A DNA stretch of 64,000 nt from positions 1 through 64,000 of the forward strand of contig JAJYRN010000004.1 of the NCBI GenBank assembly GCA_021794095.1, in the 5' to 3' direction. The translations under genes were made by a program, and so were the position numbers. Under the pieces are notes generated by a model. It saw nothing but the letters and a program-made list of their open reading frames with translations. It made no database searches and was not told the origin of the DNA. Position 1 is the first letter of the stretch. Each line of letters starts with the position of its first letter. This DNA is from Acidobacteriota bacterium. GTDB taxonomy: Bacteria; Acidobacteriota; Holophagae; Holophagales; Holophagaceae. Shown here piece by piece: positions 1 to 64,000 of this stretch.

Positions 1-271
1 CCCAGACGCCCAAAGCGCCGCAGGGTAGCGGCTGCGGTCGGGCTCCGCCCTCCCTCCGCCACTACCCTGATAGATCGTCATCAACCACCTACCGAGACGA
101 ACTTACAGAAATTTCTGGACACAACTCGCCAGGCCCAGGGTGGCGAGGGCAATGAAGGGGAGGAGCGGACTGCGCACGGACACCTCGCGGGAAGGGAACA
201 GGTTCCAGCATGTGCGCCTGGAAGGGGCACGCAAGGGGCCGCCGGCCCGACTTGGTCCCCCCTCGTTCCAG

Positions 272-631
272 TCAGCGCCGCTTCCGCCCGGCCAAGGGGC
301 GGAGCACGTCCTTCACCAGGCTCCGGGCCTCCGCCTGGGTCAGGAGGAAGCTGAAGGCGGGCATGGCGCCCTGACCGGCCCGGATGGCCTTCGCCAGATC
401 CTCATCGGTGGCCTTGCCGAAGGTGCGTGGATCCTGGAAGCTCTGCGGGCCCAGACGGACCCCATCCGCCCCCCGGCCCGTGCCCTCGGCCCCGTGGCAG
501 ACCGCGCAGCGGGCTTCGTAGAAGGCCTTCAGATCGCGCCCGCTGTCCGCTCGCAGGGGCAGGGTCGCCAGTCCCAGAAGCAGGAGCGCAGCCCGGAGCC
601 GGCCTGTTCTGGAAGGCCCCGGTCCCGCTAG
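272..631 (-). CDS. Small periplasmic c-type cytochrome (single haem)
   Basis: The protein has a signal-peptide-like stretch (basic RTGRLR, then a leucine/alanine core ending PLRA) followed by one CAVCH haem motif and a methionine-bearing C-terminal part (GQGAMPAFSF) that suits Met as the distal haem ligand, as in class I cytochromes c. A role as a small periplasmic electron carrier is inferred. The start is unresolved. The only in-frame ATG or GTG codons (760 and 745) lie beyond the tRNA-Leu gene, whose complement the frame reads through. Between the tRNA and the signal core there is no ATG, GTG or TTG in this frame, only a CTG at 583. The upper bound given here is therefore the edge of plausible coding sequence, not a start codon. 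Confidence 0.7.
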   Translation of the reverse strand, partial: LAGPGPSRTGRLRAALLLLGLATLPLRADSGRDLKAFYEARCAVCHGAEGTGRGADGVRLGPQSFQDPRTFGKATDEDLAKAIRAGQGAMPAFSFLLTQAEARSLVKDVLRPLAGRKRR

Positions 632-642
632 TCTGGAGCCAA

Positions 643-728
643 GCTCCCGTGGCGGAATGGCAGACGCCGCGGACTTAAAATCCGCTGCCCGCAAGGGCGT
701 CCCGGTTCGAATCCGGGCGGGAGCACCA
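643..728 (+). tRNA. tRNA-Leu (anticodon UAA)
   Basis: The 86-nt class II tRNA folds as a cloverleaf. The acceptor stem GCTCCCG pairs with CGGGAGC. The anticodon stem GCGGA/TCCGC encloses the loop CTTAAAA with anticodon TAA at 676-678. A variable arm follows, then the T arm containing GGTTCGAATCC, and an encoded 3' CCA. The complement of this gene is an open frame that would add a spurious N-terminus to the neighbouring cytochrome. Confidence 0.97.
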
Positions 729-797
729 GACGCAGTCTGCTTCACACGCCTAGCATGCATGCCCGGCGGATCTCCCGCCAGTCTCTCCCGTCCGGGT

Positions 798-1865
798 TCA
801 GCCGCCCCAGGTGCGGCTGAGGAAGAGGGTGAGATCCAGGAGGGCGGCCTGGCTCTTGCCCAGGGCCAGCCCTTTCAGGTCGCGTTCGGCCTGGTTCACG
901 CGCCGCACGGCCCGCTGGATGCCCGGCCCCTTCAGGCGGCGGGCGGCGGTCTCCAGATCCCTCAGGAGGAAGGCCTGTTTGGGGCTGAAGCCGATGGCAT
1001 CCAGAAGTTCGGGGCCCTGGAGGCCGCTGGCGGTGGCGTCGAGGTAGTCGAGCACCCGGGTCAACTCGCCCCGGGCCTGGCCGAGCAGCTGGAGCGGCGC
1101 GCCGCTGGGATCGTCCTCCAGGACCTCCCGGAGGGCGCGGAGAGCCCCGCCCGCATCGCCGCGGGTCCAGGCGTTCTTCCAGGCGAAGGCCCGTTCCCCG
1201 GCCATGCGGAAGGTGGCCTGGTCAATCATGGCCTCGGTGATGGGCGCCCCGTCCGCCATGAGCTGGAGCACTTCCAGGGCCCGGGTGAGGATGCCGGGAT
1301 GGGCGCCCTCGGCCTTCTTGCGGCCGCCCATCACCCGCTCGTTGGAGAGGCGCTCCTGAAGCAGGCGGGCGCCGCCGGGGCCCAGGCGAAGGCCCAGCTC
1401 CCGGGCCTTGGCCTCGATGAAGGCTGGCACCTCCCTGTGGTCAATCTGGCCCACCTTGAGGATGCGGCCCGCCTTGGCCCAGTCAGTCCAGGGCTTGGCG
1501 CCCAGGGCCTTGCCGGGAGCCGCAGACAGGGTGCCCCAGGCCACCAGCAGGAGTTTCACGCCCTGGGGCGGCTTGTCCAGCATGGCCTTGATGGCGCCCG
1601 GCAGCTCCTTGGCCCGGGCGAACAGGTTGTCGGCGGCGGGAACGATGACGCAGCGGGCCTCGGCGCCGAGGGGCGCGGCCTCCTGGATGGCCGCCAGCAC
1701 TTCCGGCCAGGGACAGCCTTCCGTGCAGACCGTCAGCGAGAAGTCGGCCCATTCGGGGTCCACATGGCGGGCCTTCCAGGCTGCCACGGCCTCACGGCGG
1801 CCATCGCCATCCTCGCCATGCACCAGGGCGAAGGCGTGGTCCTGCCAGGCGGCCGCGGCAGCCAT
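798..1865 (-). CDS. holA: DNA polymerase III delta subunit
   Basis: A 355-residue protein with the size and overall pattern of HolA, the clamp-loader subunit that opens the beta clamp. The N-terminal third is an AAA+-like module without a usable Walker A, as is usual for delta. The C-terminal helical part (about residues 240-350, with FSPKQAFLLRDLE and a terminal LTLFLSRTW) matches the collar domain. The ATG overlaps the lptE stop as TGATG, so the two genes are translationally coupled. The lptE-holA pairing is common in bacteria and supports the call. N-terminal sequence conservation in this family is weak, so the identification rests mainly on the C-terminal pattern and the context. Confidence 0.85.
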   Translation of the reverse strand: MAAAAAWQDHAFALVHGEDGDGRREAVAAWKARHVDPEWADFSLTVCTEGCPWPEVLAAIQEAAPLGAEARCVIVPAADNLFARAKELPGAIKAMLDKPPQGVKLLLVAWGTLSAAPGKALGAKPWTDWAKAGRILKVGQIDHREVPAFIEAKARELGLRLGPGGARLLQERLSNERVMGGRKKAEGAHPGILTRALEVLQLMADGAPITEAMIDQATFRMAGERAFAWKNAWTRGDAGGALRALREVLEDDPSGAPLQLLGQARGELTRVLDYLDATASGLQGPELLDAIGFSPKQAFLLRDLETAARRLKGPGIQRAVRRVNQAERDLKGLALGKSQAALLDLTLFLSRTWGG

Positions 1866-2404
1866 CAGTCGGTGCCTTCCAGCAGCTGGGTCAGGAAGCT
1901 CTCGGCGAAATCATCCGCAAGGCTATCTATAACCTGGACTTCCCGATTATCGAAGCTCGCGAAATTCTGGTCCACCCGGTACTGGTTCGAAAAGGTCAGC
2001 CCGCGCCGGGACAGCACCACGGCCCCCGTCTGGCCATCCAGCAGATCCACACTGGCGACCACTTTCACCTCCACGCGGCTGGCGGTGCCGGCGCTGGCCT
2101 TCGCGCTGCCGTTGCCGAGGCTGAGGCCCAGGGGCACGATCTCGTACTTCTCCAGGGTGCCCTGGAGCACCCAGCGCGAGGGCTCGCCCGGGCCCACCAG
2201 CTTCCACGGGCTGGCCGCCACGATGCGGCTCTCCAGCGCTTTCGTGAAGCGGTCCTCCAGGCCCAGCTTGGGCGTGAGGTTCCGGAACCGCGCCAAGCGG
2301 ATCGTATCCCCCTGGTGCGCCCACGCCGCCCGGTGCGGCTCCCGGTCCAGCCGGCGGTACCCGCAGCCCGTGGCCAGCATTCCCAGCAGGGACAAAGCAA
2401 CCAT
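1865..2404 (-). CDS. lptE: LPS-assembly lipoprotein LptE
   Basis: A 179-residue lipoprotein with a lipobox LATGC (lipidated Cys14) directly followed by GYR, the start typical of LptE. It continues with conserved-style motifs such as FRNLTPKLGLEDRFTKAL and a beta-rich body ending near a helical segment (VIDSLADDFAESFL). LptE plugs the LptD barrel in the outer membrane during LPS export. The frame stays open upstream, but those residues are encoded by a GxxExxY-associated repeat, so the ATG at 2404 is chosen: it begins a proper signal peptide (MVALSLLGML). Its stop overlaps the holA start. Expression is probably shared with hpt upstream across the inserted nuclease element. Confidence 0.87.
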   Translation of the reverse strand: MVALSLLGMLATGCGYRRLDREPHRAAWAHQGDTIRLARFRNLTPKLGLEDRFTKALESRIVAASPWKLVGPGEPSRWVLQGTLEKYEIVPLGLSLGNGSAKASAGTASRVEVKVVASVDLLDGQTGAVVLSRRGLTFSNQYRVDQNFASFDNREVQVIDSLADDFAESFLTQLLEGTD

Positions 2405-2408
2405 CCGG

Positions 2409-2448
2409 GTCACGGAAGACACGGAAAAAGGCCGGAGGACACGGAGGG
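2409..2448. repeat. Left inverted repeat of GxxExxY element, ACGGA subtype
   Basis: This about 40-bp sequence is built from repeated CACGGA(A/G) units. The reverse complement of 2862-2905 matches it at roughly nine of ten positions, so the two form the ends of an inverted-repeat element that encloses the GxxExxY gene. It lies immediately upstream of the lptE start codon. Confidence 0.85.
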
Positions 2449-2457
2449 GATTTGCCA

Positions 2458-2916
2458 TCAAAGGACGAAGCGGCGGATGCCGTGCCGGGCCATAGGATAG
2501 GCTCCAAAGTTGAGCAGAAGGCCGATGGGTTTGTCAGAAAACCGGAGGTAACTGAGGATCTGGGCCTTGTGGGCATCCGTGAAGGCCTGGACCACCTTCA
2601 ATTCTACGACCACGAGATCATCCACCAGCAGATCCATCCGGAAGGCCTGGGGAATCTCAAGGCCCCGGTAGGCCAGGCCCAACTCTACTTGGCGCTCGAC
2701 CCGATGCCCCTCAAGCCTCAACTCATGAGCAAGACATGCTTCGTAGGCGGATTCCAGCAGACCCGGCCCCAGCGCTCGCTGAACGCGGATGGCGGCCCCG
2801 ATCACAGCCTCCGTAAGGTCCGCATGGGGCCCACCGGTCCGCAGGGCGCCGGGAAGGTCTTCTTCCGTGTCTTCCGGCCCTTTTCCGTGCCTTCCGTGTC
2901 CAGCCTGCTCGTTCAT
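2458..2916 (-). CDS. GxxExxY family protein (PD-(D/E)XK nuclease-like)
   Basis: A 152-residue member of the GxxExxY family, which belongs to the PD-(D/E)XK nuclease superfamily. The signature GLLESAY is at residues 52-58, and the candidate metal-site residues D95, E105 and K107 (MDLLVDD then VVELK) follow with normal spacing. The family has no firmly established function. Residues 6-20 of the frame are encoded by the flanking repeat, so the true start may lie further in, but no alternative start codon precedes the conserved domain. The ATG overlaps the hpt stop as ATGA, and the gene ends just before lptE, so the element sits inside the hpt-lptE run without breaking it. A divergent second copy is at 19164-19547. 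Confidence 0.85.
   Translation of the reverse strand: MNEQAGHGRHGKGPEDTEEDLPGALRTGGPHADLTEAVIGAAIRVQRALGPGLLESAYEACLAHELRLEGHRVERQVELGLAYRGLEIPQAFRMDLLVDDLVVVELKVVQAFTDAHKAQILSYLRFSDKPIGLLLNFGAYPMARHGIRRFVL
2862..2905. repeat. Right inverted repeat of GxxExxY element, ACGGA subtype
   Basis: This carries units CTTCCGTGT and CTTCCGGCCCTTTTCCGTG. It is the inverted partner of 2409-2448 and overlaps the first codons of the GxxExxY reading frame. The same two arms, with almost no loop, recur as a solo element at 5261-5343. Confidence 0.85.
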
Positions 2917-3434
2917 GGGTGGTACACGCCGACGTAGGGGAGGTTGCGGAGTTTGCCGTTGTAGTCGAGGCCGTAGCCGACGACGAAGTGATCTTCGATG
3001 GTGAAGCCGATGTAGTCCACGGGAACCTCCACGCGGCGGCGGCTGGGCTTGTCGAGCAGGGTGCAGATCTTCAGGCTGGCGGGTTCACGGTCGAGCAGCA
3101 GGTTGCGCACCTTGAAGAGCGTGAGGCCGGTGTCCACGATGTCTTCCACCACCAGCGCATGGCGGCCCTGGATGGAGGCGTCGAGATCCTTGAGAATGTG
3201 GACCTCGCCCGTGCTCTCCGTACCGCCGCCGTAGCTGGACACCTGCATGAAGCTCACCTCGAACTCCAGGGCCGTGGCCCGGGTGAGGTCCGCGAAGAAG
3301 GGGTACACGCCGTTGAGCAGCCCCACCATCACCAGATCCTTGCCCGCGTAGTCGGCGGCCAGCTGAGCGCCCAGTTCCCGAACCCGGGTCTGGATCTGCG
3401 CCTCGGTCAGCAAAGGGGTGGTGCGGTCACGCAT
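2913..3434 (-). CDS. hpt: Hypoxanthine phosphoribosyltransferase
   Basis: A 173-residue type I phosphoribosyltransferase that salvages hypoxanthine or guanine with PRPP to IMP or GMP in the cytosol. The PRPP-binding signature VVEDIVDTG is at about residues 95-103, the flexible loop SSYGGGTESTG at 66-76, and a C-terminal purine-specificity region FTIEDHFVVGYGLDYNGKLRNLPYVGV is clear. Length is normal for the family. The ATG at 3434 has a GGAG ribosome-binding site. The gene heads the leftward run and overlaps the next gene by 4 bp. Confidence 0.95.
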   Translation of the reverse strand: MRDRTTPLLTEAQIQTRVRELGAQLAADYAGKDLVMVGLLNGVYPFFADLTRATALEFEVSFMQVSSYGGGTESTGEVHILKDLDASIQGRHALVVEDIVDTGLTLFKVRNLLLDREPASLKICTLLDKPSRRRVEVPVDYIGFTIEDHFVVGYGLDYNGKLRNLPYVGVYHP

Positions 3435-3565
3435 GGGGTCTCCGGAGGATCGGGAAAACAGGGCAAGCCCTTACGTTAACCCGATTCCATTCAACCCAAG
3501 GGCCCCTTCCTGGGTCCATCGGAGGACGGTGGGATCTGTCCTGGCCTTTTCTGCCGGAGCCTAAG

Positions 3566-4213
3566 ATGATGCTGGCAGTTGCCTTGAACGAGCCCCTGAT
3601 GCCCCAGACGGCCCCCCAGACCGCGGCGCGGATCCCCGATCCGGCGTCGCCGTACCACACGCCGGAGGTGCTCGCCTGGGTCGAGGCCGCCCAGGCTGGC
3701 GACCAAGCCGCCTTCGCCTCGCTGGTCCGCCTCTTTTCGCGGGATGTCTACGGCAAGGCCTTCTCCATCCTGAAGAACCACCAGGATGCCGACGACGTGG
3801 TGCAGGAGACCTTCATCCGGGTGTACCGGGCCCTGCCCGGCTTCCGGTTCGAGTCCTCCTTCCGGACCTGGCTCATCACCATCGCCACCCGGCAGGCTCT
3901 CAACTACCGCGAGCGCATGGCCCGCGACCCCGAAAGCCTGGATCTGCCCGAGGAGGGCCTGGAGCATCCCGCCCTGCGCGTGGAGGAAACCCAGGCCCTG
4001 GCCCTGCTCGACGAGGAAGCGCGCCGCCTGCTCCGCGAAGCCCTGCCCAAGCTGCCCCGCCGCCAGAAGGAAGCCTTGACCCTGAAACTTCAGCACGACT
4101 GGAAGTACGAGCGCATCGCCGAGGAAATGGGCACTTCCGTCGGCAGCGTGAAAGCCCACATCTTCCACGCCATCCAGAACCTGACCCGGCACATTCATGG
4201 AGGCCGCCCATGA
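3566..4213 (+). CDS. ECF-type RNA polymerase sigma factor
   Basis: A 215-residue sigma-70 family protein with region 2 at about residues 45-110 (DADDVVQETFIRVYRALPGF and FRTWLITIATRQALNYRER) and region 4 at about 145-205 (LPKLPRRQKEALTLKLQHDWKYERIAEEMGTS, a helix-turn-helix recognising the -35 element). No region 3 or extended N-terminal domain is present, as in ECF/RpoE types. The ATG of the next gene overlaps its stop. The neighbouring zinc-finger anti-sigma factor and periplasmic protein indicate an envelope-stress circuit. A later start at 3599 is possible because the first residues are not conserved. Confidence 0.93.
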   Translation: MMLAVALNEPLMPQTAPQTAARIPDPASPYHTPEVLAWVEAAQAGDQAAFASLVRLFSRDVYGKAFSILKNHQDADDVVQETFIRVYRALPGFRFESSFRTWLITIATRQALNYRERMARDPESLDLPEEGLEHPALRVEETQALALLDEEARRLLREALPKLPRRQKEALTLKLQHDWKYERIAEEMGTSVGSVKAHIFHAIQNLTRHIHGGRP

Positions 4214-4716
4214 CCCGCGAGACCCTCCCCCTTCCCGAACCCTGCCAGCGCACCCTTGCCGCCCTGGAAGCGGATCCGCTCGAGCCGGGCCGCGACGCAC
4301 AGGCGCATCTCCGAGGCTGCCCGGCCTGCGCGGAAGCCCGGGTGCTCTTCCTGGCCCAGGAGGAGGCGCCGGATCCGCTCGCACCCGCAGGCTATTTCGA
4401 CCGTCTTCCGGGCCGCATCCTGGGCAAGCTGCCGGTCCGCCAGGGCCTCTCCCGCCGCCTGCATGGCCTGGGCTGGGCCGCTGCCGCGGTGCTGCTCATG
4501 GCCGCCAGCGCCGGCGCGTTCTGGGCGGGGCGGGCCAACCGCACGCCCCTGGTGGAAGCCAACCTCCCGAAGCCCGTGGATACGGTGGAGATCACCGTGC
4601 CCGATGAGCCCTTCCACGACCGGGACGAGGAGGCCGCCCAGCTTCAGACCCTCAGCCCTTCCGACATGAAGGCGCTGCTGCAACAGATGGACGCCCCCGC
4701 GCCCGCCCAGAGGTGA
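4210..4716 (+). CDS. Transmembrane anti-sigma factor with zinc-binding ZAS motif
   Basis: A 168-residue protein with an N-terminal anti-sigma zinc-binding motif (H33-x3-C37-x2-C40), a linker, one transmembrane helix at about residues 86-106 (GWAAAAVLLMAASAGAFWAG) and a periplasmic tail. The family holds an ECF sigma factor inactive at the membrane until the envelope is stressed. The ATG overlaps the sigma-factor stop as ATGA, and the stop overlaps the start region of the next gene, so all three are translationally coupled. The target is inferred to be the adjacent sigma factor. Confidence 0.88.
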   Translation: MTRETLPLPEPCQRTLAALEADPLEPGRDAQAHLRGCPACAEARVLFLAQEEAPDPLAPAGYFDRLPGRILGKLPVRQGLSRRLHGLGWAAAAVLLMAASAGAFWAGRANRTPLVEANLPKPVDTVEITVPDEPFHDRDEEAAQLQTLSPSDMKALLQQMDAPAPAQR

Positions 4717-5243
4717 CCATGCCCCGCCGTTCTTCGCTGCTCCTGCCCGCCCTCGCGCTCACGGTCGTGCCCTGCCTGCACGCCCAACCCGAAGGCGAGA
4801 GCCGCCTGCTCTTCCGGTTCCGGATGAACCACCTCGAACAGAACGTCGGCCTGACCGAGGAGCAGGCCCGGGCCGTCGCCGACCGCTGGGCGCGCTACGA
4901 CCGGGAGATCTTCGACACCACGCGCCAGATCCGGGAACTCCGTGGCCGCTTCAACGACATCCTGCTGGGGCCTGGCACCGAAGACGAGAAGAACACCCGC
5001 ATCCGGCCCCTGCTGGACCAGTTCGTCGCCCTCCGCCGCCAGCAGGTGAACCTGAAGCTCCAGTTCGAGGATGACATCCGCGCTCGACTCACCCCCGCCG
5101 AACAGGTGCGCCTCATCATCCAGGTCGAAGACATGCAGCGCCGCATGCTCGACGCCCTGCGCCGGGGAGGCTTCGGCAACCGCCTGGGCCCCGGGGGCCG
5201 CCAGGGCCTCGGCCCCGGTGGCCCGCGCCGCGGCGGGCGGTGA
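4713..5243 (+). CDS. Periplasmic Spy/CpxP-like protein
   Basis: A 176-residue exported protein with a signal peptide ending at about CLHAQ, then an all-helical, charged domain. The pattern LTEEQARAVADRWARYDREI, a long Arg/Gln-rich helix, and LTPAEQVRLIIQVEDMQRRM resembles Spy/CpxP or heavy-metal-resistance sensors, including an LTxxQ-type motif. The last 25 residues are Gly/Arg/Pro-rich. The start is either the GTG at 4713 (overlapping the anti-sigma stop) or the ATG at 4719. As the third gene of the sigma/anti-sigma operon it may sense misfolded protein or metal in the periplasm; that role is inferred. Confidence 0.75.
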   Translation: MTMPRRSSLLLPALALTVVPCLHAQPEGESRLLFRFRMNHLEQNVGLTEEQARAVADRWARYDREIFDTTRQIRELRGRFNDILLGPGTEDEKNTRIRPLLDQFVALRRQQVNLKLQFEDDIRARLTPAEQVRLIIQVEDMQRRMLDALRRGGFGNRLGPGGRQGLGPGGPRRGGR

Positions 5244-5260
5244 AGCCCCCGAAAAGCCTG

Positions 5261-5343
5261 GTCACGGAGGACACGGAAAGGAACCGGAGGACACGGAAAT
5301 TGGATTCCGCGCCTTCCTGCTTTTTTCCGTGCCTTCCGTGTCC
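5261..5343. repeat. Solo palindromic repeat, ACGGA subtype (GxxExxY-associated)
   Basis: Arms of about 38 bp made of CACGGA(A/G) units face each other across a very short loop. Both arms match the ends of the GxxExxY element at 2409-2905, but the nuclease gene is missing. It lies between the convergent genes for the Spy-like protein and RNase J, where its strong stem could also terminate transcription from both sides. Confidence 0.88.
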
Positions 5344-5352
5344 AGCTGGTTT

Positions 5353-7068
5353 TTACTGCGGCGCGTCTAGGAGGACGGGGACGACGAGGGGGCGGGTCTG
5401 GGTGGTCTTGCGGATGATGCGGCGCAGGGCCTGGCGGATGGCTTCGCGCAGGGCTTCGGGATCCTTCCGCACGTCGGGCGGGGCGGCCTCGAAGGCCTGG
5501 CGGGCCACGCCGCGCAGGAGTTCGCCGTAGGTCTCGTCATCGGACAGCATGACGAAGCCACGGCTCAGGATGGTGGGTTCGGCGGCGAGGTCGCCCGTGG
5601 CCGAATCCACCAGCAGCGTGGCAAACACCACACCGTCCTCCTGGAGGATGAGGCGATCCTGCACCACGCGGGCATCCACCATGTGATCCACGCCCTCATG
5701 CACGAAGCACTTGCCCACGGGCACGGCGCCGGGCAGGTCCACGCGGTCATCCGCGAACAGGCGCAGACACTGACCGCCATCCAGCAGCGAGATGCGTTCC
5801 CGCGGCCAGCCCAGCGATTCGGCCAGGGCGCCGTGGGCGCGCAGGTTGCGGTAGGTGCCGTGGACCGGAACCATCTGCCGGGGCCGGACGGCGCGGATCA
5901 GATCGGCCAGTTCCTCCCGCTGGCCGTGGCCGGAGACATGCACGGTCCCGAGGCCCTCGGTGGAGGTGTCCGCGCCCTGGCGCTCCGCCTCGTCCAGCAT
6001 GCGGGAAATGGCCACCTCGTTGCCCGGGATGGCCCGGGCGCTGAGCAGCAGCCGATCGCCGGGGGCCAGGGCGAGGCCCTTCACCTCCCGGCGCAGCAGG
6101 CGCGCCAGGCCGCTCAGGGGTTCGCCCTGGCTGCCGGTGCACAGCACGAGCAGGTCAGCGGGCGCGACCTTCGCCGCATCCTTGCTGTCCACCAGGATAT
6201 CGTCGGGCAGGGCCAGGCGCTTCAGGGAGCGGGCCAGGGCCACGCTGCGGTCCAGGCTCCGCCCGAGGAGCAGCACCTCCCGGCCATGTTCATAGGCCAA
6301 GTCCAGGAGCGTCTGGAGGCGATGGATGTGCGAGCTGAACGTCGCCACCACGAGGCGGCCCTGGGTGGCCAGGAAGGCCGCATCCAGGCCTTCCCGGCAG
6401 GCCGCTTCGGAGGGGGACCGGCCGGCCCGCTGCACATTGGTCGAATCGGCCAGGAGCAGGCGCACACCCGCATCCCCCAAGGCGCGCAACCGCTCCATGC
6501 CCGTGGTGCGGCCATCCAACGGTTCGGGATCCAGCTTGAAATCCCCCGAGTGGACGATCACGCCCTGGGGCGTGTGGAGCGCCAGCGCACAGGCGTCGGG
6601 GATGCTGTGGGTGACGGGGATCCACTCCGCGGCCACTTCGCCTTCGCCCACGGAGACGCGTCCGTAGTCGGGCACCGGATGCAGAAGGTCCAGATCCAGC
6701 CCATGCTCCCGCAGCTTCCCGGCCACCAGCCCCAGCGTGAAGGCCGTGCCGTACACGGGCACCGGCCAGCGCCGCAGAAAATAGGGCAGCGCGCCGATGT
6801 GATCCTCGTGGCCGTGGGTGAGCAGCACCGCCTGGAGACGATCCGCGAAAGGCTCCAGGTAGGCGAAGTCCGGCACGATGGAATCAATGCCCGGCTGGTC
6901 GTCGGAGGGGAAGAGCTGGCCGCAGTCCACGAGGAACAGGCTGCGCGCGCTGTGGACCACCAGCGCATTCATGCCGAACTCGCCCAGGCCGCCGATGGGG
7001 ACCAGCCGCAGCTCGCCGTCCTCCGGGGGGCGGTTCCACTCGGTGAAGGCGGGCACGGTCGTGATCAC
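5353..7068 (-). CDS. rnj: Ribonuclease J
   Basis: A 571-residue metallo-beta-lactamase/beta-CASP ribonuclease. The zinc-site motif HGHEDH is at residues 85-90. An N-terminal GGLGEFGMN typical of RNase J, later metal ligands (THSIPDACAL, HSGDFKLD) and the beta-CASP region with SGHGQREEL and PVHGTYRNL all appear in order, followed by the C-terminal RNase J domain. RNase J has endo- and 5'-3' exonuclease activity in mRNA decay and rRNA maturation. The start is GTG, overlapping the rsmA stop as GTGA, so translation is coupled to rsmA. RNase J also replaces RNase E in many phyla; no RNase E is seen in this window. Confidence 0.95.
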   Translation of the reverse strand: MITTVPAFTEWNRPPEDGELRLVPIGGLGEFGMNALVVHSARSLFLVDCGQLFPSDDQPGIDSIVPDFAYLEPFADRLQAVLLTHGHEDHIGALPYFLRRWPVPVYGTAFTLGLVAGKLREHGLDLDLLHPVPDYGRVSVGEGEVAAEWIPVTHSIPDACALALHTPQGVIVHSGDFKLDPEPLDGRTTGMERLRALGDAGVRLLLADSTNVQRAGRSPSEAACREGLDAAFLATQGRLVVATFSSHIHRLQTLLDLAYEHGREVLLLGRSLDRSVALARSLKRLALPDDILVDSKDAAKVAPADLLVLCTGSQGEPLSGLARLLRREVKGLALAPGDRLLLSARAIPGNEVAISRMLDEAERQGADTSTEGLGTVHVSGHGQREELADLIRAVRPRQMVPVHGTYRNLRAHGALAESLGWPRERISLLDGGQCLRLFADDRVDLPGAVPVGKCFVHEGVDHMVDARVVQDRLILQEDGVVFATLLVDSATGDLAAEPTILSRGFVMLSDDETYGELLRGVARQAFEAAPPDVRKDPEALREAIRQALRRIIRKTTQTRPLVVPVLLDAPQ

Positions 7069-7865
7069 GATGGGAATACCTCCGGATGATGCCTCAACAG
7101 GGCGCGCGTGGCGGACAACCAGGCTGAAGGCGGGATCACGTCGGCGCGCAGCGCCGGGGCCAGACCCGCTTCGGATAGCGCCTCCGCCGAAAGCAGCCCC
7201 TGCCAGTTGTTGGCCAGGGTCTTGCGACGGTGGGCGAAGGCGCGGTGCAGCACGGCCAGGAGCGCCCGGCGCTCCGCCAGGCTGGGGGCGTCCGGACGCG
7301 GATCGAACTGGAGCACGGCGGACTCCACCTTCGGCGCGGGGCGGAAGGATCCGGGGCCCAGTTTGGCCAGCCGCGTCAGCCGGGCGCAGAGCTGGGCCAG
7401 CACGGACAGGGGGCCGTAGGCCTTGGTGCCGGACTCGCCCATGAGCTTCTGGGCCACCTCCAGCTGGAACATCAGCACCAGCCGCTCCCAGGGGATGTCC
7501 TCGACCAGCAGGCGCGTCAGGATGGGCGTGGCAGCGTTGTAGGGCAGGTTGCCCACCACGGACCAGGGCTCCCCCGCGGGCAGCGGAACCCCCACCGCAT
7601 CGCCCTGGAGCAGCTGGAAATGGGTGTGGGGGGCGAACCGCTGCCGAAGCAGATCGCAGGCTTCAGGATCCAGTTCCACCGCCCAGAGCGGACGTCCATC
7701 CACCAGCAGCCGCGCCGTCAGCACCCCCGGCCCGGGACCAATCTCCAGCAGCCGCCCCGCCGGCGCAGCCAGGGCCGCATCCACGATGGTCCCAATGGCC
7801 CCCTCGTTCACCAGGAAGTTCTGGCCGAAGGCCTTCTTGGCGCGCAAACGGAGAGCATCGGACAC
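7065..7865 (-). CDS. rsmA: 16S rRNA (adenine1518-N6/adenine1519-N6)-dimethyltransferase
   Basis: A 266-residue KsgA/RsmA family methyltransferase. It opens with KKAFGQNFLVNEG, has SAM-binding motif I LEIGPGPGVLT, and carries the catalytic NLPYNAATP motif. A C-terminal helical domain ends with a PPSAWLSATRALLRHH segment. It dimethylates two adjacent adenines near the 3' end of 16S rRNA using SAM. The start is the GTG at 7865 because no ATG is available in frame ahead of KKAFGQNF. It is the first gene of a two-gene operon with RNase J. Confidence 0.95.
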   Translation of the reverse strand: MSDALRLRAKKAFGQNFLVNEGAIGTIVDAALAAPAGRLLEIGPGPGVLTARLLVDGRPLWAVELDPEACDLLRQRFAPHTHFQLLQGDAVGVPLPAGEPWSVVGNLPYNAATPILTRLLVEDIPWERLVLMFQLEVAQKLMGESGTKAYGPLSVLAQLCARLTRLAKLGPGSFRPAPKVESAVLQFDPRPDAPSLAERRALLAVLHRAFAHRRKTLANNWQGLLSAEALSEAGLAPALRADVIPPSAWLSATRALLRHHPEVFPS

Positions 7866-7886
7866 AGGCCCAGCCTAGCACACGAA

Positions 7887-7911
7887 CCGGGGGCCCTTGC
7901 GGAGCCCCCGG
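7887..7911. terminator. Hairpin between pilY1 and rsmA
   Basis: A perfect 8-bp GC stem (CCGGGGGC/GCCCCCGG) with a 9-nt loop lies just after the rsmA start region and downstream of the pilus gene at 7933. On the minus strand only a weak T tract follows, so termination of readthrough is plausible but not certain. Confidence 0.4.
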
Positions 7912-7932
7912 GAAGAACACGGCGAGCGCGAA

Positions 7933-10900
7933 TCAGCGGACGATGCGCCAAGTTCGGGGCTTATTGGCAAGTGAAGAGGGTAGCCCGCTTCCGCTGCCGA
8001 GATGAGAGCCTGCGTTGTCAATGGTGCCGGCCGTCCCATCCGTGGTCACGCCCTGTCCACTCTGGATGATATAGGACGTACCCAGAGCGGTGAGAGCACC
8101 GGGAAGATTGGGGAAGGTCAGGATTTTCCCAGAACAGGTGGGATCCCCGCCATTGAACGACGTGGAAGAAGCCAAGGTGTTGCCACTATTGAAGGTGGGC
8201 TCCATCACATTGCAGATGCGGTAGGTATTGGTGAATCCAGCACCGGTACAGGAATCCGTCCCACCCGTTTGCGGAGTAAATCCGCTGAAGAACATGACGC
8301 CCGTCAAGACCAAAGGCTCAGTGATCACCTTGGGATAATAGTAGTTGCTGGAATCCTTGGTGACAGCGGCGCCCACATTCAGCTTGTAGCCCAGCTTCTG
8401 ATCGAGGTAGAAGGAGGTGCTCGAAGGGTCCACGGAATAGGTGCTGCCACCTGCTGAAACAGTACCTGTGAAACTACTGAGGGTGGTGAGATCCGCCAGA
8501 TCGCCGTCGGTGCTGACCTTGCCGAGTTGGATTCCGGCCGCATCCAGATTGGTGGCAGAGACACCGCTGACGCCGGACAGCGAACCGCTGTCCTGACGAT
8601 CAAAAGCAACCGCCAGCCAATTATTGTAGGCAGTGGTGGTCTTACCGGCGGAGCTCACCACGGCCGGGTTGATGGTGTCGTTGTCCATGGGATCGTTGCG
8701 GTCTCCAGTGCCGACAATGACGCCCACCGCTAGGGGACTTGTCATTGGAGTGCTGGTTCGGAGCACGGGATAGAGCCCATCACCACCAAGGCGGAAGGGG
8801 ATGGGGGAGGTGGACATGCTCCAGCCCAGCGGCGCCTGAATCACTTTGCGGATGCCCGCGTTGGTAGAAGCCACCCAATCGTCAATGCTGCTGCTGTCCA
8901 AACGGATGACATTGTTGGAGGCGAGTTGATTGTCGCCCAGGGCCCAGACGGCCCCACCCCGCGTAGCTGTGGCATTCGGGTCTGTGGGCGTATCCGTGAA
9001 ATAGACCCGCTGAATGGTCAGGCTGCGAGGGAAGAGCTGGAAGGGCACCACCCCGGCCGCCACGCAACCCATGCTCCCGAAGGTGGTGGTGAAGGCGCTG
9101 GGGGTGAAGTCCCAGGTATAGAGATTCGAGCCGGGTCCAGTCACCACATCGAACGCAGTCAGGGAACGTCCAAGTTTGGTGCCACTGCCATAGGTGGCTG
9201 CAAATGCGGTATCCACGGATTGGGTGCTCATCCCTCCGCCAAGGAAGATGAGATTCTTGACACCCGCGGAGGTATCCACCGGCGCTACCGCCGGAGTACA
9301 CGTGGAGAATCCCATACGCGCCAAAACCTTCTGTTGGGCATCCGTGGTCCCCGCCGGGACGTCATCCGGCACCAGCTTCCAAGCCAGCGGTGTACCAGTG
9401 TTGGCCACGATGTTCGCCAAATTGGAGAAATCGAAGGCGTAATAGGAGCGCCCGCCCTTGCGCTCGCCGACCACAACCCGCACCACATCGGAACCATCCA
9501 CGACGCCATCGCCGCTGTTTTGACCGGTGGCTGGAACATCATCGAAATAGATGTACGGAGACCCGTCCATGCGGTAGCGGTGCGGATTGCTGCTCACGCG
9601 AAGTTGAGGAATGTATTGGAGGAACTCGCCGGGAATGAAGGCCCACAGCTCGTCCACGTCCCCCTGCGGGACGGTGACGTTGACGGTGGTGGTCTTCCCA
9701 CTGGCATCGGTGGTGGTGATGGACTTGCTGATCGTCCAGCTCACTTCCCCGAAGGCGTGAAAGATACCCTGATTATCGCCGACGAAGATGACGCGGAAGT
9801 GAGGGGTGACTCCCGAAGGCACGGCCAACCCCGCAAGCTTTGGGCTCACCGCTGCAAGCAGCGTTGGATCGTAGGGATACTCCAGCACTGCGGGAGAACT
9901 GCTGACGATATCGCCCATGATGTCCCATCGGGGCGTGGTGTCCGAGGCGTCGGTTTCTCCGGCCGCCTCGGCGCCGCGCATGAAGCGGATGAATGCCGTA
10001 CGGTCCGTGGCATTGGTGGCCCCCACCATGGCCTGGGTGATCTGGGCGTCAGATTCATCGAAGGGCACGACCGTGGTGGTGCCGGGCAAATTCGTGTAGA
10101 TGTTGCGCGTCTTCCAGGTGCGGGACTTGTTATTGAAGACATTGTAGTTGGCAGACCAGACCGCATTACCCGCATTGATATTCTGGACTGTGTTGCCATC
10201 CTTATCCAGGAAGGTCACGCTCGATCCAGTGGTCCCAGTGGTCACCTGCAAGCCCGCCATGAGCAGGTCGCCCCGCCACCTGGGACCATCCGCAGTTTCG
10301 AACAGCCCGAGGTACACCTGGTTGCCAAGGGAGAGGCCTACCAGGGGGCTGCTGGGCGCGGCCACGGAAGCAGAGGCCTTGGTCACCTCCGCCAGAATGG
10401 TTGTCACCGCATCACTCAATTTGGTGACATCCGTGGCGTCGAAAAAAAAGGGATTCACGCTGGAATCACTGCTGGGATTCGTCGGATCAAAGGGCGGCGT
10501 GTTCAGGTTCCAACTGTCCTGCTTGGGATTGCCGTAAAGCGCCGCCCGGAAGAGGTCCGCCTTGCCACTGGCGGTATCTGCCAAAGAGCCGGCCACACTC
10601 ATGGCCACCGTCATGGTCCGGGCCCGGCGGGGACTGCTGGAGGTGGCGCCGCGGGCGGTGATGAGCCAGGGCGCCTGGTCGGAGGCGTCCAGGTCTTCCC
10701 AGGTCGAGCCGGAGGGACCAGTGTAGGAGTTGGCCTGGTAGTGGGCTGCCACCCCCGCCAGGGTCCAAATATTGAAATCCTCCTGCCCGGGCATCAGGTT
10801 GGACAGGCCACCCAGGGCGCTGTTGCCCGTGGCGGCGGTTCCGGCTGCATAGGGATCCCCCGTGCCCAGGCCCGCGTCATTGGCGATGCCATCGGTGAAA

Positions 10901-12264
10901 ACCACCACGAAGGACGGGCGGCAGGGCGGAATGGGTTTCTCCGTCCCGTCCTGCCCACTGCCGGAACTGCCCGTCCCGAATGAGCTATTAGAATCCTGGG
11001 TCTGGGCCAGCTGGGCATAGGCGTTGGCCAGGGCGTGGGCCAGGGGGGTGCTGGTTTGCGGTTCTGCTGCTAGGAACTTACTGAGCTGCTGGTCGGGGGT
11101 GCTGGTGCTGGTGGCGGTGCGGAACAATCGGATGTCCCGGGTGATGCTGGTGGAAGAGGCGTTCCCATTGTCGGCGCTCACTTCGGTGCGGCCGTCCTCA
11201 CTGTCGTCAATGTAGCGGTACCCCCACCACACCTTGGTCTGGTTGGCGAACCAGGCTCGGACCACGGCGTTCTTCAGAGCCTGGAAGCGGGTGAAGCCAA
11301 CCAATCCGTTGTTCCAGGTGGTGGCCGGGTAGGTGGTGGTGGGCCAGGCGGCCAGGGGCGCCGTCGCGGGTTCCACGCTGGAGCCCAGTGAGTCCTCCTG
11401 CGCTGGGACCACGAATCTGCCGGTGTCCGTGGAGCCGTTGTTGGTGCTGTTGCGGACATCCGTGCCGAAGAAGACCCACCAGAGGTAGTCCTTGGTGTAG
11501 TGGAACCGCCCGATCTTGTAGTAGCCGTAGTAGGAGGCGTTCAGGATGTTGTACTTGTTCGTGGACTGGTAGAGGGTGTCAGGAGTCACCGAGGGCCCCC
11601 CGGCGGGGTCCGCCACGTAGGAAATGGTGTTGTAGGCGTTGTTGTTGCCCGTGGCGGTGGGATCCATGATCGCCCAGGGGATGGGCAGGTCAATCGTCCG
11701 GGTCACGCTCTGGCTCTCCCCGTCGAGGACCACGTCCGCCGTGGCCGTCACCCGGATATGGCTGGCCTGCTTCACCACGGCGGTCAGCTGGGCACGGGTG
11801 TAGGTCTGGTCGTGGTCGAAGGTGAGGAGTGTCCCGTCCGGCGCCACCAACACGGCCTCATGGGTGGACCCAGGCTTAGCAAACTGGGAGGATTGGCTTC
11901 CAGTATAGATGTCCTGGTAGTAGCCGGTGGCTTCCACCATGCGGATGTAGCCGTGGGAATCAATGATCGGCGCAATCCCCGGGAAGTCCCCGGTGGCCCC
12001 GTAGTACATATTGTTCCACTGGGGATTGTGGGAATCCTGATTGGCGTCGGTGTAGTACTGCCGCTGCCAATAAATGGCATGCATGGATCCCGAGAAGTCA
12101 AAGATGGTAAGCAACTCGGGCTTGGCTGCGGTGACTTTGTAGAGGTCCAGCAGATCGGTGTTCACGGACTGGAGGCGCGGATCCCCCTGGGCCTTGAGGG
12201 GCAGCAGAAAGGCGCACACAGCAAGCACCACTGCAAACGGACGGAATCGAGCAGCGAAGGACAT
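7933..12264 (-). CDS. pilY1: PilY1-type pilus-tip protein (VWA plus PilC beta-propeller)
   Basis: A very large exported protein (about 1443 residues). A signal peptide (ending LPLKAQ) is followed by a VWA-like domain: MIDAS motif DFSGS about 60 residues in, and VVFTDGIAND further on. The C-terminal half is a PilC-type beta-propeller with GDNQGIFHAFGEV, DELWAFIPGEFL and a Ca-binding-like loop GDGVVDGSDVVRVVVG. PilY1 sits at the type IV pilus tip and acts in adhesion, mechanosensing and control of retraction. The ATG at 12264 is chosen for its GGGAG ribosome-binding site and signal peptide; an upstream TTG at 12294 is less likely. It is the last gene of the minor-pilin operon. Confidence 0.9.
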   Translation of the reverse strand: MSFAARFRPFAVVLAVCAFLLPLKAQGDPRLQSVNTDLLDLYKVTAAKPELLTIFDFSGSMHAIYWQRQYYTDANQDSHNPQWNNMYYGATGDFPGIAPIIDSHGYIRMVEATGYYQDIYTGSQSSQFAKPGSTHEAVLVAPDGTLLTFDHDQTYTRAQLTAVVKQASHIRVTATADVVLDGESQSVTRTIDLPIPWAIMDPTATGNNNAYNTISYVADPAGGPSVTPDTLYQSTNKYNILNASYYGYYKIGRFHYTKDYLWWVFFGTDVRNSTNNGSTDTGRFVVPAQEDSLGSSVEPATAPLAAWPTTTYPATTWNNGLVGFTRFQALKNAVVRAWFANQTKVWWGYRYIDDSEDGRTEVSADNGNASSTSITRDIRLFRTATSTSTPDQQLSKFLAAEPQTSTPLAHALANAYAQLAQTQDSNSSFGTGSSGSGQDGTEKPIPPCRPSFVVVFTDGIANDAGLGTGDPYAAGTAATGNSALGGLSNLMPGQEDFNIWTLAGVAAHYQANSYTGPSGSTWEDLDASDQAPWLITARGATSSSPRRARTMTVAMSVAGSLADTASGKADLFRAALYGNPKQDSWNLNTPPFDPTNPSSDSSVNPFFFDATDVTKLSDAVTTILAEVTKASASVAAPSSPLVGLSLGNQVYLGLFETADGPRWRGDLLMAGLQVTTGTTGSSVTFLDKDGNTVQNINAGNAVWSANYNVFNNKSRTWKTRNIYTNLPGTTTVVPFDESDAQITQAMVGATNATDRTAFIRFMRGAEAAGETDASDTTPRWDIMGDIVSSSPAVLEYPYDPTLLAAVSPKLAGLAVPSGVTPHFRVIFVGDNQGIFHAFGEVSWTISKSITTTDASGKTTTVNVTVPQGDVDELWAFIPGEFLQYIPQLRVSSNPHRYRMDGSPYIYFDDVPATGQNSGDGVVDGSDVVRVVVGERKGGRSYYAFDFSNLANIVANTGTPLAWKLVPDDVPAGTTDAQQKVLARMGFSTCTPAVAPVDTSAGVKNLIFLGGGMSTQSVDTAFAATYGSGTKLGRSLTAFDVVTGPGSNLYTWDFTPSAFTTTFGSMGCVAAGVVPFQLFPRSLTIQRVYFTDTPTDPNATATRGGAVWALGDNQLASNNVIRLDSSSIDDWVASTNAGIRKVIQAPLGWSMSTSPIPFRLGGDGLYPVLRTSTPMTSPLAVGVIVGTGDRNDPMDNDTINPAVVSSAGKTTTAYNNWLAVAFDRQDSGSLSGVSGVSATNLDAAGIQLGKVSTDGDLADLTTLSSFTGTVSAGGSTYSVDPSSTSFYLDQKLGYKLNVGAAVTKDSSNYYYPKVITEPLVLTGVMFFSGFTPQTGGTDSCTGAGFTNTYRICNVMEPTFNSGNTLASSTSFNGGDPTCSGKILTFPNLPGALTALGTSYIIQSGQGVTTDGTAGTIDNAGSHLGSGSGLPSSLANKPRTWRIVR

Positions 12265-12309
12265 GGGAAACTCCCGGGAAGGGCTGGGGCGCAAAACAAA
12301 ACTGCGAAG

Positions 12310-13029
12310 CTAGTGGCCGGCCTGGGCGCTCTGGGATGGCGGAGCCGTCAGGAAGAGTTCCCGGCGCTGCTGGTACCGGAGGTAGTTGCTGCCGCCAAGG
12401 GGCACGGCAGCATAGCCCGTACTGATGACCTGCCAGAGGTAGTTGTTGCCGCTGCCGTTGGTGGAATTGGCGGTGCCGGTAAGGGCAAGGTCATCCTTGC
12501 CGAGCCACCGGATCTGGAGGTCAAAGCGCTGCACCACCGGGCTGCCACCGCTGTTCTTGGCCTGGTAGACCGCGGAGGTGGCTGTGTTGTCGAACACCAT
12601 CTGATTGTCGGCGGTCTGGCCCTCCTGGCTGGTCACCAGGGCAGCCCGATCCCAACTTCGCGAAGAAGAAGTGCTGAGCAACAGCCCATCATTGGCAAGC
12701 TGCGTATGCCAATCCAGCGCAGTCAGATCCGTCAGGGCCTTCGCCAAGGCGTTGTTGCCGATGGAGGCCGTCGTGGCATAGGCCAGAGTGGTATTGGCAG
12801 GTAGTGACCACACCAGGTACCAATCAAGACCGGCATCGGCGGCCTCAGCGGCTTTATCGCCCTGAATGATGTGCCCAGAAGTCGTCAGCTCTCGGATGGC
12901 ATTTCGACTGAGGCTGAAGGCCGCGAGGCTCATGACAACCAGTAGGACCAGGGCCATCACGATGGTCATACCGCCCCGCTGGTGGCGGATGGATTGCACA
13001 GAGACGGTGCGGCGCGTGGACCGGATCAT
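12310..13029 (-). CDS. pilX: PilX-type minor pilin / pilus assembly protein
   Basis: A 239-residue protein with a short basic leader, then RGGMTIVMALVLLVVMSLAAFSLSRNAIREL, the N-terminal hydrophobic helix pattern of PilX (PilX_N). The body is Ser/Thr/Asn-rich and globular. The ATG at 13029 has a GAGG ribosome-binding site and begins MIRSTRR; the frame continues upstream into pilW but without a plausible start. Its position between pilW and pilY1 matches the classical fimT-pilV-pilW-pilX-pilY1 order. PilX proteins prime pilus assembly together with the other minor pilins and PilY1. Confidence 0.82.
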   Translation of the reverse strand: MIRSTRRTVSVQSIRHQRGGMTIVMALVLLVVMSLAAFSLSRNAIRELTTSGHIIQGDKAAEAADAGLDWYLVWSLPANTTLAYATTASIGNNALAKALTDLTALDWHTQLANDGLLLSTSSSRSWDRAALVTSQEGQTADNQMVFDNTATSAVYQAKNSGGSPVVQRFDLQIRWLGKDDLALTGTANSTNGSGNNYLWQVISTGYAAVPLGGSNYLRYQQRRELFLTAPPSQSAQAGH

Positions 13030-13036
13030 GGGAGCC

Positions 13037-14272
13037 TCACAATCCAAACCCGAAATTGCGGGGCTGGACAAATAGGGTTTGTGTGCGAGTCCGATAGACC
13101 AGGGATGGCGTCGTGCTGGTGGTGTTGAAATCGTCCCGCCGCATGACAGTACGGGTCGTCAGATCCACCCGGAACAGGATGGGGGCATAACGGTACCATA
13201 GGCGTTTGGTAGGATCTTGCGTCGAGCTTACGTAGCCGATTCCGGGATTGGCAGCAGCAAGGGCGGCAAGCTGGTCATTGAGGTTGGTCTGGGTGGCCGG
13301 CCAGTCACCGGCGCGGGTCCACGTTTGCCCCTGATTGGCGCTCATATCGAATCGCAGGCCAGTAACGTTCTCCGCCACCACCGATCGGGTCACGCCCGCC
13401 GCAGCCAGAGTCGCCGCGTTCGCTGTAGCCGCAGGCCAAGCGATTCGTGTACCGGAACTGGGATAGCCGGCTTGATCCCGCACCAGGCAGGGCACCGTGG
13501 CCTGGGGATTACTGGGGTCCAGGGCCATCGGTAGCAGGGAGTAGCGAATCACCTGGTAGGGACGGATGAAGACAACCGTGGTGCCTGCCTGATGGTAGGT
13601 GGACTGGAGTGAACCGTAGCCACCGAGAAAAGCACCCGTATTGGGATCCTGCTGCTGCGCGACGCTGAGTGACAAAGTTCCCGATGTTCCGCTGTACGGC
13701 CCTCCACCGATCACGACGATATCCATGACATTCGCCGGATAGGGGGCATCGAGGATCATGGCGAAGTCGCCAGCCTGAAGCAGCGACAGATCGCCAAGGG
13801 TGGTGGTGACGGCGATGTGGGTGGCATCTGGGGGGGCAGATGACAGTGTCGCCGTGATCGGAAGCACCTGGTCCGTCATGAACTGGAGTTCATCGAAGGT
13901 GATTGTTTCGTTGGTGGGCGTGGCCGATGGATTGTTTGGATCGGCGATGTATTTATTGGTGATTGTCTGCCCGGGCAGGATCATCACCGGGTTCTGGTCA
14001 GAGGAATTCACATTATCAATCGTGGAAATAACCGGGCGCACGGGGTAGAAATAACCCGCCGATTGGAGGTCGTCTTGCACCGCATCCAAAGCCCACCGGT
14101 TGTCCCGCTGGGCCTTGATGGTTTGGTTGGCGGAGGCGAACCCCTGGATGGCGCTCCCGTAAATGCGGAGCATGCCCGCCATCAAGAATGAAATGAAGAC
14201 CAGGGCAACCAGCATCTCCACCATGGAGAATCCGCGTGAACGCCGGGAACGAAAAAAGGGGTGTAGGCGCAT
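13037..14272 (-). CDS. pilW: PilW-type minor pilin
   Basis: A 411-residue prepilin with a class III signal: basic leader MRLHPFFRSRRSRG cleaved before FSMVEMLVALVFISFLMAGML, with the conserved Glu at +5. The long C-terminal globular part carries a PilW-like layout (DDLQSAGYF near the N-terminus, VRDQAGYP and VTGLRFD later). The start at 14272 is the ATG nearest the prepilin leader; a longer upstream frame runs through pilV and is discarded. The stop lies 7 bp from the pilX start. Confidence 0.85.
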   Translation of the reverse strand: MRLHPFFRSRRSRGFSMVEMLVALVFISFLMAGMLRIYGSAIQGFASANQTIKAQRDNRWALDAVQDDLQSAGYFYPVRPVISTIDNVNSSDQNPVMILPGQTITNKYIADPNNPSATPTNETITFDELQFMTDQVLPITATLSSAPPDATHIAVTTTLGDLSLLQAGDFAMILDAPYPANVMDIVVIGGGPYSGTSGTLSLSVAQQQDPNTGAFLGGYGSLQSTYHQAGTTVVFIRPYQVIRYSLLPMALDPSNPQATVPCLVRDQAGYPSSGTRIAWPAATANAATLAAAGVTRSVVAENVTGLRFDMSANQGQTWTRAGDWPATQTNLNDQLAALAAANPGIGYVSSTQDPTKRLWYRYAPILFRVDLTTRTVMRRDDFNTTSTTPSLVYRTRTQTLFVQPRNFGFGL

Positions 14273-14279
14273 GAGGGCC

Positions 14280-14810
14280 TCAGTAGCGGATAAAGCGACT
14301 GGCGCTGATGTAGTGAGGCTGAACCGTGGTGGCACCAGCATTCTTGATGGTCTCGTTCCATTGGACATTCGCCACCACTTCCGCAGCTTCGGCCTGGCCG
14401 GCAGTTGCCGGAGCAATTCCCTTGGGTGCCCGCCGGACCCAGGTGACCGTGAATACAGGGGTGGTCGCGTTTGGCTGCCCCTGAAGATCAAAGGTGGTGA
14501 GGCCAGTTGCAGGATCTTTATAGCTATTCGCCGCACCGTCGGTGGCGTTGGCCACCAAGGCCGAGGTGGGAATGGTGGAACCAACAGCACGAAGTTGGGC
14601 GCTGATCCGACCGTCCACGGCTAACTGGTCCATTACGCTGCTGGAGAGCGCCATCGCCCCATCCCGAGTACGGCTACCTCCGTAGCTCCGCAACGCTGTC
14701 GTCGTGAGGGCGGCCAGCCCCAGCAGGCCTATGCCTAGGATGATGGCCACCATCAGAAACTCAACGAGTGAAAAGCCGGCTTGACGGCGAATGCAGGTGC
14801 GGCCCCTCAT
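14280..14810 (-). CDS. pilV: PilV-type minor pilin
   Basis: A 176-residue prepilin with leader MRGRTCIRRQAG and the cleavage/assembly motif G-FSLVEFLMVAIILGIGLLGLAAL, which has Glu at +5 and the helix ending LLGLAAL typical of PilV. Prepilin peptidase would cleave after Gly12 and methylate the new N-terminus. The ATG overlaps the stop of the fimT-like gene as ATGA. Confidence 0.87.
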   Translation of the reverse strand: MRGRTCIRRQAGFSLVEFLMVAIILGIGLLGLAALTTTALRSYGGSRTRDGAMALSSSVMDQLAVDGRISAQLRAVGSTIPTSALVANATDGAANSYKDPATGLTTFDLQGQPNATTPVFTVTWVRRAPKGIAPATAGQAEAAEVVANVQWNETIKNAGATTVQPHYISASRFIRY

Positions 14811-15508
14811 AGACGGCTCCAGGGTGCAGTCGAATCGTTGCTCTTGGACTTGAGGAAAACCAGCAGGCCATTATTTCGGGAGGCGAGGATCAGACCGACA
14901 GGGAGATCGCTGCTGACTACCCCGCTACGGACACCGACGATGGGGACGTAGAAATCGGCGTTTGGGGTGCCATCGGGCTGAAAGTAGAAAACGTTGCTTG
15001 GTGTGCCGCCCCCTTGGAACAGGTTGTTGGCCGAATCACCCCAAAACGAAGAGGTTTCCAGCGTTTTCAGAATCGTGTCACTCCCAGGTGAAGGGTTCGG
15101 GAGGATGCTTCCGAACTGACCGGTTGTAGCGTCTCCCACCTGGGCGTACCGACTCAGGGTGGGATCTATGCCCATGGCGCCCATGACCGGATTGGCGCTC
15201 GTGGATCCGGGTCCCTTGCTGAAGTCATCCGTCCCGTCTGATTTCTGGGCAAAGAACCCATAGGCCAAACTCAAGGTCTTACCTGGTTCAGTACCCACAG
15301 TCTGCAACGCGACATTACGGCCAGAATTGTGGGCCAGGGTCTGAGCCGCACGCAGGAGGCCATACACATCATTTGTCACGCCACGAACGGCAGTGGTGGG
15401 GCGGTTCATGGTCCAAGCCGCGCCTGCGATGGCCAGAATTCCCATGATGGCCAGCACCACCAGGAGTTCGATGAGGGTGTAGCCCGTATCGCGATGGGGG
15501 TGGGACAT
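14807..15508 (-). CDS. fimT: FimT/GspH-type minor pilin
   Basis: A 233-residue prepilin beginning MSHPHRDTG with the N-methylation motif YTLIELLVVLAIMGILAIAGA. It is followed by a GspH/FimT-type body (LLRAAQTLAHNSGRNVALQ). It is the first gene of the pilus cluster, whose five genes overlap or nearly abut and should form one transcript. The ATG at 15508 is preferred; the frame continues upstream to 15583 with no leader-like sequence. The upstream intergenic stretch (15509-15680) is unusually AT-rich and probably holds the promoter. Confidence 0.85.
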   Translation of the reverse strand: MSHPHRDTGYTLIELLVVLAIMGILAIAGAAWTMNRPTTAVRGVTNDVYGLLRAAQTLAHNSGRNVALQTVGTEPGKTLSLAYGFFAQKSDGTDDFSKGPGSTSANPVMGAMGIDPTLSRYAQVGDATTGQFGSILPNPSPGSDTILKTLETSSFWGDSANNLFQGGGTPSNVFYFQPDGTPNADFYVPIVGVRSGVVSSDLPVGLILASRNNGLLVFLKSKSNDSTAPWSRL

Positions 15509-15680
15509 GCTGGCCTCGGGTGCAGGAAAAGGATCGGGTGGAGGGAGACGGGGAAGAGCGCTTTTTATCGTGAATGAATGCATCAGATGATAGCCCTGTC
15601 ACGCCAAGGTGCGGAAAACCATGACTGAAAAGTAATATTTTTTTACACCCCTCTGGGGCGCCGACGGGGGTGATCCGCGA

Positions 15681-17951
15681 TCACCCGAACTGCACCGGAT
15701 CGCGATCCAGACTGACGGGGCCCGCGGGCGGCAGGGGGTGGCGACGCAGCACCTCGCCCAGGGCCCCGCGGCCGCCCTTGAGCAGCAGGTGCAGGCGCCA
15801 GCGGTCGCGCACCCGGGGCACGGGCGCCTCCAGGGGCCCGAGCACCCGCAGGCCCGGAATGGACAATCGCTGTCGGAATTGTTCCAGGGCCTCGCGGGCT
15901 TCCTGGGAGGTTTCCGCCTCGGCGCGGTAGAGGCTGAGGGCTGTGAAGGGGGGGTAGCCCAGGCCTTCGCGGAAAGGCAGTTCGGCGGCGGCGAAGCCCT
16001 CGAAATCCTGGGCCAGGGCGAAGGTGATGGCCGGATGATCCGGCGAGTAGGTCTGGAGGATCACGCGACCGGGCAGATCCGCCCGCCCCGCCCGGCCCGC
16101 CACCTGGGTGAGCAACTGGAAGGTGCGCTCTGCGGCCCGGAAGTCGGCCACCTTGAGGCCCTGATCCGCGTTGATGACACCCACCAGCGTCAGGCGCGGA
16201 AAGGTGTGCCCCTTGGCCAGCATCTGGGTGCCCACCAGGATGTCCACGTGGCCCTGTTCCGCCGCCAGGAGACCGGCCTCCAGGGAACCCCGGCGCCGGG
16301 TGGTGTCGCGGTCCAGGCGCAGGATCCGTGCGGCGGGGAAGAGCCCCGCCAGGTATTCCTCCACCTGCTCCGTGCCTTCGCCCACGCCCCGCAGGTGCTC
16401 GGCGCCGCAGTCAGGGCACGCCTCGGGCGGCACCGTCTCGAAGCCGCAGAGGTGGCAGCGCAGGCGGAAATCGCCCCGGTGGTAGGTGAGCGAGATGGCG
16501 CAATGCGGGCAGCCCAGGGCCTTGCCGCAGGCCCGGCACATCCAGAAGTTCTCGTAGCCGCGCCGGTTCAACAGCAGGAGCGACTGCTCGCCCCGCGCCA
16601 GGTTCTCCGTGAGGGCCTGCATCAGCGTCGGCGCGAGCATCACCTTGCGGCGGGCCGCGCGGAAGGCGTCGCGCAGGTCCACGATCTCCACCCTGGGCAG
16701 CGTCACGCCCACGGGGCGCTCCCGGAGCTGCAGCAGCGTGTACCGCCCGGACTGGGCCGCATGCCAGCTCTCCAGGCTGGGTGTGGCGCTGCCCAGCACC
16801 ACGGGACAGTCCTCGATCTGGGCCCGCTTCACAGCCAGATCCCGGGCGTGGATCCGAGGGTGTTCCTCGGACTTATAGGAGCCCTCGTGTTCCTCGTCCA
16901 CCACCACCAGGCCCACGTCGCGCAGCGGGGCCAGCACGGCGTTTCGCACGCCCACGAAAAGATCCGCGTCATTGCCCAGCAGCCGCACCACGTCGCCATG
17001 CTTCTCGCCGGCATTGAGGCCCGCATGCCCCACGGCCACCCGGCCCGGAAAACGGGCCTCCAGGCGATCCAGCAGGCGGGGCGTCAACCCGATCTCCGGC
17101 ACCAGCCACAGCACCCGTTGGCCCATCGCCAGCACCCGCTCCGCCAGGGCCAGGTACACCTCCGTCTTGCCGGAGCCCGTAACGCCCTGCAGGAGGTGGA
17201 CGCCGAAGGTGCCGAGGCCCACGCCGTCCAGGGCCGCCCGCTGTTCTCCGCTCAGGACCACGGTGCGATCCACCCCCGCCTCGCGCCGCTGGCCCAGCAG
17301 GTCCATCCGCTTCATGCGCTCGACGAGGCCGCGCTTCTCCAGGGTGGCCAGCACGGAGGTTCCCACCCCGGCCGATGCCAGCAGCTCGGCTTCCATCAGG
17401 GCTCCACCGGAATCCTCCAGGGCCAGCAGCACCTTCGCCTGGGCGGGCGTGACCCGCGGTGGATGGGGCCGGCCCGTCAGACGCACCTCCGTGAAGCCCG
17501 CACCGCGGAGATCCTGGCGATGCAGCAGCGTAGGCAGGATCGCGGGCTCGCGGTGCCAGGCCTCGCCCAGTTCGGTCAGCGAGGCCCAGCGGCCGCTCTC
17601 CCTTAAAAAGGACAGCCGCTGTCCATCCTCCTCCGCCTCCCAGCGCGGCAGCAGCGCCTGGGGCAGGGCCAGGGGGAGCAGGTGGGCCTCCAGGCAGCCG
17701 TAGTAGCGGGCCGCGAAGGCCAGCAGCTCCCGCAGGGGCGGCGGCAGAAGGGGGAAGGGATCCAGCACCGCCTCGATGGGACGGAGTTTCACCGTGGGCG
17801 CCCTCGGATCCTCCCCCAGGGCCAGGCCCACCGCAGCGCTGTTCCGCACCTTCACCCGCACGCGCACCCAGGCCGGTAGCCCCTCCGGCGCGAGGTAGGT
17901 GAGCGGCGGCAGGGGGCGGTTGAGTTGGACGAGCGTGGGGACCAGGGTCAT
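15681..17951 (-). CDS. priA: Primosomal protein N' (replication restart helicase PriA)
   Basis: A 756-residue superfamily 2 helicase. The N-terminal 3'-OH-binding domain is followed by Walker A GVTGSGKTEVYL, a DEEH box (VVVDEEHEGSYK), and the PriA zinc-binding cluster of paired cysteines (CRACGKALGCPHC, CHLCGF, CPDCG). Helicase motifs V and VI (GTQMLAKGHTFPRLTLVGV, QVAGRAGRA) come next. PriA reloads the replisome at stalled forks. The ATG at 17951 (MTLVPTLVQLNRPL) is chosen over an upstream extension that would run into tsaD. A small palindrome GGGTGATC-CGC-GATCACCC (15668-15686) overlaps the stop. Confidence 0.95.
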   Translation of the reverse strand: MTLVPTLVQLNRPLPPLTYLAPEGLPAWVRVRVKVRNSAAVGLALGEDPRAPTVKLRPIEAVLDPFPLLPPPLRELLAFAARYYGCLEAHLLPLALPQALLPRWEAEEDGQRLSFLRESGRWASLTELGEAWHREPAILPTLLHRQDLRGAGFTEVRLTGRPHPPRVTPAQAKVLLALEDSGGALMEAELLASAGVGTSVLATLEKRGLVERMKRMDLLGQRREAGVDRTVVLSGEQRAALDGVGLGTFGVHLLQGVTGSGKTEVYLALAERVLAMGQRVLWLVPEIGLTPRLLDRLEARFPGRVAVGHAGLNAGEKHGDVVRLLGNDADLFVGVRNAVLAPLRDVGLVVVDEEHEGSYKSEEHPRIHARDLAVKRAQIEDCPVVLGSATPSLESWHAAQSGRYTLLQLRERPVGVTLPRVEIVDLRDAFRAARRKVMLAPTLMQALTENLARGEQSLLLLNRRGYENFWMCRACGKALGCPHCAISLTYHRGDFRLRCHLCGFETVPPEACPDCGAEHLRGVGEGTEQVEEYLAGLFPAARILRLDRDTTRRRGSLEAGLLAAEQGHVDILVGTQMLAKGHTFPRLTLVGVINADQGLKVADFRAAERTFQLLTQVAGRAGRADLPGRVILQTYSPDHPAITFALAQDFEGFAAAELPFREGLGYPPFTALSLYRAEAETSQEAREALEQFRQRLSIPGLRVLGPLEAPVPRVRDRWRLHLLLKGGRGALGEVLRRHPLPPAGPVSLDRDPVQFG

Positions 17952-17974
17952 CGGCCCCAGGGTACACTTCCCGA

Positions 17975-18994
17975 ATGCTGATTCTGGGCCTCGAATCTTC
18001 CTGCGATGACTGCTCCGCTGCGGTGGTAGAGGAAACCTCCTCCGGCCCAATGTTGAAAGCCCTGGTGCGCAAGAGCCAGGACGGGATCCACGGCCCCTTC
18101 GGCGGCGTGGTGCCCGAGCTGGCGGCCCGGGAGCACCTGCTGCAGGTGCGCTCGGTGATGGCCGAGGCCCTGGCCAAGGCAGGGATCGGGCTCCAGGATC
18201 TCGATCGGATCGCGGTGACCCGCGGCCCCGGCCTCGTGGGCAGCCTGCTGGCGACTTTCAGCGCCAGCAAGGCCATCGCCTGGCGCGAGGGCATCCCCTG
18301 GGTGGGCGTCCACCACTTGCTGGGCCACCTCAACGCCGCCCGCTTCGCCGCGCCGGACCTGCCCTTCCCCGCCCTGGCCCTGCTGGTCTCCGGGGGCCAC
18401 ACCCACCTCTACCTGGCCCGGGACTGGACCTCGCTCGAACTGCTGCAGAAGACCCGGGATGACGCCGCGGGCGAAGCCTTCGACAAGACAGCGCGGATGC
18501 TGAACCTGGGCTATCCCGGCGGCCCCGTGGTGGACACCTGCGCCAGCCGGGCGCCGAAGGCGGCCGAACCCTTCACCCCGCCGAAGTTCCGGGATGGCAA
18601 GGCCTCCTGGAGCTTCTCGGGCCTCAAGACGGCCGTGAAGCTGCGGGTGGAGCGCGATCCCAGGCTGGCGGAGGCCGGCGCGGAGGATCCGCAGGTCCAA
18701 GGCCTCTGCCGGAGCCTCCAGGAGGCCATCTCCGGCTGGCTGCTGAAGCCCGTGCCGGAGATGGCGCGGGCCCACGGCGCCCGGAGCCTGCTCATCAGCG
18801 GCGGCGTGGCCTGCAATTCCCGCCTGCGGGCGGACGCCGCGGCCCTGGCCACCCGGGAGGGCCTGGCCTTGGCCATCCCCGAACCCCGGCTCTGCACGGA
18901 CAATGGCGCCATGATCGCCGCCGCGGGGGCCCTGCTGCCCTTAGAGGCCAATCCCTGGCCGCAGAACGCCGACGCGGACCTCAAGCTGGCCTGA
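17975..18994 (+). CDS. tsaD: tRNA N6-adenosine threonylcarbamoyltransferase
   Basis: A 339-residue ASKHA-fold protein that transfers threonylcarbamoyl to A37 of ANN-decoding tRNAs together with TsaB and TsaE. The N-terminus ILGLESSCDDCSAA, the metal ligands H114-x3-H118 (HHLLGHL), the nucleotide motif LLVSGGHTHLYL and the C-terminal SGGVACNSRLR and TDNGAMIAAAG are all present. It is divergent from priA with only 23 bp between the two start codons. tsaB and tsaE are not in this window. Confidence 0.96.
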   Translation: MLILGLESSCDDCSAAVVEETSSGPMLKALVRKSQDGIHGPFGGVVPELAAREHLLQVRSVMAEALAKAGIGLQDLDRIAVTRGPGLVGSLLATFSASKAIAWREGIPWVGVHHLLGHLNAARFAAPDLPFPALALLVSGGHTHLYLARDWTSLELLQKTRDDAAGEAFDKTARMLNLGYPGGPVVDTCASRAPKAAEPFTPPKFRDGKASWSFSGLKTAVKLRVERDPRLAEAGAEDPQVQGLCRSLQEAISGWLLKPVPEMARAHGARSLLISGGVACNSRLRADAAALATREGLALAIPEPRLCTDNGAMIAAAGALLPLEANPWPQNADADLKLA

Positions 18995-19054
18995 ACCAGC
19001 CCATCCTCCGTGGTCCGCTGCCTATTGATCTGCATGTATCGGTTGCAAATAAAA

Positions 19055-19140
19055 TTAGCCACAAAGAACACAAAGTTCACAAATTAAATAATTAAAATAT
19101 TTTTTTGTGTCCTTTGTGTCCTTTGTGGCTATTTTCAAAA
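19055..19140. repeat. Palindromic repeat, CACAAAGAA subtype (left of GxxExxY gene)
   Basis: The arm AGCCACAAAGAACACAAAG is answered by CTTTGTGTCCTTTGTGGCT on the other side of an AT-rich loop. Together they make a complete imperfect palindrome of about 85 bp. Base composition (strongly AT) contrasts sharply with the GC-rich chromosome. It ends about 25 bp before the GxxExxY start codon. Confidence 0.9.
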
Positions 19141-19163
19141 TCTCCAATGAGGGCCCTCTTGGA

Positions 19164-19547
19164 ATGACCATGAACGATATCAAAGTTCTCTGCGACCAGA
19201 TTCGCCAGATCGCCTTCGAGATCCATCAGTACTTGGGATACGGCCACCTCGAAAAGGTGTACGAGAATGCACTGGCCCATCGCCTGCGCAAAGCTGGCTT
19301 GAGGGTTGGACAGCAGCACCCCATCAAGGTCTTTGATGAAGATGGCACCCTCATCGGAGACTACATCGCCGATCTGTTCGTCGAAGATACTCTGCTCATT
19401 GAATTAAAGGCCGCAAGCAGCTTGGCCCAAGAGCATCAAGCGCAGATATTGGGCTACCTCAAAGCATCGAGGATCGAACATGGGCTCCTGATCAACTTCG
19501 GAGCTTCAAAATTCGAGATCCGCAAGTTTATTTGGAATGATAATTAG
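19164..19547 (+). CDS. GxxExxY family protein (PD-(D/E)XK nuclease-like), second copy
   Basis: A 127-residue GxxExxY protein: signature GHLEKVY at residues 27-33, with the presumed nuclease residues D70, E80 and K82 (IADLFVED then LLIELKA). It lacks the repeat-derived N-terminus of the copy at 2458-2916, and the two share mainly the family motifs, so they are not a recent duplication. Codon use is less GC-rich than its neighbours, which together with the AT-rich flanks suggests horizontal acquisition. The frame is open upstream to 19107, but that part is repeat sequence. A complete palindromic repeat flanks each side. Confidence 0.87.
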   Translation: MTMNDIKVLCDQIRQIAFEIHQYLGYGHLEKVYENALAHRLRKAGLRVGQQHPIKVFDEDGTLIGDYIADLFVEDTLLIELKAASSLAQEHQAQILGYLKASRIEHGLLINFGASKFEIRKFIWNDN

Positions 19548-19657
19548 CCACAAAGAACACAAAGAACACAAAAAACACAAAGAACACAAAGAACACAAAG
19601 AACACAAAATAACTGATCATTTCTTATTTGTGCTCTTTGTGTCCTTTGTGGCTATTT
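19543..19657. repeat. Palindromic repeat with tandem 9-bp units (right of GxxExxY gene)
   Basis: The left arm starts AGCCACAAAGAACACAAAG and continues as about six tandem copies of a CACAAAGAA unit. After an AT-rich centre the right arm reads CTCTTTGTGTCCTTTGTGGC. The outer 20 bp are the same as in the palindrome at 19055-19140 and in the same orientation, so the nuclease gene is bracketed by two direct copies of one palindrome. The unit length is a multiple of three and contains no stop, giving a meaningless His-Lys-Glu repeat if translated. Confidence 0.9.
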
Positions 19658-19750
19658 TGTTTTTCATGAGGCCATTCCGGGCAGAATCAATGGATCACAC
19701 CAAGGCCCTCCTGCGGCCACATCCACGGGTTCATCTGGGCTGGCAATGAA

Positions 19751-19807
19751 GCACCAAGGATGCAAAAGTCACGAAGCTGTTGGCTGCATTTCGTGTGGTC
19801 TTGGTTC
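19751..19807. repeat. Degenerate palindromic repeat upstream of gatC
   Basis: GCACCAAGGATGCAAAAGTCACGAAG is answered by CGTGTGGTCTTGGTTCC. The arms resemble the CACCAAG subtype at 42071-42141 but are shorter and less well paired, as if decayed. It lies 36 bp upstream of gatC. Confidence 0.6.
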
Positions 19808-19842
19808 CATCGTTTCTCTCTGTCTTCTTTGGGAAGCTGGTC

Positions 19843-20127
19843 ATGGATGTCACCCGTGAGGATGTGCTGCGTTGCGCTGGGCTGGCGCACCTGAATCTGG
19901 CGGAGGCGGAGATCGAGCCCTTGCGGCAAGCCATGGCGCAGATGCTCACCCACGCGGCGAGTCTGGATGAACTGGACCTGGCGGAGGTCGCGCCCATGCT
20001 GCCGGGACTGGGAACGCCCCTGCCCCGCCGGGAGGACACGCCCCGCGAGGGACTCACGCAGGCGGAGGCGCTGGCCAATGCCCCGGTGCAGGCCCAGGGG
20101 CATTTCGTGGCACCGAAGGGGCTGTAG
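19843..20127 (+). CDS. gatC: Asp-tRNA(Asn)/Glu-tRNA(Gln) amidotransferase subunit C
   Basis: A 94-residue protein: MDVTREDVLRCAGLAHLNLAEAEIEPL, then a helical middle and APMLPGLGTPLPRREDTPREGLTQAEALANAP, the standard GatC layout. GatC wraps around GatA and GatB and stabilises the complex that amidates mischarged Glu-tRNA(Gln) or Asp-tRNA(Asn). The ATG at 19843 fits the family N-terminus; the frame upstream is repeat-derived. gatA and gatB are not adjacent, so this is a stand-alone subunit gene separated from its partners. Confidence 0.9.
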   Translation: MDVTREDVLRCAGLAHLNLAEAEIEPLRQAMAQMLTHAASLDELDLAEVAPMLPGLGTPLPRREDTPREGLTQAEALANAPVQAQGHFVAPKGL

Positions 20128-20131
20128 GCGG

Positions 20132-20698
20132 CTACCAGTCCCCGCCGGAGTCGCCGCCACCCGAGTCGCCTCCACCGGAGTCTCCGCCGCCCGAGTCACC
20201 CCAGTCGCTGGAGCCGCCACCCGCATCGCCACCGGAGTTGCCGTCGCCCCAGCCGCCACCCGAGCTGGAATCGGAGCTGTGGCTACCGCCCATCATGCTG
20301 CCGATCATCATGCCCGTGAGCAGGCCGCCCACGCCGCCGCCCTGGCCGAAGCCGCCCTGCATGGGCAGGCCCCCCTGCATCGCCGGGGGCGCATCCAGGC
20401 CCAGCCGCTGCCGCGCGGATGGCGGCAGCTCCGCATCCGTCAACTCCTGCGCACCCGCCTGGGCGCCGCAGTAGCCGCAGGTCCACTTCACCGAGCGCAG
20501 GCCATCCCACTGCTGCTTCATGCCGTCCCCGGAACCGCCACAGGCGGGGCACTTCGGATACGGGCACGGAAAGGTGTGCGCTTCCAGGGGGCCCATGGGC
20601 AGGGGCCGATGGGCCGCCCCGAGCTGCTCGGGCCGGTCGCCCTTCCCCCGCAGCACGAAATAGAGCACAACCCCGGCGATGATGATGATCCAGAACAT
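20132..20698 (-). CDS. Hypothetical membrane-anchored zinc-ribbon protein with Gly/Ser-rich tail
   Basis: A 188-residue protein of unknown function. One N-terminal transmembrane helix (FWIIIIAGVVLYFVL) is followed by a Cys-rich segment CPYPKCPACGG ... WTCGYCGA that looks like a zinc ribbon. Then comes a Gly/Met-rich hydrophobic segment (GGVGGLLTGMMIGSMMGG) and a C-terminal tail of about 45 residues made of repeated DSGGG units. The ATG at 20698 has GAGGAG 6 nt upstream. It is convergent with gatC, 4 bp apart, and divergent from anmK. The tail arrangement is similar to small secreted or membrane proteins with low-complexity ends, but I do not recognise a family. Confidence 0.7.
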   Translation of the reverse strand: MFWIIIIAGVVLYFVLRGKGDRPEQLGAAHRPLPMGPLEAHTFPCPYPKCPACGGSGDGMKQQWDGLRSVKWTCGYCGAQAGAQELTDAELPPSARQRLGLDAPPAMQGGLPMQGGFGQGGGVGGLLTGMMIGSMMGGSHSSDSSSGGGWGDGNSGGDAGGGSSDWGDSGGGDSGGGDSGGGDSGGDW

Positions 20699-20763
20699 GG
20701 GCGGCTCCTCGGGGTCCAAGGGTAGCCGCTTTCCGGGACCGCAGAGGCTGCCATCATCACCCC

Positions 20764-21885
20764 ATGCACGCCCGTGTTCCGCTTCCCGAGGATCGTCCCT
20801 GGCGGGTGCTGGGGCTCATGTCCGGCACCAGCGCCGATGGGGTGGACGCCGCCCTGGCGGAAGTGGATCCCGGGGCCTTCACGACGGGCCGCCCCTTCCT
20901 CGGCCTTCTGGGCCACGCAGCTTCACCCTACCCGGCCACCCTGCGGGAGGTGGTGCTGGCCGCGGCCGGGGGGCGCCTGGATCCTGCCGGGCTCTGCATC
21001 CTCCAGCGCCAATTGGGGAACCACCACGCCGCCGCGGCCCGGGCGCTGTGCGCAGGGCTGGGGCTGACGCCAGATCTCGCGGCCCTGCATGGCCAGACCG
21101 TCCAGCATCACCCCGCGGAGGGGGCCACGCTGCAACTGGCGGATCCCTATGTTCTGGCGGAAGCCGTCGGCTGCCCGGTGATCTGGGATCTGCGCCGCCG
21201 GGACCTGGCCCTGGGTGGCCAGGGGGCACCCCTGGTGCCGCTGACGGAACGGTGGCTGCACGGCAGCGAGCCCTGGCTGGCCCTCAACCTGGGCGGCATC
21301 GCCAACCTCTGCGCCTGGGATGGCCGGCGCCTGCGGGCCTGGGATACCGGTCCGGCCATGTCCCTGCTGGATCTGGCTGCCGGGCGGTGGCTGGGGAGGC
21401 CCTTCGATCCCGGGGGCGCGACGGCCACCGGACGCGTGGACGAGGCCCGGTTGGGTCGCTGGCTGGACCATCCCTATTTCCACCAGGCTCCGCCGAAATC
21501 CACGGGACGCGAGACCTTCGGCGAGGTCTGGCTGGAGACGGAGGCGACGGAGCTCGAACGGCTGCCAGTGCCGGATCGCCTGGCCACCCTCGCAGCCTTC
21601 ACGGCGGAAGCTGTGGCGCAGGAAGCGTCCCGCCTCGGCGCCCTGCCGCCCGGCACCCGGGGCCTGGTCAGCGGCGGCGGGGCCCGGCACCAGCGGGTGC
21701 GCACGGAACTGGCGCGGCGGCTGCCCCTGGCGCTGGCCGAGGATGACCGCTTCCCGCCCGGCGCCCGGGAGGCGGTGAGCTGGGCCCTGCTGGGCGCCGC
21801 CAGCGCCCTGGGTCTGCCTGGGAACCTGCCGGAGGTCACGGGCGCCCAGCGCCCCGCCGTGCTGGGCAGTTGGGTGTGGCCGTGA
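20764..21885 (+). CDS. anmK: Anhydro-N-acetylmuramic acid kinase
   Basis: A 373-residue ASKHA-family kinase that converts 1,6-anhydro-MurNAc from peptidoglycan turnover to MurNAc-6-phosphate using ATP. The diagnostic N-terminal GLMSGTSADGVDAAL, the catalytic region LALNLGGIANLC with AWDTGPAMSLLD, and VSGGGARH near the C-terminus are all present. Length is normal. The stop overlaps the GTG start of the transglutaminase gene. Confidence 0.94.
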   Translation: MHARVPLPEDRPWRVLGLMSGTSADGVDAALAEVDPGAFTTGRPFLGLLGHAASPYPATLREVVLAAAGGRLDPAGLCILQRQLGNHHAAAARALCAGLGLTPDLAALHGQTVQHHPAEGATLQLADPYVLAEAVGCPVIWDLRRRDLALGGQGAPLVPLTERWLHGSEPWLALNLGGIANLCAWDGRRLRAWDTGPAMSLLDLAAGRWLGRPFDPGGATATGRVDEARLGRWLDHPYFHQAPPKSTGRETFGEVWLETEATELERLPVPDRLATLAAFTAEAVAQEASRLGALPPGTRGLVSGGGARHQRVRTELARRLPLALAEDDRFPPGAREAVSWALLGAASALGLPGNLPEVTGAQRPAVLGSWVWP

Positions 21886-23843
21886 GACTGGACCGCTGGC
21901 TGGACCACCTGCCGCCTTGGCTGGCCTGGGGCGCGGTGGTGTCCACCGGCCTCTACGAACCCATGGAGGCGGCGCTCATGGCGGCCCCCCTGGCGGCAGC
22001 GGGGATCGCCGAAGCCCGGCGGTGGGATCTGGTCCGCTACCGTCGGTGGCTGGAGGCCGGCGCCCTGCTCTTTTTCCTCTGGGATCTGTCCCGCGGCGCC
22101 GGCGTGTTCACCACGGCGGTCCACACCCTGTTCCTCCTGGCGGGCCTGCGCCTCGCCCTGCCCCGGGAACGGCCCCAGCAGCGCCAGCTCCTGCTCATGG
22201 GTTTCCTGCTCTTCCTCACGTCGGCCCTGGGGCCATCTGATCCGGAGTTTCTCGTCTGGGCCCTGGCTTGGCTCACGGCGGCCGCGGCGGTACTCCTTCA
22301 GCAGAGCTGGGAGGATTCCGCAGCCCTCCGCCGGGGCAGCCACCCGAAGCCTCCCCTGGGGCGGGCACCCCTCTGGGCCCTGGGCGCGGCGGTCTTCGGC
22401 GCGGCCATCTTCGTGGTACTGCCCAGGGCCAGCCTCGGCCTGCGGTCGGCGGCCTTCTTCGGCCTGGGCGCCCGCGGGAGCCAGGCGGGCCTCAGCGATC
22501 GGCTGGATCTGGCCGGCGCCGGGCCGGTGGAGCCGAACCCCACCGTGGTGCTGCGCATCGTACCGCCTTCCGCGGCGTTCGCGACCGATCCGGCCTGGAC
22601 CCGCGGCCTGGGCCTGCTGCGGGGCGTGGTGCTGGAAACGGCCCGGGGCTCACGCTGGGAGATGGCGTCCGATACCCCGCGAATCCCATCGCCGGAGGAT
22701 GCCTCCGGTGGCCCGGACACCTGGCAGGCGGAGTTCTTCCTGTCACCCACGCCCCGCGGCATCCTGCCCCTGCCCTACAGCCTGGACGCCATCCCGAATC
22801 CGCCCGTGCCCATCCGGAGCGGCTGGGGGGCCAGCCTCCGCTGGCGTTTCCCCGTGGCCCGCAGCCTGCCCCTCCAGGTGGTCTGGCTGAAGGGTTTTGC
22901 GCCGTCACTGATCGAGCGCCGCCTCACGCCCCGCCGCTGGGCCGAACTCACGGCCCTGCCCCCGGAGGACGAGGCCGCCCGGCGCTGGAGCCTGCGCCTC
23001 GCCCCCGGGATCCTTCCGGCCTCCGAACTGGCCCGCACGCTGGAAGCGGCCCTCCGCACCTGGCACTACACCCTGGACAATCCGAGTGGGCGGGCTGCCA
23101 ATCCGCTGGAGGATTTCCTGGATCGCACCCAGGCCGGGCACTGCGAGTACTTCGCCTCGGCCATGGCCCTGATGCTGCGGGCCCGGGGCGTACCGGCCCG
23201 GGTGGTGAACGGCTACCGGCTGGGGCCCTGGATCGCGGAGGGCGGCTACTTCCGCGTGAGCCAGGACCAGGCCCACAGCTGGGTGGAGTACTGGGACCAG
23301 GGCGTCTGGCAGGTGGCGGATCCCACGCCCGCCGCCCCGCCGACTTCCGCGGAGGGCGGCGCGCTACCCGGGCTGACCGCCCGTTGGCTGGACGCCCTCA
23401 CGTTCCGCTGGGACCGCTACGTGGTGCGCTTTTCCAGCCAGGATCAGGTGGCGGGGCTGGACTGGTTCCAGCGGCGGGCCCTGGCCTGGCACGGGCGGGG
23501 TCCGGGCCGCGCAGGTCTCGTGAGCCTTGCCGTCCTGGGGCTGCTGGCCGCCGCCTGGCGAACCCGGCGGCGGTGGCGCACCGCGCCCGCCTCGCCGGAT
23601 CGGGTGAAGGCCCTTCGGCCCCTGCTGGCGCGGCTCCGGCGCCGCCTGCCGCCGCAGACCGGCGAGACCGCCCGGGCCTGGCTCCTGCGCCTTGCGGCCC
23701 AGCGGCCAGAGCGCCGCGAGCCGCTGCTCCGCCTGGCGGACGCGGTGGATGCGGCTGCCTACGGAAAGGCCGCCAGCGGCGCGGCCTCCACCCTGGCAAA
23801 GGCGGAGGCCGCGGCATGGCGGGGCTGGAAGCCTACTTCGTGA
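21882..23843 (+). CDS. TgpA-like membrane transglutaminase (DUF3488/transglutaminase core/DUF4129)
   Basis: A 653-residue membrane protein. Several N-terminal transmembrane helices (about residues 10-180) are followed by a periplasmic transglutaminase core with the triad Cys in AGHCEYFASAMALMLRARG, His in QDQAHSWVEYW and Asp in VADPTPA. One further helix (GLVSLAVLGLLAAAW) and a cytoplasmic DUF4129-like tail complete it. The family contains Pseudomonas TgpA, thought to modify periplasmic peptides or cell wall. GTG at 21882 gives a GTGA overlap with anmK and suits coupled translation; a TTG at 21870 is an alternative. Its last 11 bp overlap the convergent slipin gene. Confidence 0.88.
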   Translation: MRLDRWLDHLPPWLAWGAVVSTGLYEPMEAALMAAPLAAAGIAEARRWDLVRYRRWLEAGALLFFLWDLSRGAGVFTTAVHTLFLLAGLRLALPRERPQQRQLLLMGFLLFLTSALGPSDPEFLVWALAWLTAAAAVLLQQSWEDSAALRRGSHPKPPLGRAPLWALGAAVFGAAIFVVLPRASLGLRSAAFFGLGARGSQAGLSDRLDLAGAGPVEPNPTVVLRIVPPSAAFATDPAWTRGLGLLRGVVLETARGSRWEMASDTPRIPSPEDASGGPDTWQAEFFLSPTPRGILPLPYSLDAIPNPPVPIRSGWGASLRWRFPVARSLPLQVVWLKGFAPSLIERRLTPRRWAELTALPPEDEAARRWSLRLAPGILPASELARTLEAALRTWHYTLDNPSGRAANPLEDFLDRTQAGHCEYFASAMALMLRARGVPARVVNGYRLGPWIAEGGYFRVSQDQAHSWVEYWDQGVWQVADPTPAAPPTSAEGGALPGLTARWLDALTFRWDRYVVRFSSQDQVAGLDWFQRRALAWHGRGPGRAGLVSLAVLGLLAAAWRTRRRWRTAPASPDRVKALRPLLARLRRRLPPQTGETARAWLLRLAAQRPERREPLLRLADAVDAAAYGKAASGAASTLAKAEAAAWRGWKPTS

Positions 23844-24603
23844 ACTTCTCGAAGGCCTTCATCAGTTCCATGGGGAGCGGGAAGATGATGGTGCTGTTCT
23901 TCTCCGTGGCGATCTCGGCGAGGGTCTGCAGGTAGCGCATCTGGATGGCCGTGGGGTTCTCGCTGATCTTGTTGGCGGCTTCCAGCAGCTGCTGGCTGGC
24001 CAGCAGTTCGCCCTCGGCGGCGATGATCTTGGCCCGCTTCTCGCGCTCGGCCTCGGCCTGCTTGCCCATGGCGCGCTGGATCTGCTCGGGCAGATCCACA
24101 CTCTTCAGCTCCACGGCGGACACCTGGATGCCCCAGGGCTCGGTGGACTTGTCAATGATCTCCTGGAGGCGCTGGCTGAGCTTCTCGCGGTCCGCCAGCA
24201 GTTCGTCCAGCGTCACCTCGCCGAGGACACTGCGCAGGGTGGTCTGGGCGATCTGGCTGGTGGCGTAGAAGTAGTTCTCCACGCCCACGATGGCCTGCAT
24301 GGGATCTATCACCTTGAAGTAGACGACGGCGCTCACCTTCAGGCTCACGTTGTCGCGGGTGATGATGTCCTGGCTGGGCACGTCCAGCACGACGGTCCGC
24401 AGCGAGACGATGACGGCGCGCTGGAAGGGGCGCCAGATGATGACCAAGCCAGGCCCCTTGGGCTTGTTGCTGTCCACCTTGCCGAGGGTGAACACCACCG
24501 CCCGCTCGTACTCGTTGATGACCTTGATGCAGCTCAGGGCCCAGATGATCACGATGAACGCGATGGGGCCGAAACAGCCGAGGGTATTCATGACTTCATT
24601 CAT
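23833..24603 (-). CDS. Slipin family (SPFH/Band 7) membrane protein
   Basis: A 256-residue slipin: an N-terminal transmembrane segment (IAFIVIIWALSCIKVI), then the SPFH domain (YERAVVFTLGKVD, RTVVLDVPSQDIITRDNVSLKVSAVVYFKV, LRSVLGEVTLDELLADREKL) and a C-terminal coiled coil (RAMGKQAEAEREKRAKIIAAEGE). Slipins form oligomeric membrane microdomain scaffolds. They usually pair with an NfeD-type protease partner; none is adjacent here. A GGAGGA site sits upstream of the ATG at 24603. Confidence 0.92.
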   Translation of the reverse strand: MNEVMNTLGCFGPIAFIVIIWALSCIKVINEYERAVVFTLGKVDSNKPKGPGLVIIWRPFQRAVIVSLRTVVLDVPSQDIITRDNVSLKVSAVVYFKVIDPMQAIVGVENYFYATSQIAQTTLRSVLGEVTLDELLADREKLSQRLQEIIDKSTEPWGIQVSAVELKSVDLPEQIQRAMGKQAEAEREKRAKIIAAEGELLASQQLLEAANKISENPTAIQMRYLQTLAEIATEKNSTIIFPLPMELMKAFEKFTK

Positions 24604-24633
24604 GGGCGTCCTCCGGGACGGGTTGGTTGCAGT

Positions 24634-25257
24634 CTACGCCCGGACGAAGGGATTCCCCGCGGCTTCCTGGCCGATGGTCGTGGCGGGGCCGTGGCCGGGG
24701 ATCACCAGGGTCGCGCCCTCCAGCACGTAGAGTTCCCGCCGGATGCTCTGCTCCAGCAGCTCCCAGCTGCCACCCCAGAGGTCCGTGCGGCCCACCCCGC
24801 CCCGGAACAGGGTGTCACCCGCCAGCACCACCTGGCCCTTCTCGAAGGCGCCGTGGAAGCAGCAGGAACCCGGCGTGTGGCCCGGCGTGTGGAGCGTGGC
24901 CAGGTCCAGATGGCGGTCCCCGGCGTTCAGCGCGGCCATCTCCGGCTGCGGGATGGCGGGCATGCCGAACATCCCGGTCTGCTGGGGCAGTGCCTCGATG
25001 AGGAAGGTGTCATCCCCATGCAGGAGGGCGGAACACTGCCAGAGATCCTGGAGTTCCTTCGTGGCGCCCACGTGGTCGAAGTGGGCATGGGTGTGCAGCA
25101 GGGCCGTGACCTTGAAGCCCAGGGCCTCCACGCGGCGGCGGATCTTCCCGCCCTCCCCGCCGGGATCCACCACAATGCCCAGGCCCGTCTCGGGATTCCA
25201 GAGCAGCGAGCAGTTGCAGCCCAGGGGGCCCACGGGAAAGGATTCGAGCTTCAGCAT
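24634..25257 (-). CDS. MBL-fold metallo-hydrolase (YcbL / glyoxalase II-like)
   Basis: A 207-residue metallo-beta-lactamase-fold hydrolase. The HTHAHFDH motif (HxHxDH at 57-62) supplies the binuclear metal site. HTPGHTPGSCCF and GDTLFRGGVGRTD provide the remaining ligands, and PGHGPATTI is C-terminal. The short length and lack of the C-terminal glutathione-binding domain point to the YcbL-like branch rather than a true glyoxalase II. The substrate is not predictable from sequence. Confidence 0.88.
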   Translation of the reverse strand: MLKLESFPVGPLGCNCSLLWNPETGLGIVVDPGGEGGKIRRRVEALGFKVTALLHTHAHFDHVGATKELQDLWQCSALLHGDDTFLIEALPQQTGMFGMPAIPQPEMAALNAGDRHLDLATLHTPGHTPGSCCFHGAFEKGQVVLAGDTLFRGGVGRTDLWGGSWELLEQSIRRELYVLEGATLVIPGHGPATTIGQEAAGNPFVRA

Positions 25258-25273
25258 GGACTGAGTGTACGGC

Positions 25274-25822
25274 CTACCACCTTACATGGTAGACGCAGGC
25301 CCGGTGGCCTTTCTTGCGGCAGGAAGTCCCGGGTGCGTGGGCCACACGGACCTCCTTGCCAACGGCACCGTGGTGTTCCAGCAGGGTCTCGAGGATGCCC
25401 AGATCCAGCTCGCAGCCGTAGGGGTTGTCGCAGTAGATCTCCACCTTCCGGGGCCCGAGGCGCTTGCAGGCGTAATGGCCGATGCGTCCGCCCCGGTGGT
25501 TCACCTGGTAGGCCAGATCCAAGGTGGTCAGCGCCCGGTCGAGGGTGTCCACTTCCGGCGGGAACCGCGAATGGCGGGGGATGGCCCGCCCTGCCGAGCG
25601 CAGGGCCCCTTCCCCGAACTGCTCGCCCGCGGTCCGGAGCGTGTCCAGCAGCCCCTGCTGGGGGTACCAGCCCTCCCGATCCGGATCCAGGATGCCGCCC
25701 TTGGCCAGGAGTGCCAGGATGTGGTCCTGCGGTGCCCCGGCCTGCACAAGCCCTTCCACTATGCCGAGCAGACTTCCGCCCCAGATCTCCACCAAAGGCG
25801 AATGGGCGATGAACTGAGGCAT
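25274..25822 (-). CDS. Hypothetical protein, possibly V4R/HNOB-like fold
   Basis: A 182-residue protein without a signal peptide. The second half has IPRHSRFPPEVDTLDRALTTLDLAYQVNHRGG, then GHYACKRLGPRKVEIYCDNPYGCELDLG and a Cys-containing end GTSCRKKGHRACVYHVRW. The C-terminal pattern G-x-S-C-x7-C-x-Y-x-V-x-W is reminiscent of 4-vinyl-reductase (V4R)/haem-NO-binding-like domains, which bind small hydrophobic ligands or metals; this is only a pattern impression. The ATG at 25822 is chosen; the frame extends upstream to 25891, where the sequence is AT-rich and probably promoter. It is divergent from uvrC. Confidence 0.65.
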   Translation of the reverse strand: MPQFIAHSPLVEIWGGSLLGIVEGLVQAGAPQDHILALLAKGGILDPDREGWYPQQGLLDTLRTAGEQFGEGALRSAGRAIPRHSRFPPEVDTLDRALTTLDLAYQVNHRGGRIGHYACKRLGPRKVEIYCDNPYGCELDLGILETLLEHHGAVGKEVRVAHAPGTSCRKKGHRACVYHVRW

Positions 25823-25908
25823 GCAAATCCCGCGACGAAGAATCAATTCTACAATCCATGATCCCGCTAGAGTGGAAAACCTGAAGGTCATTTTTTGCCG
25901 GTAGATCC

Positions 25909-27732
25909 ATGCCGATCCGCACCAACCTCGACCGATCCGACCTCCTGCGGCGCAAGCTGGCCGATCTCCCCACGCGCCCGGGCTGCTACCTCTACCGCGA
26001 CCAGAAGGGGAACCTGCTTTACATCGGCAAGGCCAAGATCCTGCGGAATCGCGTGAAGTCCTACTTCCAGAACAAGCATCAGGACGCCAAGACGCGCCGG
26101 CTCGTGGCCCGCATCTGGGATCTGGAGTTCATCGTCTGCGAGACGGAGCTCGAGGCCCTGGTGCTGGAGAACAACCTCATCAACGAGCACCTGCCGCCCT
26201 TCAACATCCTGCTCCGCGACGACAAGAGCTACCCCTACGTGAAGCTCACCTGGAAAGAGGCCTTCCCCAAGGTGTTCGTCACGCGCAAGGTGCGGAAGGA
26301 CGGCGGCCTCTACTACGGCCCCTTCTTCCCCGCCAGCACCGCCTACCGCACGGCGGAACTGGTGTACCGCTTCTTCCAGATCCGCGACTGCGACATCGAG
26401 ATTGACGGCAAGCGCGGCCGGGCCTGCCTGAAATACCAGCTCCACCGCTGCACCGCCCCCTGCATCGCCGCCGTGGACTCCGCCGCGTACCGTGAGCAGG
26501 CGAAGGAGGCGCGGCTCTTCCTCGAAGGCAAGCGCGATGAGCTGAAGGCGCGGCTGGAGGCCGCCATGTGGAAGGCCGCCGAGGCCGAGGCCTTCGAGCG
26601 GGCCGCCCAGCACCGGGACGCCCTCCAGCAGGTGGACGCCTGGTTCACGCGCCAGAAGGCCGCCAGCCCCAACCTGGAGGACCTCGACGTGTACGGCAGC
26701 GCGGTGCTGGACGGCCGGGCCTGTGTCCACAGGTTGATGCTGCGCGATGGCCGGATGATGGGCCGCCAGGAGCACGTGCTGGAGGACGTGGAGACCTTCG
26801 ACGGCGCCGTGCTGGCCGAAGTGCTCCAGCGGGTATACAGCGCCGATGCCGTACCTGGCCACATCGTCGTGGAGGTGGAACCCGACGATGCCGAACTGCT
26901 CCGTGACTGGCTGGGCGGCATGCGCGGATCCCGGCCCCAGATCCACGTCCCGAAGAAGGGCGAGAAGGTGGACCTGCTGGCCATGGCCCAGGAGAATGCG
27001 CGACTGGCCCTGGAGCGGAAGTTCGAGCCGGCGCGGCTCAACGAGGCCGTGCTGGAGGGTCTGCAGGCCTTCCTGGGCCTCAGCCACCTGCCTCGCCGCA
27101 TCGAGTGCTTCGACATCAGCCACGGCCAGGGCCGGGAGGTGGTGGCCAGCTGCGTGGTGTTCAGCGAAGGCGCGCCCGACAAGGCCCGCTACCGCCGCTT
27201 CAAGATGACCAACGAGCAGAACGACGATTTCGCCAACATGTTCGAGGCCGTCACCCGGCGCTACCGGAGGATGAAGGACGAAGGCCAGGACTTCCCCGAC
27301 CTGGTGCTCATTGACGGCGGCCTGGGCCAGTTGCACGCTGCGGAGGCCGCGCTGAAAACCCTCGGCCTGGAACAACTGGAACTCGGCTCCCTGGCCAAGA
27401 AGGAGGAGCTGGTCTTCCGTCCCGCTTCCAGCGAACCGCTGCGCATTCCCAAATCCTCGCCCGTGCTCCAGCTCCTCCAGCGCCTCCGCGACGAAGCCCA
27501 CCGCTTCGCCATCACCTACCACCGGGCGCTGCGGGCCAAGCGCACCCTCCAGACAGAACTCACCCAGATCCCCGGCATCGGCCCCGCCACCGCGAAGAAG
27601 CTGTTGCAGGCTTTCGGCAGTGTGGCGCGTATCCGGGAAGCCGATGAGGCCGAGATCCTGCGGGTGACCGGCCGCGCGGCTGCGGGCCGCATCGCCTCGT
27701 GGAAGCAGTCTCAGTCGCTTGCAACACCCTGA
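25909..27732 (+). CDS. uvrC: Excinuclease ABC subunit C
   Basis: A 607-residue UvrC. The N-terminal GIY-YIG nuclease (RPGCYLYRDQKGNLLYIGKAKILRNRVKSYF) makes the 3' incision. A Cys-containing segment (RGRACLKYQLHRCTAPC) and a UVR-like region come next, then an RNase H-like endonuclease (IECFDISHGQG ... VVFSEG ... VLIDGGLGQL) for the 5' incision. C-terminal helix-hairpin-helix motifs (IPGIGPATAKKLLQAFGS) complete it. It acts with UvrAB in nucleotide-excision repair. Length and domain order are standard. Confidence 0.96.
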   Translation: MPIRTNLDRSDLLRRKLADLPTRPGCYLYRDQKGNLLYIGKAKILRNRVKSYFQNKHQDAKTRRLVARIWDLEFIVCETELEALVLENNLINEHLPPFNILLRDDKSYPYVKLTWKEAFPKVFVTRKVRKDGGLYYGPFFPASTAYRTAELVYRFFQIRDCDIEIDGKRGRACLKYQLHRCTAPCIAAVDSAAYREQAKEARLFLEGKRDELKARLEAAMWKAAEAEAFERAAQHRDALQQVDAWFTRQKAASPNLEDLDVYGSAVLDGRACVHRLMLRDGRMMGRQEHVLEDVETFDGAVLAEVLQRVYSADAVPGHIVVEVEPDDAELLRDWLGGMRGSRPQIHVPKKGEKVDLLAMAQENARLALERKFEPARLNEAVLEGLQAFLGLSHLPRRIECFDISHGQGREVVASCVVFSEGAPDKARYRRFKMTNEQNDDFANMFEAVTRRYRRMKDEGQDFPDLVLIDGGLGQLHAAEAALKTLGLEQLELGSLAKKEELVFRPASSEPLRIPKSSPVLQLLQRLRDEAHRFAITYHRALRAKRTLQTELTQIPGIGPATAKKLLQAFGSVARIREADEAEILRVTGRAAAGRIASWKQSQSLATP

Positions 27733-27835
27733 ATTGAAAGACCTTGATGTCTCATGGAATCCCCTCAACCGGTACCTCCGGGATCGCCTCAGAGGAGGTG
27801 TGCGGATGGTTCCGCACCCCAGCCAGGAGGCACCC

Positions 27836-28405
27836 ATGAAGACCTCGATTGGGTTGGCTCTCATCCTCGGCACGTCGTTGGCCCTTGCGGCCCAGACAGC
27901 CCAGAAGGATCAGATCCGCGCCCAGGACCAGACCCAGGATCAGGACCGGACCAAGGATCAGACCAGGACCCCGGATCAGGACCGGCTCAAAGATCAGACC
28001 AAGGATCAGACCAAAGACCAGGTCAAGGATCAGGTCAAGGATCAAACCAAGGATCAGACCCGCGATCAGACCAAGGATCAGACCAAGGATCAGACCCGCG
28101 ATCAGACCAAGGCCCAAGACCGCACACGGGATCAAGTCAAGGCCCAGGATCAGACCCGCGCCCAGACCAAGGCCCAGGACCAGGCGCGTGCCCAGGCGAA
28201 GACCCAGGACCAGGCGCGCACCCAGAAGCAGACCCGGAGCCAAGCGCGCACTCAGACCCGTGACCAGGCCCAGACCCAGGACAGGACTCGGACCCGCACC
28301 CGCGCCCAGGATCAGCTGCGCAAGCGCGATGGAACCCCTGGCCAGGCGGCTGGGACCAGCCGCGGGCCGAGTGCCACCCGGACGCGCGGGGGCAAGGGCC
28401 GCTGA
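27836..28405 (+). CDS. Secreted low-complexity protein of Asp-Gln-Thr-Lys tetrapeptide repeats
   Basis: A 189-residue protein. The signal peptide MKTSIGLALILGTSLALAAQ is followed by about 120 residues of degenerate tetrapeptides (KDQT, RDQT, KDQV, KAQD, RAQT) encoded by a 12-bp unit such as GATCAGACCAAG, then a basic Gly/Arg-rich end. There is no Cys, Phe, Trp or Tyr anywhere, so the mature protein should be disordered or a polar helix. AGGAGG lies 7 nt before the ATG, a strong signal that this frame is the real one, although both other forward frames and one reverse frame are also open because the repeat contains no stop. Function unknown. A hairpin at 28462-28494 follows. Confidence 0.75.
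   Translation: MKTSIGLALILGTSLALAAQTAQKDQIRAQDQTQDQDRTKDQTRTPDQDRLKDQTKDQTKDQVKDQVKDQTKDQTRDQTKDQTKDQTRDQTKAQDRTRDQVKAQDQTRAQTKAQDQARAQAKTQDQARTQKQTRSQARTQTRDQAQTQDRTRTRTRAQDQLRKRDGTPGQAAGTSRGPSATRTRGGKGR
27900..28300 (+). repeat. 12-bp tandem repeat array inside the secreted repeat protein gene
   Basis: Units of the form GATCAGACCAAG, with variants that change Thr to Val/Ala and Lys to Arg, run almost without interruption through about 400 bp. The least diverged stretch is 28000-28115. Such arrays expand and contract by slippage, so copy number is likely to differ between strains. Confidence 0.9.
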
Positions 28406-28461
28406 CACGACACGGAGAGATGCGTGGCCGCCTCGCGCCAGCAGCGTCTCCAACGCATGCA

Positions 28462-28494
28462 TGGGGTGCTCAGATCCCGTCCGGGCACCCCATT
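28462..28494. terminator. Hairpin downstream of repeat-protein gene
   Basis: The 9-bp stem ATGGGGTGC/GCACCCCAT has a 15-nt loop and is followed by TATGATTT. It is a likely weak rho-independent terminator for the gene ending at 28405. Confidence 0.45.
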
Positions 28495-28560
28495 ATGATT
28501 TGCATCTCCGGCCTTCCGGCCTGACCTTGTGAGCTGACCCGACGCCGACCTGGAGATTTC

Positions 28561-29496
28561 ATGCTGAAGCGACTCGCCCTCCTTGTCCTGATCCCCTTCA
28601 GCCTCTCCGCCCAGGAGGATCCCTTCGACTTCGGGCCGCCGAAGCTCACCACCACCACCCGCCTGGCCATCGGAGGCTACGACCAGTCCTTCTCGAATGG
28701 CTACGGCCGCTGGAAGGGCTGGACCCTGGAAGGCACCGTCTATCCCGTCCAGGGCGGCCCTTGGCTGTTCGCCGCCGTGGGCTTCGACCGGCCCGAGGGC
28801 AAGGGCACGCTGTTCTCCGCGGGCAAGTACCTGCTGATCGGCAAAGCATCTTCGGTCTACCTGGGGCTCAGCGGAGGCAACAACACCGACATTCTGCCCC
28901 GGGGCCGCGTGGATGTGGACTTCCATCTGGACATCGCGTCGGGCTGGAAGGCCGATCTGGCCGGAGCCGTGAGCCGGTTCGCGGGCAGCGATGAAATCCG
29001 CATGCTCCAGGCCGGCCCCGCCTACCAGGGCTCGACCTGGAGCGCCTCCGTCTGGCTGCAGCGGCTGCAGTACGAACCCACCGGGGATTCGGACACGGGC
29101 TGCATCGTGAACCTCCGCCTGGGTGCCAATGACTTCGCCATGTGGCACAACCTCCGCCTCGCCTGGGGCCGGGGCATCATCGAGAGCACCGCCTCGGGCG
29201 GAGGGCTCACGGCAATGGGCACCAGCACAGGCTCGAGCATGGGGGGCAACGGCTACGGCAGTGGCAATGGGAGCATGGGCGGCATGGGCGGCATGGGCAC
29301 GGGGGGTACGGGAACGTCGCCCTCGAGTCCGCTGGTCCTTCTGACGGGATCAGCCCCCCAGGAACGGCTGGCCAGCCTGTCCGGGCACTGGCCCCTGACT
29401 GATGCCCTGGCCCTGAAAGCGGAAGCGACCTGGGGCGAGCAGGTATCCACCTACCACTTCTGGGGCGGCAGTCTCCAGGTGGTCGTAACGTTCTGA
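28561..29496 (+). CDS. Predicted outer-membrane beta-barrel protein, YaiO-like
   Basis: A 311-residue exported protein. The signal peptide MLKRLALLVLIPFSLSAQ is followed by alternating hydrophobic/polar strands (LTTTTRLAIGGYDQSF, GWTLEGTVYPVQGGPWLFAAVGFDR, SSVYLGLSGG) and a C-terminal strand ending in Phe (WGGSLQVVVTF), a usual outer-membrane insertion signal. A Gly/Met/Ser-rich loop at about residues 215-255 (SMGGNGYGSGNGSMGGMGGMG) interrupts the barrel and may be surface-exposed. Similarity to the YaiO family is a pattern impression. It is convergent with the next gene, with 2 bp between the stops. Confidence 0.65.
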   Translation: MLKRLALLVLIPFSLSAQEDPFDFGPPKLTTTTRLAIGGYDQSFSNGYGRWKGWTLEGTVYPVQGGPWLFAAVGFDRPEGKGTLFSAGKYLLIGKASSVYLGLSGGNNTDILPRGRVDVDFHLDIASGWKADLAGAVSRFAGSDEIRMLQAGPAYQGSTWSASVWLQRLQYEPTGDSDTGCIVNLRLGANDFAMWHNLRLAWGRGIIESTASGGGLTAMGTSTGSSMGGNGYGSGNGSMGGMGGMGTGGTGTSPSSPLVLLTGSAPQERLASLSGHWPLTDALALKAEATWGEQVSTYHFWGGSLQVVVTF

Positions 29497-29498
29497 TA

Positions 29499-30026
29499 TC
29501 AACGCGCGTCCCCGGCGGGCTGCAGCTTGGCCAAATCGTCGCGGGCGGCGGGATCCCCCTGCGCGGCGGCGCGCCGGTACCAGGCAAGGCCCTTGGCGCG
29601 GTCCTGGCGGACGTTCAAGCCGTAGTAGTACATCACGCCAAGCATCCGCATGGCGCTGGGATCGCCCGCGTTGGCCCGGTCCACATAGACCTGGACGCCG
29701 GGCGGCACCGGCTCCTGGACTGCGGCGGGTGTGGAGGCGGCGGGAGTTGGCTGCGCCCGCAGATAGAAGATCGTCGCGACGGCGCCCAGCAGCACCACGG
29801 CCGCAGCCAGCGCCCAGCCCATCCGGAACCGGGGCCGTGGCGGTTCATCAAGCGAAAGGGGCGGCGCCACGGGCAGGCTGGGGGGAACCACCACGGGCGG
29901 CACCGCCAGCCGGGTGGTGGCCTCCGCATCTGCGGGGCCGCCCACCGGCAATTGCATGGTGGCATCGGAAGCCACCGGCAACGGAGCTTCGCCCTCGGGT
30001 TGCGGAGGCTGCAGGGGCTCAGTCAT
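29499..30026 (-). CDS. Sel1-repeat protein with single transmembrane anchor
   Basis: A 175-residue protein. A Pro-rich cytoplasmic N-terminus (about 70 residues) is followed by a transmembrane helix (WALAAAVVLLGAVATIFYL) and one to two Sel1/TPR-like repeats at the C-terminus (AMRMLGVMYYYGLNVRQDRAKGLAWYRRAAAQGDPAA). The ATG at 30026 follows AGGAGG. Sel1 repeats mediate protein-protein contacts; the partner is unknown. Confidence 0.78.
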   Translation of the reverse strand: MTEPLQPPQPEGEAPLPVASDATMQLPVGGPADAEATTRLAVPPVVVPPSLPVAPPLSLDEPPRPRFRMGWALAAAVVLLGAVATIFYLRAQPTPAASTPAAVQEPVPPGVQVYVDRANAGDPSAMRMLGVMYYYGLNVRQDRAKGLAWYRRAAAQGDPAARDDLAKLQPAGDAR

Positions 30027-30061
30027 GGGATCCCTCCTGATGGAATCGGAACGGCCTCGGG

Positions 30062-30412
30062 TCACCCCAGGCGCTGGAGGCGCAGGATGACCTCCTCGTA
30101 TTTCAGCCACTCCTCGAAGGCCCAGAGCTTGGCCTGTTCCTCCCAGGCGTTCACCAGCCGCTCCGCCGGGGGAAGCTCGGGCCGCCAGGCGGATTCAGGC
30201 GCACCACTCTCTTCATGGCACACGAGGCTGGCCAGATCCGGCAGTTTCAACTGTTCGCAGTGGCGGCTGATGACCTGGAGGCTTTCCCCCAGGGCATGGG
30301 GCGGATGTCCCACGGCCTGCCCCAGCTCCGTGGCCGTGAGCGGACGGCGGCGCTCGCGGGCCTGGGCCACCAGCAGGCGGACGAGTTCCGGCGCGAGGTG
30401 TGGGGTGCTCAT
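30062..30412 (-). CDS. Hypothetical protein (116 aa)
   Basis: A small, soluble, helix-rich protein with no recognised domain. The segment ELVRLLVAQARERRRPLTATELGQAVGHPPHALGESLQVI could form a winged-helix-like or helix-turn-helix unit. The C-terminus is acidic and aromatic (AWEEQAKLWAFEEWLKYEEVILRLQRLG). The ATG overlaps the stop of the upstream membrane-protein gene as ATGA, and that gene overlaps scpA, so the three are an operon. Confidence 0.65.
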   Translation of the reverse strand: MSTPHLAPELVRLLVAQARERRRPLTATELGQAVGHPPHALGESLQVISRHCEQLKLPDLASLVCHEESGAPESAWRPELPPAERLVNAWEEQAKLWAFEEWLKYEEVILRLQRLG

Positions 30413-30864
30413 GGGGTCTCCTTCGGAGAAGGGTTCGAGGCGGGCGGGCGGGGCATGAAGCAGAGGAACATCACCGGGGTGAGCACCAGAAAGGTCAGCA
30501 CATGGCGCACGGCATGCAAGCCCACCATGGCCCAGTAGAGGACGCCCCATAGTGTGGTGCTGAGCGACAGCAACGCCAGGATGCGGGTCTCCCGGTGGAG
30601 AGCCGCCACGCGGGCTGCCTCCCCCAGGGAATCGAAGGCGTGGAGGAAATGTACCCGCCGCCAGGCCATGATGGCTCCGGCCAGGAAGGTCAGGCCCGTG
30701 AAGCTGTAGCCGAGTTGCTGGACGGTGCCTTCCACGGGCGACTGGCCCGGCGGAAGGCGTCCCGTGAGCGCCAGTGCCCCCGCAGCCAGGGGCACCGCCA
30801 GGCACACCCCCAACCCGGTTCCCCAGGCTTTGCGCCGGGCCCGCAGGAGCGCTTCCGGCGCCAT
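30409..30864 (-). CDS. Hypothetical integral membrane protein (151 aa)
   Basis: It has four predicted transmembrane helices (GTGLGVCLAVPLAAGALAL; LGYSFTGLTFLAGAIMAW; ILALLSLSTTLWGVLYWAM; HVLTFLVLTPVMFLCFM) connected by short loops, with a basic N-terminus. No family is recognised. Its start overlaps the scpA stop as TGATG and its stop overlaps the following gene. Confidence 0.68.
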   Translation of the reverse strand: MAPEALLRARRKAWGTGLGVCLAVPLAAGALALTGRLPPGQSPVEGTVQQLGYSFTGLTFLAGAIMAWRRVHFLHAFDSLGEAARVAALHRETRILALLSLSTTLWGVLYWAMVGLHAVRHVLTFLVLTPVMFLCFMPRPPASNPSPKETP

Positions 30865-31679
30865 CAGGCCGCCTCGGCCGCTTTCACACGGATCTCACCG
30901 AACACCTCGCCCTGCACCAGGGCGATGCGGCCGGTGCGCACCAGCTCCAGCAGGGCCAGGAAGGTGAGCACCAGTTCATCCCGGGAGCGGACCTGCCCCA
31001 GGAGGCCCGCAAAGGGTTTCCAGAGGCCATCCCCAAGCTCCGCCAGAACCTCCATGACCCGCTGTTCCAGGCTCTTGGGCTGCCTGCGCACCTCCACCGG
31101 GGGCGGCGGCATCAGGCGCTTCAGGGCCTCGCGGTAGGCACCCAGCAGATCGAAGAGCGTGGCGCGGATGGGTTCCTCCTCCACGCGGCGATGGTCTTCC
31201 AGATCCAGCCCAGGCGCGTAGGCCACCTGCTGCCAGTCCGCCTCCCGCTCGGAGAGCACCTGGGCCGCGGCCTTCACGTGCTGGTAGTCCAGCAGGCGCT
31301 GGACCAGTTCCTCCCGGGGATCCTCCTCGCCGCAGGCCTCCGGGGGGCGCGGCAGCATGAGGCGCGACTTGATCTGGAGCAGCTGGGCCGCCATGCCCAC
31401 GAACTCCGCCGCGATCTCCAGGTTGAGTTCTTCCATCAGCCCCAGATAGTCCATGTACTGCCGGGTGACATCGGCCATGGGCAGGTTGAGGATGTCCAGC
31501 TTCTGCTCGCGGATGAGGTGCAGCAGCAGATCCAGGGGCCCCTCGAAGGCCGCCAGATGCAGGGGCAGATCCTTGAACTTGGTTTCGAAGCCCTTGGGCG
31601 CATCAAAGATACGCGAGGCCTCTGGCCCCGAAGAAGCCTCGGCCACGGAATCGCGCACGTCCTGCGGGGTGTCGTTCAT
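30864..31679 (-). CDS. scpA: Segregation and condensation protein A
   Basis: A 271-residue kleisin. The N-terminal ScpA signature FEGPLDLLLHLIREQKLDILNLPMADVTRQYMDYL is followed by MAAQLLQIKSRLMLPR, and a C-terminal winged helix ends the protein. ScpA bridges SMC heads and ScpB in chromosome segregation. scpB, often downstream, is absent; instead two unknown genes overlap the 3' end. It is divergent from lipA with 57 bp between starts. Confidence 0.93.
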   Translation of the reverse strand: MNDTPQDVRDSVAEASSGPEASRIFDAPKGFETKFKDLPLHLAAFEGPLDLLLHLIREQKLDILNLPMADVTRQYMDYLGLMEELNLEIAAEFVGMAAQLLQIKSRLMLPRPPEACGEEDPREELVQRLLDYQHVKAAAQVLSEREADWQQVAYAPGLDLEDHRRVEEEPIRATLFDLLGAYREALKRLMPPPPVEVRRQPKSLEQRVMEVLAELGDGLWKPFAGLLGQVRSRDELVLTFLALLELVRTGRIALVQGEVFGEIRVKAAEAA

Positions 31680-31736
31680 GGCTTCATTCTAGCCGTCCCA
31701 GCGCCTAAGGTGCCGTTTCCGCCACAATGGAGGCCT

Positions 31737-32621
31737 ATGGCCCGTCCTCCCGTCCTCCCCGGCCCCCGTCCCGACTGGCTGAAGATTCGCATCCCGGCGC
31801 CGGAGGTGATGGCCGAAGTGGAATCGCTGATCCGTGAACAGCGGCTCGTGACGGTCTGCGAGGAGGCCCGCTGTCCGAACCTGCATGAGTGCTGGGGCGT
31901 CCACCGCACGGCCACCTTCATGCTCCTGGGTGAGGTCTGCACCCGGCACTGCGGGTTCTGCAACGTGGGCAAGGGCCGGCCCGGCGCGCTGGATCCCGGC
32001 GAGCCCCAGCGCGTGGCCGAGGCCGTGGCGCGTCTGGGCCTGCGCTTCGCGGTGGTCACCTCCGTGAACCGCGATGACCTGCCCGATGGCGGCGCAGCGC
32101 ATTTCGCGGCCACCATCCGGTGGATCCGCACCCTGTCCCCGGACTGCGGCGTGGAAGTGCTCATCCCCGACTTCCGGGGCGATGAGGAAGCCCTCCGCAC
32201 CGTGCTGGATGCCCAACCCGAGGTGCTGAACCACAATGTGGAGACCGTGCCCCACCTCTACAAGCGGGTGCGCCCGGACGCCGACTACCGGCAGAGCCTC
32301 CAGGTGCTGCGCCGCGCCGCCGACTGGCGCGATCGCCAGTCCCCGGCCCTGCGCGTGAAGAGCGGCATCATGGTGGGCCTGGGCGAAACGCCGGAGCAGG
32401 TGCTCACCCTGATGGCCGACTGGCGGGAGGCCGGGGTGGACATCGCCACCATCGGCCATTACCTTCCGCCTTCGCCGCTGCACCTGCCGCTCCACCGCTA
32501 TGTGGATCCTGCCGAGTTTGACCTGTACCGGGAGAAGGGCCTGGAAATGGGCTTCCGGAAGGTGGAAGCCGCGCCCCTGGTGCGCTCCAGCTACCACGCC
32601 AAGGAGAGCTACGGGGGCTGA
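31737..32621 (+). CDS. lipA: Lipoyl synthase
   Basis: A 294-residue radical SAM enzyme that inserts two sulfurs into octanoyl groups on lipoyl domains. Both iron-sulfur sites are visible: the auxiliary cluster cysteines in CEEARCPNLHEC and the radical SAM CxxxCxxC in CTRHCGFCNVGKG. The C-terminal family motif RSSYHAKESY is also present. GGAGG precedes the ATG at 31737; a longer upstream frame overlapping scpA is rejected. It is convergent with the GcvH-like response regulator, an intriguing pairing because that protein carries a lipoyl-carrier-like domain. Confidence 0.96.
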   Translation: MARPPVLPGPRPDWLKIRIPAPEVMAEVESLIREQRLVTVCEEARCPNLHECWGVHRTATFMLLGEVCTRHCGFCNVGKGRPGALDPGEPQRVAEAVARLGLRFAVVTSVNRDDLPDGGAAHFAATIRWIRTLSPDCGVEVLIPDFRGDEEALRTVLDAQPEVLNHNVETVPHLYKRVRPDADYRQSLQVLRRAADWRDRQSPALRVKSGIMVGLGETPEQVLTLMADWREAGVDIATIGHYLPPSPLHLPLHRYVDPAEFDLYREKGLEMGFRKVEAAPLVRSSYHAKESYGG

Positions 32622-32650
32622 TGCGAACACCCCCATAGCCCAGGTGGACC

Positions 32651-33769
32651 TCAGGCGTGGACCGGCTCGCCTTTCGCCAGGAAGGCCCGCTCGAAGGCGG
32701 CCCAGTCCATGGCCTCCGGCGTGGAAGCCTGGGCCTTCCGCAACCGCGCGATCTCCTCCTGGTACCAGGCCACCGCGGGCTCCCCGATGCGAAGGGCAGC
32801 CAGGTCACCTGCGAGGTCGCTGGGCTCGATCAGGCAGAGCCAGCCGCGATCATAGGGGCTTTCCACGAGCAGTTCAGGGGTCTGGCGCAGGGCCCCGTTG
32901 TCATGGGCCACCCGGCCGCTGAGGGGCGCGGCGAGGTGCACCGTGCCTGCGGTGCCCCGCAGGGTGACCAAGGTTTCGCTGGCGCGCACGGTGGTCCCGC
33001 GGGCGGGCAGTTCGACCGCCGTCACCTGGCCCAGGGCCTTGCGGGCGAAATCATCCAGCCCCACCCGGACCTGGCCCTCGGGCTCGATGCGCGCCCAGGC
33101 ATGGCCGGAGGAGAGGAACGCCCCGCCCGGCAGACAGTACTCAGAGGCTGGCATGACCTCGGCCATCTCCGGCGCCACCACGCGCACGGTGGGCTGGCGC
33201 TGGGCCTCGAGCCGAGCTTCGCGCTTGATGAGCAGCTTCCGGGCGAATTCAGAGAGTTCATCGGCGGTGAAGGGCTTCTGCACGTACTCGCAGGCGCCGT
33301 GCTGGAGGGTCTGCACGGCCGTCTCGATGCTGCCGTAGCCGGTGATCACCACCACATCCACATCGGGCCGCAGGTGCTTCACCGCCTTCACGACTTCGAC
33401 GCCATCCATGTCCGGCATCTTCAGGTCGGTGAAGACGAAATCGTAGTCCCGGCGCTGGACGAGGCCCAGGGCCTCGGGCCCCGTCTCCACGGTGTCCACG
33501 TTGTAGCCCTCCAGCACGAGGATGCGCCGGAAGGAGTCGAGCACCACGGCTTCGTCGTCCACGGCCAGGATGCGGGCCTTGGGATCGGGCACTTCCACCC
33601 GTTTGAGGCTCTTGGCCTCGTGGGTGAAGTCCAGGCGGATGGAGGTCTTCAGCACCTCCTCGCGAGCCTGGCGGGCGAGGCGCTCGCGCCGGCGTTTCAG
33701 GCTGGCCCGCACCAGCAGATCAATGCCGGCGAAGGCCAGGAACATGAAGAGGATCAGTAGGGCGGTCAT
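32651..33769 (-). CDS. Membrane-anchored response regulator with GcvH-like domain
   Basis: A 372-residue protein. An N-terminal transmembrane helix (residues 2-20) and basic linker come first. The receiver domain at about 66-185 has acidic pair D71/D72, phosphoacceptor D115 in FTDLKMPDMDG, T143 and K165. A glycine-cleavage-H-like domain spans about 205-318 (GHAWARIE, VGLDDFARKALG, APLSGRV, GWLCLIEPSD). There is no DNA-binding domain. In true GcvH a Lys in the ESVKAAS loop carries lipoate; the equivalent stretch here (TLRGTAGTVHLAAP) has no Lys, so lipoylation is not expected. The ATG overlaps the sensor-kinase stop, giving a coupled two-component pair. Output is probably by protein contact at the membrane. 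Confidence 0.85.
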   Translation of the reverse strand: MTALLILFMFLAFAGIDLLVRASLKRRRERLARQAREEVLKTSIRLDFTHEAKSLKRVEVPDPKARILAVDDEAVVLDSFRRILVLEGYNVDTVETGPEALGLVQRRDYDFVFTDLKMPDMDGVEVVKAVKHLRPDVDVVVITGYGSIETAVQTLQHGACEYVQKPFTADELSEFARKLLIKREARLEAQRQPTVRVVAPEMAEVMPASEYCLPGGAFLSSGHAWARIEPEGQVRVGLDDFARKALGQVTAVELPARGTTVRASETLVTLRGTAGTVHLAAPLSGRVAHDNGALRQTPELLVESPYDRGWLCLIEPSDLAGDLAALRIGEPAVAWYQEEIARLRKAQASTPEAMDWAAFERAFLAKGEPVHA

Positions 33770-35343
33770 AGGACCTCCGGGTTGGAAGGGTGATCGGGAA
33801 TGCGGGTGGCGGAAGGATCCTGGGCCAAGGGGATGCGCACCGTGAACCGGCTTCCCGCGCCCGGTTCGCTCTGCACATCAATGGTTCCGCCATGCCCCTC
33901 CACGAGCCCCCAGGTCACCGCCAGACCCAGGCCGGTGCCCCGGTTGCCCTTGGTGGAGAAGAACGGTTCGAACAGGCGTGGCAGATCCTCCGGGGCGATG
34001 CCGCACCCCGTGTCCTCCACGCTCAGGCTCAGGCCCGCCCGCGGCGCAGCGGCCTCGTCCATGCCTTCAGCGGGCGGGAAGGCGCAGAGGGCGGTGCGGA
34101 GGGTGATGGTGCCGCCTTCATCGCCGATGGCATCCGCGGCATTCAGGAGGAGGTTCACCACCACCTGCTGGAGCTGGTTGGGATCCGCCTGGGCCTGGGG
34201 CAGGGTGTCCGCGAGATCCAGGACCAGGCTCACCTGGCGGAGGTGCAGCTGGGCCATGACCACGGCTACGGCGCGACGGGCGACTTCGTTGAGGTCCACG
34301 GGCTTGCGGGAGGGCGGCGCCGGCCGGGCGAAATCCAGCAGCTCGCGGATGATGCCCCGGCAGCGCACCGTCTCCCGGACGATGACATCCAGATCCTCCC
34401 GGGTGGCGGCATCGGCCTCGAGACGCTTGCGCAGCAGGGAGGCGTAGCTCAGGACGCCCGTGAGGGGATTGTTGATCTCGTGGGCGATGCCTGCCGCCAG
34501 GCGGCCCACGCTGGCCAGCTTGTCCGCCTGGGCGAGCTGCCGCTGGGTATCCGCCAGCCGCGCCACCATGTCGTTGAACGCCTTGGCCAACGTGCCCAGC
34601 TCATGACGGCCCAGAAAGGGGATCGGCGTCGAGAGGTCGCCCTCGCCCACCCGCTGCGTGCCCGCCACGAGGGCGGCCACGGGCCGCACCACCAGCCGCC
34701 GGTTGAGCCACCAGAGGATGAGGCTCACCGCGAGGACCGCCGCCACCGCCGACATCATCATCAGCGAGCGGTTCTGGGCGATGGCGTGGTCCACTTCGTC
34801 GAGTGAGACATTCACATCCAGCACCCCCAGGAAGCGCTGGGAGGGGTTGTGGGCGTGGCAGGCCGCGGTGGAACAGGAGGGTTCGTTGGGAATGGGATTG
34901 ATGATGCCCAGCAGCCGGCTGCCGTCCGGCCCGCGGAAGATCCGCGCCCGCTGCTGGATGTCGAGGCGCTCCAGGGGGCGCCCTTCCGCATGGCAGGCAT
35001 AGCAGGCTTCCGCCTTGAGGTTGACGGAGGTGCCGATCTCCTCAGGTTCCGAGGAGTACATGATGCGCCCCTCCTTGTTGAAGATCCGCACCTTGCGGAT
35101 GCCCTCCTGCCTCAGGGTGCCGATGTCACGGATCTGGCGATGGAGATCGTCCCGGCGGTTCTCCAGCATGTCGAAATGGGTGCTGCGCTGGATGGTTCCG
35201 CTGAGTTGATTGGCGGTGCGGGTGCGCTCCAGGAGCAGCTGGCGGGCCTGTTCCCGCACGGTCACCACGGCCATGATCCCGATGACGGCGGCCGCCGAGA
35301 GGCCGGCTCCCAGGATCAGACGTGTGCCGATACGGGTTCGCAT
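33766..35343 (-). CDS. Sensor histidine kinase with periplasmic c-type haem motifs
   Basis: A 525-residue kinase. TM1 is at about 8-28, with a periplasmic domain to about 195 holding CYACH (114-118) and C157-x4-C162-H163, both usable for covalent c-haem. TM2 at about 195-213 leads to a HAMP region (RPVAALVAGTQRVGEGDL), HisKA with H288 in AAGIAHEINNPLTG, and an HATPase domain (NLLLNAADA, VEDTGCGI, GTGLGLAV). Haem-bearing sensor kinases respond to redox state or gases. Its gene is 9 bp downstream of the NrfD gene and overlaps the response regulator, so it probably reports on the same redox module. Confidence 0.9.
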   Translation of the reverse strand: MRTRIGTRLILGAGLSAAAVIGIMAVVTVREQARQLLLERTRTANQLSGTIQRSTHFDMLENRRDDLHRQIRDIGTLRQEGIRKVRIFNKEGRIMYSSEPEEIGTSVNLKAEACYACHAEGRPLERLDIQQRARIFRGPDGSRLLGIINPIPNEPSCSTAACHAHNPSQRFLGVLDVNVSLDEVDHAIAQNRSLMMMSAVAAVLAVSLILWWLNRRLVVRPVAALVAGTQRVGEGDLSTPIPFLGRHELGTLAKAFNDMVARLADTQRQLAQADKLASVGRLAAGIAHEINNPLTGVLSYASLLRKRLEADAATREDLDVIVRETVRCRGIIRELLDFARPAPPSRKPVDLNEVARRAVAVVMAQLHLRQVSLVLDLADTLPQAQADPNQLQQVVVNLLLNAADAIGDEGGTITLRTALCAFPPAEGMDEAAAPRAGLSLSVEDTGCGIAPEDLPRLFEPFFSTKGNRGTGLGLAVTWGLVEGHGGTIDVQSEPGAGSRFTVRIPLAQDPSATRIPDHPSNPEVL

Positions 35344-35352
35344 GCGGTGCTC

Positions 35353-36510
35353 CTATCGGCCGGATCCGGGGGCCCGCGCCTCCTCGGGGAAAATGCTGAA
35401 GAAGCGCACACACAGGGCGAAAACGGCCATGCCGATGGCCACCAGGCCAAGGGAGATGATGACTTCGCCCACGGAGGGGATGTAGTGCGCGCCGGCGGCC
35501 CGCTCCAGTCCCGTGATGCTCACGTTCAGGCGGTTCACCACGAATCCGAGCACCGCCAGGAAGGCGCTGAACACCAGCCAGTCCTTGCTCTGGCGCAGCC
35601 GGGGGATGGCCATGAGCACCACCGGGAGGATGACCCCCAGCACAAACTCCACGAGGAACATGCGGCCCTCATAGCCGAAGGCGAAAATGGACGAGAAGGC
35701 CCCGTTCCGGTGGATGGCCTCCAGACGCATCAGCCCATAGATGCCGAGGGCCACCACCATGCCCCGCGCCAGGGGCTCCAGCAGATCCATCTCCAGGTGG
35801 CGGTGGAAGGCCCTGCCGCTGAGGTAGGACTCCAGGATCACCATGCCGATGCCCGCGCCGATGGCGGACGTGAAGAAATGGAGCGGAAGGAGCGGCGAGT
35901 ACCAGAGGGGATGCAGCTTGCTCGGCACGATGAGGTAGAGCGTGCCGAGGGAGGATTGGTGCAGGGTCGAGAGCACCACGCCGAGGATCACCAGGGGCGT
36001 GTAGAGGCCGTGGATGATGCGGACCGGCGTATGCCAGCCCAGCCACTCGAACACCACGGGTGAGAACTCCAGCGCCAGCACGGTGGTGTAGAGCATCACG
36101 CACCAGGCCACTTCGAACATCACGGAATGGGGATTCCAGTAGATGATGGCGTGCCAGATGCGCCAGGGCTGGCCCAGGTCGTACATGAGGGCGAGGATCA
36201 CGAAGGCGTAGCCCAGGAAGCCCGTCAGAACCGTCGGGCGCAGGATCGGCTCGAACCGCTTGATGTTGAACAGGTGGACGATGGCCGTGAGGGTGAACGC
36301 CCCGGCCGCGAGGCCCACGCCGCACAGGAGGTCGAAGCCGATCCACAGGCCCCAGGGGAAGGTGTCGCTCAGGTGGGTCACGGCACCCAGGCCCCGCGTG
36401 AAGCGCAGCACAGTCACCACCAGGAATGGAACCATCAGCACGGCGAACACAGCGGTCCAGAAACCGGGGCGGAACCGCCGCGCCTGGAGGATGAGGGATG
36501 AAGTGTTCAT
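35353..36510 (-). CDS. NrfD/PsrC/HybB-type membrane quinone-interacting subunit
   Basis: A 385-residue polytopic protein with about ten hydrophobic segments and NrfD-family features (TFPWGLWIGFDLLCGVGLAAGAFTL near the N-terminus, LEFSPVVFEWLGWHTPVRIIHGLYTPLVILGVVLSTLHQSSLGTLYL in the middle). Such subunits exchange electrons between the quinone pool and a partner iron-sulfur protein, as in HybB or PsrC. The ATG overlaps the stop of the iron-sulfur gene as ATGA. No molybdopterin or hydrogenase catalytic subunit is nearby. Confidence 0.9.
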   Translation of the reverse strand: MNTSSLILQARRFRPGFWTAVFAVLMVPFLVVTVLRFTRGLGAVTHLSDTFPWGLWIGFDLLCGVGLAAGAFTLTAIVHLFNIKRFEPILRPTVLTGFLGYAFVILALMYDLGQPWRIWHAIIYWNPHSVMFEVAWCVMLYTTVLALEFSPVVFEWLGWHTPVRIIHGLYTPLVILGVVLSTLHQSSLGTLYLIVPSKLHPLWYSPLLPLHFFTSAIGAGIGMVILESYLSGRAFHRHLEMDLLEPLARGMVVALGIYGLMRLEAIHRNGAFSSIFAFGYEGRMFLVEFVLGVILPVVLMAIPRLRQSKDWLVFSAFLAVLGFVVNRLNVSITGLERAAGAHYIPSVGEVIISLGLVAIGMAVFALCVRFFSIFPEEARAPGSGR

Positions 36511-37268
36511 GCGCGGTCTCCCGGATGCTTGGGGCCCTTGCCGGCCTGCTCGACGCGGGCGACAGTCTCCCGGCGGGCCGTGATCCAGTGCACGCCGTAG
36601 AGGAACACCGCCCAGACCCCCACGAAATCGGGGATCTTCGAGAGCACCTGCCAGGTCTGCATGGCCGGCGGCTCATTGGGCAGCGAGGTCTTGAGGCCGA
36701 GCTCTTTGAAGGGCACGCCGGACACCATCAGCACCGAGGTTCCGCCGGTCTCCTGCAGCCCGTAGATGTGGTTCACATACTTGCCCGGTTCCTTCCGGAT
36801 GCGATTGCGGGCGTCCCAGACCAGATCCTCCCGCTTGCCGAAGACAGTGGCCTCCACGGGACAGGCTTCGGCGCAGGCGGTCGGCCGCCCCTCCTTCACC
36901 CGGTCCGCGCAGAGAATGCATTTGCCCACCACGGGCACGGGGCGGTCCCACTGGTATTTCGGAACGTCGAACGGGCAGGCCTGGATGCAGTAGCGGCAGC
37001 CAATGCACTTGTCCGCGTCGTACACCACCGGCCCCTCGGGCGTCTTGTGCAGCGCCCCCACCGGGCAGACCGACGCGCAGGTGGGCACTTCGCAATGCAT
37101 GCAGAGCTGGCGGACACTGACGCCCGCCCGGGGCTGCACCGTGGTCCAGGTGTAGGCCGTGAGGTGATCCTCCACCGGCCCCGGGAGCTTGTTCTGCTCC
37201 TTGCAGGCCGAGGCGCAGGCGCCGCAACCGATGCAGCGCGTGGTGTCAAAGAGAAGGCCCACAACCAT
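36507..37268 (-). CDS. 4Fe-4S ferredoxin-type electron-transfer protein (HybA/DmsB-like)
   Basis: A 253-residue protein with four [4Fe-4S]-binding cysteine groups: CIGCGACASACKE, CMHCEVPTCASVCPVGA, CIGCRYCIQACPF and CILCADRVKEGRPTACAEACP. A C-terminal transmembrane helix (IPDFVGVWAVFLYGVHWI) resembles the membrane anchor of HybA. No Tat signal is present in the chosen frame. The ATG at 37268 has GGGAG 6 nt upstream; ATGs at 37280 and 37286 are alternatives. It is the first gene of the four-gene redox/signalling operon. Confidence 0.9.
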   Translation of the reverse strand: MVVGLLFDTTRCIGCGACASACKEQNKLPGPVEDHLTAYTWTTVQPRAGVSVRQLCMHCEVPTCASVCPVGALHKTPEGPVVYDADKCIGCRYCIQACPFDVPKYQWDRPVPVVGKCILCADRVKEGRPTACAEACPVEATVFGKREDLVWDARNRIRKEPGKYVNHIYGLQETGGTSVLMVSGVPFKELGLKTSLPNEPPAMQTWQVLSKIPDFVGVWAVFLYGVHWITARRETVARVEQAGKGPKHPGDRA

Positions 37269-37366
37269 GGGTTCTCCCATTCTCATCAAAGGATCCCGAG
37301 GGCTTTCAGGGACCATCCGCAAGAAGCATCCACCCCGCAACTTGCATAGTCAACCCATTGGTATTC

Positions 37367-37394
37367 AAAAAAATAACCCACCTATTGGTGGGTT
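37367..37394 (-). terminator. Rho-independent terminator on the minus strand
   Basis: The perfect 8-bp stem AACCCACC/GGTGGGTT with a 4-nt loop (37375-37394) is followed on the minus strand by A and seven T (37367-37374). It would stop leftward transcription coming from the Cys/Lys-rich gene before the redox operon. Confidence 0.75.
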
Positions 37395-37408
37395 TTACAC
37401 GCATTTTT

Positions 37409-37425
37409 GTGCGTCTGAGACGCAC
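37409..37425. promoter_or_regulatory. Palindrome GTGCGTC-TGA-GACGCAC
   Basis: A perfect 7-bp inverted repeat with a 3-nt centre lies in the non-coding stretch 37269-37543. It has no strong T tract on either side. Its size suits a repressor/activator operator or a small hairpin. Nothing else in this intergenic stretch suggests a gene. Confidence 0.35.
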
Positions 37426-37489
37426 TCCTGTTTTAGTTAAAAAACGACCCACACTGGCGAATTCGATTCGGCCGGCCGAGGTACACTCT

Positions 37490-37522
37490 AACGCCCCGCA
37501 GGACGGCATCCTGCGAGGCGTT
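37490..37522 (-). terminator. Hairpin directly after the Cys/Lys-rich gene
   Basis: Stem halves AACGCC/GGCGTT and GCAGGA/TCCTGC are nested with a small internal mismatch and a 5-nt loop. The hairpin starts about 20 bp past the stop at 37544. The T tract on the minus strand is weak. Confidence 0.5.
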
Positions 37523-37543
37523 GACGTCCTCCGGAAACCGGAT

Positions 37544-37741
37544 TCAGCCCTTCTTGGCCATGGGGCAATCCGCCTTCTTCGGGCAGGTCTTGCCACAGGC
37601 GCAACCCGCCTTGCCGGCCTTGGAGCAGGCCTTGCAAGCCTTCGGGCAATCGGCCTTCTTCGGGCAGGGCTTCGGCGCATTCTGGGCGAATGCCACGGAG
37701 GCGATGGCGGCCAAGGCAAGGGAGGCGAACAGCTTCTTCAT
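37544..37741 (-). CDS. Tiny exported Cys/Lys-rich protein, possible metal binder
   Basis: A 65-residue protein. The signal peptide MKKLFASLALAAIASVAFA is followed by a 46-residue mature chain with 8 Cys and 12 Lys. The mature part contains the exact octapeptide CPKKADCP twice (residues 26-33 and 53-60) flanking a CKACSKAGKAGCACGKTC core. The cysteine density suggests a periplasmic metal-binding or redox role like a metallothionein, but no family is recognised. The ATG at 37741 has a GGAG site and its signal peptide decides the start. It lies directly downstream of groEL but is separated from it by a strong terminator. Confidence 0.75.
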   Translation of the reverse strand: MKKLFASLALAAIASVAFAQNAPKPCPKKADCPKACKACSKAGKAGCACGKTCPKKADCPMAKKG

Positions 37742-37793
37742 GGGGGACTCCGGAATAAGGAACCGCCAGTCTACCGCACCCAGGAGCAGCCCC

Positions 37794-37830
37794 AAAAAGA
37801 AGCGCCCCGCGAGGCGGGGCGCTTCTTTTT
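37794..37830. terminator. Bidirectional rho-independent terminator after groEL
   Basis: A perfect 17-bp palindrome AAAAAGAAGCGCCCCGC / GCGGGGCGCTTCTTTTT with a GAG loop. T-rich tails exist on both strands. It lies 20 bp past the groEL stop and ends the groES-groEL transcript. Confidence 0.92.
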
Positions 37831-37849
37831 GAATGGCTGATCCCTCAGA

Positions 37850-39583
<1,734 letters not shown>

Positions 39584-39871
39584 TTAGCCCACGATCGCCA
39601 GGATCTCGTCCTCGCGCACGATGACGTGATCCACGCCCTCGATCTTCACTTCCGTGCCGCTGTACTTGCCGATCAGCACCTTGTGGCCGGCCTTCACGGA
39701 CATGGGGTTGCGGGTGCCGTTTTCGTTGATCTTGCCCTCACCGACGGCCACCACTTCAGCCTCCATGGGCTTCTCCTTGGCGGTGTCGGGGATGATGATG
39801 CCGCCCTTCACGGTTTCGGCGGCGTCCACGCGCTTCAGCAGAACGCGGTCGGACAGGGGCTTGATGGCCAT
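39584..39871 (-). CDS. groES: Co-chaperonin GroES (10 kDa)
   Basis: A 95-residue co-chaperonin. [35 protein letters not shown] contains the mobile loop (VKGGIIIPD) and [37 protein letters not shown] is the standard body. The ATG at 39871 is set by the family N-terminus. A CIRCE element and a sigma-70 promoter lie upstream. Confidence 0.97.
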
Positions 39872-39915
39872 GGGACCTCCTTGGATGAGAGAGAAAGAAC
39901 GGGAAAAGGGCGCTG

Positions 39916-39942
39916 TTAGCACTCGACCACAGCGAGTGCTAA
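39916..39942. promoter_or_regulatory. CIRCE operator (HrcA-binding)
   Basis: TTAGCACTC-N9-GAGTGCTAA, an exact match to the CIRCE consensus, lies 45 bp upstream of groES. HrcA repressor would block transcription here until heat shock. hrcA itself is not in the window. Confidence 0.97.
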
Positions 39943-39972
39943 ATCTTGAAGCCCGCGGGGGCCCCTTGTCAA
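39943..39972 (-). promoter_or_regulatory. Sigma-70 promoter of groES-groEL
   Basis: TTGACA at 39972-39967 (minus strand), a 17-18 nt spacer, then TCAAGAT at 39949-39943. The CIRCE element follows immediately, covering the transcription start region, which is the usual arrangement for HrcA control. Confidence 0.75.
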
Positions 39973-40086
39973 GCCGCTTCGGACAGGATTTTTATAAATC
40001 TAAAAAAAAATTTGAAGATTTTCTTCGCACGAATAAAAATGTTTGTCCCCCTCGCCGAAGGCCAGGGGGGGTGTACGCTGAAGGTC

Positions 40087-40785
40087 ATGGACCTGCTTGC
40101 CCTTCTGCGCAATCTCCAGTTCACGCTGGACAACCTCCGAACCATCGAAAGGGATCTGGCAGCCTTTCCTCCGGATCTGGCAGCCCTGGATGCGCGCCTG
40201 AAGGCGCTCGACCGGGAAGTGGCCGCGAAGGCCAAGGCCCTGGACACGGCCCGGGCCCAGATTCAGACCAAGTCCCACGCCCTGGTCACCGCCCAGAAGG
40301 AGGAGGACCTGGCCCGCACGGCCCTCAAGGCCACCCATCAGAAGGTGCAGTACACTGCCGCCATCCGCGAACTGGACGAGAAGGAACGCCAGAAGGCCCA
40401 GATCACGAAGCCCTTGAAGGCCCTCGATGCGGAGGTCCAGGCGCTGGAGGCCATGCTCGCCTCGCGGGCGGAGGAGCAGGCCACCCTCCAGGCCCAGTTC
40501 GACGAGCTGCATGCGGTCTTCCTCGAAGAGCACGCCAACCAGGTCGCTGCCCGTACCCAGCTCCAGACCAAGCAGGCCCAGTTGGAAGCCAAGCTGCCCA
40601 CAGCGGAGAAAGTCCGCTTCCACCGCCTGCTGACCGCGCGGCAGGGGCGGGCCATCGCAGCCGTGGAGAACGGCGCCTGCACCGGCTGCCGGGTGAAGCT
40701 CCGGGGCCCGTTCCTGGCCAGCCTGCGCGAAGCCAAGGAACCCGTGCCCTGCGAATCCTGCCAGCGGATCCTCTTCCTGCCGTGA
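40087..40785 (+). CDS. Coiled-coil protein with C-terminal C4 zinc ribbon (CdsZ/zf-RING_7 type)
   Basis: A 232-residue protein. A long antiparallel coiled coil (about 1-190, with heptad-like Ala/Leu/Lys/Glu stretches) is followed by a four-Cys zinc ribbon, GACTGCRVKLR ... PVPCESCQRILFLP. This is the layout of the widespread C4-type zinc-ribbon family often found near the YggS-type gene. Proposed roles include DNA or nucleotide binding, but none is certain. The ATG at 40087 follows a GAAGGT site; the frame upstream is the AT-rich promoter region. The stop overlaps the GTG start of the next gene. Confidence 0.85.
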   Translation: MDLLALLRNLQFTLDNLRTIERDLAAFPPDLAALDARLKALDREVAAKAKALDTARAQIQTKSHALVTAQKEEDLARTALKATHQKVQYTAAIRELDEKERQKAQITKPLKALDAEVQALEAMLASRAEEQATLQAQFDELHAVFLEEHANQVAARTQLQTKQAQLEAKLPTAEKVRFHRLLTARQGRAIAAVENGACTGCRVKLRGPFLASLREAKEPVPCESCQRILFLP

Positions 40786-41447
40786 GCCTGGCCGAGCGCA
40801 TCGAGGCCCTGCGGGGCCGCATCGCCTGCGCCTGTGACCGGGCCGGATGTGATCCAGCCACGGTGGACCTGCTGCCTGTCTCGAAGAAACAGCCCCTGGC
40901 GTTGATCCGGGAAGCCGCGGCCCTGGGCTTCCGCCGTTTCGGCGAAAACTATGTCCAGGAGGGCGCCGCCAAGGCCGAAGCCGCGCCGGACCTGGACTTC
41001 CTGCTCCTCGGCCCGCTCCAGCGCAACAAAGCCAAGGCGGCCCTCCAGGCCTTCCGCGAGATCCTCACCCTCGACCGTCCCGAGCTGGCGGAGCGACTGC
41101 GGCACCTGGCAGGCGAACTGGACGTGATCCGTCCCGTGTGGATCCAGGTGGATCTCTGGGGGGAGGCCACCAAGCTGGGCGGCTGTGCCGAAGCGGCTCT
41201 GCCCGCCCTCCTGGACGCCCTTGGCGGCGACCCGCGCCTGCCGCTGCAAGGCCTGATGGCGATCCCGCCGCCCGGAGATGCCTCGGCCTTCGCCACCGTG
41301 GCCACCCTGCGCCAGCGCCTGCAGCAGGAGCTCAGCCAACCCCTCCGCCTCAGCATGGGCATGAGCGGGGATCTGGAGGCTGCCATCGCCGCCGGCTCCG
41401 ACCAGATCCGCATCGGCACCGCCTTCTTCGGCGGGCGGGTGTATTGA
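40782..41447 (+). CDS. YggS-family pyridoxal-phosphate homeostasis protein
   Basis: A 221-residue PLP-binding TIM-barrel protein of the YggS/PLPBP family, involved in PLP and amino-acid homeostasis rather than racemisation. LLPVSKKQPLALIREA holds the PLP lysine, FGENYVQEGAAK follows, and the phosphate-binding C-terminus LSMGMSGDLEAAIAAGSDQIRIGTAFFG is canonical. The start is GTG, overlapping the zinc-ribbon stop as GTGA. It is slightly shorter than typical members but complete. Confidence 0.92.
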   Translation: MSLAERIEALRGRIACACDRAGCDPATVDLLPVSKKQPLALIREAAALGFRRFGENYVQEGAAKAEAAPDLDFLLLGPLQRNKAKAALQAFREILTLDRPELAERLRHLAGELDVIRPVWIQVDLWGEATKLGGCAEAALPALLDALGGDPRLPLQGLMAIPPPGDASAFATVATLRQRLQQELSQPLRLSMGMSGDLEAAIAAGSDQIRIGTAFFGGRVY

Positions 41448-41511
41448 CATCATCGAGGGAGGACCGCCTGCGCCCCTTCGGGTCGCGATATCCCCCCTCG
41501 CGCACCCCCAC

Positions 41512-41540
41512 GCGGAGTCCCGGCCAAGCCGGGACTCCGC
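41512..41540. terminator. Strong hairpin after the YggS-family gene
   Basis: The perfect 13-bp stem GCGGAGTCCCGGC/GCCGGGACTCCGC has a 3-nt loop, 65 bp past the stop. There is no U tract, so it may act as an RNA-stabilising or factor-dependent terminator. Confidence 0.6.
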
Positions 41541-41625
41541 GTCTGACATCAGCGCCTTCCCCCCGGTAGGGCCTCGCGGTTCCCTCCGCTTCATGGTTCG
41601 ATGGCGGTTTCCCCATGGAGCCGCC

Positions 41626-42051
41626 ATGACCACCCTCCAGACCGCCACGGCCACGCTGCCCGTCTCCGCGGACGCGCTGTATGCCTTCCTCTCCGACCTC
41701 TCAAAGCACCGCGCGTTCCTCGAGCCCGGGGCCCTGAACTTCCAGGGCGATGCCGACCGGCACAGCTACCTCGTCGAAGTCATGGGCATGAAGATGCCCC
41801 AGGAGCTGGTGGCCAAGGAGCGCATCCCCGGCCAGCGGGTGAGCCTCGTGCCCGGCGGCAAGAAGATGTTCGACCACGAGCTGCGCTTCGAAATCGCCGC
41901 CAGCGGGAGCGGCAGCACCCTGCGGATCGTGGACGAGGCCGACATCCCCACGATGATGAAGATGATGGGCGCCGAGAAGCTGCTCCAGGGCCAGCTCGAC
42001 ACCGCCCTGGCGCGGATCCAGGCGTTGGCGGGCGAAGGCAAGCTGGGCTGA
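41626..42051 (+). CDS. SRPBCC-like (START/Bet v1 fold) protein
   Basis: A 141-residue protein. It starts TATATLPVSADALYAFLSDLSKHRAFL, the entry pattern of SRPBCC/polyketide-cyclase-like domains, followed by alternating strands and a long C-terminal helix (MGAEKLLQGQLDTALARIQALAG). Such proteins bind hydrophobic ligands; no ligand can be assigned. The ATG at 41626 gives the family N-terminus. Confidence 0.75.
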   Translation: MTTLQTATATLPVSADALYAFLSDLSKHRAFLEPGALNFQGDADRHSYLVEVMGMKMPQELVAKERIPGQRVSLVPGGKKMFDHELRFEIAASGSGSTLRIVDEADIPTMMKMMGAEKLLQGQLDTALARIQALAGEGKLG

Positions 42052-42070
42052 ACGGCGCCCGACAGGACCT

Positions 42071-42141
42071 GTCACCAAGGCACCACGACACCACGAAAAC
42101 CGCTTGATTCTTTTCTTGGTGTCTTCGTGTCTTGGTGGTGA
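42071..42141. repeat. Solo palindromic repeat, CACCAAG subtype
   Basis: The arm GTCACCAAGGCACCACGACA is answered by GTGTCTTCGTGTCTTGGTGG with a short T-rich centre. It sits between the SRPBCC gene and the DUF4139 gene. The fourth sequence subtype of the same palindrome family in this window. Confidence 0.85.
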
Positions 42142-42230
42142 TCTGTTTTCAATTCCCAATGAAAGGATTCACCCCATCCTGGCATGACCTAGTATCGGAC
42201 CCCTGGCCCGCCCACCCACACGGAGGTTCC

Positions 42231-43652
42231 ATGCGTACCGCCCTGCTGCTCGCCGCTCTCCCCGCGCTCCTGGCCGCCCAGGAAACGCCCACCACACTGA
42301 AAGATCAGAAGGCCCTGGCGGTCACCATCTACAACGACAACCTGGCCCTGGTGAAGGACACGCGGGAGGTGCGGCTGCCCAAAGGCGAGGCCCGGCTGGC
42401 CTTCGAGGAGGTGTCGGCCCAGATCCGGCCCGAGACGGCACTGCTGCGGAACCTCACCGCTCCGAAGGGCTTCTGGGTGAGCGAGCAGAATTTCGACTTC
42501 GATCTGTTGACGCCCCAGAAGCTGCTGGACAAGTACGTGGGGAAGCAGGTGACGGTGGTGCGCAGCGTGCCCAACCCCGACGGCGCGGGCGCGAAGGAGG
42601 TGCGGGAAACCGCCACCGTGCTGGCCACCAACGGCGGTGTGGTGCTGCAGTTCCCCGATCGCATCGAGACCAGCATCCCCGGCCGCATCGTCTATCCCGG
42701 CGTACCCGCGAACCTCCGCTCCCGTCCCACCCTCGTCATCAGCCTGCACAGCTCCGAAGCCGCACCCCAGCGGCTGGAACTCAGCTACCTCACGGGCGGC
42801 CTCTCCTGGCGCGCCGACTACGTGGCCAACCTCGCGCCGGATGAAAAGACGCTGGACCTCAGCGGCTGGGTGACCCTCACGAACCAGAGCGGCGCCGCCT
42901 ACCCCCACGCCACGCTGCAACTGGTGGCCGGGGACGTGCATCAGGTCCAGGCCCATAGGAACGTGGAGCTGAGCATGGCGCGCATGGCCGCCCCGCCGCC
43001 CCCCCGGATGCAGGAGGAGAGCCTCTTCGAATACCACCTCTACACCCTGGACCACCCCACCACCCTGGCCGTGAACCAGACCAAGCAGGTGGCCCTGCTC
43101 AGCGCCAGTGCCGTGCCGGTGACGAAGGAATACGTGCTCCAGGGCCAGGGCTACTACTACACCGGGAGCTACGGCGATCTGGGCGCTGCCCAGAAAGTGG
43201 GCGTGTTCCTGAGCTTCCAGAACGAAGCGGCCCAGCACCTGGGGATGCCGCTGCCCAAGGGGATCTTCCGCGTCTACAAGCGCGATACGGAGGGCCGCAT
43301 CCAGTTCGTGGGGGAGGACCAGATTGATCACACGCCGGTCCACGAGCAGGTGCGCCTGAAGCTGGGCGATGCCTTCGATCTCACGGCCCACCGGAAGCAG
43401 ACGGACTACCAGAACCTCGGACGCAAGGGCAAGTACACCAACGTCTCCGAGAGCGCCTACCAGGTGGTGCTGAAGAACGCCAAGAAGGAGCCTGTGATCG
43501 TGCTTGTGCGGGAACCCATGCCCGGCGACTGGGAGATCCTCCAGAACAGCCTTCCGTTCACGAAGACCGATGCCCACACGGCCACCTTCCGCGTGCCGGT
43601 TCCCGCAGGCGGCAGCGCCACGTTGACCTACCGGGTGCGGGTGAAGTGGTAG
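42231..43652 (+). CDS. Exported DUF4139 domain protein
   Basis: A 473-residue protein with a signal peptide (MRTALLLAALPALLAAQ), then beta-rich sequence beginning LAVTIYNDNLALVKDTREV and the middle motif LELSYLTGGLSWRADYVANL that is typical of DUF4139. It ends with a C-terminal beta domain closing in LTYRVRVKW. Function unknown; the family is cell-envelope associated. GGAGG precedes the ATG at 42231. Confidence 0.85.
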   Translation: MRTALLLAALPALLAAQETPTTLKDQKALAVTIYNDNLALVKDTREVRLPKGEARLAFEEVSAQIRPETALLRNLTAPKGFWVSEQNFDFDLLTPQKLLDKYVGKQVTVVRSVPNPDGAGAKEVRETATVLATNGGVVLQFPDRIETSIPGRIVYPGVPANLRSRPTLVISLHSSEAAPQRLELSYLTGGLSWRADYVANLAPDEKTLDLSGWVTLTNQSGAAYPHATLQLVAGDVHQVQAHRNVELSMARMAAPPPPRMQEESLFEYHLYTLDHPTTLAVNQTKQVALLSASAVPVTKEYVLQGQGYYYTGSYGDLGAAQKVGVFLSFQNEAAQHLGMPLPKGIFRVYKRDTEGRIQFVGEDQIDHTPVHEQVRLKLGDAFDLTAHRKQTDYQNLGRKGKYTNVSESAYQVVLKNAKKEPVIVLVREPMPGDWEILQNSLPFTKTDAHTATFRVPVPAGGSATLTYRVRVKW

Positions 43653-43682
43653 CAGCCCCTGGGACCGGCCCCTGGCACACTG

Positions 43683-44966
43683 ATGGCCATGCCGCCCCGC
43701 CTCAGCGCCAGCCCGGACCCCGGGCCTTCTCCGGAGGCCGGAGGTCCGGACCGTGAAGCGGAGATCCAGGCCCAGCTGGTCCACGATCTCTTCGAGCGGG
43801 GCCGCTTGGCCATCCTCGTCCTGCTGGTCCTGCTCGGCGTCATCCGGTGGGCGGTGGAACCGGCCTACCGGATAGATGGTCGGCTGCGGGCCCTGTTCCC
43901 GATCCTGATCGCCGTGAACTTCGTCCGCCTGGCGTTCATGTTCATTCCTCACCGGCGCCGGAACGCACTGGCCAGTACCCGCGCCCAGTACGCGGCCTTC
44001 GCCGTGGGGGTGGCCCTGACCTCCAGCACCCTGGGAGCCATGATGTACCTGGCCTGGCCCCAGGTGGAGGCGGCCCGCATCGCCATCCTCGTCGTCATCA
44101 CCTCGGGCCTGGTTTCCGGCGCCATCATGAGCCTCGGCTTCAGCCCTTTCGTCTACATGGTCTACATGCTGCCCCCCGTGGGGGCCATGTTCGTCCGGGC
44201 GGTCACGGATTCGCGGCCGCCCTGGGGCGCGAATGTCCTGGCGACGGCCCTCGCCATCTATGCGGTGGCGGTGCTCGTCACAAGCCTGGACCAGCGGCGC
44301 ACGCGCCGCGAAGCCATCGCCCTGAGCCTCACCCTCGCAGACCTGGTGATGCGGGACACGCTGACACACCTGCACAACCGGCGCTTCCTCCAGGAGTTCA
44401 TGCCCCTCGAGACCGTGCGCCTGGCCCGGGACACCCGGCATCTGGCCCTCGGCGTGTACATGCTGGACCTGGACTTCTTCAAGCAGGTGAACGACACCCA
44501 CGGCCATGCCGCCGGAGACGCGGTGCTGAAGCAGACCGCCCAGACCCTGACCGCCGCCCTGCGCCACTCGGACAACCTGGTGCGCTGGGGCGGCGAGGAG
44601 TTCGTGGCGGTGGCCTGGGTCAAACAGCGCGAACATGTGCGCGTGGTGGCGGAGAAGCTGCGCCGGGCCATCGCGCAGGCCGAGTTCCTGCTTCCGGATG
44701 GAACCCTCCTGCGCAAGACCGTGTCGGTGGGTTTCTGCGCGCTGCCCCTGGTGCCGGGCCCGTCCCGCCAGCCCACCTGGGAGCAGGCCCTGGCCCTGGC
44801 CGACGCCGCCCTGTACCGGGCCAAGGCCGAGGGGCGGGACCGCTGGGTGGGGGTGGCGGCGGCCCCGCCCGAGGCGCTGGCCTCCCCCAACGCCTTCAGC
44901 CGCCTCGTCCAGAACCTCCCGGAGGCCGAAGGCGAAGGCCGGGTCACCCTGGACCGGGCCCCCTGA
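43683..44966 (+). CDS. Membrane diguanylate cyclase (GGDEF)
   Basis: A 427-residue protein. Five or six transmembrane helices (about residues 38-205) precede a GGDEF domain with the intact active-site motif GGEEF at 303-307. The product-inhibition I-site RHSD is at 294-297, exactly five residues upstream. It should synthesise cyclic di-GMP from two GTP and be feedback inhibited. The N-terminal sensor is a non-specific multi-helix type. It stands alone in transcription sense but precedes the Bat operon by 33 bp and may be cotranscribed with it. Confidence 0.93.
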   Translation: MAMPPRLSASPDPGPSPEAGGPDREAEIQAQLVHDLFERGRLAILVLLVLLGVIRWAVEPAYRIDGRLRALFPILIAVNFVRLAFMFIPHRRRNALASTRAQYAAFAVGVALTSSTLGAMMYLAWPQVEAARIAILVVITSGLVSGAIMSLGFSPFVYMVYMLPPVGAMFVRAVTDSRPPWGANVLATALAIYAVAVLVTSLDQRRTRREAIALSLTLADLVMRDTLTHLHNRRFLQEFMPLETVRLARDTRHLALGVYMLDLDFFKQVNDTHGHAAGDAVLKQTAQTLTAALRHSDNLVRWGGEEFVAVAWVKQREHVRVVAEKLRRAIAQAEFLLPDGTLLRKTVSVGFCALPLVPGPSRQPTWEQALALADAALYRAKAEGRDRWVGVAAAPPEALASPNAFSRLVQNLPEAEGEGRVTLDRAP

Positions 44967-44999
44967 CCGGGCCCGGGCGGGTCCATACTGGCTGCTGAG

Positions 45000-45764
45000 A
45001 TGCCCCTGCCCACCCGCTTCCTGGCCCGCCTGCGCCGCCTGCCGCTGCGGCTCCGCCGGCGCCTGGGTGGAGGCACCGAAGGCCAGCACCCTTCTACCTT
45101 CAAGGGCGCCGGACTGACGTTCGTGGAGAACCGTCCCTATGTGCCGGGGGATGATCCCCGCTTCATCAACTGGCCGCTCACCGCCCGCACGGGCGAACCG
45201 ATCATGAAGCGCTTCGAAGCCAGCCGCGATCTGGTGCTGTGGCTGGTGGTGGATCCCTCGCCCTCCATGTTCCTGGGCGATCCCGTCTCCCCCCTGCGCT
45301 GGGCGTTGGAACTCTGCGGCGCCGCCTTCGCCACCCTCCAGGCCACCGGGGATCGCCTGGGGCTCATCGTGCCGGGTGACGGGCGCCTGCCCGCCCTGCG
45401 CCTGGCGCCGAAACGCGGGCGCGTCCACGGCCTCCGGCTGCTGGAGACGCTGGCCGATCGCGGCCCCGCGATCCCCACGGAAGCGGCCTGGCGCGAGGCG
45501 CTGGGCCACTGGGGCGAACACGGGAAGGGCCATCGCCTCTGGCTGTTCAGCAACGGCGCTGGCCTGGGCGGTCTCGCGCCACTGCTGAAGCCCCTGGCCG
45601 CCCGCCATCGCGTGGTCTGGTTCCAGCCGCTGGAGCCCCCCGGCCGGGGTTCGGCGGACTGGCCCGATCCGGGCTTCGCCCCCACCGTCGAGCGCCAAGC
45701 CTGGGCTCTGGCCGAGGATCCCATCCAGAAGCTGAGCGCCTGGCTCCGCGCGGGGGGCGCATGA
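45000..45764 (+). CDS. DUF58 domain protein of Bat operon
   Basis: A 254-residue DUF58 protein. FKGAGLTFVENRPYVPGDDPRFINWPLTARTGEPIMKRFEASRDLVLWLVVDPSPSM holds the family core (YVPGDDxRxINW) and a degraded VWA-like metal site (DPSPS). These proteins accompany MoxR ATPases and VWA proteins (Bat/aerotolerance-type clusters) as putative chaperone complexes at the membrane. No moxR gene lies next to it. The stop overlaps the next gene. Confidence 0.87.
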   Translation: MPLPTRFLARLRRLPLRLRRRLGGGTEGQHPSTFKGAGLTFVENRPYVPGDDPRFINWPLTARTGEPIMKRFEASRDLVLWLVVDPSPSMFLGDPVSPLRWALELCGAAFATLQATGDRLGLIVPGDGRLPALRLAPKRGRVHGLRLLETLADRGPAIPTEAAWREALGHWGEHGKGHRLWLFSNGAGLGGLAPLLKPLAARHRVVWFQPLEPPGRGSADWPDPGFAPTVERQAWALAEDPIQKLSAWLRAGGA

Positions 45765-46546
45765 GGGCCCTCTGGCGGCTGGGGGCGGCCTGCGCGCTGG
45801 CGGCACCGGCCCTGGCGGTGCCGGTGTGGCAGGCTCCGCCACAGCTGAAGCTCGGCGAACTGCAGACCCTGGTGCTGCGGGAGACGGATCCCGCTGCGCC
45901 CGCCCCGGCCCGCCCGGCGCTGGATGACCGTCTGGGGCCCCTGCGGCTCCGGGCCCTGGAGCCCCTGGCGGATGGCCGGGGCTGGCGCTTCCAGGTACAG
46001 GCGCTGACGCCGGGCACCGCCGTGGTGCCGCCCCTCGACCTGGGCCAGGGGATCCAGAGCCCGGAACTGCGCCTGCCCGTGCCCCGCACGGTGCCCTTCG
46101 GCGGGCCGTGGATGGGCTACGGCGGGGGCCGGGACGATCTCCTCCCGGCCATCCCCTTCCCCTGGGCCTGGGCCAGCCTGCTGCTGCTGCCACCCCTGGC
46201 CCTGGGGGCCTGGCTGGCGCTGCGATGGCGCCAGGGCCGCGGGAGCCGCCAGCTCCACCAGGCAGCCCACACGTTCAGGCGCCACTGGCCCCCCCCGACC
46301 CGCGACCGCGCCGCCCTGGATGCGGCCCACGGCCTGGGGCGGAACCTGCTGGCCGCGCGCTTCGGGGAGGCGGCCCGGGCCTGGGGGCCGGCGGACTTCC
46401 GCGCCCGCCGCCTCGGGCCCTGGGAACAGTGGACCCAGAGCCTCGATGCCGCCCGCTTCGGCCGCACGGAGCCACCCTTCCCACCCGCAGAAACCCTCCT
46501 GGCGGCCCTGGAGGCCCGAAATGGCCCGCCGGAGGGCGAACGATGA
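45761..46546 (+). CDS. BatD-like/DUF4381-type membrane protein
   Basis: A 261-residue protein. The signal peptide (ending APALAV) is followed by a beta-rich exported domain (about 20-120, with VPPLDLGQG). A transmembrane helix (WAWASLLLLPPLALGAWLAL) and a cytoplasmic helical tail rich in Arg/Ala complete it. It is much shorter than classical BatD, closer to a truncated BatD or DUF4381 protein. The ATG overlaps the DUF58 stop and its stop overlaps the VWA gene as ATGA. Confidence 0.65.
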   Translation: MRALWRLGAACALAAPALAVPVWQAPPQLKLGELQTLVLRETDPAAPAPARPALDDRLGPLRLRALEPLADGRGWRFQVQALTPGTAVVPPLDLGQGIQSPELRLPVPRTVPFGGPWMGYGGGRDDLLPAIPFPWAWASLLLLPPLALGAWLALRWRQGRGSRQLHQAAHTFRRHWPPPTRDRAALDAAHGLGRNLLAARFGEAARAWGPADFRARRLGPWEQWTQSLDAARFGRTEPPFPPAETLLAALEARNGPPEGER

Positions 46547-47493
46547 TCGCCTTCCGCGAGCCCCTCCTCCTGCTGGCCCTGCCGCCCCTTGGCTACGGGA
46601 GCTGGCGGGCGGTCTACCGCTGGGGCATCCCGCACACGAAGCCCTCGGGCCGCCTGGCCCGGATCACCTCCCACTGGCTGCCGGTGCTGCTGGCGCTCAG
46701 CCTGGGCCTGGCCGCCGCCGGTCCCGAATGGCGCGCGACTGTGCCGGGCCTGGCGCCCGTGGTGGATTTCGCCGTGGTGCTTGATGGCAGCAGCAGCATG
46801 CGGATCATGGACCAGGGCGATGAGGACCGCTGGCATGCGGCCCGGCGGCTCCTCGCCCAGTTCATCCTGAAGCGCCCCGACGACCGCTTCGCTCTGATCC
46901 TCTTCAGCGCCCACCCGGTGACGCTCAGCCCCCTCACCTCGGACCATCTGCGCCTGCTCCACATGCTCGCCCGGCTCGACCTCGAAAGCCGGGATGACGG
47001 CACCGCCATCGGCTCGGCCCTCATGACCGCCGTGCGGCGCCTGGAGGGCAGTCCGGCCCGCTCCCGCGTCATCCTCCTGATCACGGACGGCGCCCAGAAC
47101 CGGGGCCGGGTCACGCCCCAGGAGGCGGCGGAGGAGGCCCGACGCAACGGCATCCGCATCCACACCGTCGCCCTCGGCCAGAGCGGAGAGAGCCTCGTGC
47201 CCATCGAGGGCGGTGGCTATGCGCGCCTGCATGTGGAGGTGGATCACGCCACGCTCCAGCAGGTGGCCCAGACCACCGGCGGCGAGGCCTTCAGCGCCGA
47301 GGACCCGGGCGGTCTGGCCCGCAGCCTCGCCGCCGTGGATCAGCTGGAAAAGACGGTCCTGCCCGTGGATCCGCCCACGGAAGGCCAGCCCCTGGCCGCC
47401 TGGTGCCTGCTGGCCGCCGCCGCCTTCGCCCTGCCCCTCGCCGCCGACCTCGCCTTCAAGCGCGGAAAGCCACGACCCACCTGGCTGAAATAG
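46543..47493 (+). CDS. BatA-like von Willebrand factor A protein
   Basis: A 316-residue protein. TM1 is near the N-terminus, and a second helix (WLPVLLALSLGLAAAG) precedes a VWA domain with an intact MIDAS (DGSSS at 81-85, TDGA later). A C-terminal helix (LAAWCLLAAAAFALPLAADL) ends it. This is the BatA layout. The ATG at 46543 overlaps the previous stop as ATGA. The restriction enzyme gene follows only 9 bp later, where a batB gene would be expected. Confidence 0.88.
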   Translation: MIAFREPLLLLALPPLGYGSWRAVYRWGIPHTKPSGRLARITSHWLPVLLALSLGLAAAGPEWRATVPGLAPVVDFAVVLDGSSSMRIMDQGDEDRWHAARRLLAQFILKRPDDRFALILFSAHPVTLSPLTSDHLRLLHMLARLDLESRDDGTAIGSALMTAVRRLEGSPARSRVILLITDGAQNRGRVTPQEAAEEARRNGIRIHTVALGQSGESLVPIEGGGYARLHVEVDHATLQQVAQTTGGEAFSAEDPGGLARSLAAVDQLEKTVLPVDPPTEGQPLAAWCLLAAAAFALPLAADLAFKRGKPRPTWLK

Positions 47494-47502
47494 GAATCAC
47501 CC

Positions 47503-50500
47503 ATGCCCCTGAATCCGCTCATCGCCCCTTCCCGCCTCGACCAGCTGCTGGCCCAGGTCGAGGTTTCCGAACGTCTCCGCACCGCTGCGATCGCGTGGGC
47601 CGACCGCCTGGCTCAGTACCAGGGCGGGGTGGTGCAGGAACAGGCCAATCGCAGCCAATTCCTGGGCCTGCTGTTCCACCAGGGGCTCGGCTACCAGCCC
47701 AACGGATCGGTTCCAGCCGACCAGCCCTTCACCATGCGGGAGGAGCACGCGACGGAGGCCGATGCGGAACGGCCCGATGCCTCCTTCGGGCGGTTCGGCG
47801 GGGCGGACCAGGAAGACGCCACCTACGCCGTGCTCGAACTCAAGGATGGCGGCACCGATCTGGACAAGGCGCCCAAGGGCCCCTACACCAAGAGCCCGGT
47901 GGAACAGGGCTTCGCCTATGCCGACAAGCACGCGCACGCCGAATTCATCCTCGTGTCGAACTTTCGCGAAATCCGCCTCTACGCCCGGGAGGCCCGGCAG
48001 CTCAAAGCCTGGGTGTTCCAGTTCCACCGCCTCCACCACGAGGACCGTGAGCGCCTCCTCAAGGAGCTGGCTTTCTTCCTGGAACCCGGAAACCTGGTTC
48101 CAGCCCGGCCCGGCCAGAGGCCCCGGCTGCTGGAGCACATCCAGGCGGCGCCGCTTGAGCAGGAACGCATCACCCGCGCCTTCTACCAGGAGTTCCGCGC
48201 CCTGCGCGATGCCGCCTTCGCCCACTACCGGAGGCTGCTGGGGGACCAGAACGATCCGCAGGCGATGCCCAGGGCCCTTCTCGCCGCCCAGAAGCTGCTG
48301 AACCGCACCCTGTTCGCCGGCTTCGCCCAGAGCCGGCACCTGCTCCCGGACGGGCTGCTGGCGGATCTGAGCGCGCACACGGGGCATCTGGAGGAGAAGC
48401 CGCTCTACCGGAACCTCCAGCTGCTCTTCAAGCACCTGGACCAGGGCTTCCGGCGCGAGTTCCGGGGCAGCCAGGCGGTGCTGGAGATCCCGGCCTTCAA
48501 TGGCGGCCTGTTCCGCAAAGACGACGTGGTGGATGGCCTCGGTTTCGCCCTCACGGAGGATCTGGCCAAGCAGCTGCTGCACCTGGCCGACCGGGATTTC
48601 GTCACCGAACTGCCCGTCAGCGTGCTGGGCCACTGCTTCGAATCCAGCCTCGGCGATCTGGACGCAGCCCGCGGCGAGCGCGAGGAAACCCGCCACAGCG
48701 AGGGCATCTACTACACCCCCGACTGGGTGATCCGCTCCATCTGCCGCCGCGTCCTGGCGCCTCTGGTGGAAGCCTGCCTCCAGCGCGGCCGCGAAGCCGC
48801 CACGCTGGCCCTGGGGCCCTGCCCTGGGGAGCCCGCCTGGATCCTCCGCGCCTTCCACGCCGCCTGGAACGCCGTGGCCGACCTGCGCATCGTGGATCCG
48901 GCCTGCGGCAGCGGCGCCTTCCTCGCCATGGGCCTGCGGGTGCTGCGCGAACTGCTGGAACCCGCCACCCGGCAGGCCCTGGCCACGGCGGCCACCCTGC
49001 GCGACGTGCCCGAGGACACCGTCCACGACGACCTCCCCGGCTTCCAGATCGCCCAGGAGACCCCGCGCAGCCGCGCCCTGGTGGCCCTGAAGGCCCTGCC
49101 CCCCCTGGAGCGCTGTTTCTACGGCGTGGACCTGCACCCCGAAGCGGCCCTGCTGGCCCAGCTCTCCCTGTGGCTGGAAAGCGCCACCCCGGGCCGCAAG
49201 CTCTCCGACTTGAACGACCGCATCCGCGTGGCCAACAGCCTCACCGCCGACTGGAAGGCGCTCTTCCCCGGGGTGGATGGCTTCGATGCCGTGATCGGCA
49301 ACCCGCCCTATGTGCGCATGGAGCTGTTCAAGGATCAGAAGCCCCACCTGCGGGAAGCCTTCCCCGAAGTCCACCAGGAACGGGCCGATCTCTACTGCTA
49401 CTTCTTCCAGCAGAGCGAGCGGCTGCTCAAGGAGGGCGGGCGCTACGGCATCATCGTCAGCAACAAGTGGCTGAAGGCCCAGTACGGCCAGCCCTCCCGC
49501 GCCTTCCTCAAAGCCCGCTTCCAGCTCGACGCCCTCCAGGATTTCGGCGAGCTGCCGGTGTTCGAGGATGCCGCCGTCATGCCCGTGATCCTCCTCGCCA
49601 CCCGGCGGGAAGCCGGCACCACGGCGGCCCTGCGCTTCGCCCAGATCCCCCGCCTGCCGCACACCGATGCCGAGCTGGACGCCCTGGATGCCGAGCACGG
49701 CCACGCTGTCCCCCCCGCCCAGCTCGGCGACGACGCCTGGCTGCTGGTGGATGCGGCCCGGGGCGCCGCCTTCGCCGAACGGAAGCGGAAGGGCCTCCCC
49801 CTGCGGGAGTACCTGGGCGACACCCCCATCTGCCGAGGCATCGTGACCGGCTTCAACGAGGCCTTCTGGCTCAGCCAGACCCAGCGGGATGCGCTCGTGG
49901 CGGCCAACCCCGAGGCCAAAGCCATCCTCAAGCCCCTGGTCATCGGCGACGAAGTGCGCCGCTGGGCCCTGCGCCAGGACGAGCCCCGCTTCCTCATCTA
50001 CACGCCAAGGAATCGCTACACCGAAGCCGAGTTCCGGGACCGCTTCCCCGCCGTGGCCCGGCACCTGGACCCCTTCCGCAGCCTCACCCGGAACGGCAAG
50101 GCCTTGGGCCTGGACCACCGCGCCACCCGGCAGGCCTGGTTCGAGTTGCAGCAGGCGCAGGAGGCGTACGAGCACTTTTTCGCAAGCGAGAAGATCCTGT
50201 GGCCGGAAATTGGATTGGAACCTCGATGGATGCTGGAGGCGCTGGGACAATCGGCCCATCCAAACAACAAGTGCTTTTTCATCCCATCCAAGGACCTCCA
50301 TCTACTCGGCACACTGAACGCCACCTCCACCTGGCGCCACCTCCGCGAAATCGCATCATCGCTGGGCTCCCCCACTGACGGCGGGCGCCTCGAATTGCGT
50401 GAGCACACCATCGAAAAGCTCTTCATACCGCAACCTTCGCAGAAGGTTGCGCAGCTCACCGAGCGCCTGCTGGCCCACGCCACCACCCTCGAACAGCACC

Positions 50501-50778
50501 GTCACGCCTTCCTCCGCTTCCTACGCCAGGACGCGCCTTGGCAGCTCGGGACCGTGGGTGAGAAGCTGGGCGCCTTCTGGGAACTGGAGGAGGCTACGGC
50601 GCTGGCGGAGGCCCTGAAGCGCCGGAACCGAAAGCTCAAGGAGCCCACCCTGGGCGACCGCGACTTCTTCACGCGCGCCTGGCGCGAGGCCCGGGAACCG
50701 ATCCTCGAGCTGCGCGCGACGATCGCGAAGCTGGAAACAGAATTGGAGGCCGCCGTGGACGCGGCCTGGGAGGCCTGA
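47503..50778 (+). CDS. Type IIG restriction-modification enzyme (Eco57I-like)
   Basis: A 1091-residue single-chain restriction enzyme. The N-terminal nuclease part carries a PD-(D/E)XK-type site with E112-x-K114 (AVLELK) and an upstream Asp (D105 or D92). The adenine methyltransferase follows, with motif [12 protein letters not shown] at 464-474 and the catalytic NPPY at 600-603. A target-recognition part (about 700-1000) and a helical C-terminus ([18 protein letters not shown]) complete it. It would cut unmethylated DNA and methylate host sites. It sits in the middle of the Bat operon. A diverged copy of its last 20 codons lies at 51559-51678. Confidence 0.9.
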
Positions 50779-50841
50779 TGGCCTGAGTCCGCCACGCCAC
50801 AGACCACCACGCACCGCTATGATGAACCCGGAAACCGCCCC

Positions 50842-51174
50842 ATGAACCCGATCCAGGAAGCCCAGCTTGCGGAGATTCGCGACACCATCATCCGGGAAGT
50901 GCATCCGCGGATGATCATCCTGTTTGGATCCCAGGCCCGGGGCGATGCGCGCGCTGACTCCGATCTGGATCTGCTCATCGTGGACGAGGCGAATCCCCAG
51001 GAAGGCCGCCGGGCTCGCCTGGGCCGCCTCTACTGCGCCCTTGGCCATGTGGCCGTTTCCAAGGATCTTCTGCTCTACACACCGGAGGAAATCGAGACTT
51101 GGCGCGACTCGAAGAACCACATCATTGCCCGGGCGCTCCAGGAAGGAAGGATCCTCTATGAACGCGCCTCCTGA
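50842..51174 (+). CDS. MNT-type nucleotidyltransferase (antitoxin of MNT-HEPN pair)
   Basis: A 110-residue minimal nucleotidyltransferase with the motif ILFGSQARGDARADSDLDLLIV (GS-x9-DxD). In characterised systems the MNT partner AMPylates or otherwise neutralises the HEPN toxin. It overlaps the HEPN gene by 17 bp. It lies between the restriction enzyme and a stray copy of that enzyme's tail, so it is probably an inserted module. Confidence 0.9.
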   Translation: MNPIQEAQLAEIRDTIIREVHPRMIILFGSQARGDARADSDLDLLIVDEANPQEGRRARLGRLYCALGHVAVSKDLLLYTPEEIETWRDSKNHIIARALQEGRILYERAS

Positions 51175-51547
51175 AGCACGGCGGATCTTCGCCATGGCCA
51201 TGAAGGACTGGCAGGCCCTTCAGGGCATGCTGGAGTCGCCCCTGTTCGCGGATGAAATCGTCGGCTTTCACGCCCAGCAAGCCATCGAAAAAGCGCTGAA
51301 GGCTTGGCTCTCGGCCCTTGGATTCGAACCTCCCCACACCCATGATCTCGGTCGGCTGCTGTTGGCGCTGGAGGATGGGGGGGCCGAAGTCATCGCGTTC
51401 CGCAGCCTGGCGGCTTACAGCGCCTTTGGCGTGCAGTTCCGGTACGAAGCCTTCGAAGATGACTCCGAGGAGATCCTGGATCGCCTCAAGGTGATCGAAG
51501 AGGTCGGCTTCCTGCTTCGGACTGTGGAAGCCCATTTACCCGATTGA
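51158..51547 (+). CDS. HEPN domain protein (toxin of MNT-HEPN pair)
   Basis: A 129-residue HEPN protein (PF05168-like). FHAQQAIEKALKAWLSALGFEPPHTHDLGRLLLAL is the core signature and a helical tail follows. HEPN toxins of this group are RNases, but I could not place a clean R-x4-6-H motif; FRYEAF occupies the usual RYPD position. The overlap with the MNT gene implies coupled translation, as usual for these toxin-antitoxin pairs. Confidence 0.87.
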   Translation: MNAPPEARRIFAMAMKDWQALQGMLESPLFADEIVGFHAQQAIEKALKAWLSALGFEPPHTHDLGRLLLALEDGGAEVIAFRSLAAYSAFGVQFRYEAFEDDSEEILDRLKVIEEVGFLLRTVEAHLPD

Positions 51548-51558
51548 TCTGGCTGACC

Positions 51559-51678
51559 ATGCGCCCTCTTATCAACAGGTACCACCCATCCCGCGGCTTG
51601 ATCCGGCCTCTGGGTGACCCGATGGCGACCTTCGAAACGGATCTGAACGCCGTGCTGGACGCGGCTTGGGAGGCGTGA
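51559..51678 (+). pseudogene. Remnant of a second type IIG restriction enzyme C-terminus
   Basis: This short open frame of 39 codons ends MATFETDLNAVLDAAWEA. It is strikingly similar to the terminal [18 protein letters not shown] of the restriction enzyme ending at 50778. At DNA level the last 23 bp and the TGATGGCC junction agree closely, while upstream similarity fades quickly. It is too short to be functional and is best read as a truncated relative left behind by an insertion or gene replacement. Confidence 0.7.
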
Positions 51679-53096
51679 TGGCCCAACCCCTGGTCTCAAA
51701 ACCATCCCAGAACGCCGCGCCCCCCCTGCCGGCCCAGGCCCTGGAGCTGGCCGCCGGATTCCTCGGCCACCGGGGCGCCGCCCGCCCCGCGAGCAGCCTG
51801 GCCTGGACCGTGGCGGCTGGGCTTTCCTCCCTGTCCGCCGATGCCCCCGATCAGTCGGGTACCCGGATGCTGAGCATGAACCAGGATCAGTGGCTCGACG
51901 CCCTCTTCAGCGACTGGCGCATGGGCGCCTGGGACAAGCGGGAGCGAGAGGCGGCCCTTTCCCTGATCCAGCTGATGGTCAACCATTCGCGGGCCATCCT
52001 GCCGCGGCTCCCGGCCTTCCCCGCCCGCCCCCTCCTCACGGACGCCGTGCTCGACAAGCTGTGGGCCCACCTGGATTTCGCAGGCTGGCGCCTGATGCGC
52101 TTTTTGGAGGATCCGGACCTGGAGCCGCTCGTAGATGCCGAGGAGGCAGTGCTGGCCCCCCTCTGGGAGGGGGTTGATCTGCTTGAGCAGTTCGGGCTGA
52201 TGAGGGAAAAGGCCTATACGGACCAGGGCGCTTCGGCCCAGGACTACACCGAGGAGCTGGCCCAGCACCTCCTGCGGCTGCACCAGGTCCTGGACGCTGC
52301 GGCGCAGAAGGCGGGCCGCGATCCCCTGGGCTGGGCCGTTCCCGACTACCGCCGCTTCGCGGGAACGCCTGTGCCCCTGCCGCCGGGCCCCAGGGGCCCG
52401 GTGTTGCCGGAGGCCCTGGCCACGGATTTCAGGAAGGCCCTGGAATCCCGCGCGTGTTCGCGCCCTCTGGCCTCCCTGGGCCCGCTGCTCGGGTGGTACG
52501 GCGCCCTGAAGGAGGCCCTGGAGCCGGGCTGGACCTGGTCTCCCGCCCGGGACGGCCGGGAATGCGCCTTCATCGTGTTCGAGTCGGGCCTGGCGGAGCT
52601 TTCCCCCTGGACGCCGACCCAGGCCCGGGAGTTGTCGCGCCTCTGCTCGGCCGCCTACGCCTGGTTCAAGGACCAGCCCCTGCCGCCGCTGCCGGACGTT
52701 ACGCTGGATCCGGCCGATGCCGATGGAACCGCGCTCTGGCAGCACCAGGATGTGCTCTTCCTGGCCGGTTCCGTGCTCGGGGTGGGACTGGGCCTCCTGC
52801 CGGAACCCGGGGATGACCGCGCCCTGAAGCGGGCCCGCCGCCTGCGGGACGACTGGTCGGAGGTCCAATCCCTGATCTGGGGTGCCACGTTCCACTGGCC
52901 CACCTCCGCCTTGGAGCAGCGCGAATTGCTGGCCACGGCGCTCCTGCTGGCCCTGGGCGCGGTGTACCAGGCGTTCCGGAACGAAATCGCCAAGGTGGAC
53001 CGGGCCTTCCTGCGCTTTGTGCCCAAGCCGCCGGAATCCCTCCTTCCGGCGGCCAAGAAAGCCATGGTCCGCTTCGGCCGCATCAAGAAACGCTGA
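51678..53096 (+). CDS. Hypothetical protein (472 aa)
   Basis: A soluble, mostly helical protein with no signal peptide and no motif I recognise. Notable stretches are WLDALFSDWRMGAWDKREREAAL near the N-terminus, AWFKDQPLPPLPDVTLDPADADG in the middle, and the C-terminal basic end KKAMVRFGRIKKR. The ATG overlaps the stop of the restriction-enzyme remnant (TGATG), and the gene ends 3 bp before the BatB-like gene. It may be a Bat-operon component or a defence-cassette companion; position alone cannot decide. Confidence 0.75.
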   Translation: MAQPLVSKPSQNAAPPLPAQALELAAGFLGHRGAARPASSLAWTVAAGLSSLSADAPDQSGTRMLSMNQDQWLDALFSDWRMGAWDKREREAALSLIQLMVNHSRAILPRLPAFPARPLLTDAVLDKLWAHLDFAGWRLMRFLEDPDLEPLVDAEEAVLAPLWEGVDLLEQFGLMREKAYTDQGASAQDYTEELAQHLLRLHQVLDAAAQKAGRDPLGWAVPDYRRFAGTPVPLPPGPRGPVLPEALATDFRKALESRACSRPLASLGPLLGWYGALKEALEPGWTWSPARDGRECAFIVFESGLAELSPWTPTQARELSRLCSAAYAWFKDQPLPPLPDVTLDPADADGTALWQHQDVLFLAGSVLGVGLGLLPEPGDDRALKRARRLRDDWSEVQSLIWGATFHWPTSALEQRELLATALLLALGAVYQAFRNEIAKVDRAFLRFVPKPPESLLPAAKKAMVRFGRIKKR

Positions 53097-53099
53097 CCC

Positions 53100-54635
53100 A
53101 TGCATCTTCCCTTCACCCACCCCTGGATCCTCGCGCCTGCGGGCCTGCTGGCGCTGGCGGCGCTGGGGCTGGGCCTGCGGGCTCAGCTCCGGCCGGGGCT
53201 CGGGGTGCAGGTGGTGGGGCAGCGGCCGGGCTGGCAGGGGCTGGGTATGGCGCTGATGCTGGCGGGCCTGGGGCTGGGTCTGGCGGAACCGCGCTGGGGC
53301 CTGCCGGAGTTCCCGCGGCTGACGGTCCATGTGGTGCTGGACGCCAGCCGCTCCATGACGGTGCCCGATGCGGGCGGGCGCAGCCGCTGGGATGCGGCCG
53401 TGGCAGCCCTGGACCGCCTCTGGTCCCGCCCCCAGCCGGGCCTGCGCTGGAGCCTGGATCTGCTCACGGGCGACGATGTGCCCATGGAGCCGCCGGGGGA
53501 GGACCGCACCCTGCTGCGGGAATGCCTCCAGGCCGTGACGCCGGGCGACGTGGGCTCCCCGGGCACCAGCCTGGGCCGCGGGCTGGCGCAGGTGGCCGCC
53601 CAGGCGGACCGGCAGGGCCCCGAAGTGATCCTGCTCCTCGGCGATGGCGAGGAAACCTGGGAAACGCCCCAGGCCGCCCAGGCCCGCGCCACCGAGGCTC
53701 TCCGCAAGGCGCACCTTCCCCTCTACGCGCTCGCCTTCGGCGACGGGCAGCCCCACGCGGTGCCCCCGCCACCCGCGCCCCCCCAAGCGCCTTCCGGCCA
53801 GGCCCAGCCCACCCCCGCACCCGAGCCCCTGGTCAGCACCGCCCACCCCGGGCTGCTCGCCCGGCTGGCCCAGGCCACGGGCGGCCGCCTGTTCCCCGAT
53901 GCCGCCACCGCCTCCGCCAGTCTGGAAGCCCTGGCCGCCGGGAAGTTGCCCCTGCCGACGGCCCGTTCCATCCAGCCGGCCCATCCCGAACTGGGCGCCT
54001 GGATCGCCCTGGCCGGGTTCCTGCTGTGGCTGGCCTTCGCGGGCCGGCCCATGGCCCGGTGGCGCCCTGTGCTGTTCCTTCTGCTGGGCCTGGCGGCCCC
54101 CTCCCTGCGGGCCGGCGACCGCCTCCAGCCCTGGGCGCCTCCGAGCGTGAAGGCCTGGCTGGCCCAGCGGGCCCTGGAATCGGGCGACCTCCCCACGGCC
54201 GAACGCTGGCGCCCCTCGGACGGGAAGCCCTCCCATCTGCTGCTGGCCGCCCAGATTGATCTGAAGTCGGGGCAGCCGGAGACGGCGCTCCGCACCCTGG
54301 GCCCCCTCACGGGCCAGGGCATGCTGCATCCGGCGCCGATCTGGCGGGCCCCCGCCCTGCTCCTGGCCGCGCGGGCCCTGGTGGCCCTGAAGCGCCCCGA
54401 GGAGGCCCGCGCCCTGCTGGAGCGGCTCATCCTGGAGCAGCCCGGCCAGACCGAGGCGGTCCACAACCTCCAGACCCTGATCCAGGACACGAACCCGCCC
54501 CCGCCGGATCCGAAGAACCCGCCCCCGCCGCCCCCGCCCCGTCCCAGCCTGGGCGCCCAGCAGGACGAGCTGGAGGGCATCAAGCAGCGACTGCCCACCC
54601 CCCCCAAGGCCCCGGCGGGAGTGAAGGACATGTAG
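53100..54635 (+). CDS. BatB/BatC-like VWA protein fused to TPR region
   Basis: A 511-residue protein. Two N-terminal membrane helices are followed by a VWA domain with MIDAS DASRS (81-85), a Pro-rich linker (about 225-245), and two further helices (LGAWIALAGFLLWLAF; WRPVLFLLLGLAAPSL). A TPR-like region (about 345-475, LLLAARALVALKRPEEARALLERLI) and a Pro-rich tail complete it. It combines the roles of BatB (VWA) and BatC (TPR). It should pair with the BatA-like protein encoded at 46543, now separated from it by the inserted cassette. Confidence 0.83.
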   Translation: MHLPFTHPWILAPAGLLALAALGLGLRAQLRPGLGVQVVGQRPGWQGLGMALMLAGLGLGLAEPRWGLPEFPRLTVHVVLDASRSMTVPDAGGRSRWDAAVAALDRLWSRPQPGLRWSLDLLTGDDVPMEPPGEDRTLLRECLQAVTPGDVGSPGTSLGRGLAQVAAQADRQGPEVILLLGDGEETWETPQAAQARATEALRKAHLPLYALAFGDGQPHAVPPPPAPPQAPSGQAQPTPAPEPLVSTAHPGLLARLAQATGGRLFPDAATASASLEALAAGKLPLPTARSIQPAHPELGAWIALAGFLLWLAFAGRPMARWRPVLFLLLGLAAPSLRAGDRLQPWAPPSVKAWLAQRALESGDLPTAERWRPSDGKPSHLLLAAQIDLKSGQPETALRTLGPLTGQGMLHPAPIWRAPALLLAARALVALKRPEEARALLERLILEQPGQTEAVHNLQTLIQDTNPPPPDPKNPPPPPPPRPSLGAQQDELEGIKQRLPTPPKAPAGVKDM

Positions 54636-54652
54636 CTGCCTCTGCGGGCCCT

Positions 54653-54686
54653 ATGAAAACGGCGGCCCAGGGGCCGCCGTTTTCAT
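54653..54686. terminator. Bidirectional terminator after the Bat operon
   Basis: The palindrome ATGAAAACGGCGGCC...GGCCGCCGTTTTCAT with a small loop has T-rich and A-rich flanks usable on both strands. It lies between the convergent Bat-operon end and the thioredoxin-like gene. Confidence 0.85.
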
Positions 54687-54706
54687 GGATGGCCGGAAAC
54701 CGATCG

Positions 54707-55111
54707 CTACTTCGCCAGCCAGGCGGCGAATTCCGCTCCGGTGTGGAAGGCGCCCACCTCGCGGCGGACTTCCTTGCCGTTCTCATCGAGAATCACCAGG
54801 GTCGGGAAGGCTTCAAGGTTGAACTGCTCGGCCAGCCGGGTACCTTCGGGCACAGGGGTGCGGTCCTTCTTCTGCACCAGGGCCGAGAAGGGCACCACCC
54901 GGCGCAGGGCGGCCTGGGCCTCGGGGCTGGGATAGACCTTCTCCTCCAGGTAGCGGCAGGGGGGGCACCATTCGGTCCACAGATCCATCAGGATGAGCTT
55001 GTGCTCGGCCTTGGCCCGCTTCAGGGCCGATTGGTAACTGGTTTCCCACTTCGTGGCTCCCTGGGCGGCCAGGGGCAGGGTGAGTAGCAGAAGGGCGGCA
55101 AGGGCTTTCAT
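54707..55111 (-). CDS. Exported thioredoxin-like protein
   Basis: A 134-residue protein. The signal peptide MKALAALLLLTLPLAAQ precedes a thioredoxin fold with active site WCPPC (C49/C52) and cis-Pro motif FPTLVILDENG. It matches the Thioredoxin_7/DsbD-gamma-like group of periplasmic thiol reductases. The ATG at 55111 is set by the signal peptide. Confidence 0.87.
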   Translation of the reverse strand: MKALAALLLLTLPLAAQGATKWETSYQSALKRAKAEHKLILMDLWTEWCPPCRYLEEKVYPSPEAQAALRRVVPFSALVQKKDRTPVPEGTRLAEQFNLEAFPTLVILDENGKEVRREVGAFHTGAEFAAWLAK

Positions 55112-55259
55112 GCAGGAACTCCGGAAGGGCGGACGGCGCCCGAAGGTTTGGATGGCGTGAACGGGGGGACCGTTCCTGGCTTTCCAGAATACTCCGCTAA
55201 TCCGCCGGGCCGGGCGCCCGTAATCCCATTCTAGCCGGGGGATTCCCGGCACCCCTTAA

Positions 55260-55572
55260 GGAGCTGGAACGGAATAAGCAATGCCATCGCGCGGGGTGCC
55301 GGGCAAGCGAGTCAAGGAGGCTGAGGTTCCAGCGGAGCGGGACTCCGTGAACCGAAGCCGACGCGGGATCGCGCAGCCCGCCACCCCGCGCCCGGAGGGT
55401 TGACGCCCATCCGCGCGCCCCGCGGCGTCAGGGCCCTTGAACCATGAACCACATGGCCCTGCGGGCCCTTCCTTCTCGGTATCGCCTGCGGCGATACGCG
55501 AGACGAACGGATATCTGCGGATGCATCGCGGCTGGGCGTCAACGATGGCAACGATTATTCCGTTCCAGCTCC
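55260..55572. mobile_element. MITE-like element with 30-bp terminal inverted repeats
   Basis: Both ends read GGAGCTGGAACGGAATAA inward, and the identity continues to about 30 bp (27 matches, with TGCCATCG after a 4-bp mismatch patch). The element is 313 bp with TAA on both flanks, consistent with a 3-bp target duplication. No coding frame of note is inside, but internal inverted repeats exist: TTGACGCCCA/TGGGCGTCAA and the hairpin GTATCGCC-TGC-GGCGATAC. It occupies most of the 478-bp gap 55112-55589. A structured RNA is the alternative. Confidence 0.82.
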
Positions 55573-55589
55573 TAACCACGGAGGCCGCC

Positions 55590-55937
55590 ATGCGCGCCGT
55601 CATGCTTTCGCTGGCCCTTGCGGCCGGCCTCGCCCTTCCTCTACCCGCCCAGCAGGCGGCGCGCTTCCTCAAGGTGGACATCGTCTCCAAGTCGTTCCAT
55701 GCCCAGCGCTGCAAGACAGTCGCCGATCCCACCGAGATCCACATTCGCATGCCGGTGAGCCTGGCCAGCAGCATCCTGGATATGGCCGGAAACAGTGAGA
55801 TCAAGGTCCACGGGGAAACCCGCAAGGGCCTGAAGCCCGAGCAGCTCCAGCAGCTCCTGCGGGATGCCAAGCCAGGCGATCTCCTGCTGGAAGTCACCAC
55901 GGACAAGGGCGATCACATCCGCGTCACCATCGAGTAG
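55590..55937 (+). CDS. Small exported hypothetical protein
   Basis: A 115-residue protein. The signal peptide MRAVMLSLALAAGLALPLPAQ is followed by a compact domain (IVSKSFHAQRCKTVADPTEIHIRMPVSLASSILDMA) with a single Cys, and LKPEQLQQLLRDAKPGDLLLEVTTDKGDHIRVTIE at the end. No family recognised. The MITE-like element ends 17 bp before its start, so it may supply or disturb its promoter. Confidence 0.72.
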   Translation: MRAVMLSLALAAGLALPLPAQQAARFLKVDIVSKSFHAQRCKTVADPTEIHIRMPVSLASSILDMAGNSEIKVHGETRKGLKPEQLQQLLRDAKPGDLLLEVTTDKGDHIRVTIE

Positions 55938-55961
55938 CCGGGAGCCCCGTCCGCGCCTCAC

Positions 55962-55983
55962 AAGCCCCGCCCCGGCGGGGCTT
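55962..55983. terminator. GC-rich hairpin after the small exported protein
   Basis: The perfect 10-bp stem AAGCCCCGCC/GGCGGGGCTT with a 2-nt loop sits 24 bp past the stop at 55937. There is little U tract on the plus strand; it may act in either direction. Confidence 0.6.
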
Positions 55984-56003
55984 CATCGTTGTACGCTGGG
56001 GCC

Positions 56004-56396
56004 ATGGAATCGAAGACCGAACTCCGGGTGCGCTACGCCGAAACGGATGCGATGGGCATCGTCCATCACGCGACCTACCCGGTATGGATGGAACTGGGCC
56101 GCAGCGATTTCCTGCGGGAGCTGGGGCAGAGTTACGCCGAATGGGAGGCCCAGGGCGTCCGGCTGGTGGTGAACGAGATTCGCGTGCATTTCCGCGCCCC
56201 GGCCCGCTACGACGAACTGGTGGAGGTCCGCACCCGGTTGGCGGAGGCCGGCCGGCGGCGCATCGTCTTCCACTACGACATCACCCGGGACGGGACGCTG
56301 CTCGCCGTGGGCGAAAGCACCCATCTGGTGGCCGGCTCGGACGGCCGGGCCCGGGTGCTGCCGGAGGATCTCCTGGCGCTGATTCAGCGGGACTGA
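56004..56396 (+). CDS. Acyl-CoA thioesterase, YbgC/4HBT family
   Basis: A 130-residue hotdog-fold thioesterase. RYAETDAMGIVHHATYPVWMELGRSDFLRELG holds the active-site Asp15 and the YbgC/FcbC signature, followed by VNEIRVHFRAPARYDELVEVRTRLAE. It hydrolyses acyl-CoA substrates in the cytosol and YbgC is linked to the Tol-Pal system in other bacteria; no tol genes are adjacent here. Its 3' end overlaps the convergent GAF-domain gene by 13 bp. Confidence 0.92.
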   Translation: MESKTELRVRYAETDAMGIVHHATYPVWMELGRSDFLRELGQSYAEWEAQGVRLVVNEIRVHFRAPARYDELVEVRTRLAEAGRRRIVFHYDITRDGTLLAVGESTHLVAGSDGRARVLPEDLLALIQRD

Positions 56397-57013
56397 GCCA
56401 GACAGAGGGCCAGCATCCGGCCCAGGGCATCCATGAGCCGGCGGCGGTCCGCATCGAAGGCATCCCGTTGGAAGCTCTGGAAGCTCAGGAGCCCCATGGG
56501 GTGCTCGCCCCAGCCCAGCGGAAGGCCGTACCAGGAGTGGGGAATGAGCCCCGTGGCCTGCTCGGCGGCGGTGAGCAGACTCCCTGCGGCAAGCCCCTCC
56601 TCCAGGGTCCGGATGTAGATCGGACGGGCGGATTCCAGCACCCGTTCAGAGAGGCCCGCGCGCTCTGACAGGCGCCGGGAGGGATGGACCCGGGCCCGCC
56701 CCCCTTCGTGGTAGAGCACGAAGGTGAGGCGGTCCGCCTCCCAGTCGGCCAACGCCAGAAAAAAACAGGCCAGCCCCAGGGGCTTGAAGCAGAGTTCCAG
56801 CAGGGTTTCGGCCAGGGCCAGGGGACTCATCCCCGGCTGCAGACGCTCGGCAGCGGCCAGCAGGAGATCGCGCTCCCCGTCCAGGTGGCGCGCCAGCTCC
56901 CGGGCATCCTCGAGCTGGGTCTTCAGTCCGGCCGCCTCCTCCTCCGCCAGGCGCAGGCGTTCGGCCTGCTCGCGCAGGGCCTCGTCCGTGCCTTTGGTGC
57001 CGAATAGCCCCAT
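56384..57013 (-). CDS. GAF domain protein with N-terminal coiled coil
   Basis: A 209-residue protein. A short N-terminal coiled coil (about 10-55, EQAERLRLAEEEAAGLKTQLEDARELARHLDGE) is followed by a GAF-type domain to the C-terminus (LFFLALADWEADRLTFVLYHEGG, LPLGWGEHPMGLLSFQSF). GAF domains bind small molecules. No catalytic or DNA-binding domain is present, so it may be a sensor subunit. It is divergent from cysS. Confidence 0.82.
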   Translation of the reverse strand: MGLFGTKGTDEALREQAERLRLAEEEAAGLKTQLEDARELARHLDGERDLLLAAAERLQPGMSPLALAETLLELCFKPLGLACFFLALADWEADRLTFVLYHEGGRARVHPSRRLSERAGLSERVLESARPIYIRTLEEGLAAGSLLTAAEQATGLIPHSWYGLPLGWGEHPMGLLSFQSFQRDAFDADRRRLMDALGRMLALCLAQSR

Positions 57014-57065
57014 GGGGGAACCTTTTGGAGGGATTCAGAAGCCTGAATGATGGTTTCCTAGAAGC

Positions 57066-58514
57066 ATGAAGATGAGGCGACCGCTCTCCCTGTTCAATAC
57101 CCTGACACGGAAAGTTGATGAAGTCGTGCCGGTGGAGCCGGGCATCATCCGCCTGTACACCTGCGGGCCCACCGTCTACAACGTGGCCCACATCGGCAAC
57201 TTGCGGACGTTCCTCTTCCAGGATCTGCTCAAGCGCGCCTTCCAGGCCGCGGGCCACGAAGTGCGCCACTGCATGAACATCACGGACGTGGAGGACAAGA
57301 TCATCCGCGATTCCCAGGGCGGCCTGCCTGCGGAGGCCTCCAATGAGGCCCGCCACGCCGCCATGAAGGCCCTCACGGAGCGGTTCACGGCGCTGTTCCT
57401 GGAGGATCTGGAATCCCTGCGCATCCAGCGGGCCACCTACCTGCCGCGCGCCACGGAATACCTGCCCCAGATGATCCGCCTCATCCAGGAGCTGGAGGCC
57501 AGGGGCTTGGCCTACGTCCGCGAAGGCAGCGTCTACTACCGCATCGCTGGCCTGCCCCAGTACGGCTGCCTGGCCCACCTCGATCGCGAGGGCATGAAGA
57601 CCGGCGCCAGCGTGGACGCCGACGAGTACGAGCGCGATTCCGTCACCGACTTCGTGCTGTGGAAGGCTGCCAAACCCGGCGAACCCTGGTGGGACAGCCC
57701 GTGGGGCCCCGGTCGGCCCGGCTGGCACATCGAGTGCTCGGCCATGGGCATGGAACTGCTGGGCGGGCGGGTGGACATCCACAGCGGCGGGGTGGACCTG
57801 ATCTTCCCCCACCACGAGAACGAGATCGCCCAGAGCGAGGGCTGCCTGGGCCATCAGTGGGTCAACCACTGGGTCCACGGCGAGTTCCTCATGGTGGAAG
57901 GACAGAAGATGTCCAAGAGCCTGGGGAACTTCTTCAGCCTGCGCGATCTCATGGCCAAGGGGGTGGATCCCATCGCCTTCCGCTACGCCATCCAGAGCAA
58001 CCACTACCGCAAGGTGTTGAACTTCAGCTTCGAGGGCCTGCGGGCCGCGGAGAATGCGCTGAAGCGCATCCGCGCCTTCCGCACGCGCATGGAGGGTGAA
58101 GGCCAGGCCGGCGGTGGCCCCTGGAAGGAAGCGGTAGAGCCGATCGCCCGCGTCGAGCAGGCCCGGGCGGCCTTCTGGGCGGCCCTGGCCGATGACCTGA
58201 ACACCCCCGAGGCCCTGGCGGCGCTGTTCACGCTCATCAGCGATCTCAACGCCCAGGATGACCACGTGGCCCTCACCCGCGAGGAACGCGACGCGGCCCT
58301 GGCCTTCCTCGACGAGACCGATGCCATCTTCGCCGCCTGGCCCCACGAGGAGGCCAGCCTCGATGCCGAGGTGGAGGCCCTCATCGAGGCCCGTCGCGCC
58401 GCCAAAGCCGCGAAACAGTGGGCCGAGGCGGACCGCCTGCGCGACCAGCTCAAGGCCCTGGGCATCGTCCTGGAGGACCGCAAGGACGGCACCACGGGGT
58501 GGCGGCGGGGCTGA
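57066..58514 (+). CDS. cysS: Cysteinyl-tRNA synthetase
   Basis: A 482-residue class I synthetase. TCGPTVYN includes zinc ligand C33, HIGN at 42-45 is the HIGH box, GWHIECSAM and HSGGVDLIFPHHENE give further zinc and substrate residues, and KMSKS is at 281-285. The C-terminal anticodon-binding domain (RAAKAAKQWAEADRLRDQL) ends the protein. The stop overlaps the next ATG as TGATG. Confidence 0.97.
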   Translation: MKMRRPLSLFNTLTRKVDEVVPVEPGIIRLYTCGPTVYNVAHIGNLRTFLFQDLLKRAFQAAGHEVRHCMNITDVEDKIIRDSQGGLPAEASNEARHAAMKALTERFTALFLEDLESLRIQRATYLPRATEYLPQMIRLIQELEARGLAYVREGSVYYRIAGLPQYGCLAHLDREGMKTGASVDADEYERDSVTDFVLWKAAKPGEPWWDSPWGPGRPGWHIECSAMGMELLGGRVDIHSGGVDLIFPHHENEIAQSEGCLGHQWVNHWVHGEFLMVEGQKMSKSLGNFFSLRDLMAKGVDPIAFRYAIQSNHYRKVLNFSFEGLRAAENALKRIRAFRTRMEGEGQAGGGPWKEAVEPIARVEQARAAFWAALADDLNTPEALAALFTLISDLNAQDDHVALTREERDAALAFLDETDAIFAAWPHEEASLDAEVEALIEARRAAKAAKQWAEADRLRDQLKALGIVLEDRKDGTTGWRRG

Positions 58515-59647
58515 TGCGGGCCCTCTTCGGCATCGCCCTTCTGCTGACCCTCGTCGGCGGAATCTTCACCTACCTGGCCCGGCGCTCCATGGCCCTCTGC
58601 CCCGCCCTCGCGCGACATCCCGGCGGCGTCTGGGGCTTCCTGGCCGGCTTCCTGGCGCTGATGATCCTGGTGCCGCTGGTCAACCGGCTCACGGGCCACC
58701 GGCTGGATGCCCTCTACGGGCTGAGCTATGGGCTGTTCGGCTTCGTCAGCACCTACCTCCTCTACCTCGCCGCGGCGGATTTCATCCAGTTCCTGCTCCG
58801 GCGCTTCGCCCACGCGCCCGCGCAGACCGGCGCCTGGGCGGTGGGCCTGGCGCTGGCGGCGGCCCTGGCCTCCTGCCTCGCGGGCCTCGTCCCGGCCCTC
58901 CGCCAGCCGCCTCTGAAAAGGGTGGAGGTGCCCATCCACGGGCTGCCCGAGGGGCTCGATGGTTTCCGCATCGTCCAGGTGTCGGACCTCCACCTGGGGC
59001 CCCTGGTCCCGGCCCGCAAGGTGGAGCGCCTCGCTGCGCGCATCAACGGCCTGCGGCCCGACCTCATCGCCGTCACCGGCGATCTCGTGGATGGCGAGGC
59101 CGATGGCGTGCGGACCAAGGTCGAGCAGCTGGCGAGCCTCCGCAGCACCCACGGCGTCTGCTTCGTCACGGGCAACCACGAGTACTACTCAGGGATCGCG
59201 AAGTGGCTTCCGGTGCTCCACGGGATGGGCTGGACCGTCCTCGACAACGCCCACGAGGTGGTGCTGCACCGTGGCAGCCCCCTGGTGGTGGCGGGAATGC
59301 CCGATCCCGCCGCGCGTGGGCGCCGGGGCACGGGGCGGGGACCGGATCTCGCGATGGCCCTGGCCGGCGCACCAGAGGGCGCCCCGATCCTGCTGCTCTT
59401 CCACCCGCCCACGGGGTACGAAGCCGCCGAGAAGGCCGGCGTCAGCCTCCAGCTGTCGGGCCACACCCATTCCGGCCAGTACTTCCCCTGGAGCCTGGTG
59501 GTGCGCTCCCTCTACCACTTCCCGCGCGGCCTGCACCGGTTCGGCGGGATGTGGATCTACACCAGTGTCGGCACCGGCTTCTGGGGCCCGCCCAACCGGT
59601 TCCTCGTGCCGCCGGAGTTGACACTCCTGGTGCTGCGGAGGGCCTGA
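58514..59647 (+). CDS. Membrane metallophosphoesterase
   Basis: A 377-residue protein. Four transmembrane helices (about 1-125) precede a calcineurin-like phosphoesterase domain with D-x-H (VSDLHLG), GDLVDG, GNHEYY and GHTHSG in order. The YaeI-like branch of this family acts on lipid or UDP-sugar phosphates at the membrane; the substrate here is not predictable. ATG at 58514 overlaps the cysS stop. Confidence 0.9.
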   Translation: MRALFGIALLLTLVGGIFTYLARRSMALCPALARHPGGVWGFLAGFLALMILVPLVNRLTGHRLDALYGLSYGLFGFVSTYLLYLAAADFIQFLLRRFAHAPAQTGAWAVGLALAAALASCLAGLVPALRQPPLKRVEVPIHGLPEGLDGFRIVQVSDLHLGPLVPARKVERLAARINGLRPDLIAVTGDLVDGEADGVRTKVEQLASLRSTHGVCFVTGNHEYYSGIAKWLPVLHGMGWTVLDNAHEVVLHRGSPLVVAGMPDPAARGRRGTGRGPDLAMALAGAPEGAPILLLFHPPTGYEAAEKAGVSLQLSGHTHSGQYFPWSLVVRSLYHFPRGLHRFGGMWIYTSVGTGFWGPPNRFLVPPELTLLVLRRA

Positions 59648-59651
59648 GCCC

Positions 59652-60626
59652 TCAGAGCGCCGCCAACACCGTCTCCGGTTCCAGTTCCTCCAGGCACTGC
59701 CGCCGCTGGCAGGCGCGCTCGCGGCAGGGGGCGCAGGCGATGCCGGTGCGCAGGACGCGGCCCGCGCCCTCGGGCAGCCCCGCCACCACGGGATCGCTGG
59801 AGCCGTAGAGCCCCAGGGCGGGTACGCCGAGCACCACGGCGAGGTGGAGCAGGCCCGTGTCCGGCGCCACCACGCGGTCTGCCCGCCGCACGGCGGCGGC
59901 GAGCTGCCACCACGAAAGCCGGGGAAAGGCGGGCACGCCGGTGCGCTCCGGCAGCCAGGCCCGCAGATCCTCCTCCTCGGGGCCGAGGGACCAGCGCAGA
60001 TCGCAGCGATCTTTCAGCATCCGGGCCAGCTCGATCCAATGGTGCAGAGGCCAGCGCTTGATGGCGCCGCGCCGGGAGGCGCCGGGCACCAGCACCACCC
60101 GCGGCTTCGCCGCCTGGGTCCACACAGGTCCCGGATCAGGCAGGGCCACCGTCTTCAGCACGGGTCGGAAGCGGCCGAGCCCCGGCACCCCCCGGCTGCG
60201 TCCGAAGGCTTCGGACAACCTCAGGGCCTGGTCGTAGCGGGTCTGGTGGTGGAAGGGCAGCGGATGGGTCTGGAGGGCGCCGGCGAATTCCTTGGTGACG
60301 CCGTCGCCCCAGCGCTCGGGGATGCCCGCGAAACGGGGGATCAGAGCCGCCTTCAGGATGCCGTGGAAATCCAGGCTGGCCTCGCAGTCCCGGAGTTCGG
60401 CCGCGACGCGACGCAGCTCGCGATGCGCCGAAAGGGGATTCGAGAGCCGCTTCCGCTGCACGATCACCGGTTCCAGCCAGGGCAGCGGTTCCAGCAGGAA
60501 GGCGTGGCGATCCTCCACCACGGCCCTCAGGCGCGCCTCCGGAAAGGCCTCGTGCAGGTTCGCCCAGGCCGGCAGCACCCGCAGGATGTCACCCAGGGCT
60601 GAGAGGCGGACCAGGGCCAGGTTCAC
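59652..60626 (-). CDS. Family 9 glycosyltransferase (heptosyltransferase-like)
   Basis: A 324-residue GT-B protein. ALVRLSALGDILRVLPAWANLHEAFP at the N-terminus, PGASRRGAIKRWP in the middle, and VAPDTGLLHLAVVLGVPALGLYGSSDP at the C-terminus form the GT9/ADP-heptose:LPS heptosyltransferase pattern. It likely adds a sugar to LPS core. The GTG at 60626 is chosen because the open frame upstream continues through unrelated sequence. The C-terminus (CRERACQRRQCLEELE) has four clustered Cys, unusual for the family. Confidence 0.87.
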   Translation of the reverse strand: MNLALVRLSALGDILRVLPAWANLHEAFPEARLRAVVEDRHAFLLEPLPWLEPVIVQRKRLSNPLSAHRELRRVAAELRDCEASLDFHGILKAALIPRFAGIPERWGDGVTKEFAGALQTHPLPFHHQTRYDQALRLSEAFGRSRGVPGLGRFRPVLKTVALPDPGPVWTQAAKPRVVLVPGASRRGAIKRWPLHHWIELARMLKDRCDLRWSLGPEEEDLRAWLPERTGVPAFPRLSWWQLAAAVRRADRVVAPDTGLLHLAVVLGVPALGLYGSSDPVVAGLPEGAGRVLRTGIACAPCRERACQRRQCLEELEPETVLAAL

Positions 60627-60704
60627 GGCCGGACCCCGGGCGCCGATGGGAGGGAAGCGGCTCCCCGCCCGGGGCGCTCCGCACGAATCAGGTAGGCTGC
60701 TTTC

Positions 60705-61544
60705 ATGAAATCCCTGAGACCTTTCAAGCCCTTCGCCAAAGACCAGTCGAAGAACCCGCCCCCGACGAACCTGCTGGACCGGCTGCTCCGGCGCTTCTCC
60801 AGGGTAGCCTACGGCTTGGCCGTGCTGCTCATGTATGCCCTGGCCTCCACAGCGCTGGGATTCGCCCTGGCGCCCGCCCTGTGGATCTGGGAGCAGATGG
60901 TGCGCCTCTCCCGGCACTTCCCCGGCGCGCTCCACTGGTTCGCGGAGGGCTTCTCCCTGGCCCTGTGCTTCTTCATCTTCGGCCTCTGCCTGCTGGTGGT
61001 CATCCCGATCTACAACTGGGTGCTGCCCACCCGCGTGAGGCCCTTCAAGGGCGGCTATTACACCCTGCAGGCCCTGCCCTGGTTCCTGCACAACGGGCTG
61101 TTCTACCTGGTGCGATTCACCTTCCTGCCCTTCGTGACCCTCACGCCCTTCGGCGTGTGGTTCCTGAAGGCCATGGGCATGAGGATCGGCCGCCACGCCT
61201 TCATCAACACCGAGTACATCAGCGACCCCCAGCTCATCACCCTTGGCGACGACGCGGCCCTGGGCGGCAGCGTGCGGATCTTCGCCCACTACGGCGGCGG
61301 CGGAAACCTCGTCATCGCCCCGGTGAAGGTAGGACACCGCGCCACCCTGGGCCTGGCCTGCTGCGTCATGGGCGATGTGATCATCGGGGATGACGCCACC
61401 ATCCTGCCCCACAGCGTCCTGCTGCCGGGGAGCCGGGTGGGGGCGGGGGAGACCTGGGGCGGCGTCCCCGCGCGCAAGATCGAGCGCGAGGAGATGGAGC
61501 GCATCAAGACCGAGATCCGGGGCCTGTCCGAGACCCTGGGCTGA
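60705..61544 (+). CDS. Left-handed beta-helix acyltransferase-like membrane protein
   Basis: A 279-residue protein. Two hydrophobic segments (AVLLMYALASTALGFALAPALWIWEQM; SLALCFFIFGLCLLVVIPIYNWVL) are followed by a hexapeptide-repeat region (IGRHAFINTEYISDPQLITLGDDAALGGSVRIFAH, LGLACCVMGDVIIGDDATILPHSVLLPGSRVGAGETWGGVPARKI). The repeat pattern matches LbetaH acyltransferases, as found in sugar or lipid O-acetylation. Divergent from the GT9 gene, so a role in surface polysaccharide or lipid modification is plausible. Confidence 0.8.
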   Translation: MKSLRPFKPFAKDQSKNPPPTNLLDRLLRRFSRVAYGLAVLLMYALASTALGFALAPALWIWEQMVRLSRHFPGALHWFAEGFSLALCFFIFGLCLLVVIPIYNWVLPTRVRPFKGGYYTLQALPWFLHNGLFYLVRFTFLPFVTLTPFGVWFLKAMGMRIGRHAFINTEYISDPQLITLGDDAALGGSVRIFAHYGGGGNLVIAPVKVGHRATLGLACCVMGDVIIGDDATILPHSVLLPGSRVGAGETWGGVPARKIEREEMERIKTEIRGLSETLG

Positions 61545-61640
61545 CGCCGCCTGCGGTCGGGAACAATCCGGCCTTGGCAGAACTAAATTCCATTGAGACA
61601 ATGGCCGCTTCCCCCCGGTGGGGTCTTTCCTGGGCGTGCC

Positions 61641-62537
61641 ATGAATCTGTCCCGCATCCTGCTCCCGGCTGTCTTCCTGCCCTCGGCCCTGGTGGCCCAA
61701 GCCCCGGCTGCCGCTCCGGCCCCAGCCCCGTCCCTCGGGGATCAGGTCCGGGCGACCCGGCCCGTCGTCGAGCAGCTCATGGCCGCGTATCAGTTCCAGG
61801 ATGCCCTCCAGAAGGCCCAGGCTCTGCTCCCTGCCACCCCCCCGCCCTTCGACAAGACCAACAACCAGACCATGCTGGAGAGTTGCATCCGCGCCATGGA
61901 TCTGGGCCAGGCCTACCGTTTGGCGGTGGAGGCCGCCGATGCGGCCGGCCAGTGGGAACAGGCCCTCGCCTACGCCCAGCAGGCCAAGGCTGTCGCCGGG
62001 GCGTGCTACCCGGCCATCCAGGATCCCTTCACCAAGATGGTGGCCTACTACAAAGCGGATGGCGTGAAGGCCCAGCAGACGCTCACCGAGAACGCCAAGG
62101 ACATCGCAGCCCTGAAGGCCAAGACGACCCTCGATCCCGGCGAAAAGCAGGAGCTCGGCCTCGCTCTCGGCGTCGAAAAGACCTTGGCCACCGACACCAA
62201 GTGGGCCAAGTTCTTCCAGACCTATCTGGATGCGGCCAAGGTGGAGACCACTGCCTACGACGGCCTGATCACCGTGATGCAGAGCAAACTGAAGAGCGAA
62301 GCCGATCAGATCGAGGCCTACAAGGCGGGCAAGGGGGACAAGCTCAAGTGGGTGGCGGCCGTGATGTCTGATCCCGCCTACCTGAAGGCCCAGGGCGACA
62401 CCGCCGGCCAGCTGCGCTGGCTGAACCGCCTGGCGGTGCTGGATCCCGACAACAAGAAGGTCGCGCATGAGATCGGCGTCCTCACGGGCAAGATCCATGA
62501 ACCTGCGCCCCGGCGGGTGATCCGCAGGAAGAAGTAG
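61641..62537 (+). CDS. Exported hypothetical protein with helical repeats
   Basis: A 298-residue protein. The signal peptide (MNLSRILLPAVFLPSALVAQ) and an Ala/Pro linker are followed by an all-helical body with TPR-like spacing (YRLAVEAADAAGQWEQALAYAQQAKAVAG; LRWLNRLAVLDPDNKKVAHEIGVLTG). It ends in a basic tail RRVIRRKK. It may be a periplasmic scaffold; no enzyme motif is seen. The frame is open upstream but the ATG at 61641 begins the signal peptide. Confidence 0.75.
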   Translation: MNLSRILLPAVFLPSALVAQAPAAAPAPAPSLGDQVRATRPVVEQLMAAYQFQDALQKAQALLPATPPPFDKTNNQTMLESCIRAMDLGQAYRLAVEAADAAGQWEQALAYAQQAKAVAGACYPAIQDPFTKMVAYYKADGVKAQQTLTENAKDIAALKAKTTLDPGEKQELGLALGVEKTLATDTKWAKFFQTYLDAAKVETTAYDGLITVMQSKLKSEADQIEAYKAGKGDKLKWVAAVMSDPAYLKAQGDTAGQLRWLNRLAVLDPDNKKVAHEIGVLTGKIHEPAPRRVIRRKK

Positions 62538-62579
62538 GCTTCACAGAGAACCCGGGCCTCGAGGCTGTACCCTGGTCCG

Positions 62580-64000
62580 ATGGCCCGCCGTCTCCCCTCC
62601 CGTCCCGCCGCCCGCCCGCCCCGGCCCACTGACACCCGAAGTTCCGTCCCAGGCCCGCGGGGCCCGGGGCTTCGGCCTTTCGAAACCTTCGAGGCCACCT
62701 TCCTGGGCCACCCGGAAGGCGCGGGCGGTTTCCTGCGGGTTCCCGGGCTGCCCAAGGGACCGGGGATGGATCCGGTCGTGGATTGGCAGGATGCCCATGG
62801 CGCCATCCATGGCGACCGTGTCGTGGCCGAGATCAGCGGCGAGGGCTGGGACGGCCGCCTCAAGGCCCGCATCCTGGAGGTCAAGGGCCGGGGCGAAATC
62901 CCCCTGCCCGGCACCCTCCAGAAACAGCCCTGGGGCTGGCGCGTGGTACCCCTGGAGCCCCGGCTGCCCCAGGTGATCGCCGTGCCCGCCACGGAGCTGG
63001 CGGAAGATGGCGAGCTGGTCAGCGTGCGGCTGGATGCGGATCCCGAGGCCAAGCAACTGCGCGGCACCGTGGTGGCCCGCCTCGGCAAGAAGACCGACCT
63101 GCGCATCGAGAACCGCCTGACCGCCGCCCTCTTCAACCTGCGCACCGCCTTCCCCGATGCCGTGATGAGGGAGCTGGCGCCTTTCCCCACTACGATCCCG
63201 GCCGAATGGATCACAGGCAGAGAGGATCTCCGCGAGGTGCTCACCTGCACCGTGGATCCCCCCACGGCGAAAGATTTTGACGACGCCATCAGCCTGGAGG
63301 TGCTGCCCCCCTCCGAAGGCGGCGGCTGGATCCTGGGTGTCCACATCGCCGACGTGAGCCACTACGTGACCGAGGGCGGGCCCCTGGACGAGGAGGCCCG
63401 GCTGCGCGGCACCTCAGTGTACTTCCCGGATGAGGCCATCCCCATGCTGCCCGAGCGACTCAGCGGAGAGCTGTGCAGCCTCCGGGAGGGCGTGGACCGC
63501 CTCACCCTGACGGCCTGGATGACGATCTCGCCCGACCTCGAGGTGGTGGAATCGCGCCTTTCCGAAAGCGTCATCCGCAGCGGGAAACGCCTCACCTACG
63601 ACGAAGTGAAGGAGGCCAGCCTTGACCTCTCCAGCCGCAAGCGGGCCGAACTGGGCGGCTCCCTCTGCGACCTGCTGGACCAGTCCCTGGTGCTGTCCCG
63701 CCAGCTCACCACCAAGCGCCTGGGCCGGGGCGCCATGAACCTGGATACCGAGGAGGCCGAGTTCATCTTCGACGCCGAAGGCCGCCCGGCTGACGCGCGC
63801 CGCTACCCGCGCCACGATGCCCACCGGATGATCGAGGCGTTCATGCTGCTCGCCAACGAGGCCGTGGCACGCTTCTTCACCCGGAAGAAAATCCCCACCC
63901 TCTACCGTGTCCATGACGAGCCCGATCCCCTGAAGCTGGAGGTCTTCGCGGAAGTGGCGCGCACTTTCGGCCTGCTGAAACCCAAGGAGGTGCCCACCCC
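62580..64000 (+). CDS. rnr: Ribonuclease R (partial, 5' part)
   Basis: The gene starts at an ATG and is open to the end of the window (about 473 codons). After a short basic Pro-rich start there are cold-shock-like OB domains (about 35-195) and then the RNB catalytic domain with the metal-binding motif DPPTAKDFDDAIS at 226-238, HIADVSHYV, and MIEAFMLLANEAVA near the edge. RNase R degrades structured RNA 3' to 5'. Only the start and catalytic core are visible; the C-terminal S1 domain lies beyond position 64000. Confidence 0.93.
   Translation, partial: MARRLPSRPAARPPRPTDTRSSVPGPRGPGLRPFETFEATFLGHPEGAGGFLRVPGLPKGPGMDPVVDWQDAHGAIHGDRVVAEISGEGWDGRLKARILEVKGRGEIPLPGTLQKQPWGWRVVPLEPRLPQVIAVPATELAEDGELVSVRLDADPEAKQLRGTVVARLGKKTDLRIENRLTAALFNLRTAFPDAVMRELAPFPTTIPAEWITGREDLREVLTCTVDPPTAKDFDDAISLEVLPPSEGGGWILGVHIADVSHYVTEGGPLDEEARLRGTSVYFPDEAIPMLPERLSGELCSLREGVDRLTLTAWMTISPDLEVVESRLSESVIRSGKRLTYDEVKEASLDLSSRKRAELGGSLCDLLDQSLVLSRQLTTKRLGRGAMNLDTEEAEFIFDAEGRPADARRYPRHDAHRMIEAFMLLANEAVARFFTRKKIPTLYRVHDEPDPLKLEVFAEVARTFGLLKPKEVPT

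Follow-up and report, generated by a model that had tools for sequence, protein, structure and literature searches.

GxxExxY genes, predicted to encode PD-(D/E)XK nucleases, and their palindromic repeat arrays: a possible REPIN/RAYT-like partnership

The locus and the question it raises

The DNA analysed here (the window) is a stretch of 64,000 nucleotides from a 3.0-Mb draft genome of an Acidobacteriota bacterium (G000), and between its tsaD and gatC genes lies a small gene of the GxxExxY family that is bracketed by palindromes made of short tandem units. Palindromes of similar build, with no gene inside, stand elsewhere in the same window (Table 1). What relation do the palindromes bear to the gene, and how did the gene-less ones come to be where they are? 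A sequence-only reading of this DNA had proposed that recombination between the two direct palindromes excises the gene and leaves a solo copy, and that the solo repeats found elsewhere arose in this way.

Table 1. Positions of GxxExxY genes, repeat arrays and neighbouring genes in the window
Feature	Position	Strand	Remarks
Array, CACGGAAGA type	2411-2450		Outer; flanks the first GxxExxY gene on one side
First GxxExxY gene of the window	2467-2820	-	PF13366 match, 1.6e-38
Array, CACGGAAGA type	2862-2915		Other side of the first gene; inverted relative to 2411-2450
Solo palindrome, CACGGAGGA type	5258-5345		No gene inside
tsaD	17975-18994		Left neighbour of the GxxExxY gene
Left palindrome, CACAAAG units	19052-19135		Arms 19052-19083 and 19104-19135
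GxxExxY gene, 125 aa	19170-19547	+	Predicted Cas4/lambda-exonuclease-like PD-(D/E)XK nuclease (PF13366, TIGR04256, structure model)
Right palindrome, CACAAAG units	19542-19664		Arms 19545-19575 and 19624-19654
Expanded left arm of the right palindrome	19548-19609		9-nt units
Third, degenerate CACAAAG-type palindrome	19748-19809		Upstream of gatC; by eye, from the L025/L164 alignment
gatC	start 19843		Right neighbour of the GxxExxY gene
Solo palindrome, CACCAAG/CACCACG type	42073-42137		No gene inside

Much of what that reading described at the locus is borne out. Each palindrome opens with the same AGCCACAAAGAACACAAAG; the window has just two exact copies of it, at 19057 and 19546, and both lie on the + strand. 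Near matches number six in the window and none in 100 shuffles. The block is indeed AT-rich in a GC-rich chromosome, with 26% and 31% GC in the palindromes and 50% in the gene, as compared with 68% for the window, and the expansion of the right palindrome, put at about six units, amounts on our count to about six or seven units of 9 nt. The arms of the left palindrome are 88% complementary, and as single-strand hairpins both palindromes are much more stable than shuffled sequence, with z-scores of -9.5 for the left and -5.1 for the right. The tip of the right palindrome supplies the stop codon of the gene (TAG, 19545-19547). The third palindrome, upstream of gatC, is better preserved in the sister genome G042 than in the window.

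The tsaD-gatC junction in related genomes

We compared this junction in 43 genomes of the same genus that have tsaD and gatC on one contig. The junction is bare in 34 of them (in nearly all of these gatC lies 10 nt beyond the aligned end of tsaD), eight have the gene, and one (G003) has an unrelated gene-less palindrome. A lone CACAAAG palindrome was seen between tsaD and gatC in none of the 43 relatives, so that neither the predicted reciprocal state, a palindrome without its gene, nor the excision that would produce it finds any trace at this site. Likewise, the arrangement of a gene between two complete palindromes holds for the window and G042 only; the other six gene-bearing genomes have the right palindrome alone, which is common to all eight. 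The conserved unit is the gene together with the right palindrome, and since six of the eight have a single palindrome, the direct pair is a late addition.

The suggestion of slippage-like expansion, on the other hand, stands. The right palindrome of G042 is 45 nt shorter than that of the window, which thus has five more 9-nt units, and G054 and G055, whose tsaD genes are 97.5% identical, differ by exactly 36 nt, or four such units. Because these differences are exact multiples of 9 nt, slippage-like change in unit number must be real.

The gene copies at tsaD-gatC form a single clade (support 0.96) under strong purifying selection (dN/dS 0.03-0.12), while presence of the gene is patchy over the tree of the tsaD region. 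Together these observations indicate a single old insertion that was afterwards variously lost or exchanged. A GCCTGA sequence near both edges of some of the insertions was considered as a target-site duplication and rejected, because it is variable and consists of stop-codon and ribosome-site sequence.

The GxxExxY protein

The 125-residue protein of the window is a member of the TIGR04256 family (125.7 bits, 1.1e-36, curated cut-off 35) and also matches PF13366 (120.2 bits, 7.9e-35, cut-off 22). Apart from this PDDEXK_3 domain, a Pfam scan returned one sub-threshold match and no Y1 HUH transposase. We found no solved structure of any sequence relative of the protein; the closest structural matches of its AlphaFold model (pLDDT 96) are Cas4 SSO0001 (4ic1; Foldseek 5e-4, Z 9.4), LHK-Exo and lambda exonuclease (both by Foldseek) and RecB-type nuclease domains. 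A Hjc-like resolvase was also considered, and rejected as merely a middling fold match (Z 6.3). Across 217 homologues, E28, D68, E78-x-K80 and Q92-x3-Y96 are conserved in at least 213, and D68, E78, K80 and Q92 in at least 214. Modelled fold and catalytic residues therefore both place the protein in the PD-(D/E)XK superfamily, as a predicted nuclease.

GxxExxY hardly occurs on plasmids (8 of 72,556 records), and was found neither in 50,697 phage records nor, by the patterns used, in IMG/VR; a phage or plasmid as its vehicle was rejected on these counts. Membership in a known defence system was likewise rejected, the window gene having no PADLOC match and no PHROG match.

Each gene with its own repeat

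Arrays of this kind consist of units of about 7 nt at a spacing of 9-10 nt, and they occur as inverted pairs that form hairpins, either around or beside a gene or alone at the stop/start junctions of operons. The CACAAAG arrays hold two to seven units. In 46 of 51 cases GC or AC stands directly before the first unit (GCC in the window), and 78 of 81 inner spacers consist of two purines, which gives the array a capped end and a direction. At gene-bearing loci the capped, purine-rich end mostly points outward (113 loci are purine-left and 19 reversed).

The genome of the window has five GxxExxY genes in total, and the other four go with arrays of different units: CACGGAAGA, CGCCAAGAA, CGCGAAA and a 10-nt ATCACYGTTT. 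At least one GxxExxY gene is present in 40 of 47 genomes of the genus. We scored each locus by comparing the 150 bp upstream of the gene with the reverse complement of its downstream flank, requiring an ungapped score of at least 12. Out of 116 loci in the genus, 83% had such an inverted match between their own flanks (median score 19), as opposed to 7% for flanks taken from different loci, 1.7% for control positions in tsaD loci and 0.3% for shuffles. The pattern extends well beyond the genus: in 80 loci from Verrucomicrobiota, Planctomycetota, Hydrogenedentota, Acidobacteriota, relatives of Geobacter and others, 74% had an own-flank inverted match, against 16% in the control. A GCCRCAAAGARCRCAAAG unit is common to the window and most of these 80 loci, whose proteins are only 53-90% identical.

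Repeat and protein also vary together. Among loci at different sites, the more nearly identical the proteins are, the more alike are the arms; measured across data sets, the correlation is modest but significant (r 0.18, null 0.03, reached in 0 of 1000 permutations). Switches of the repeat period between 9 and 10 nt number four on the protein tree, where 10.1 are expected (0 of 1000). As far as sequences can show it, GxxExxY genes and arrays are coupled, each version of the protein having its own repeat. Concerted evolution of the arms was considered as well; within-locus similarity is 0.83, versus 0.71 for arms at the same site in other species, but the comparison is biased because arms were picked by their within-locus match, and we do not maintain it.

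In G139, from a sister genus of the same family, 28 PF13366 matches (L402-L429) at first sight resemble a gene that copies itself. They turned out to be copies of an IS5-like element of about 1.57 kb, in which a GxxExxY cassette with GCGGAGG arms is a passenger; there are over a dozen copies, about 99% identical, and in many of them the cassette gene is internally deleted.

Gene-less palindromes

We counted CACAAAG palindromes with the pattern CCACAAAGNACACAAAG, allowing one mismatch. Genomes of the genus have between none (as in many of them) and 96 matches (G054), and the reversed pattern, used as a control, gave one match over all genomes. Counts are higher in genomes with the tsaD-gatC gene (Mann-Whitney p 0.002; p 0.019 when the gene's own site is left out). 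There are, nevertheless, genomes with many matches in which the cognate gene was not found, namely G004 (50), G037 (38) and G009 (34). In these, either the gene was lost or the palindromes were moved by something else, and they are the main evidence against the model that we favour below.

The gene-less palindromes turn over at orthologous junctions. One such junction has a CACAAAG palindrome in G009 and a different type in its sister G049; G054 and G058 have composites there, and in eight other genomes the stop/start is bare. At purH-alaS, seven genomes have CACCAAG solos and two have CGCAGAGG solos, while the elements with a gene at this junction are of two further repeat types. The element at cdsA-dxr sits exactly between the stop and start codons, which touch each other in the empty genomes, with no target-site duplication longer than 3 nt. 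In G009 and G017 the palindromes lie in both orientations, often beside or inside remnants of other palindromes. The sequence-only reading was thus right that solo palindromes exist, but those of the CACAAAG type stand at other, unrelated sites, where relatives have no insertion; they must have arrived there rather than been left behind by the tsaD-gatC gene. Dispersal of gene-less palindromes is shown by these comparisons of orthologous sites.

Three further observations concern these junctions. Many species have at purH-alaS a distinct GC-rich repeat family, CCGGGGGTTCCGCGCTGCGCGCACACCCCCGG... (L221, L224, L225, L231, L243, L244). In G032 (L229) the loop of the CACCAAG solo at purH-alaS contains about 45 additional nucleotides, which include a small hairpin of their own. 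At kdsA-pyrG in G009 (L432/L200), a CACAAAG palindrome lies inside a decayed GxxExxY gene of another type.

What moves the palindromes

The explanation that we favour, although we regard it as evenly balanced between true and false, is a partnership akin to that of REPINs with RAYTs, in which GxxExxY nucleases and their cognate arrays belong together and the nuclease aids the copying of the palindromes. The nuclease would recognise its cognate units and cut at them, probably acting as a multimer and on hairpins that are extruded or single-stranded. Such cuts could let gene-less palindromes spread by copying to new sites, while the gene itself would remain stationary and be inherited under selection, as RAYT genes are. 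Both the binding of the units by the nuclease and a dispersal driven by it are things that we infer.

One may also consider that a different enzyme moves the arrays, be it a Y1 transposase of the RAYT kind, that of an insertion sequence or one of the host's repair enzymes, and that GxxExxY genes are passengers. Palindrome-rich genomes without the cognate gene would fit this well, as would the cassette that rides within the IS5-like element of G139. The IVP/S23 genes of the genus (PF05635; L247-L262), which are unrelated to GxxExxY, occupy similar inverted arrays: these are locus-specific (units GCTATCA, GTCTTCA, GTCCTCA and GGCAGTW), and 11 of 13 loci have an inverted score of at least 12. However, the IVP arrays keep a strict period of 7 nt, as opposed to 9-10 nt for GxxExxY, indicating that the array goes with the protein, and across phyla both unit sequence and period track the GxxExxY protein family. 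We therefore consider a different enzyme unlikely.

Homing is a second possibility, in which the nuclease cuts a solo palindrome and repair of the break inserts a copy of the gene, which then stands between the arms and destroys the target. The gene does lie between the two arms at most loci, with the orientation bias given above (113 versus 19), and purH-alaS and kdsA-pyrG have solo palindromes in some species and gene-bearing ones in others. Yet at tsaD-gatC and cdsA-dxr the genomes without the gene mostly have a bare junction instead of a same-type solo, and at purH-alaS the solo and gene-bearing states differ in repeat type, which makes homing rather improbable.

The arrays could also be bound by a global regulator or by a protein of the nucleoid, with the nuclease gene nearby by coincidence. 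In the part of PMC2700814 considered here, classes 1-3 of Geobacter metallireducens are described as putative global regulator sites made of paired, opposite-strand tandem units of 7 and 8 nt, with binding by unknown regulators or by IHF/HU suggested, and their consensus TCTCCGTS[Y] comes near the CACGGAG type found here. Those sites resemble GxxExxY arrays in being intergenic, paired, opposite-strand tandem units of 7 to 9 nt; no link to GxxExxY was found in that part of the paper. Regulatory sites would hardly be expected to match the subfamily of the GxxExxY gene they flank, to differ between loci of one genome, or to be gained and lost at orthologous junctions, as the arrays do, and we give this explanation little credence. 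That a composite of two palindromes excises itself through recombination of the direct copies and leaves solos, for which the pair in the window and G042 would speak, is very improbable indeed, given the missing solo at tsaD-gatC (0 of 43 relatives) and the single palindrome in six of eight gene-bearing relatives.

Under the REPIN/RAYT-like partnership one may go further and suggest, as a possibility rather than a probability, that GxxExxY proteins are widespread, so far unrecognised repeat-dispersing nucleases with a subfamily-specific code of 9-10-nt hairpin units; they would then be an independent invention of the REPIN/RAYT type, derived from a Cas4-like nuclease, and the four-helix-bundle IVP/S23 elements, with their 7-nt code, a third parallel one. 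If so, domesticated repeat-dispersing nucleases arose more than once. In the open-access literature we found no paper tying GxxExxY or PF13366 to such repeats. GxxExxY is a commonly annotated family without a known function, for which the link to repeats provides a testable substrate, and the phased repeats, numerous in many environmental genomes, had no explanation. The natural pairs of protein and DNA code also offer material for studying the recognition of sequence and spacing by a small nuclease.

Comparison with known systems

By its predicted fold the protein appears closest to the Cas4/lambda exonuclease/RecB group, which supplies its top structural matches and with which it shares the invariant E, D, ExK and QxxxY; it differs in being about half the size and in that a cysteine cluster was not seen, and, unlike for Cas4, no cas neighbours were seen in the GxxExxY loci read. 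Nor is the element a classical DDE transposon, as there is no transposase between the arms and no duplication longer than 3 nt at cdsA-dxr.

The 23S rRNA intervening sequences carry a small S23/IVP ORF within long, stem-forming inverted repeats, and are thought to be selfish, their mobility being unexplained (PMC4990558). A small ORF within long inverted repeats is what they share with the GxxExxY element, whereas they lie within rRNA and are cut out by RNase III (PMC4990558). The window element is not one of them: its protein is a GxxExxY protein and its site is tsaD-gatC. The IVP protein, moreover, is a four-helix bundle, as opposed to a predicted PD-(D/E)XK nuclease.

The closest parallel is REPIN/RAYT, in which REP palindromes go together with a transposase of the Y1 tyrosine kind (PMC3116915, PMC8049555). 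Where RAYT is a Y1 HUH transposase, the GxxExxY protein is a predicted PD-(D/E)XK nuclease, and since the two enzymes are unrelated the system is not a RAYT; its arms, too, are phased arrays of 9-10-nt units in variable number, its gene usually lies between the arms, and there are several subfamilies per genome. The likenesses are nevertheless extensive. Here, as there, hairpin-forming inverted pairs of short polar repeats are found in tens of extragenic, gene-less copies dispersed in the genome, in clusters and nested in one another; each type of protein has one type of repeat, specific to it and lying beside its gene; the gene is inherited vertically, under selection and not on plasmids; and the copies are more numerous in genomes that have the gene (PMC3116915, PMC8049555).
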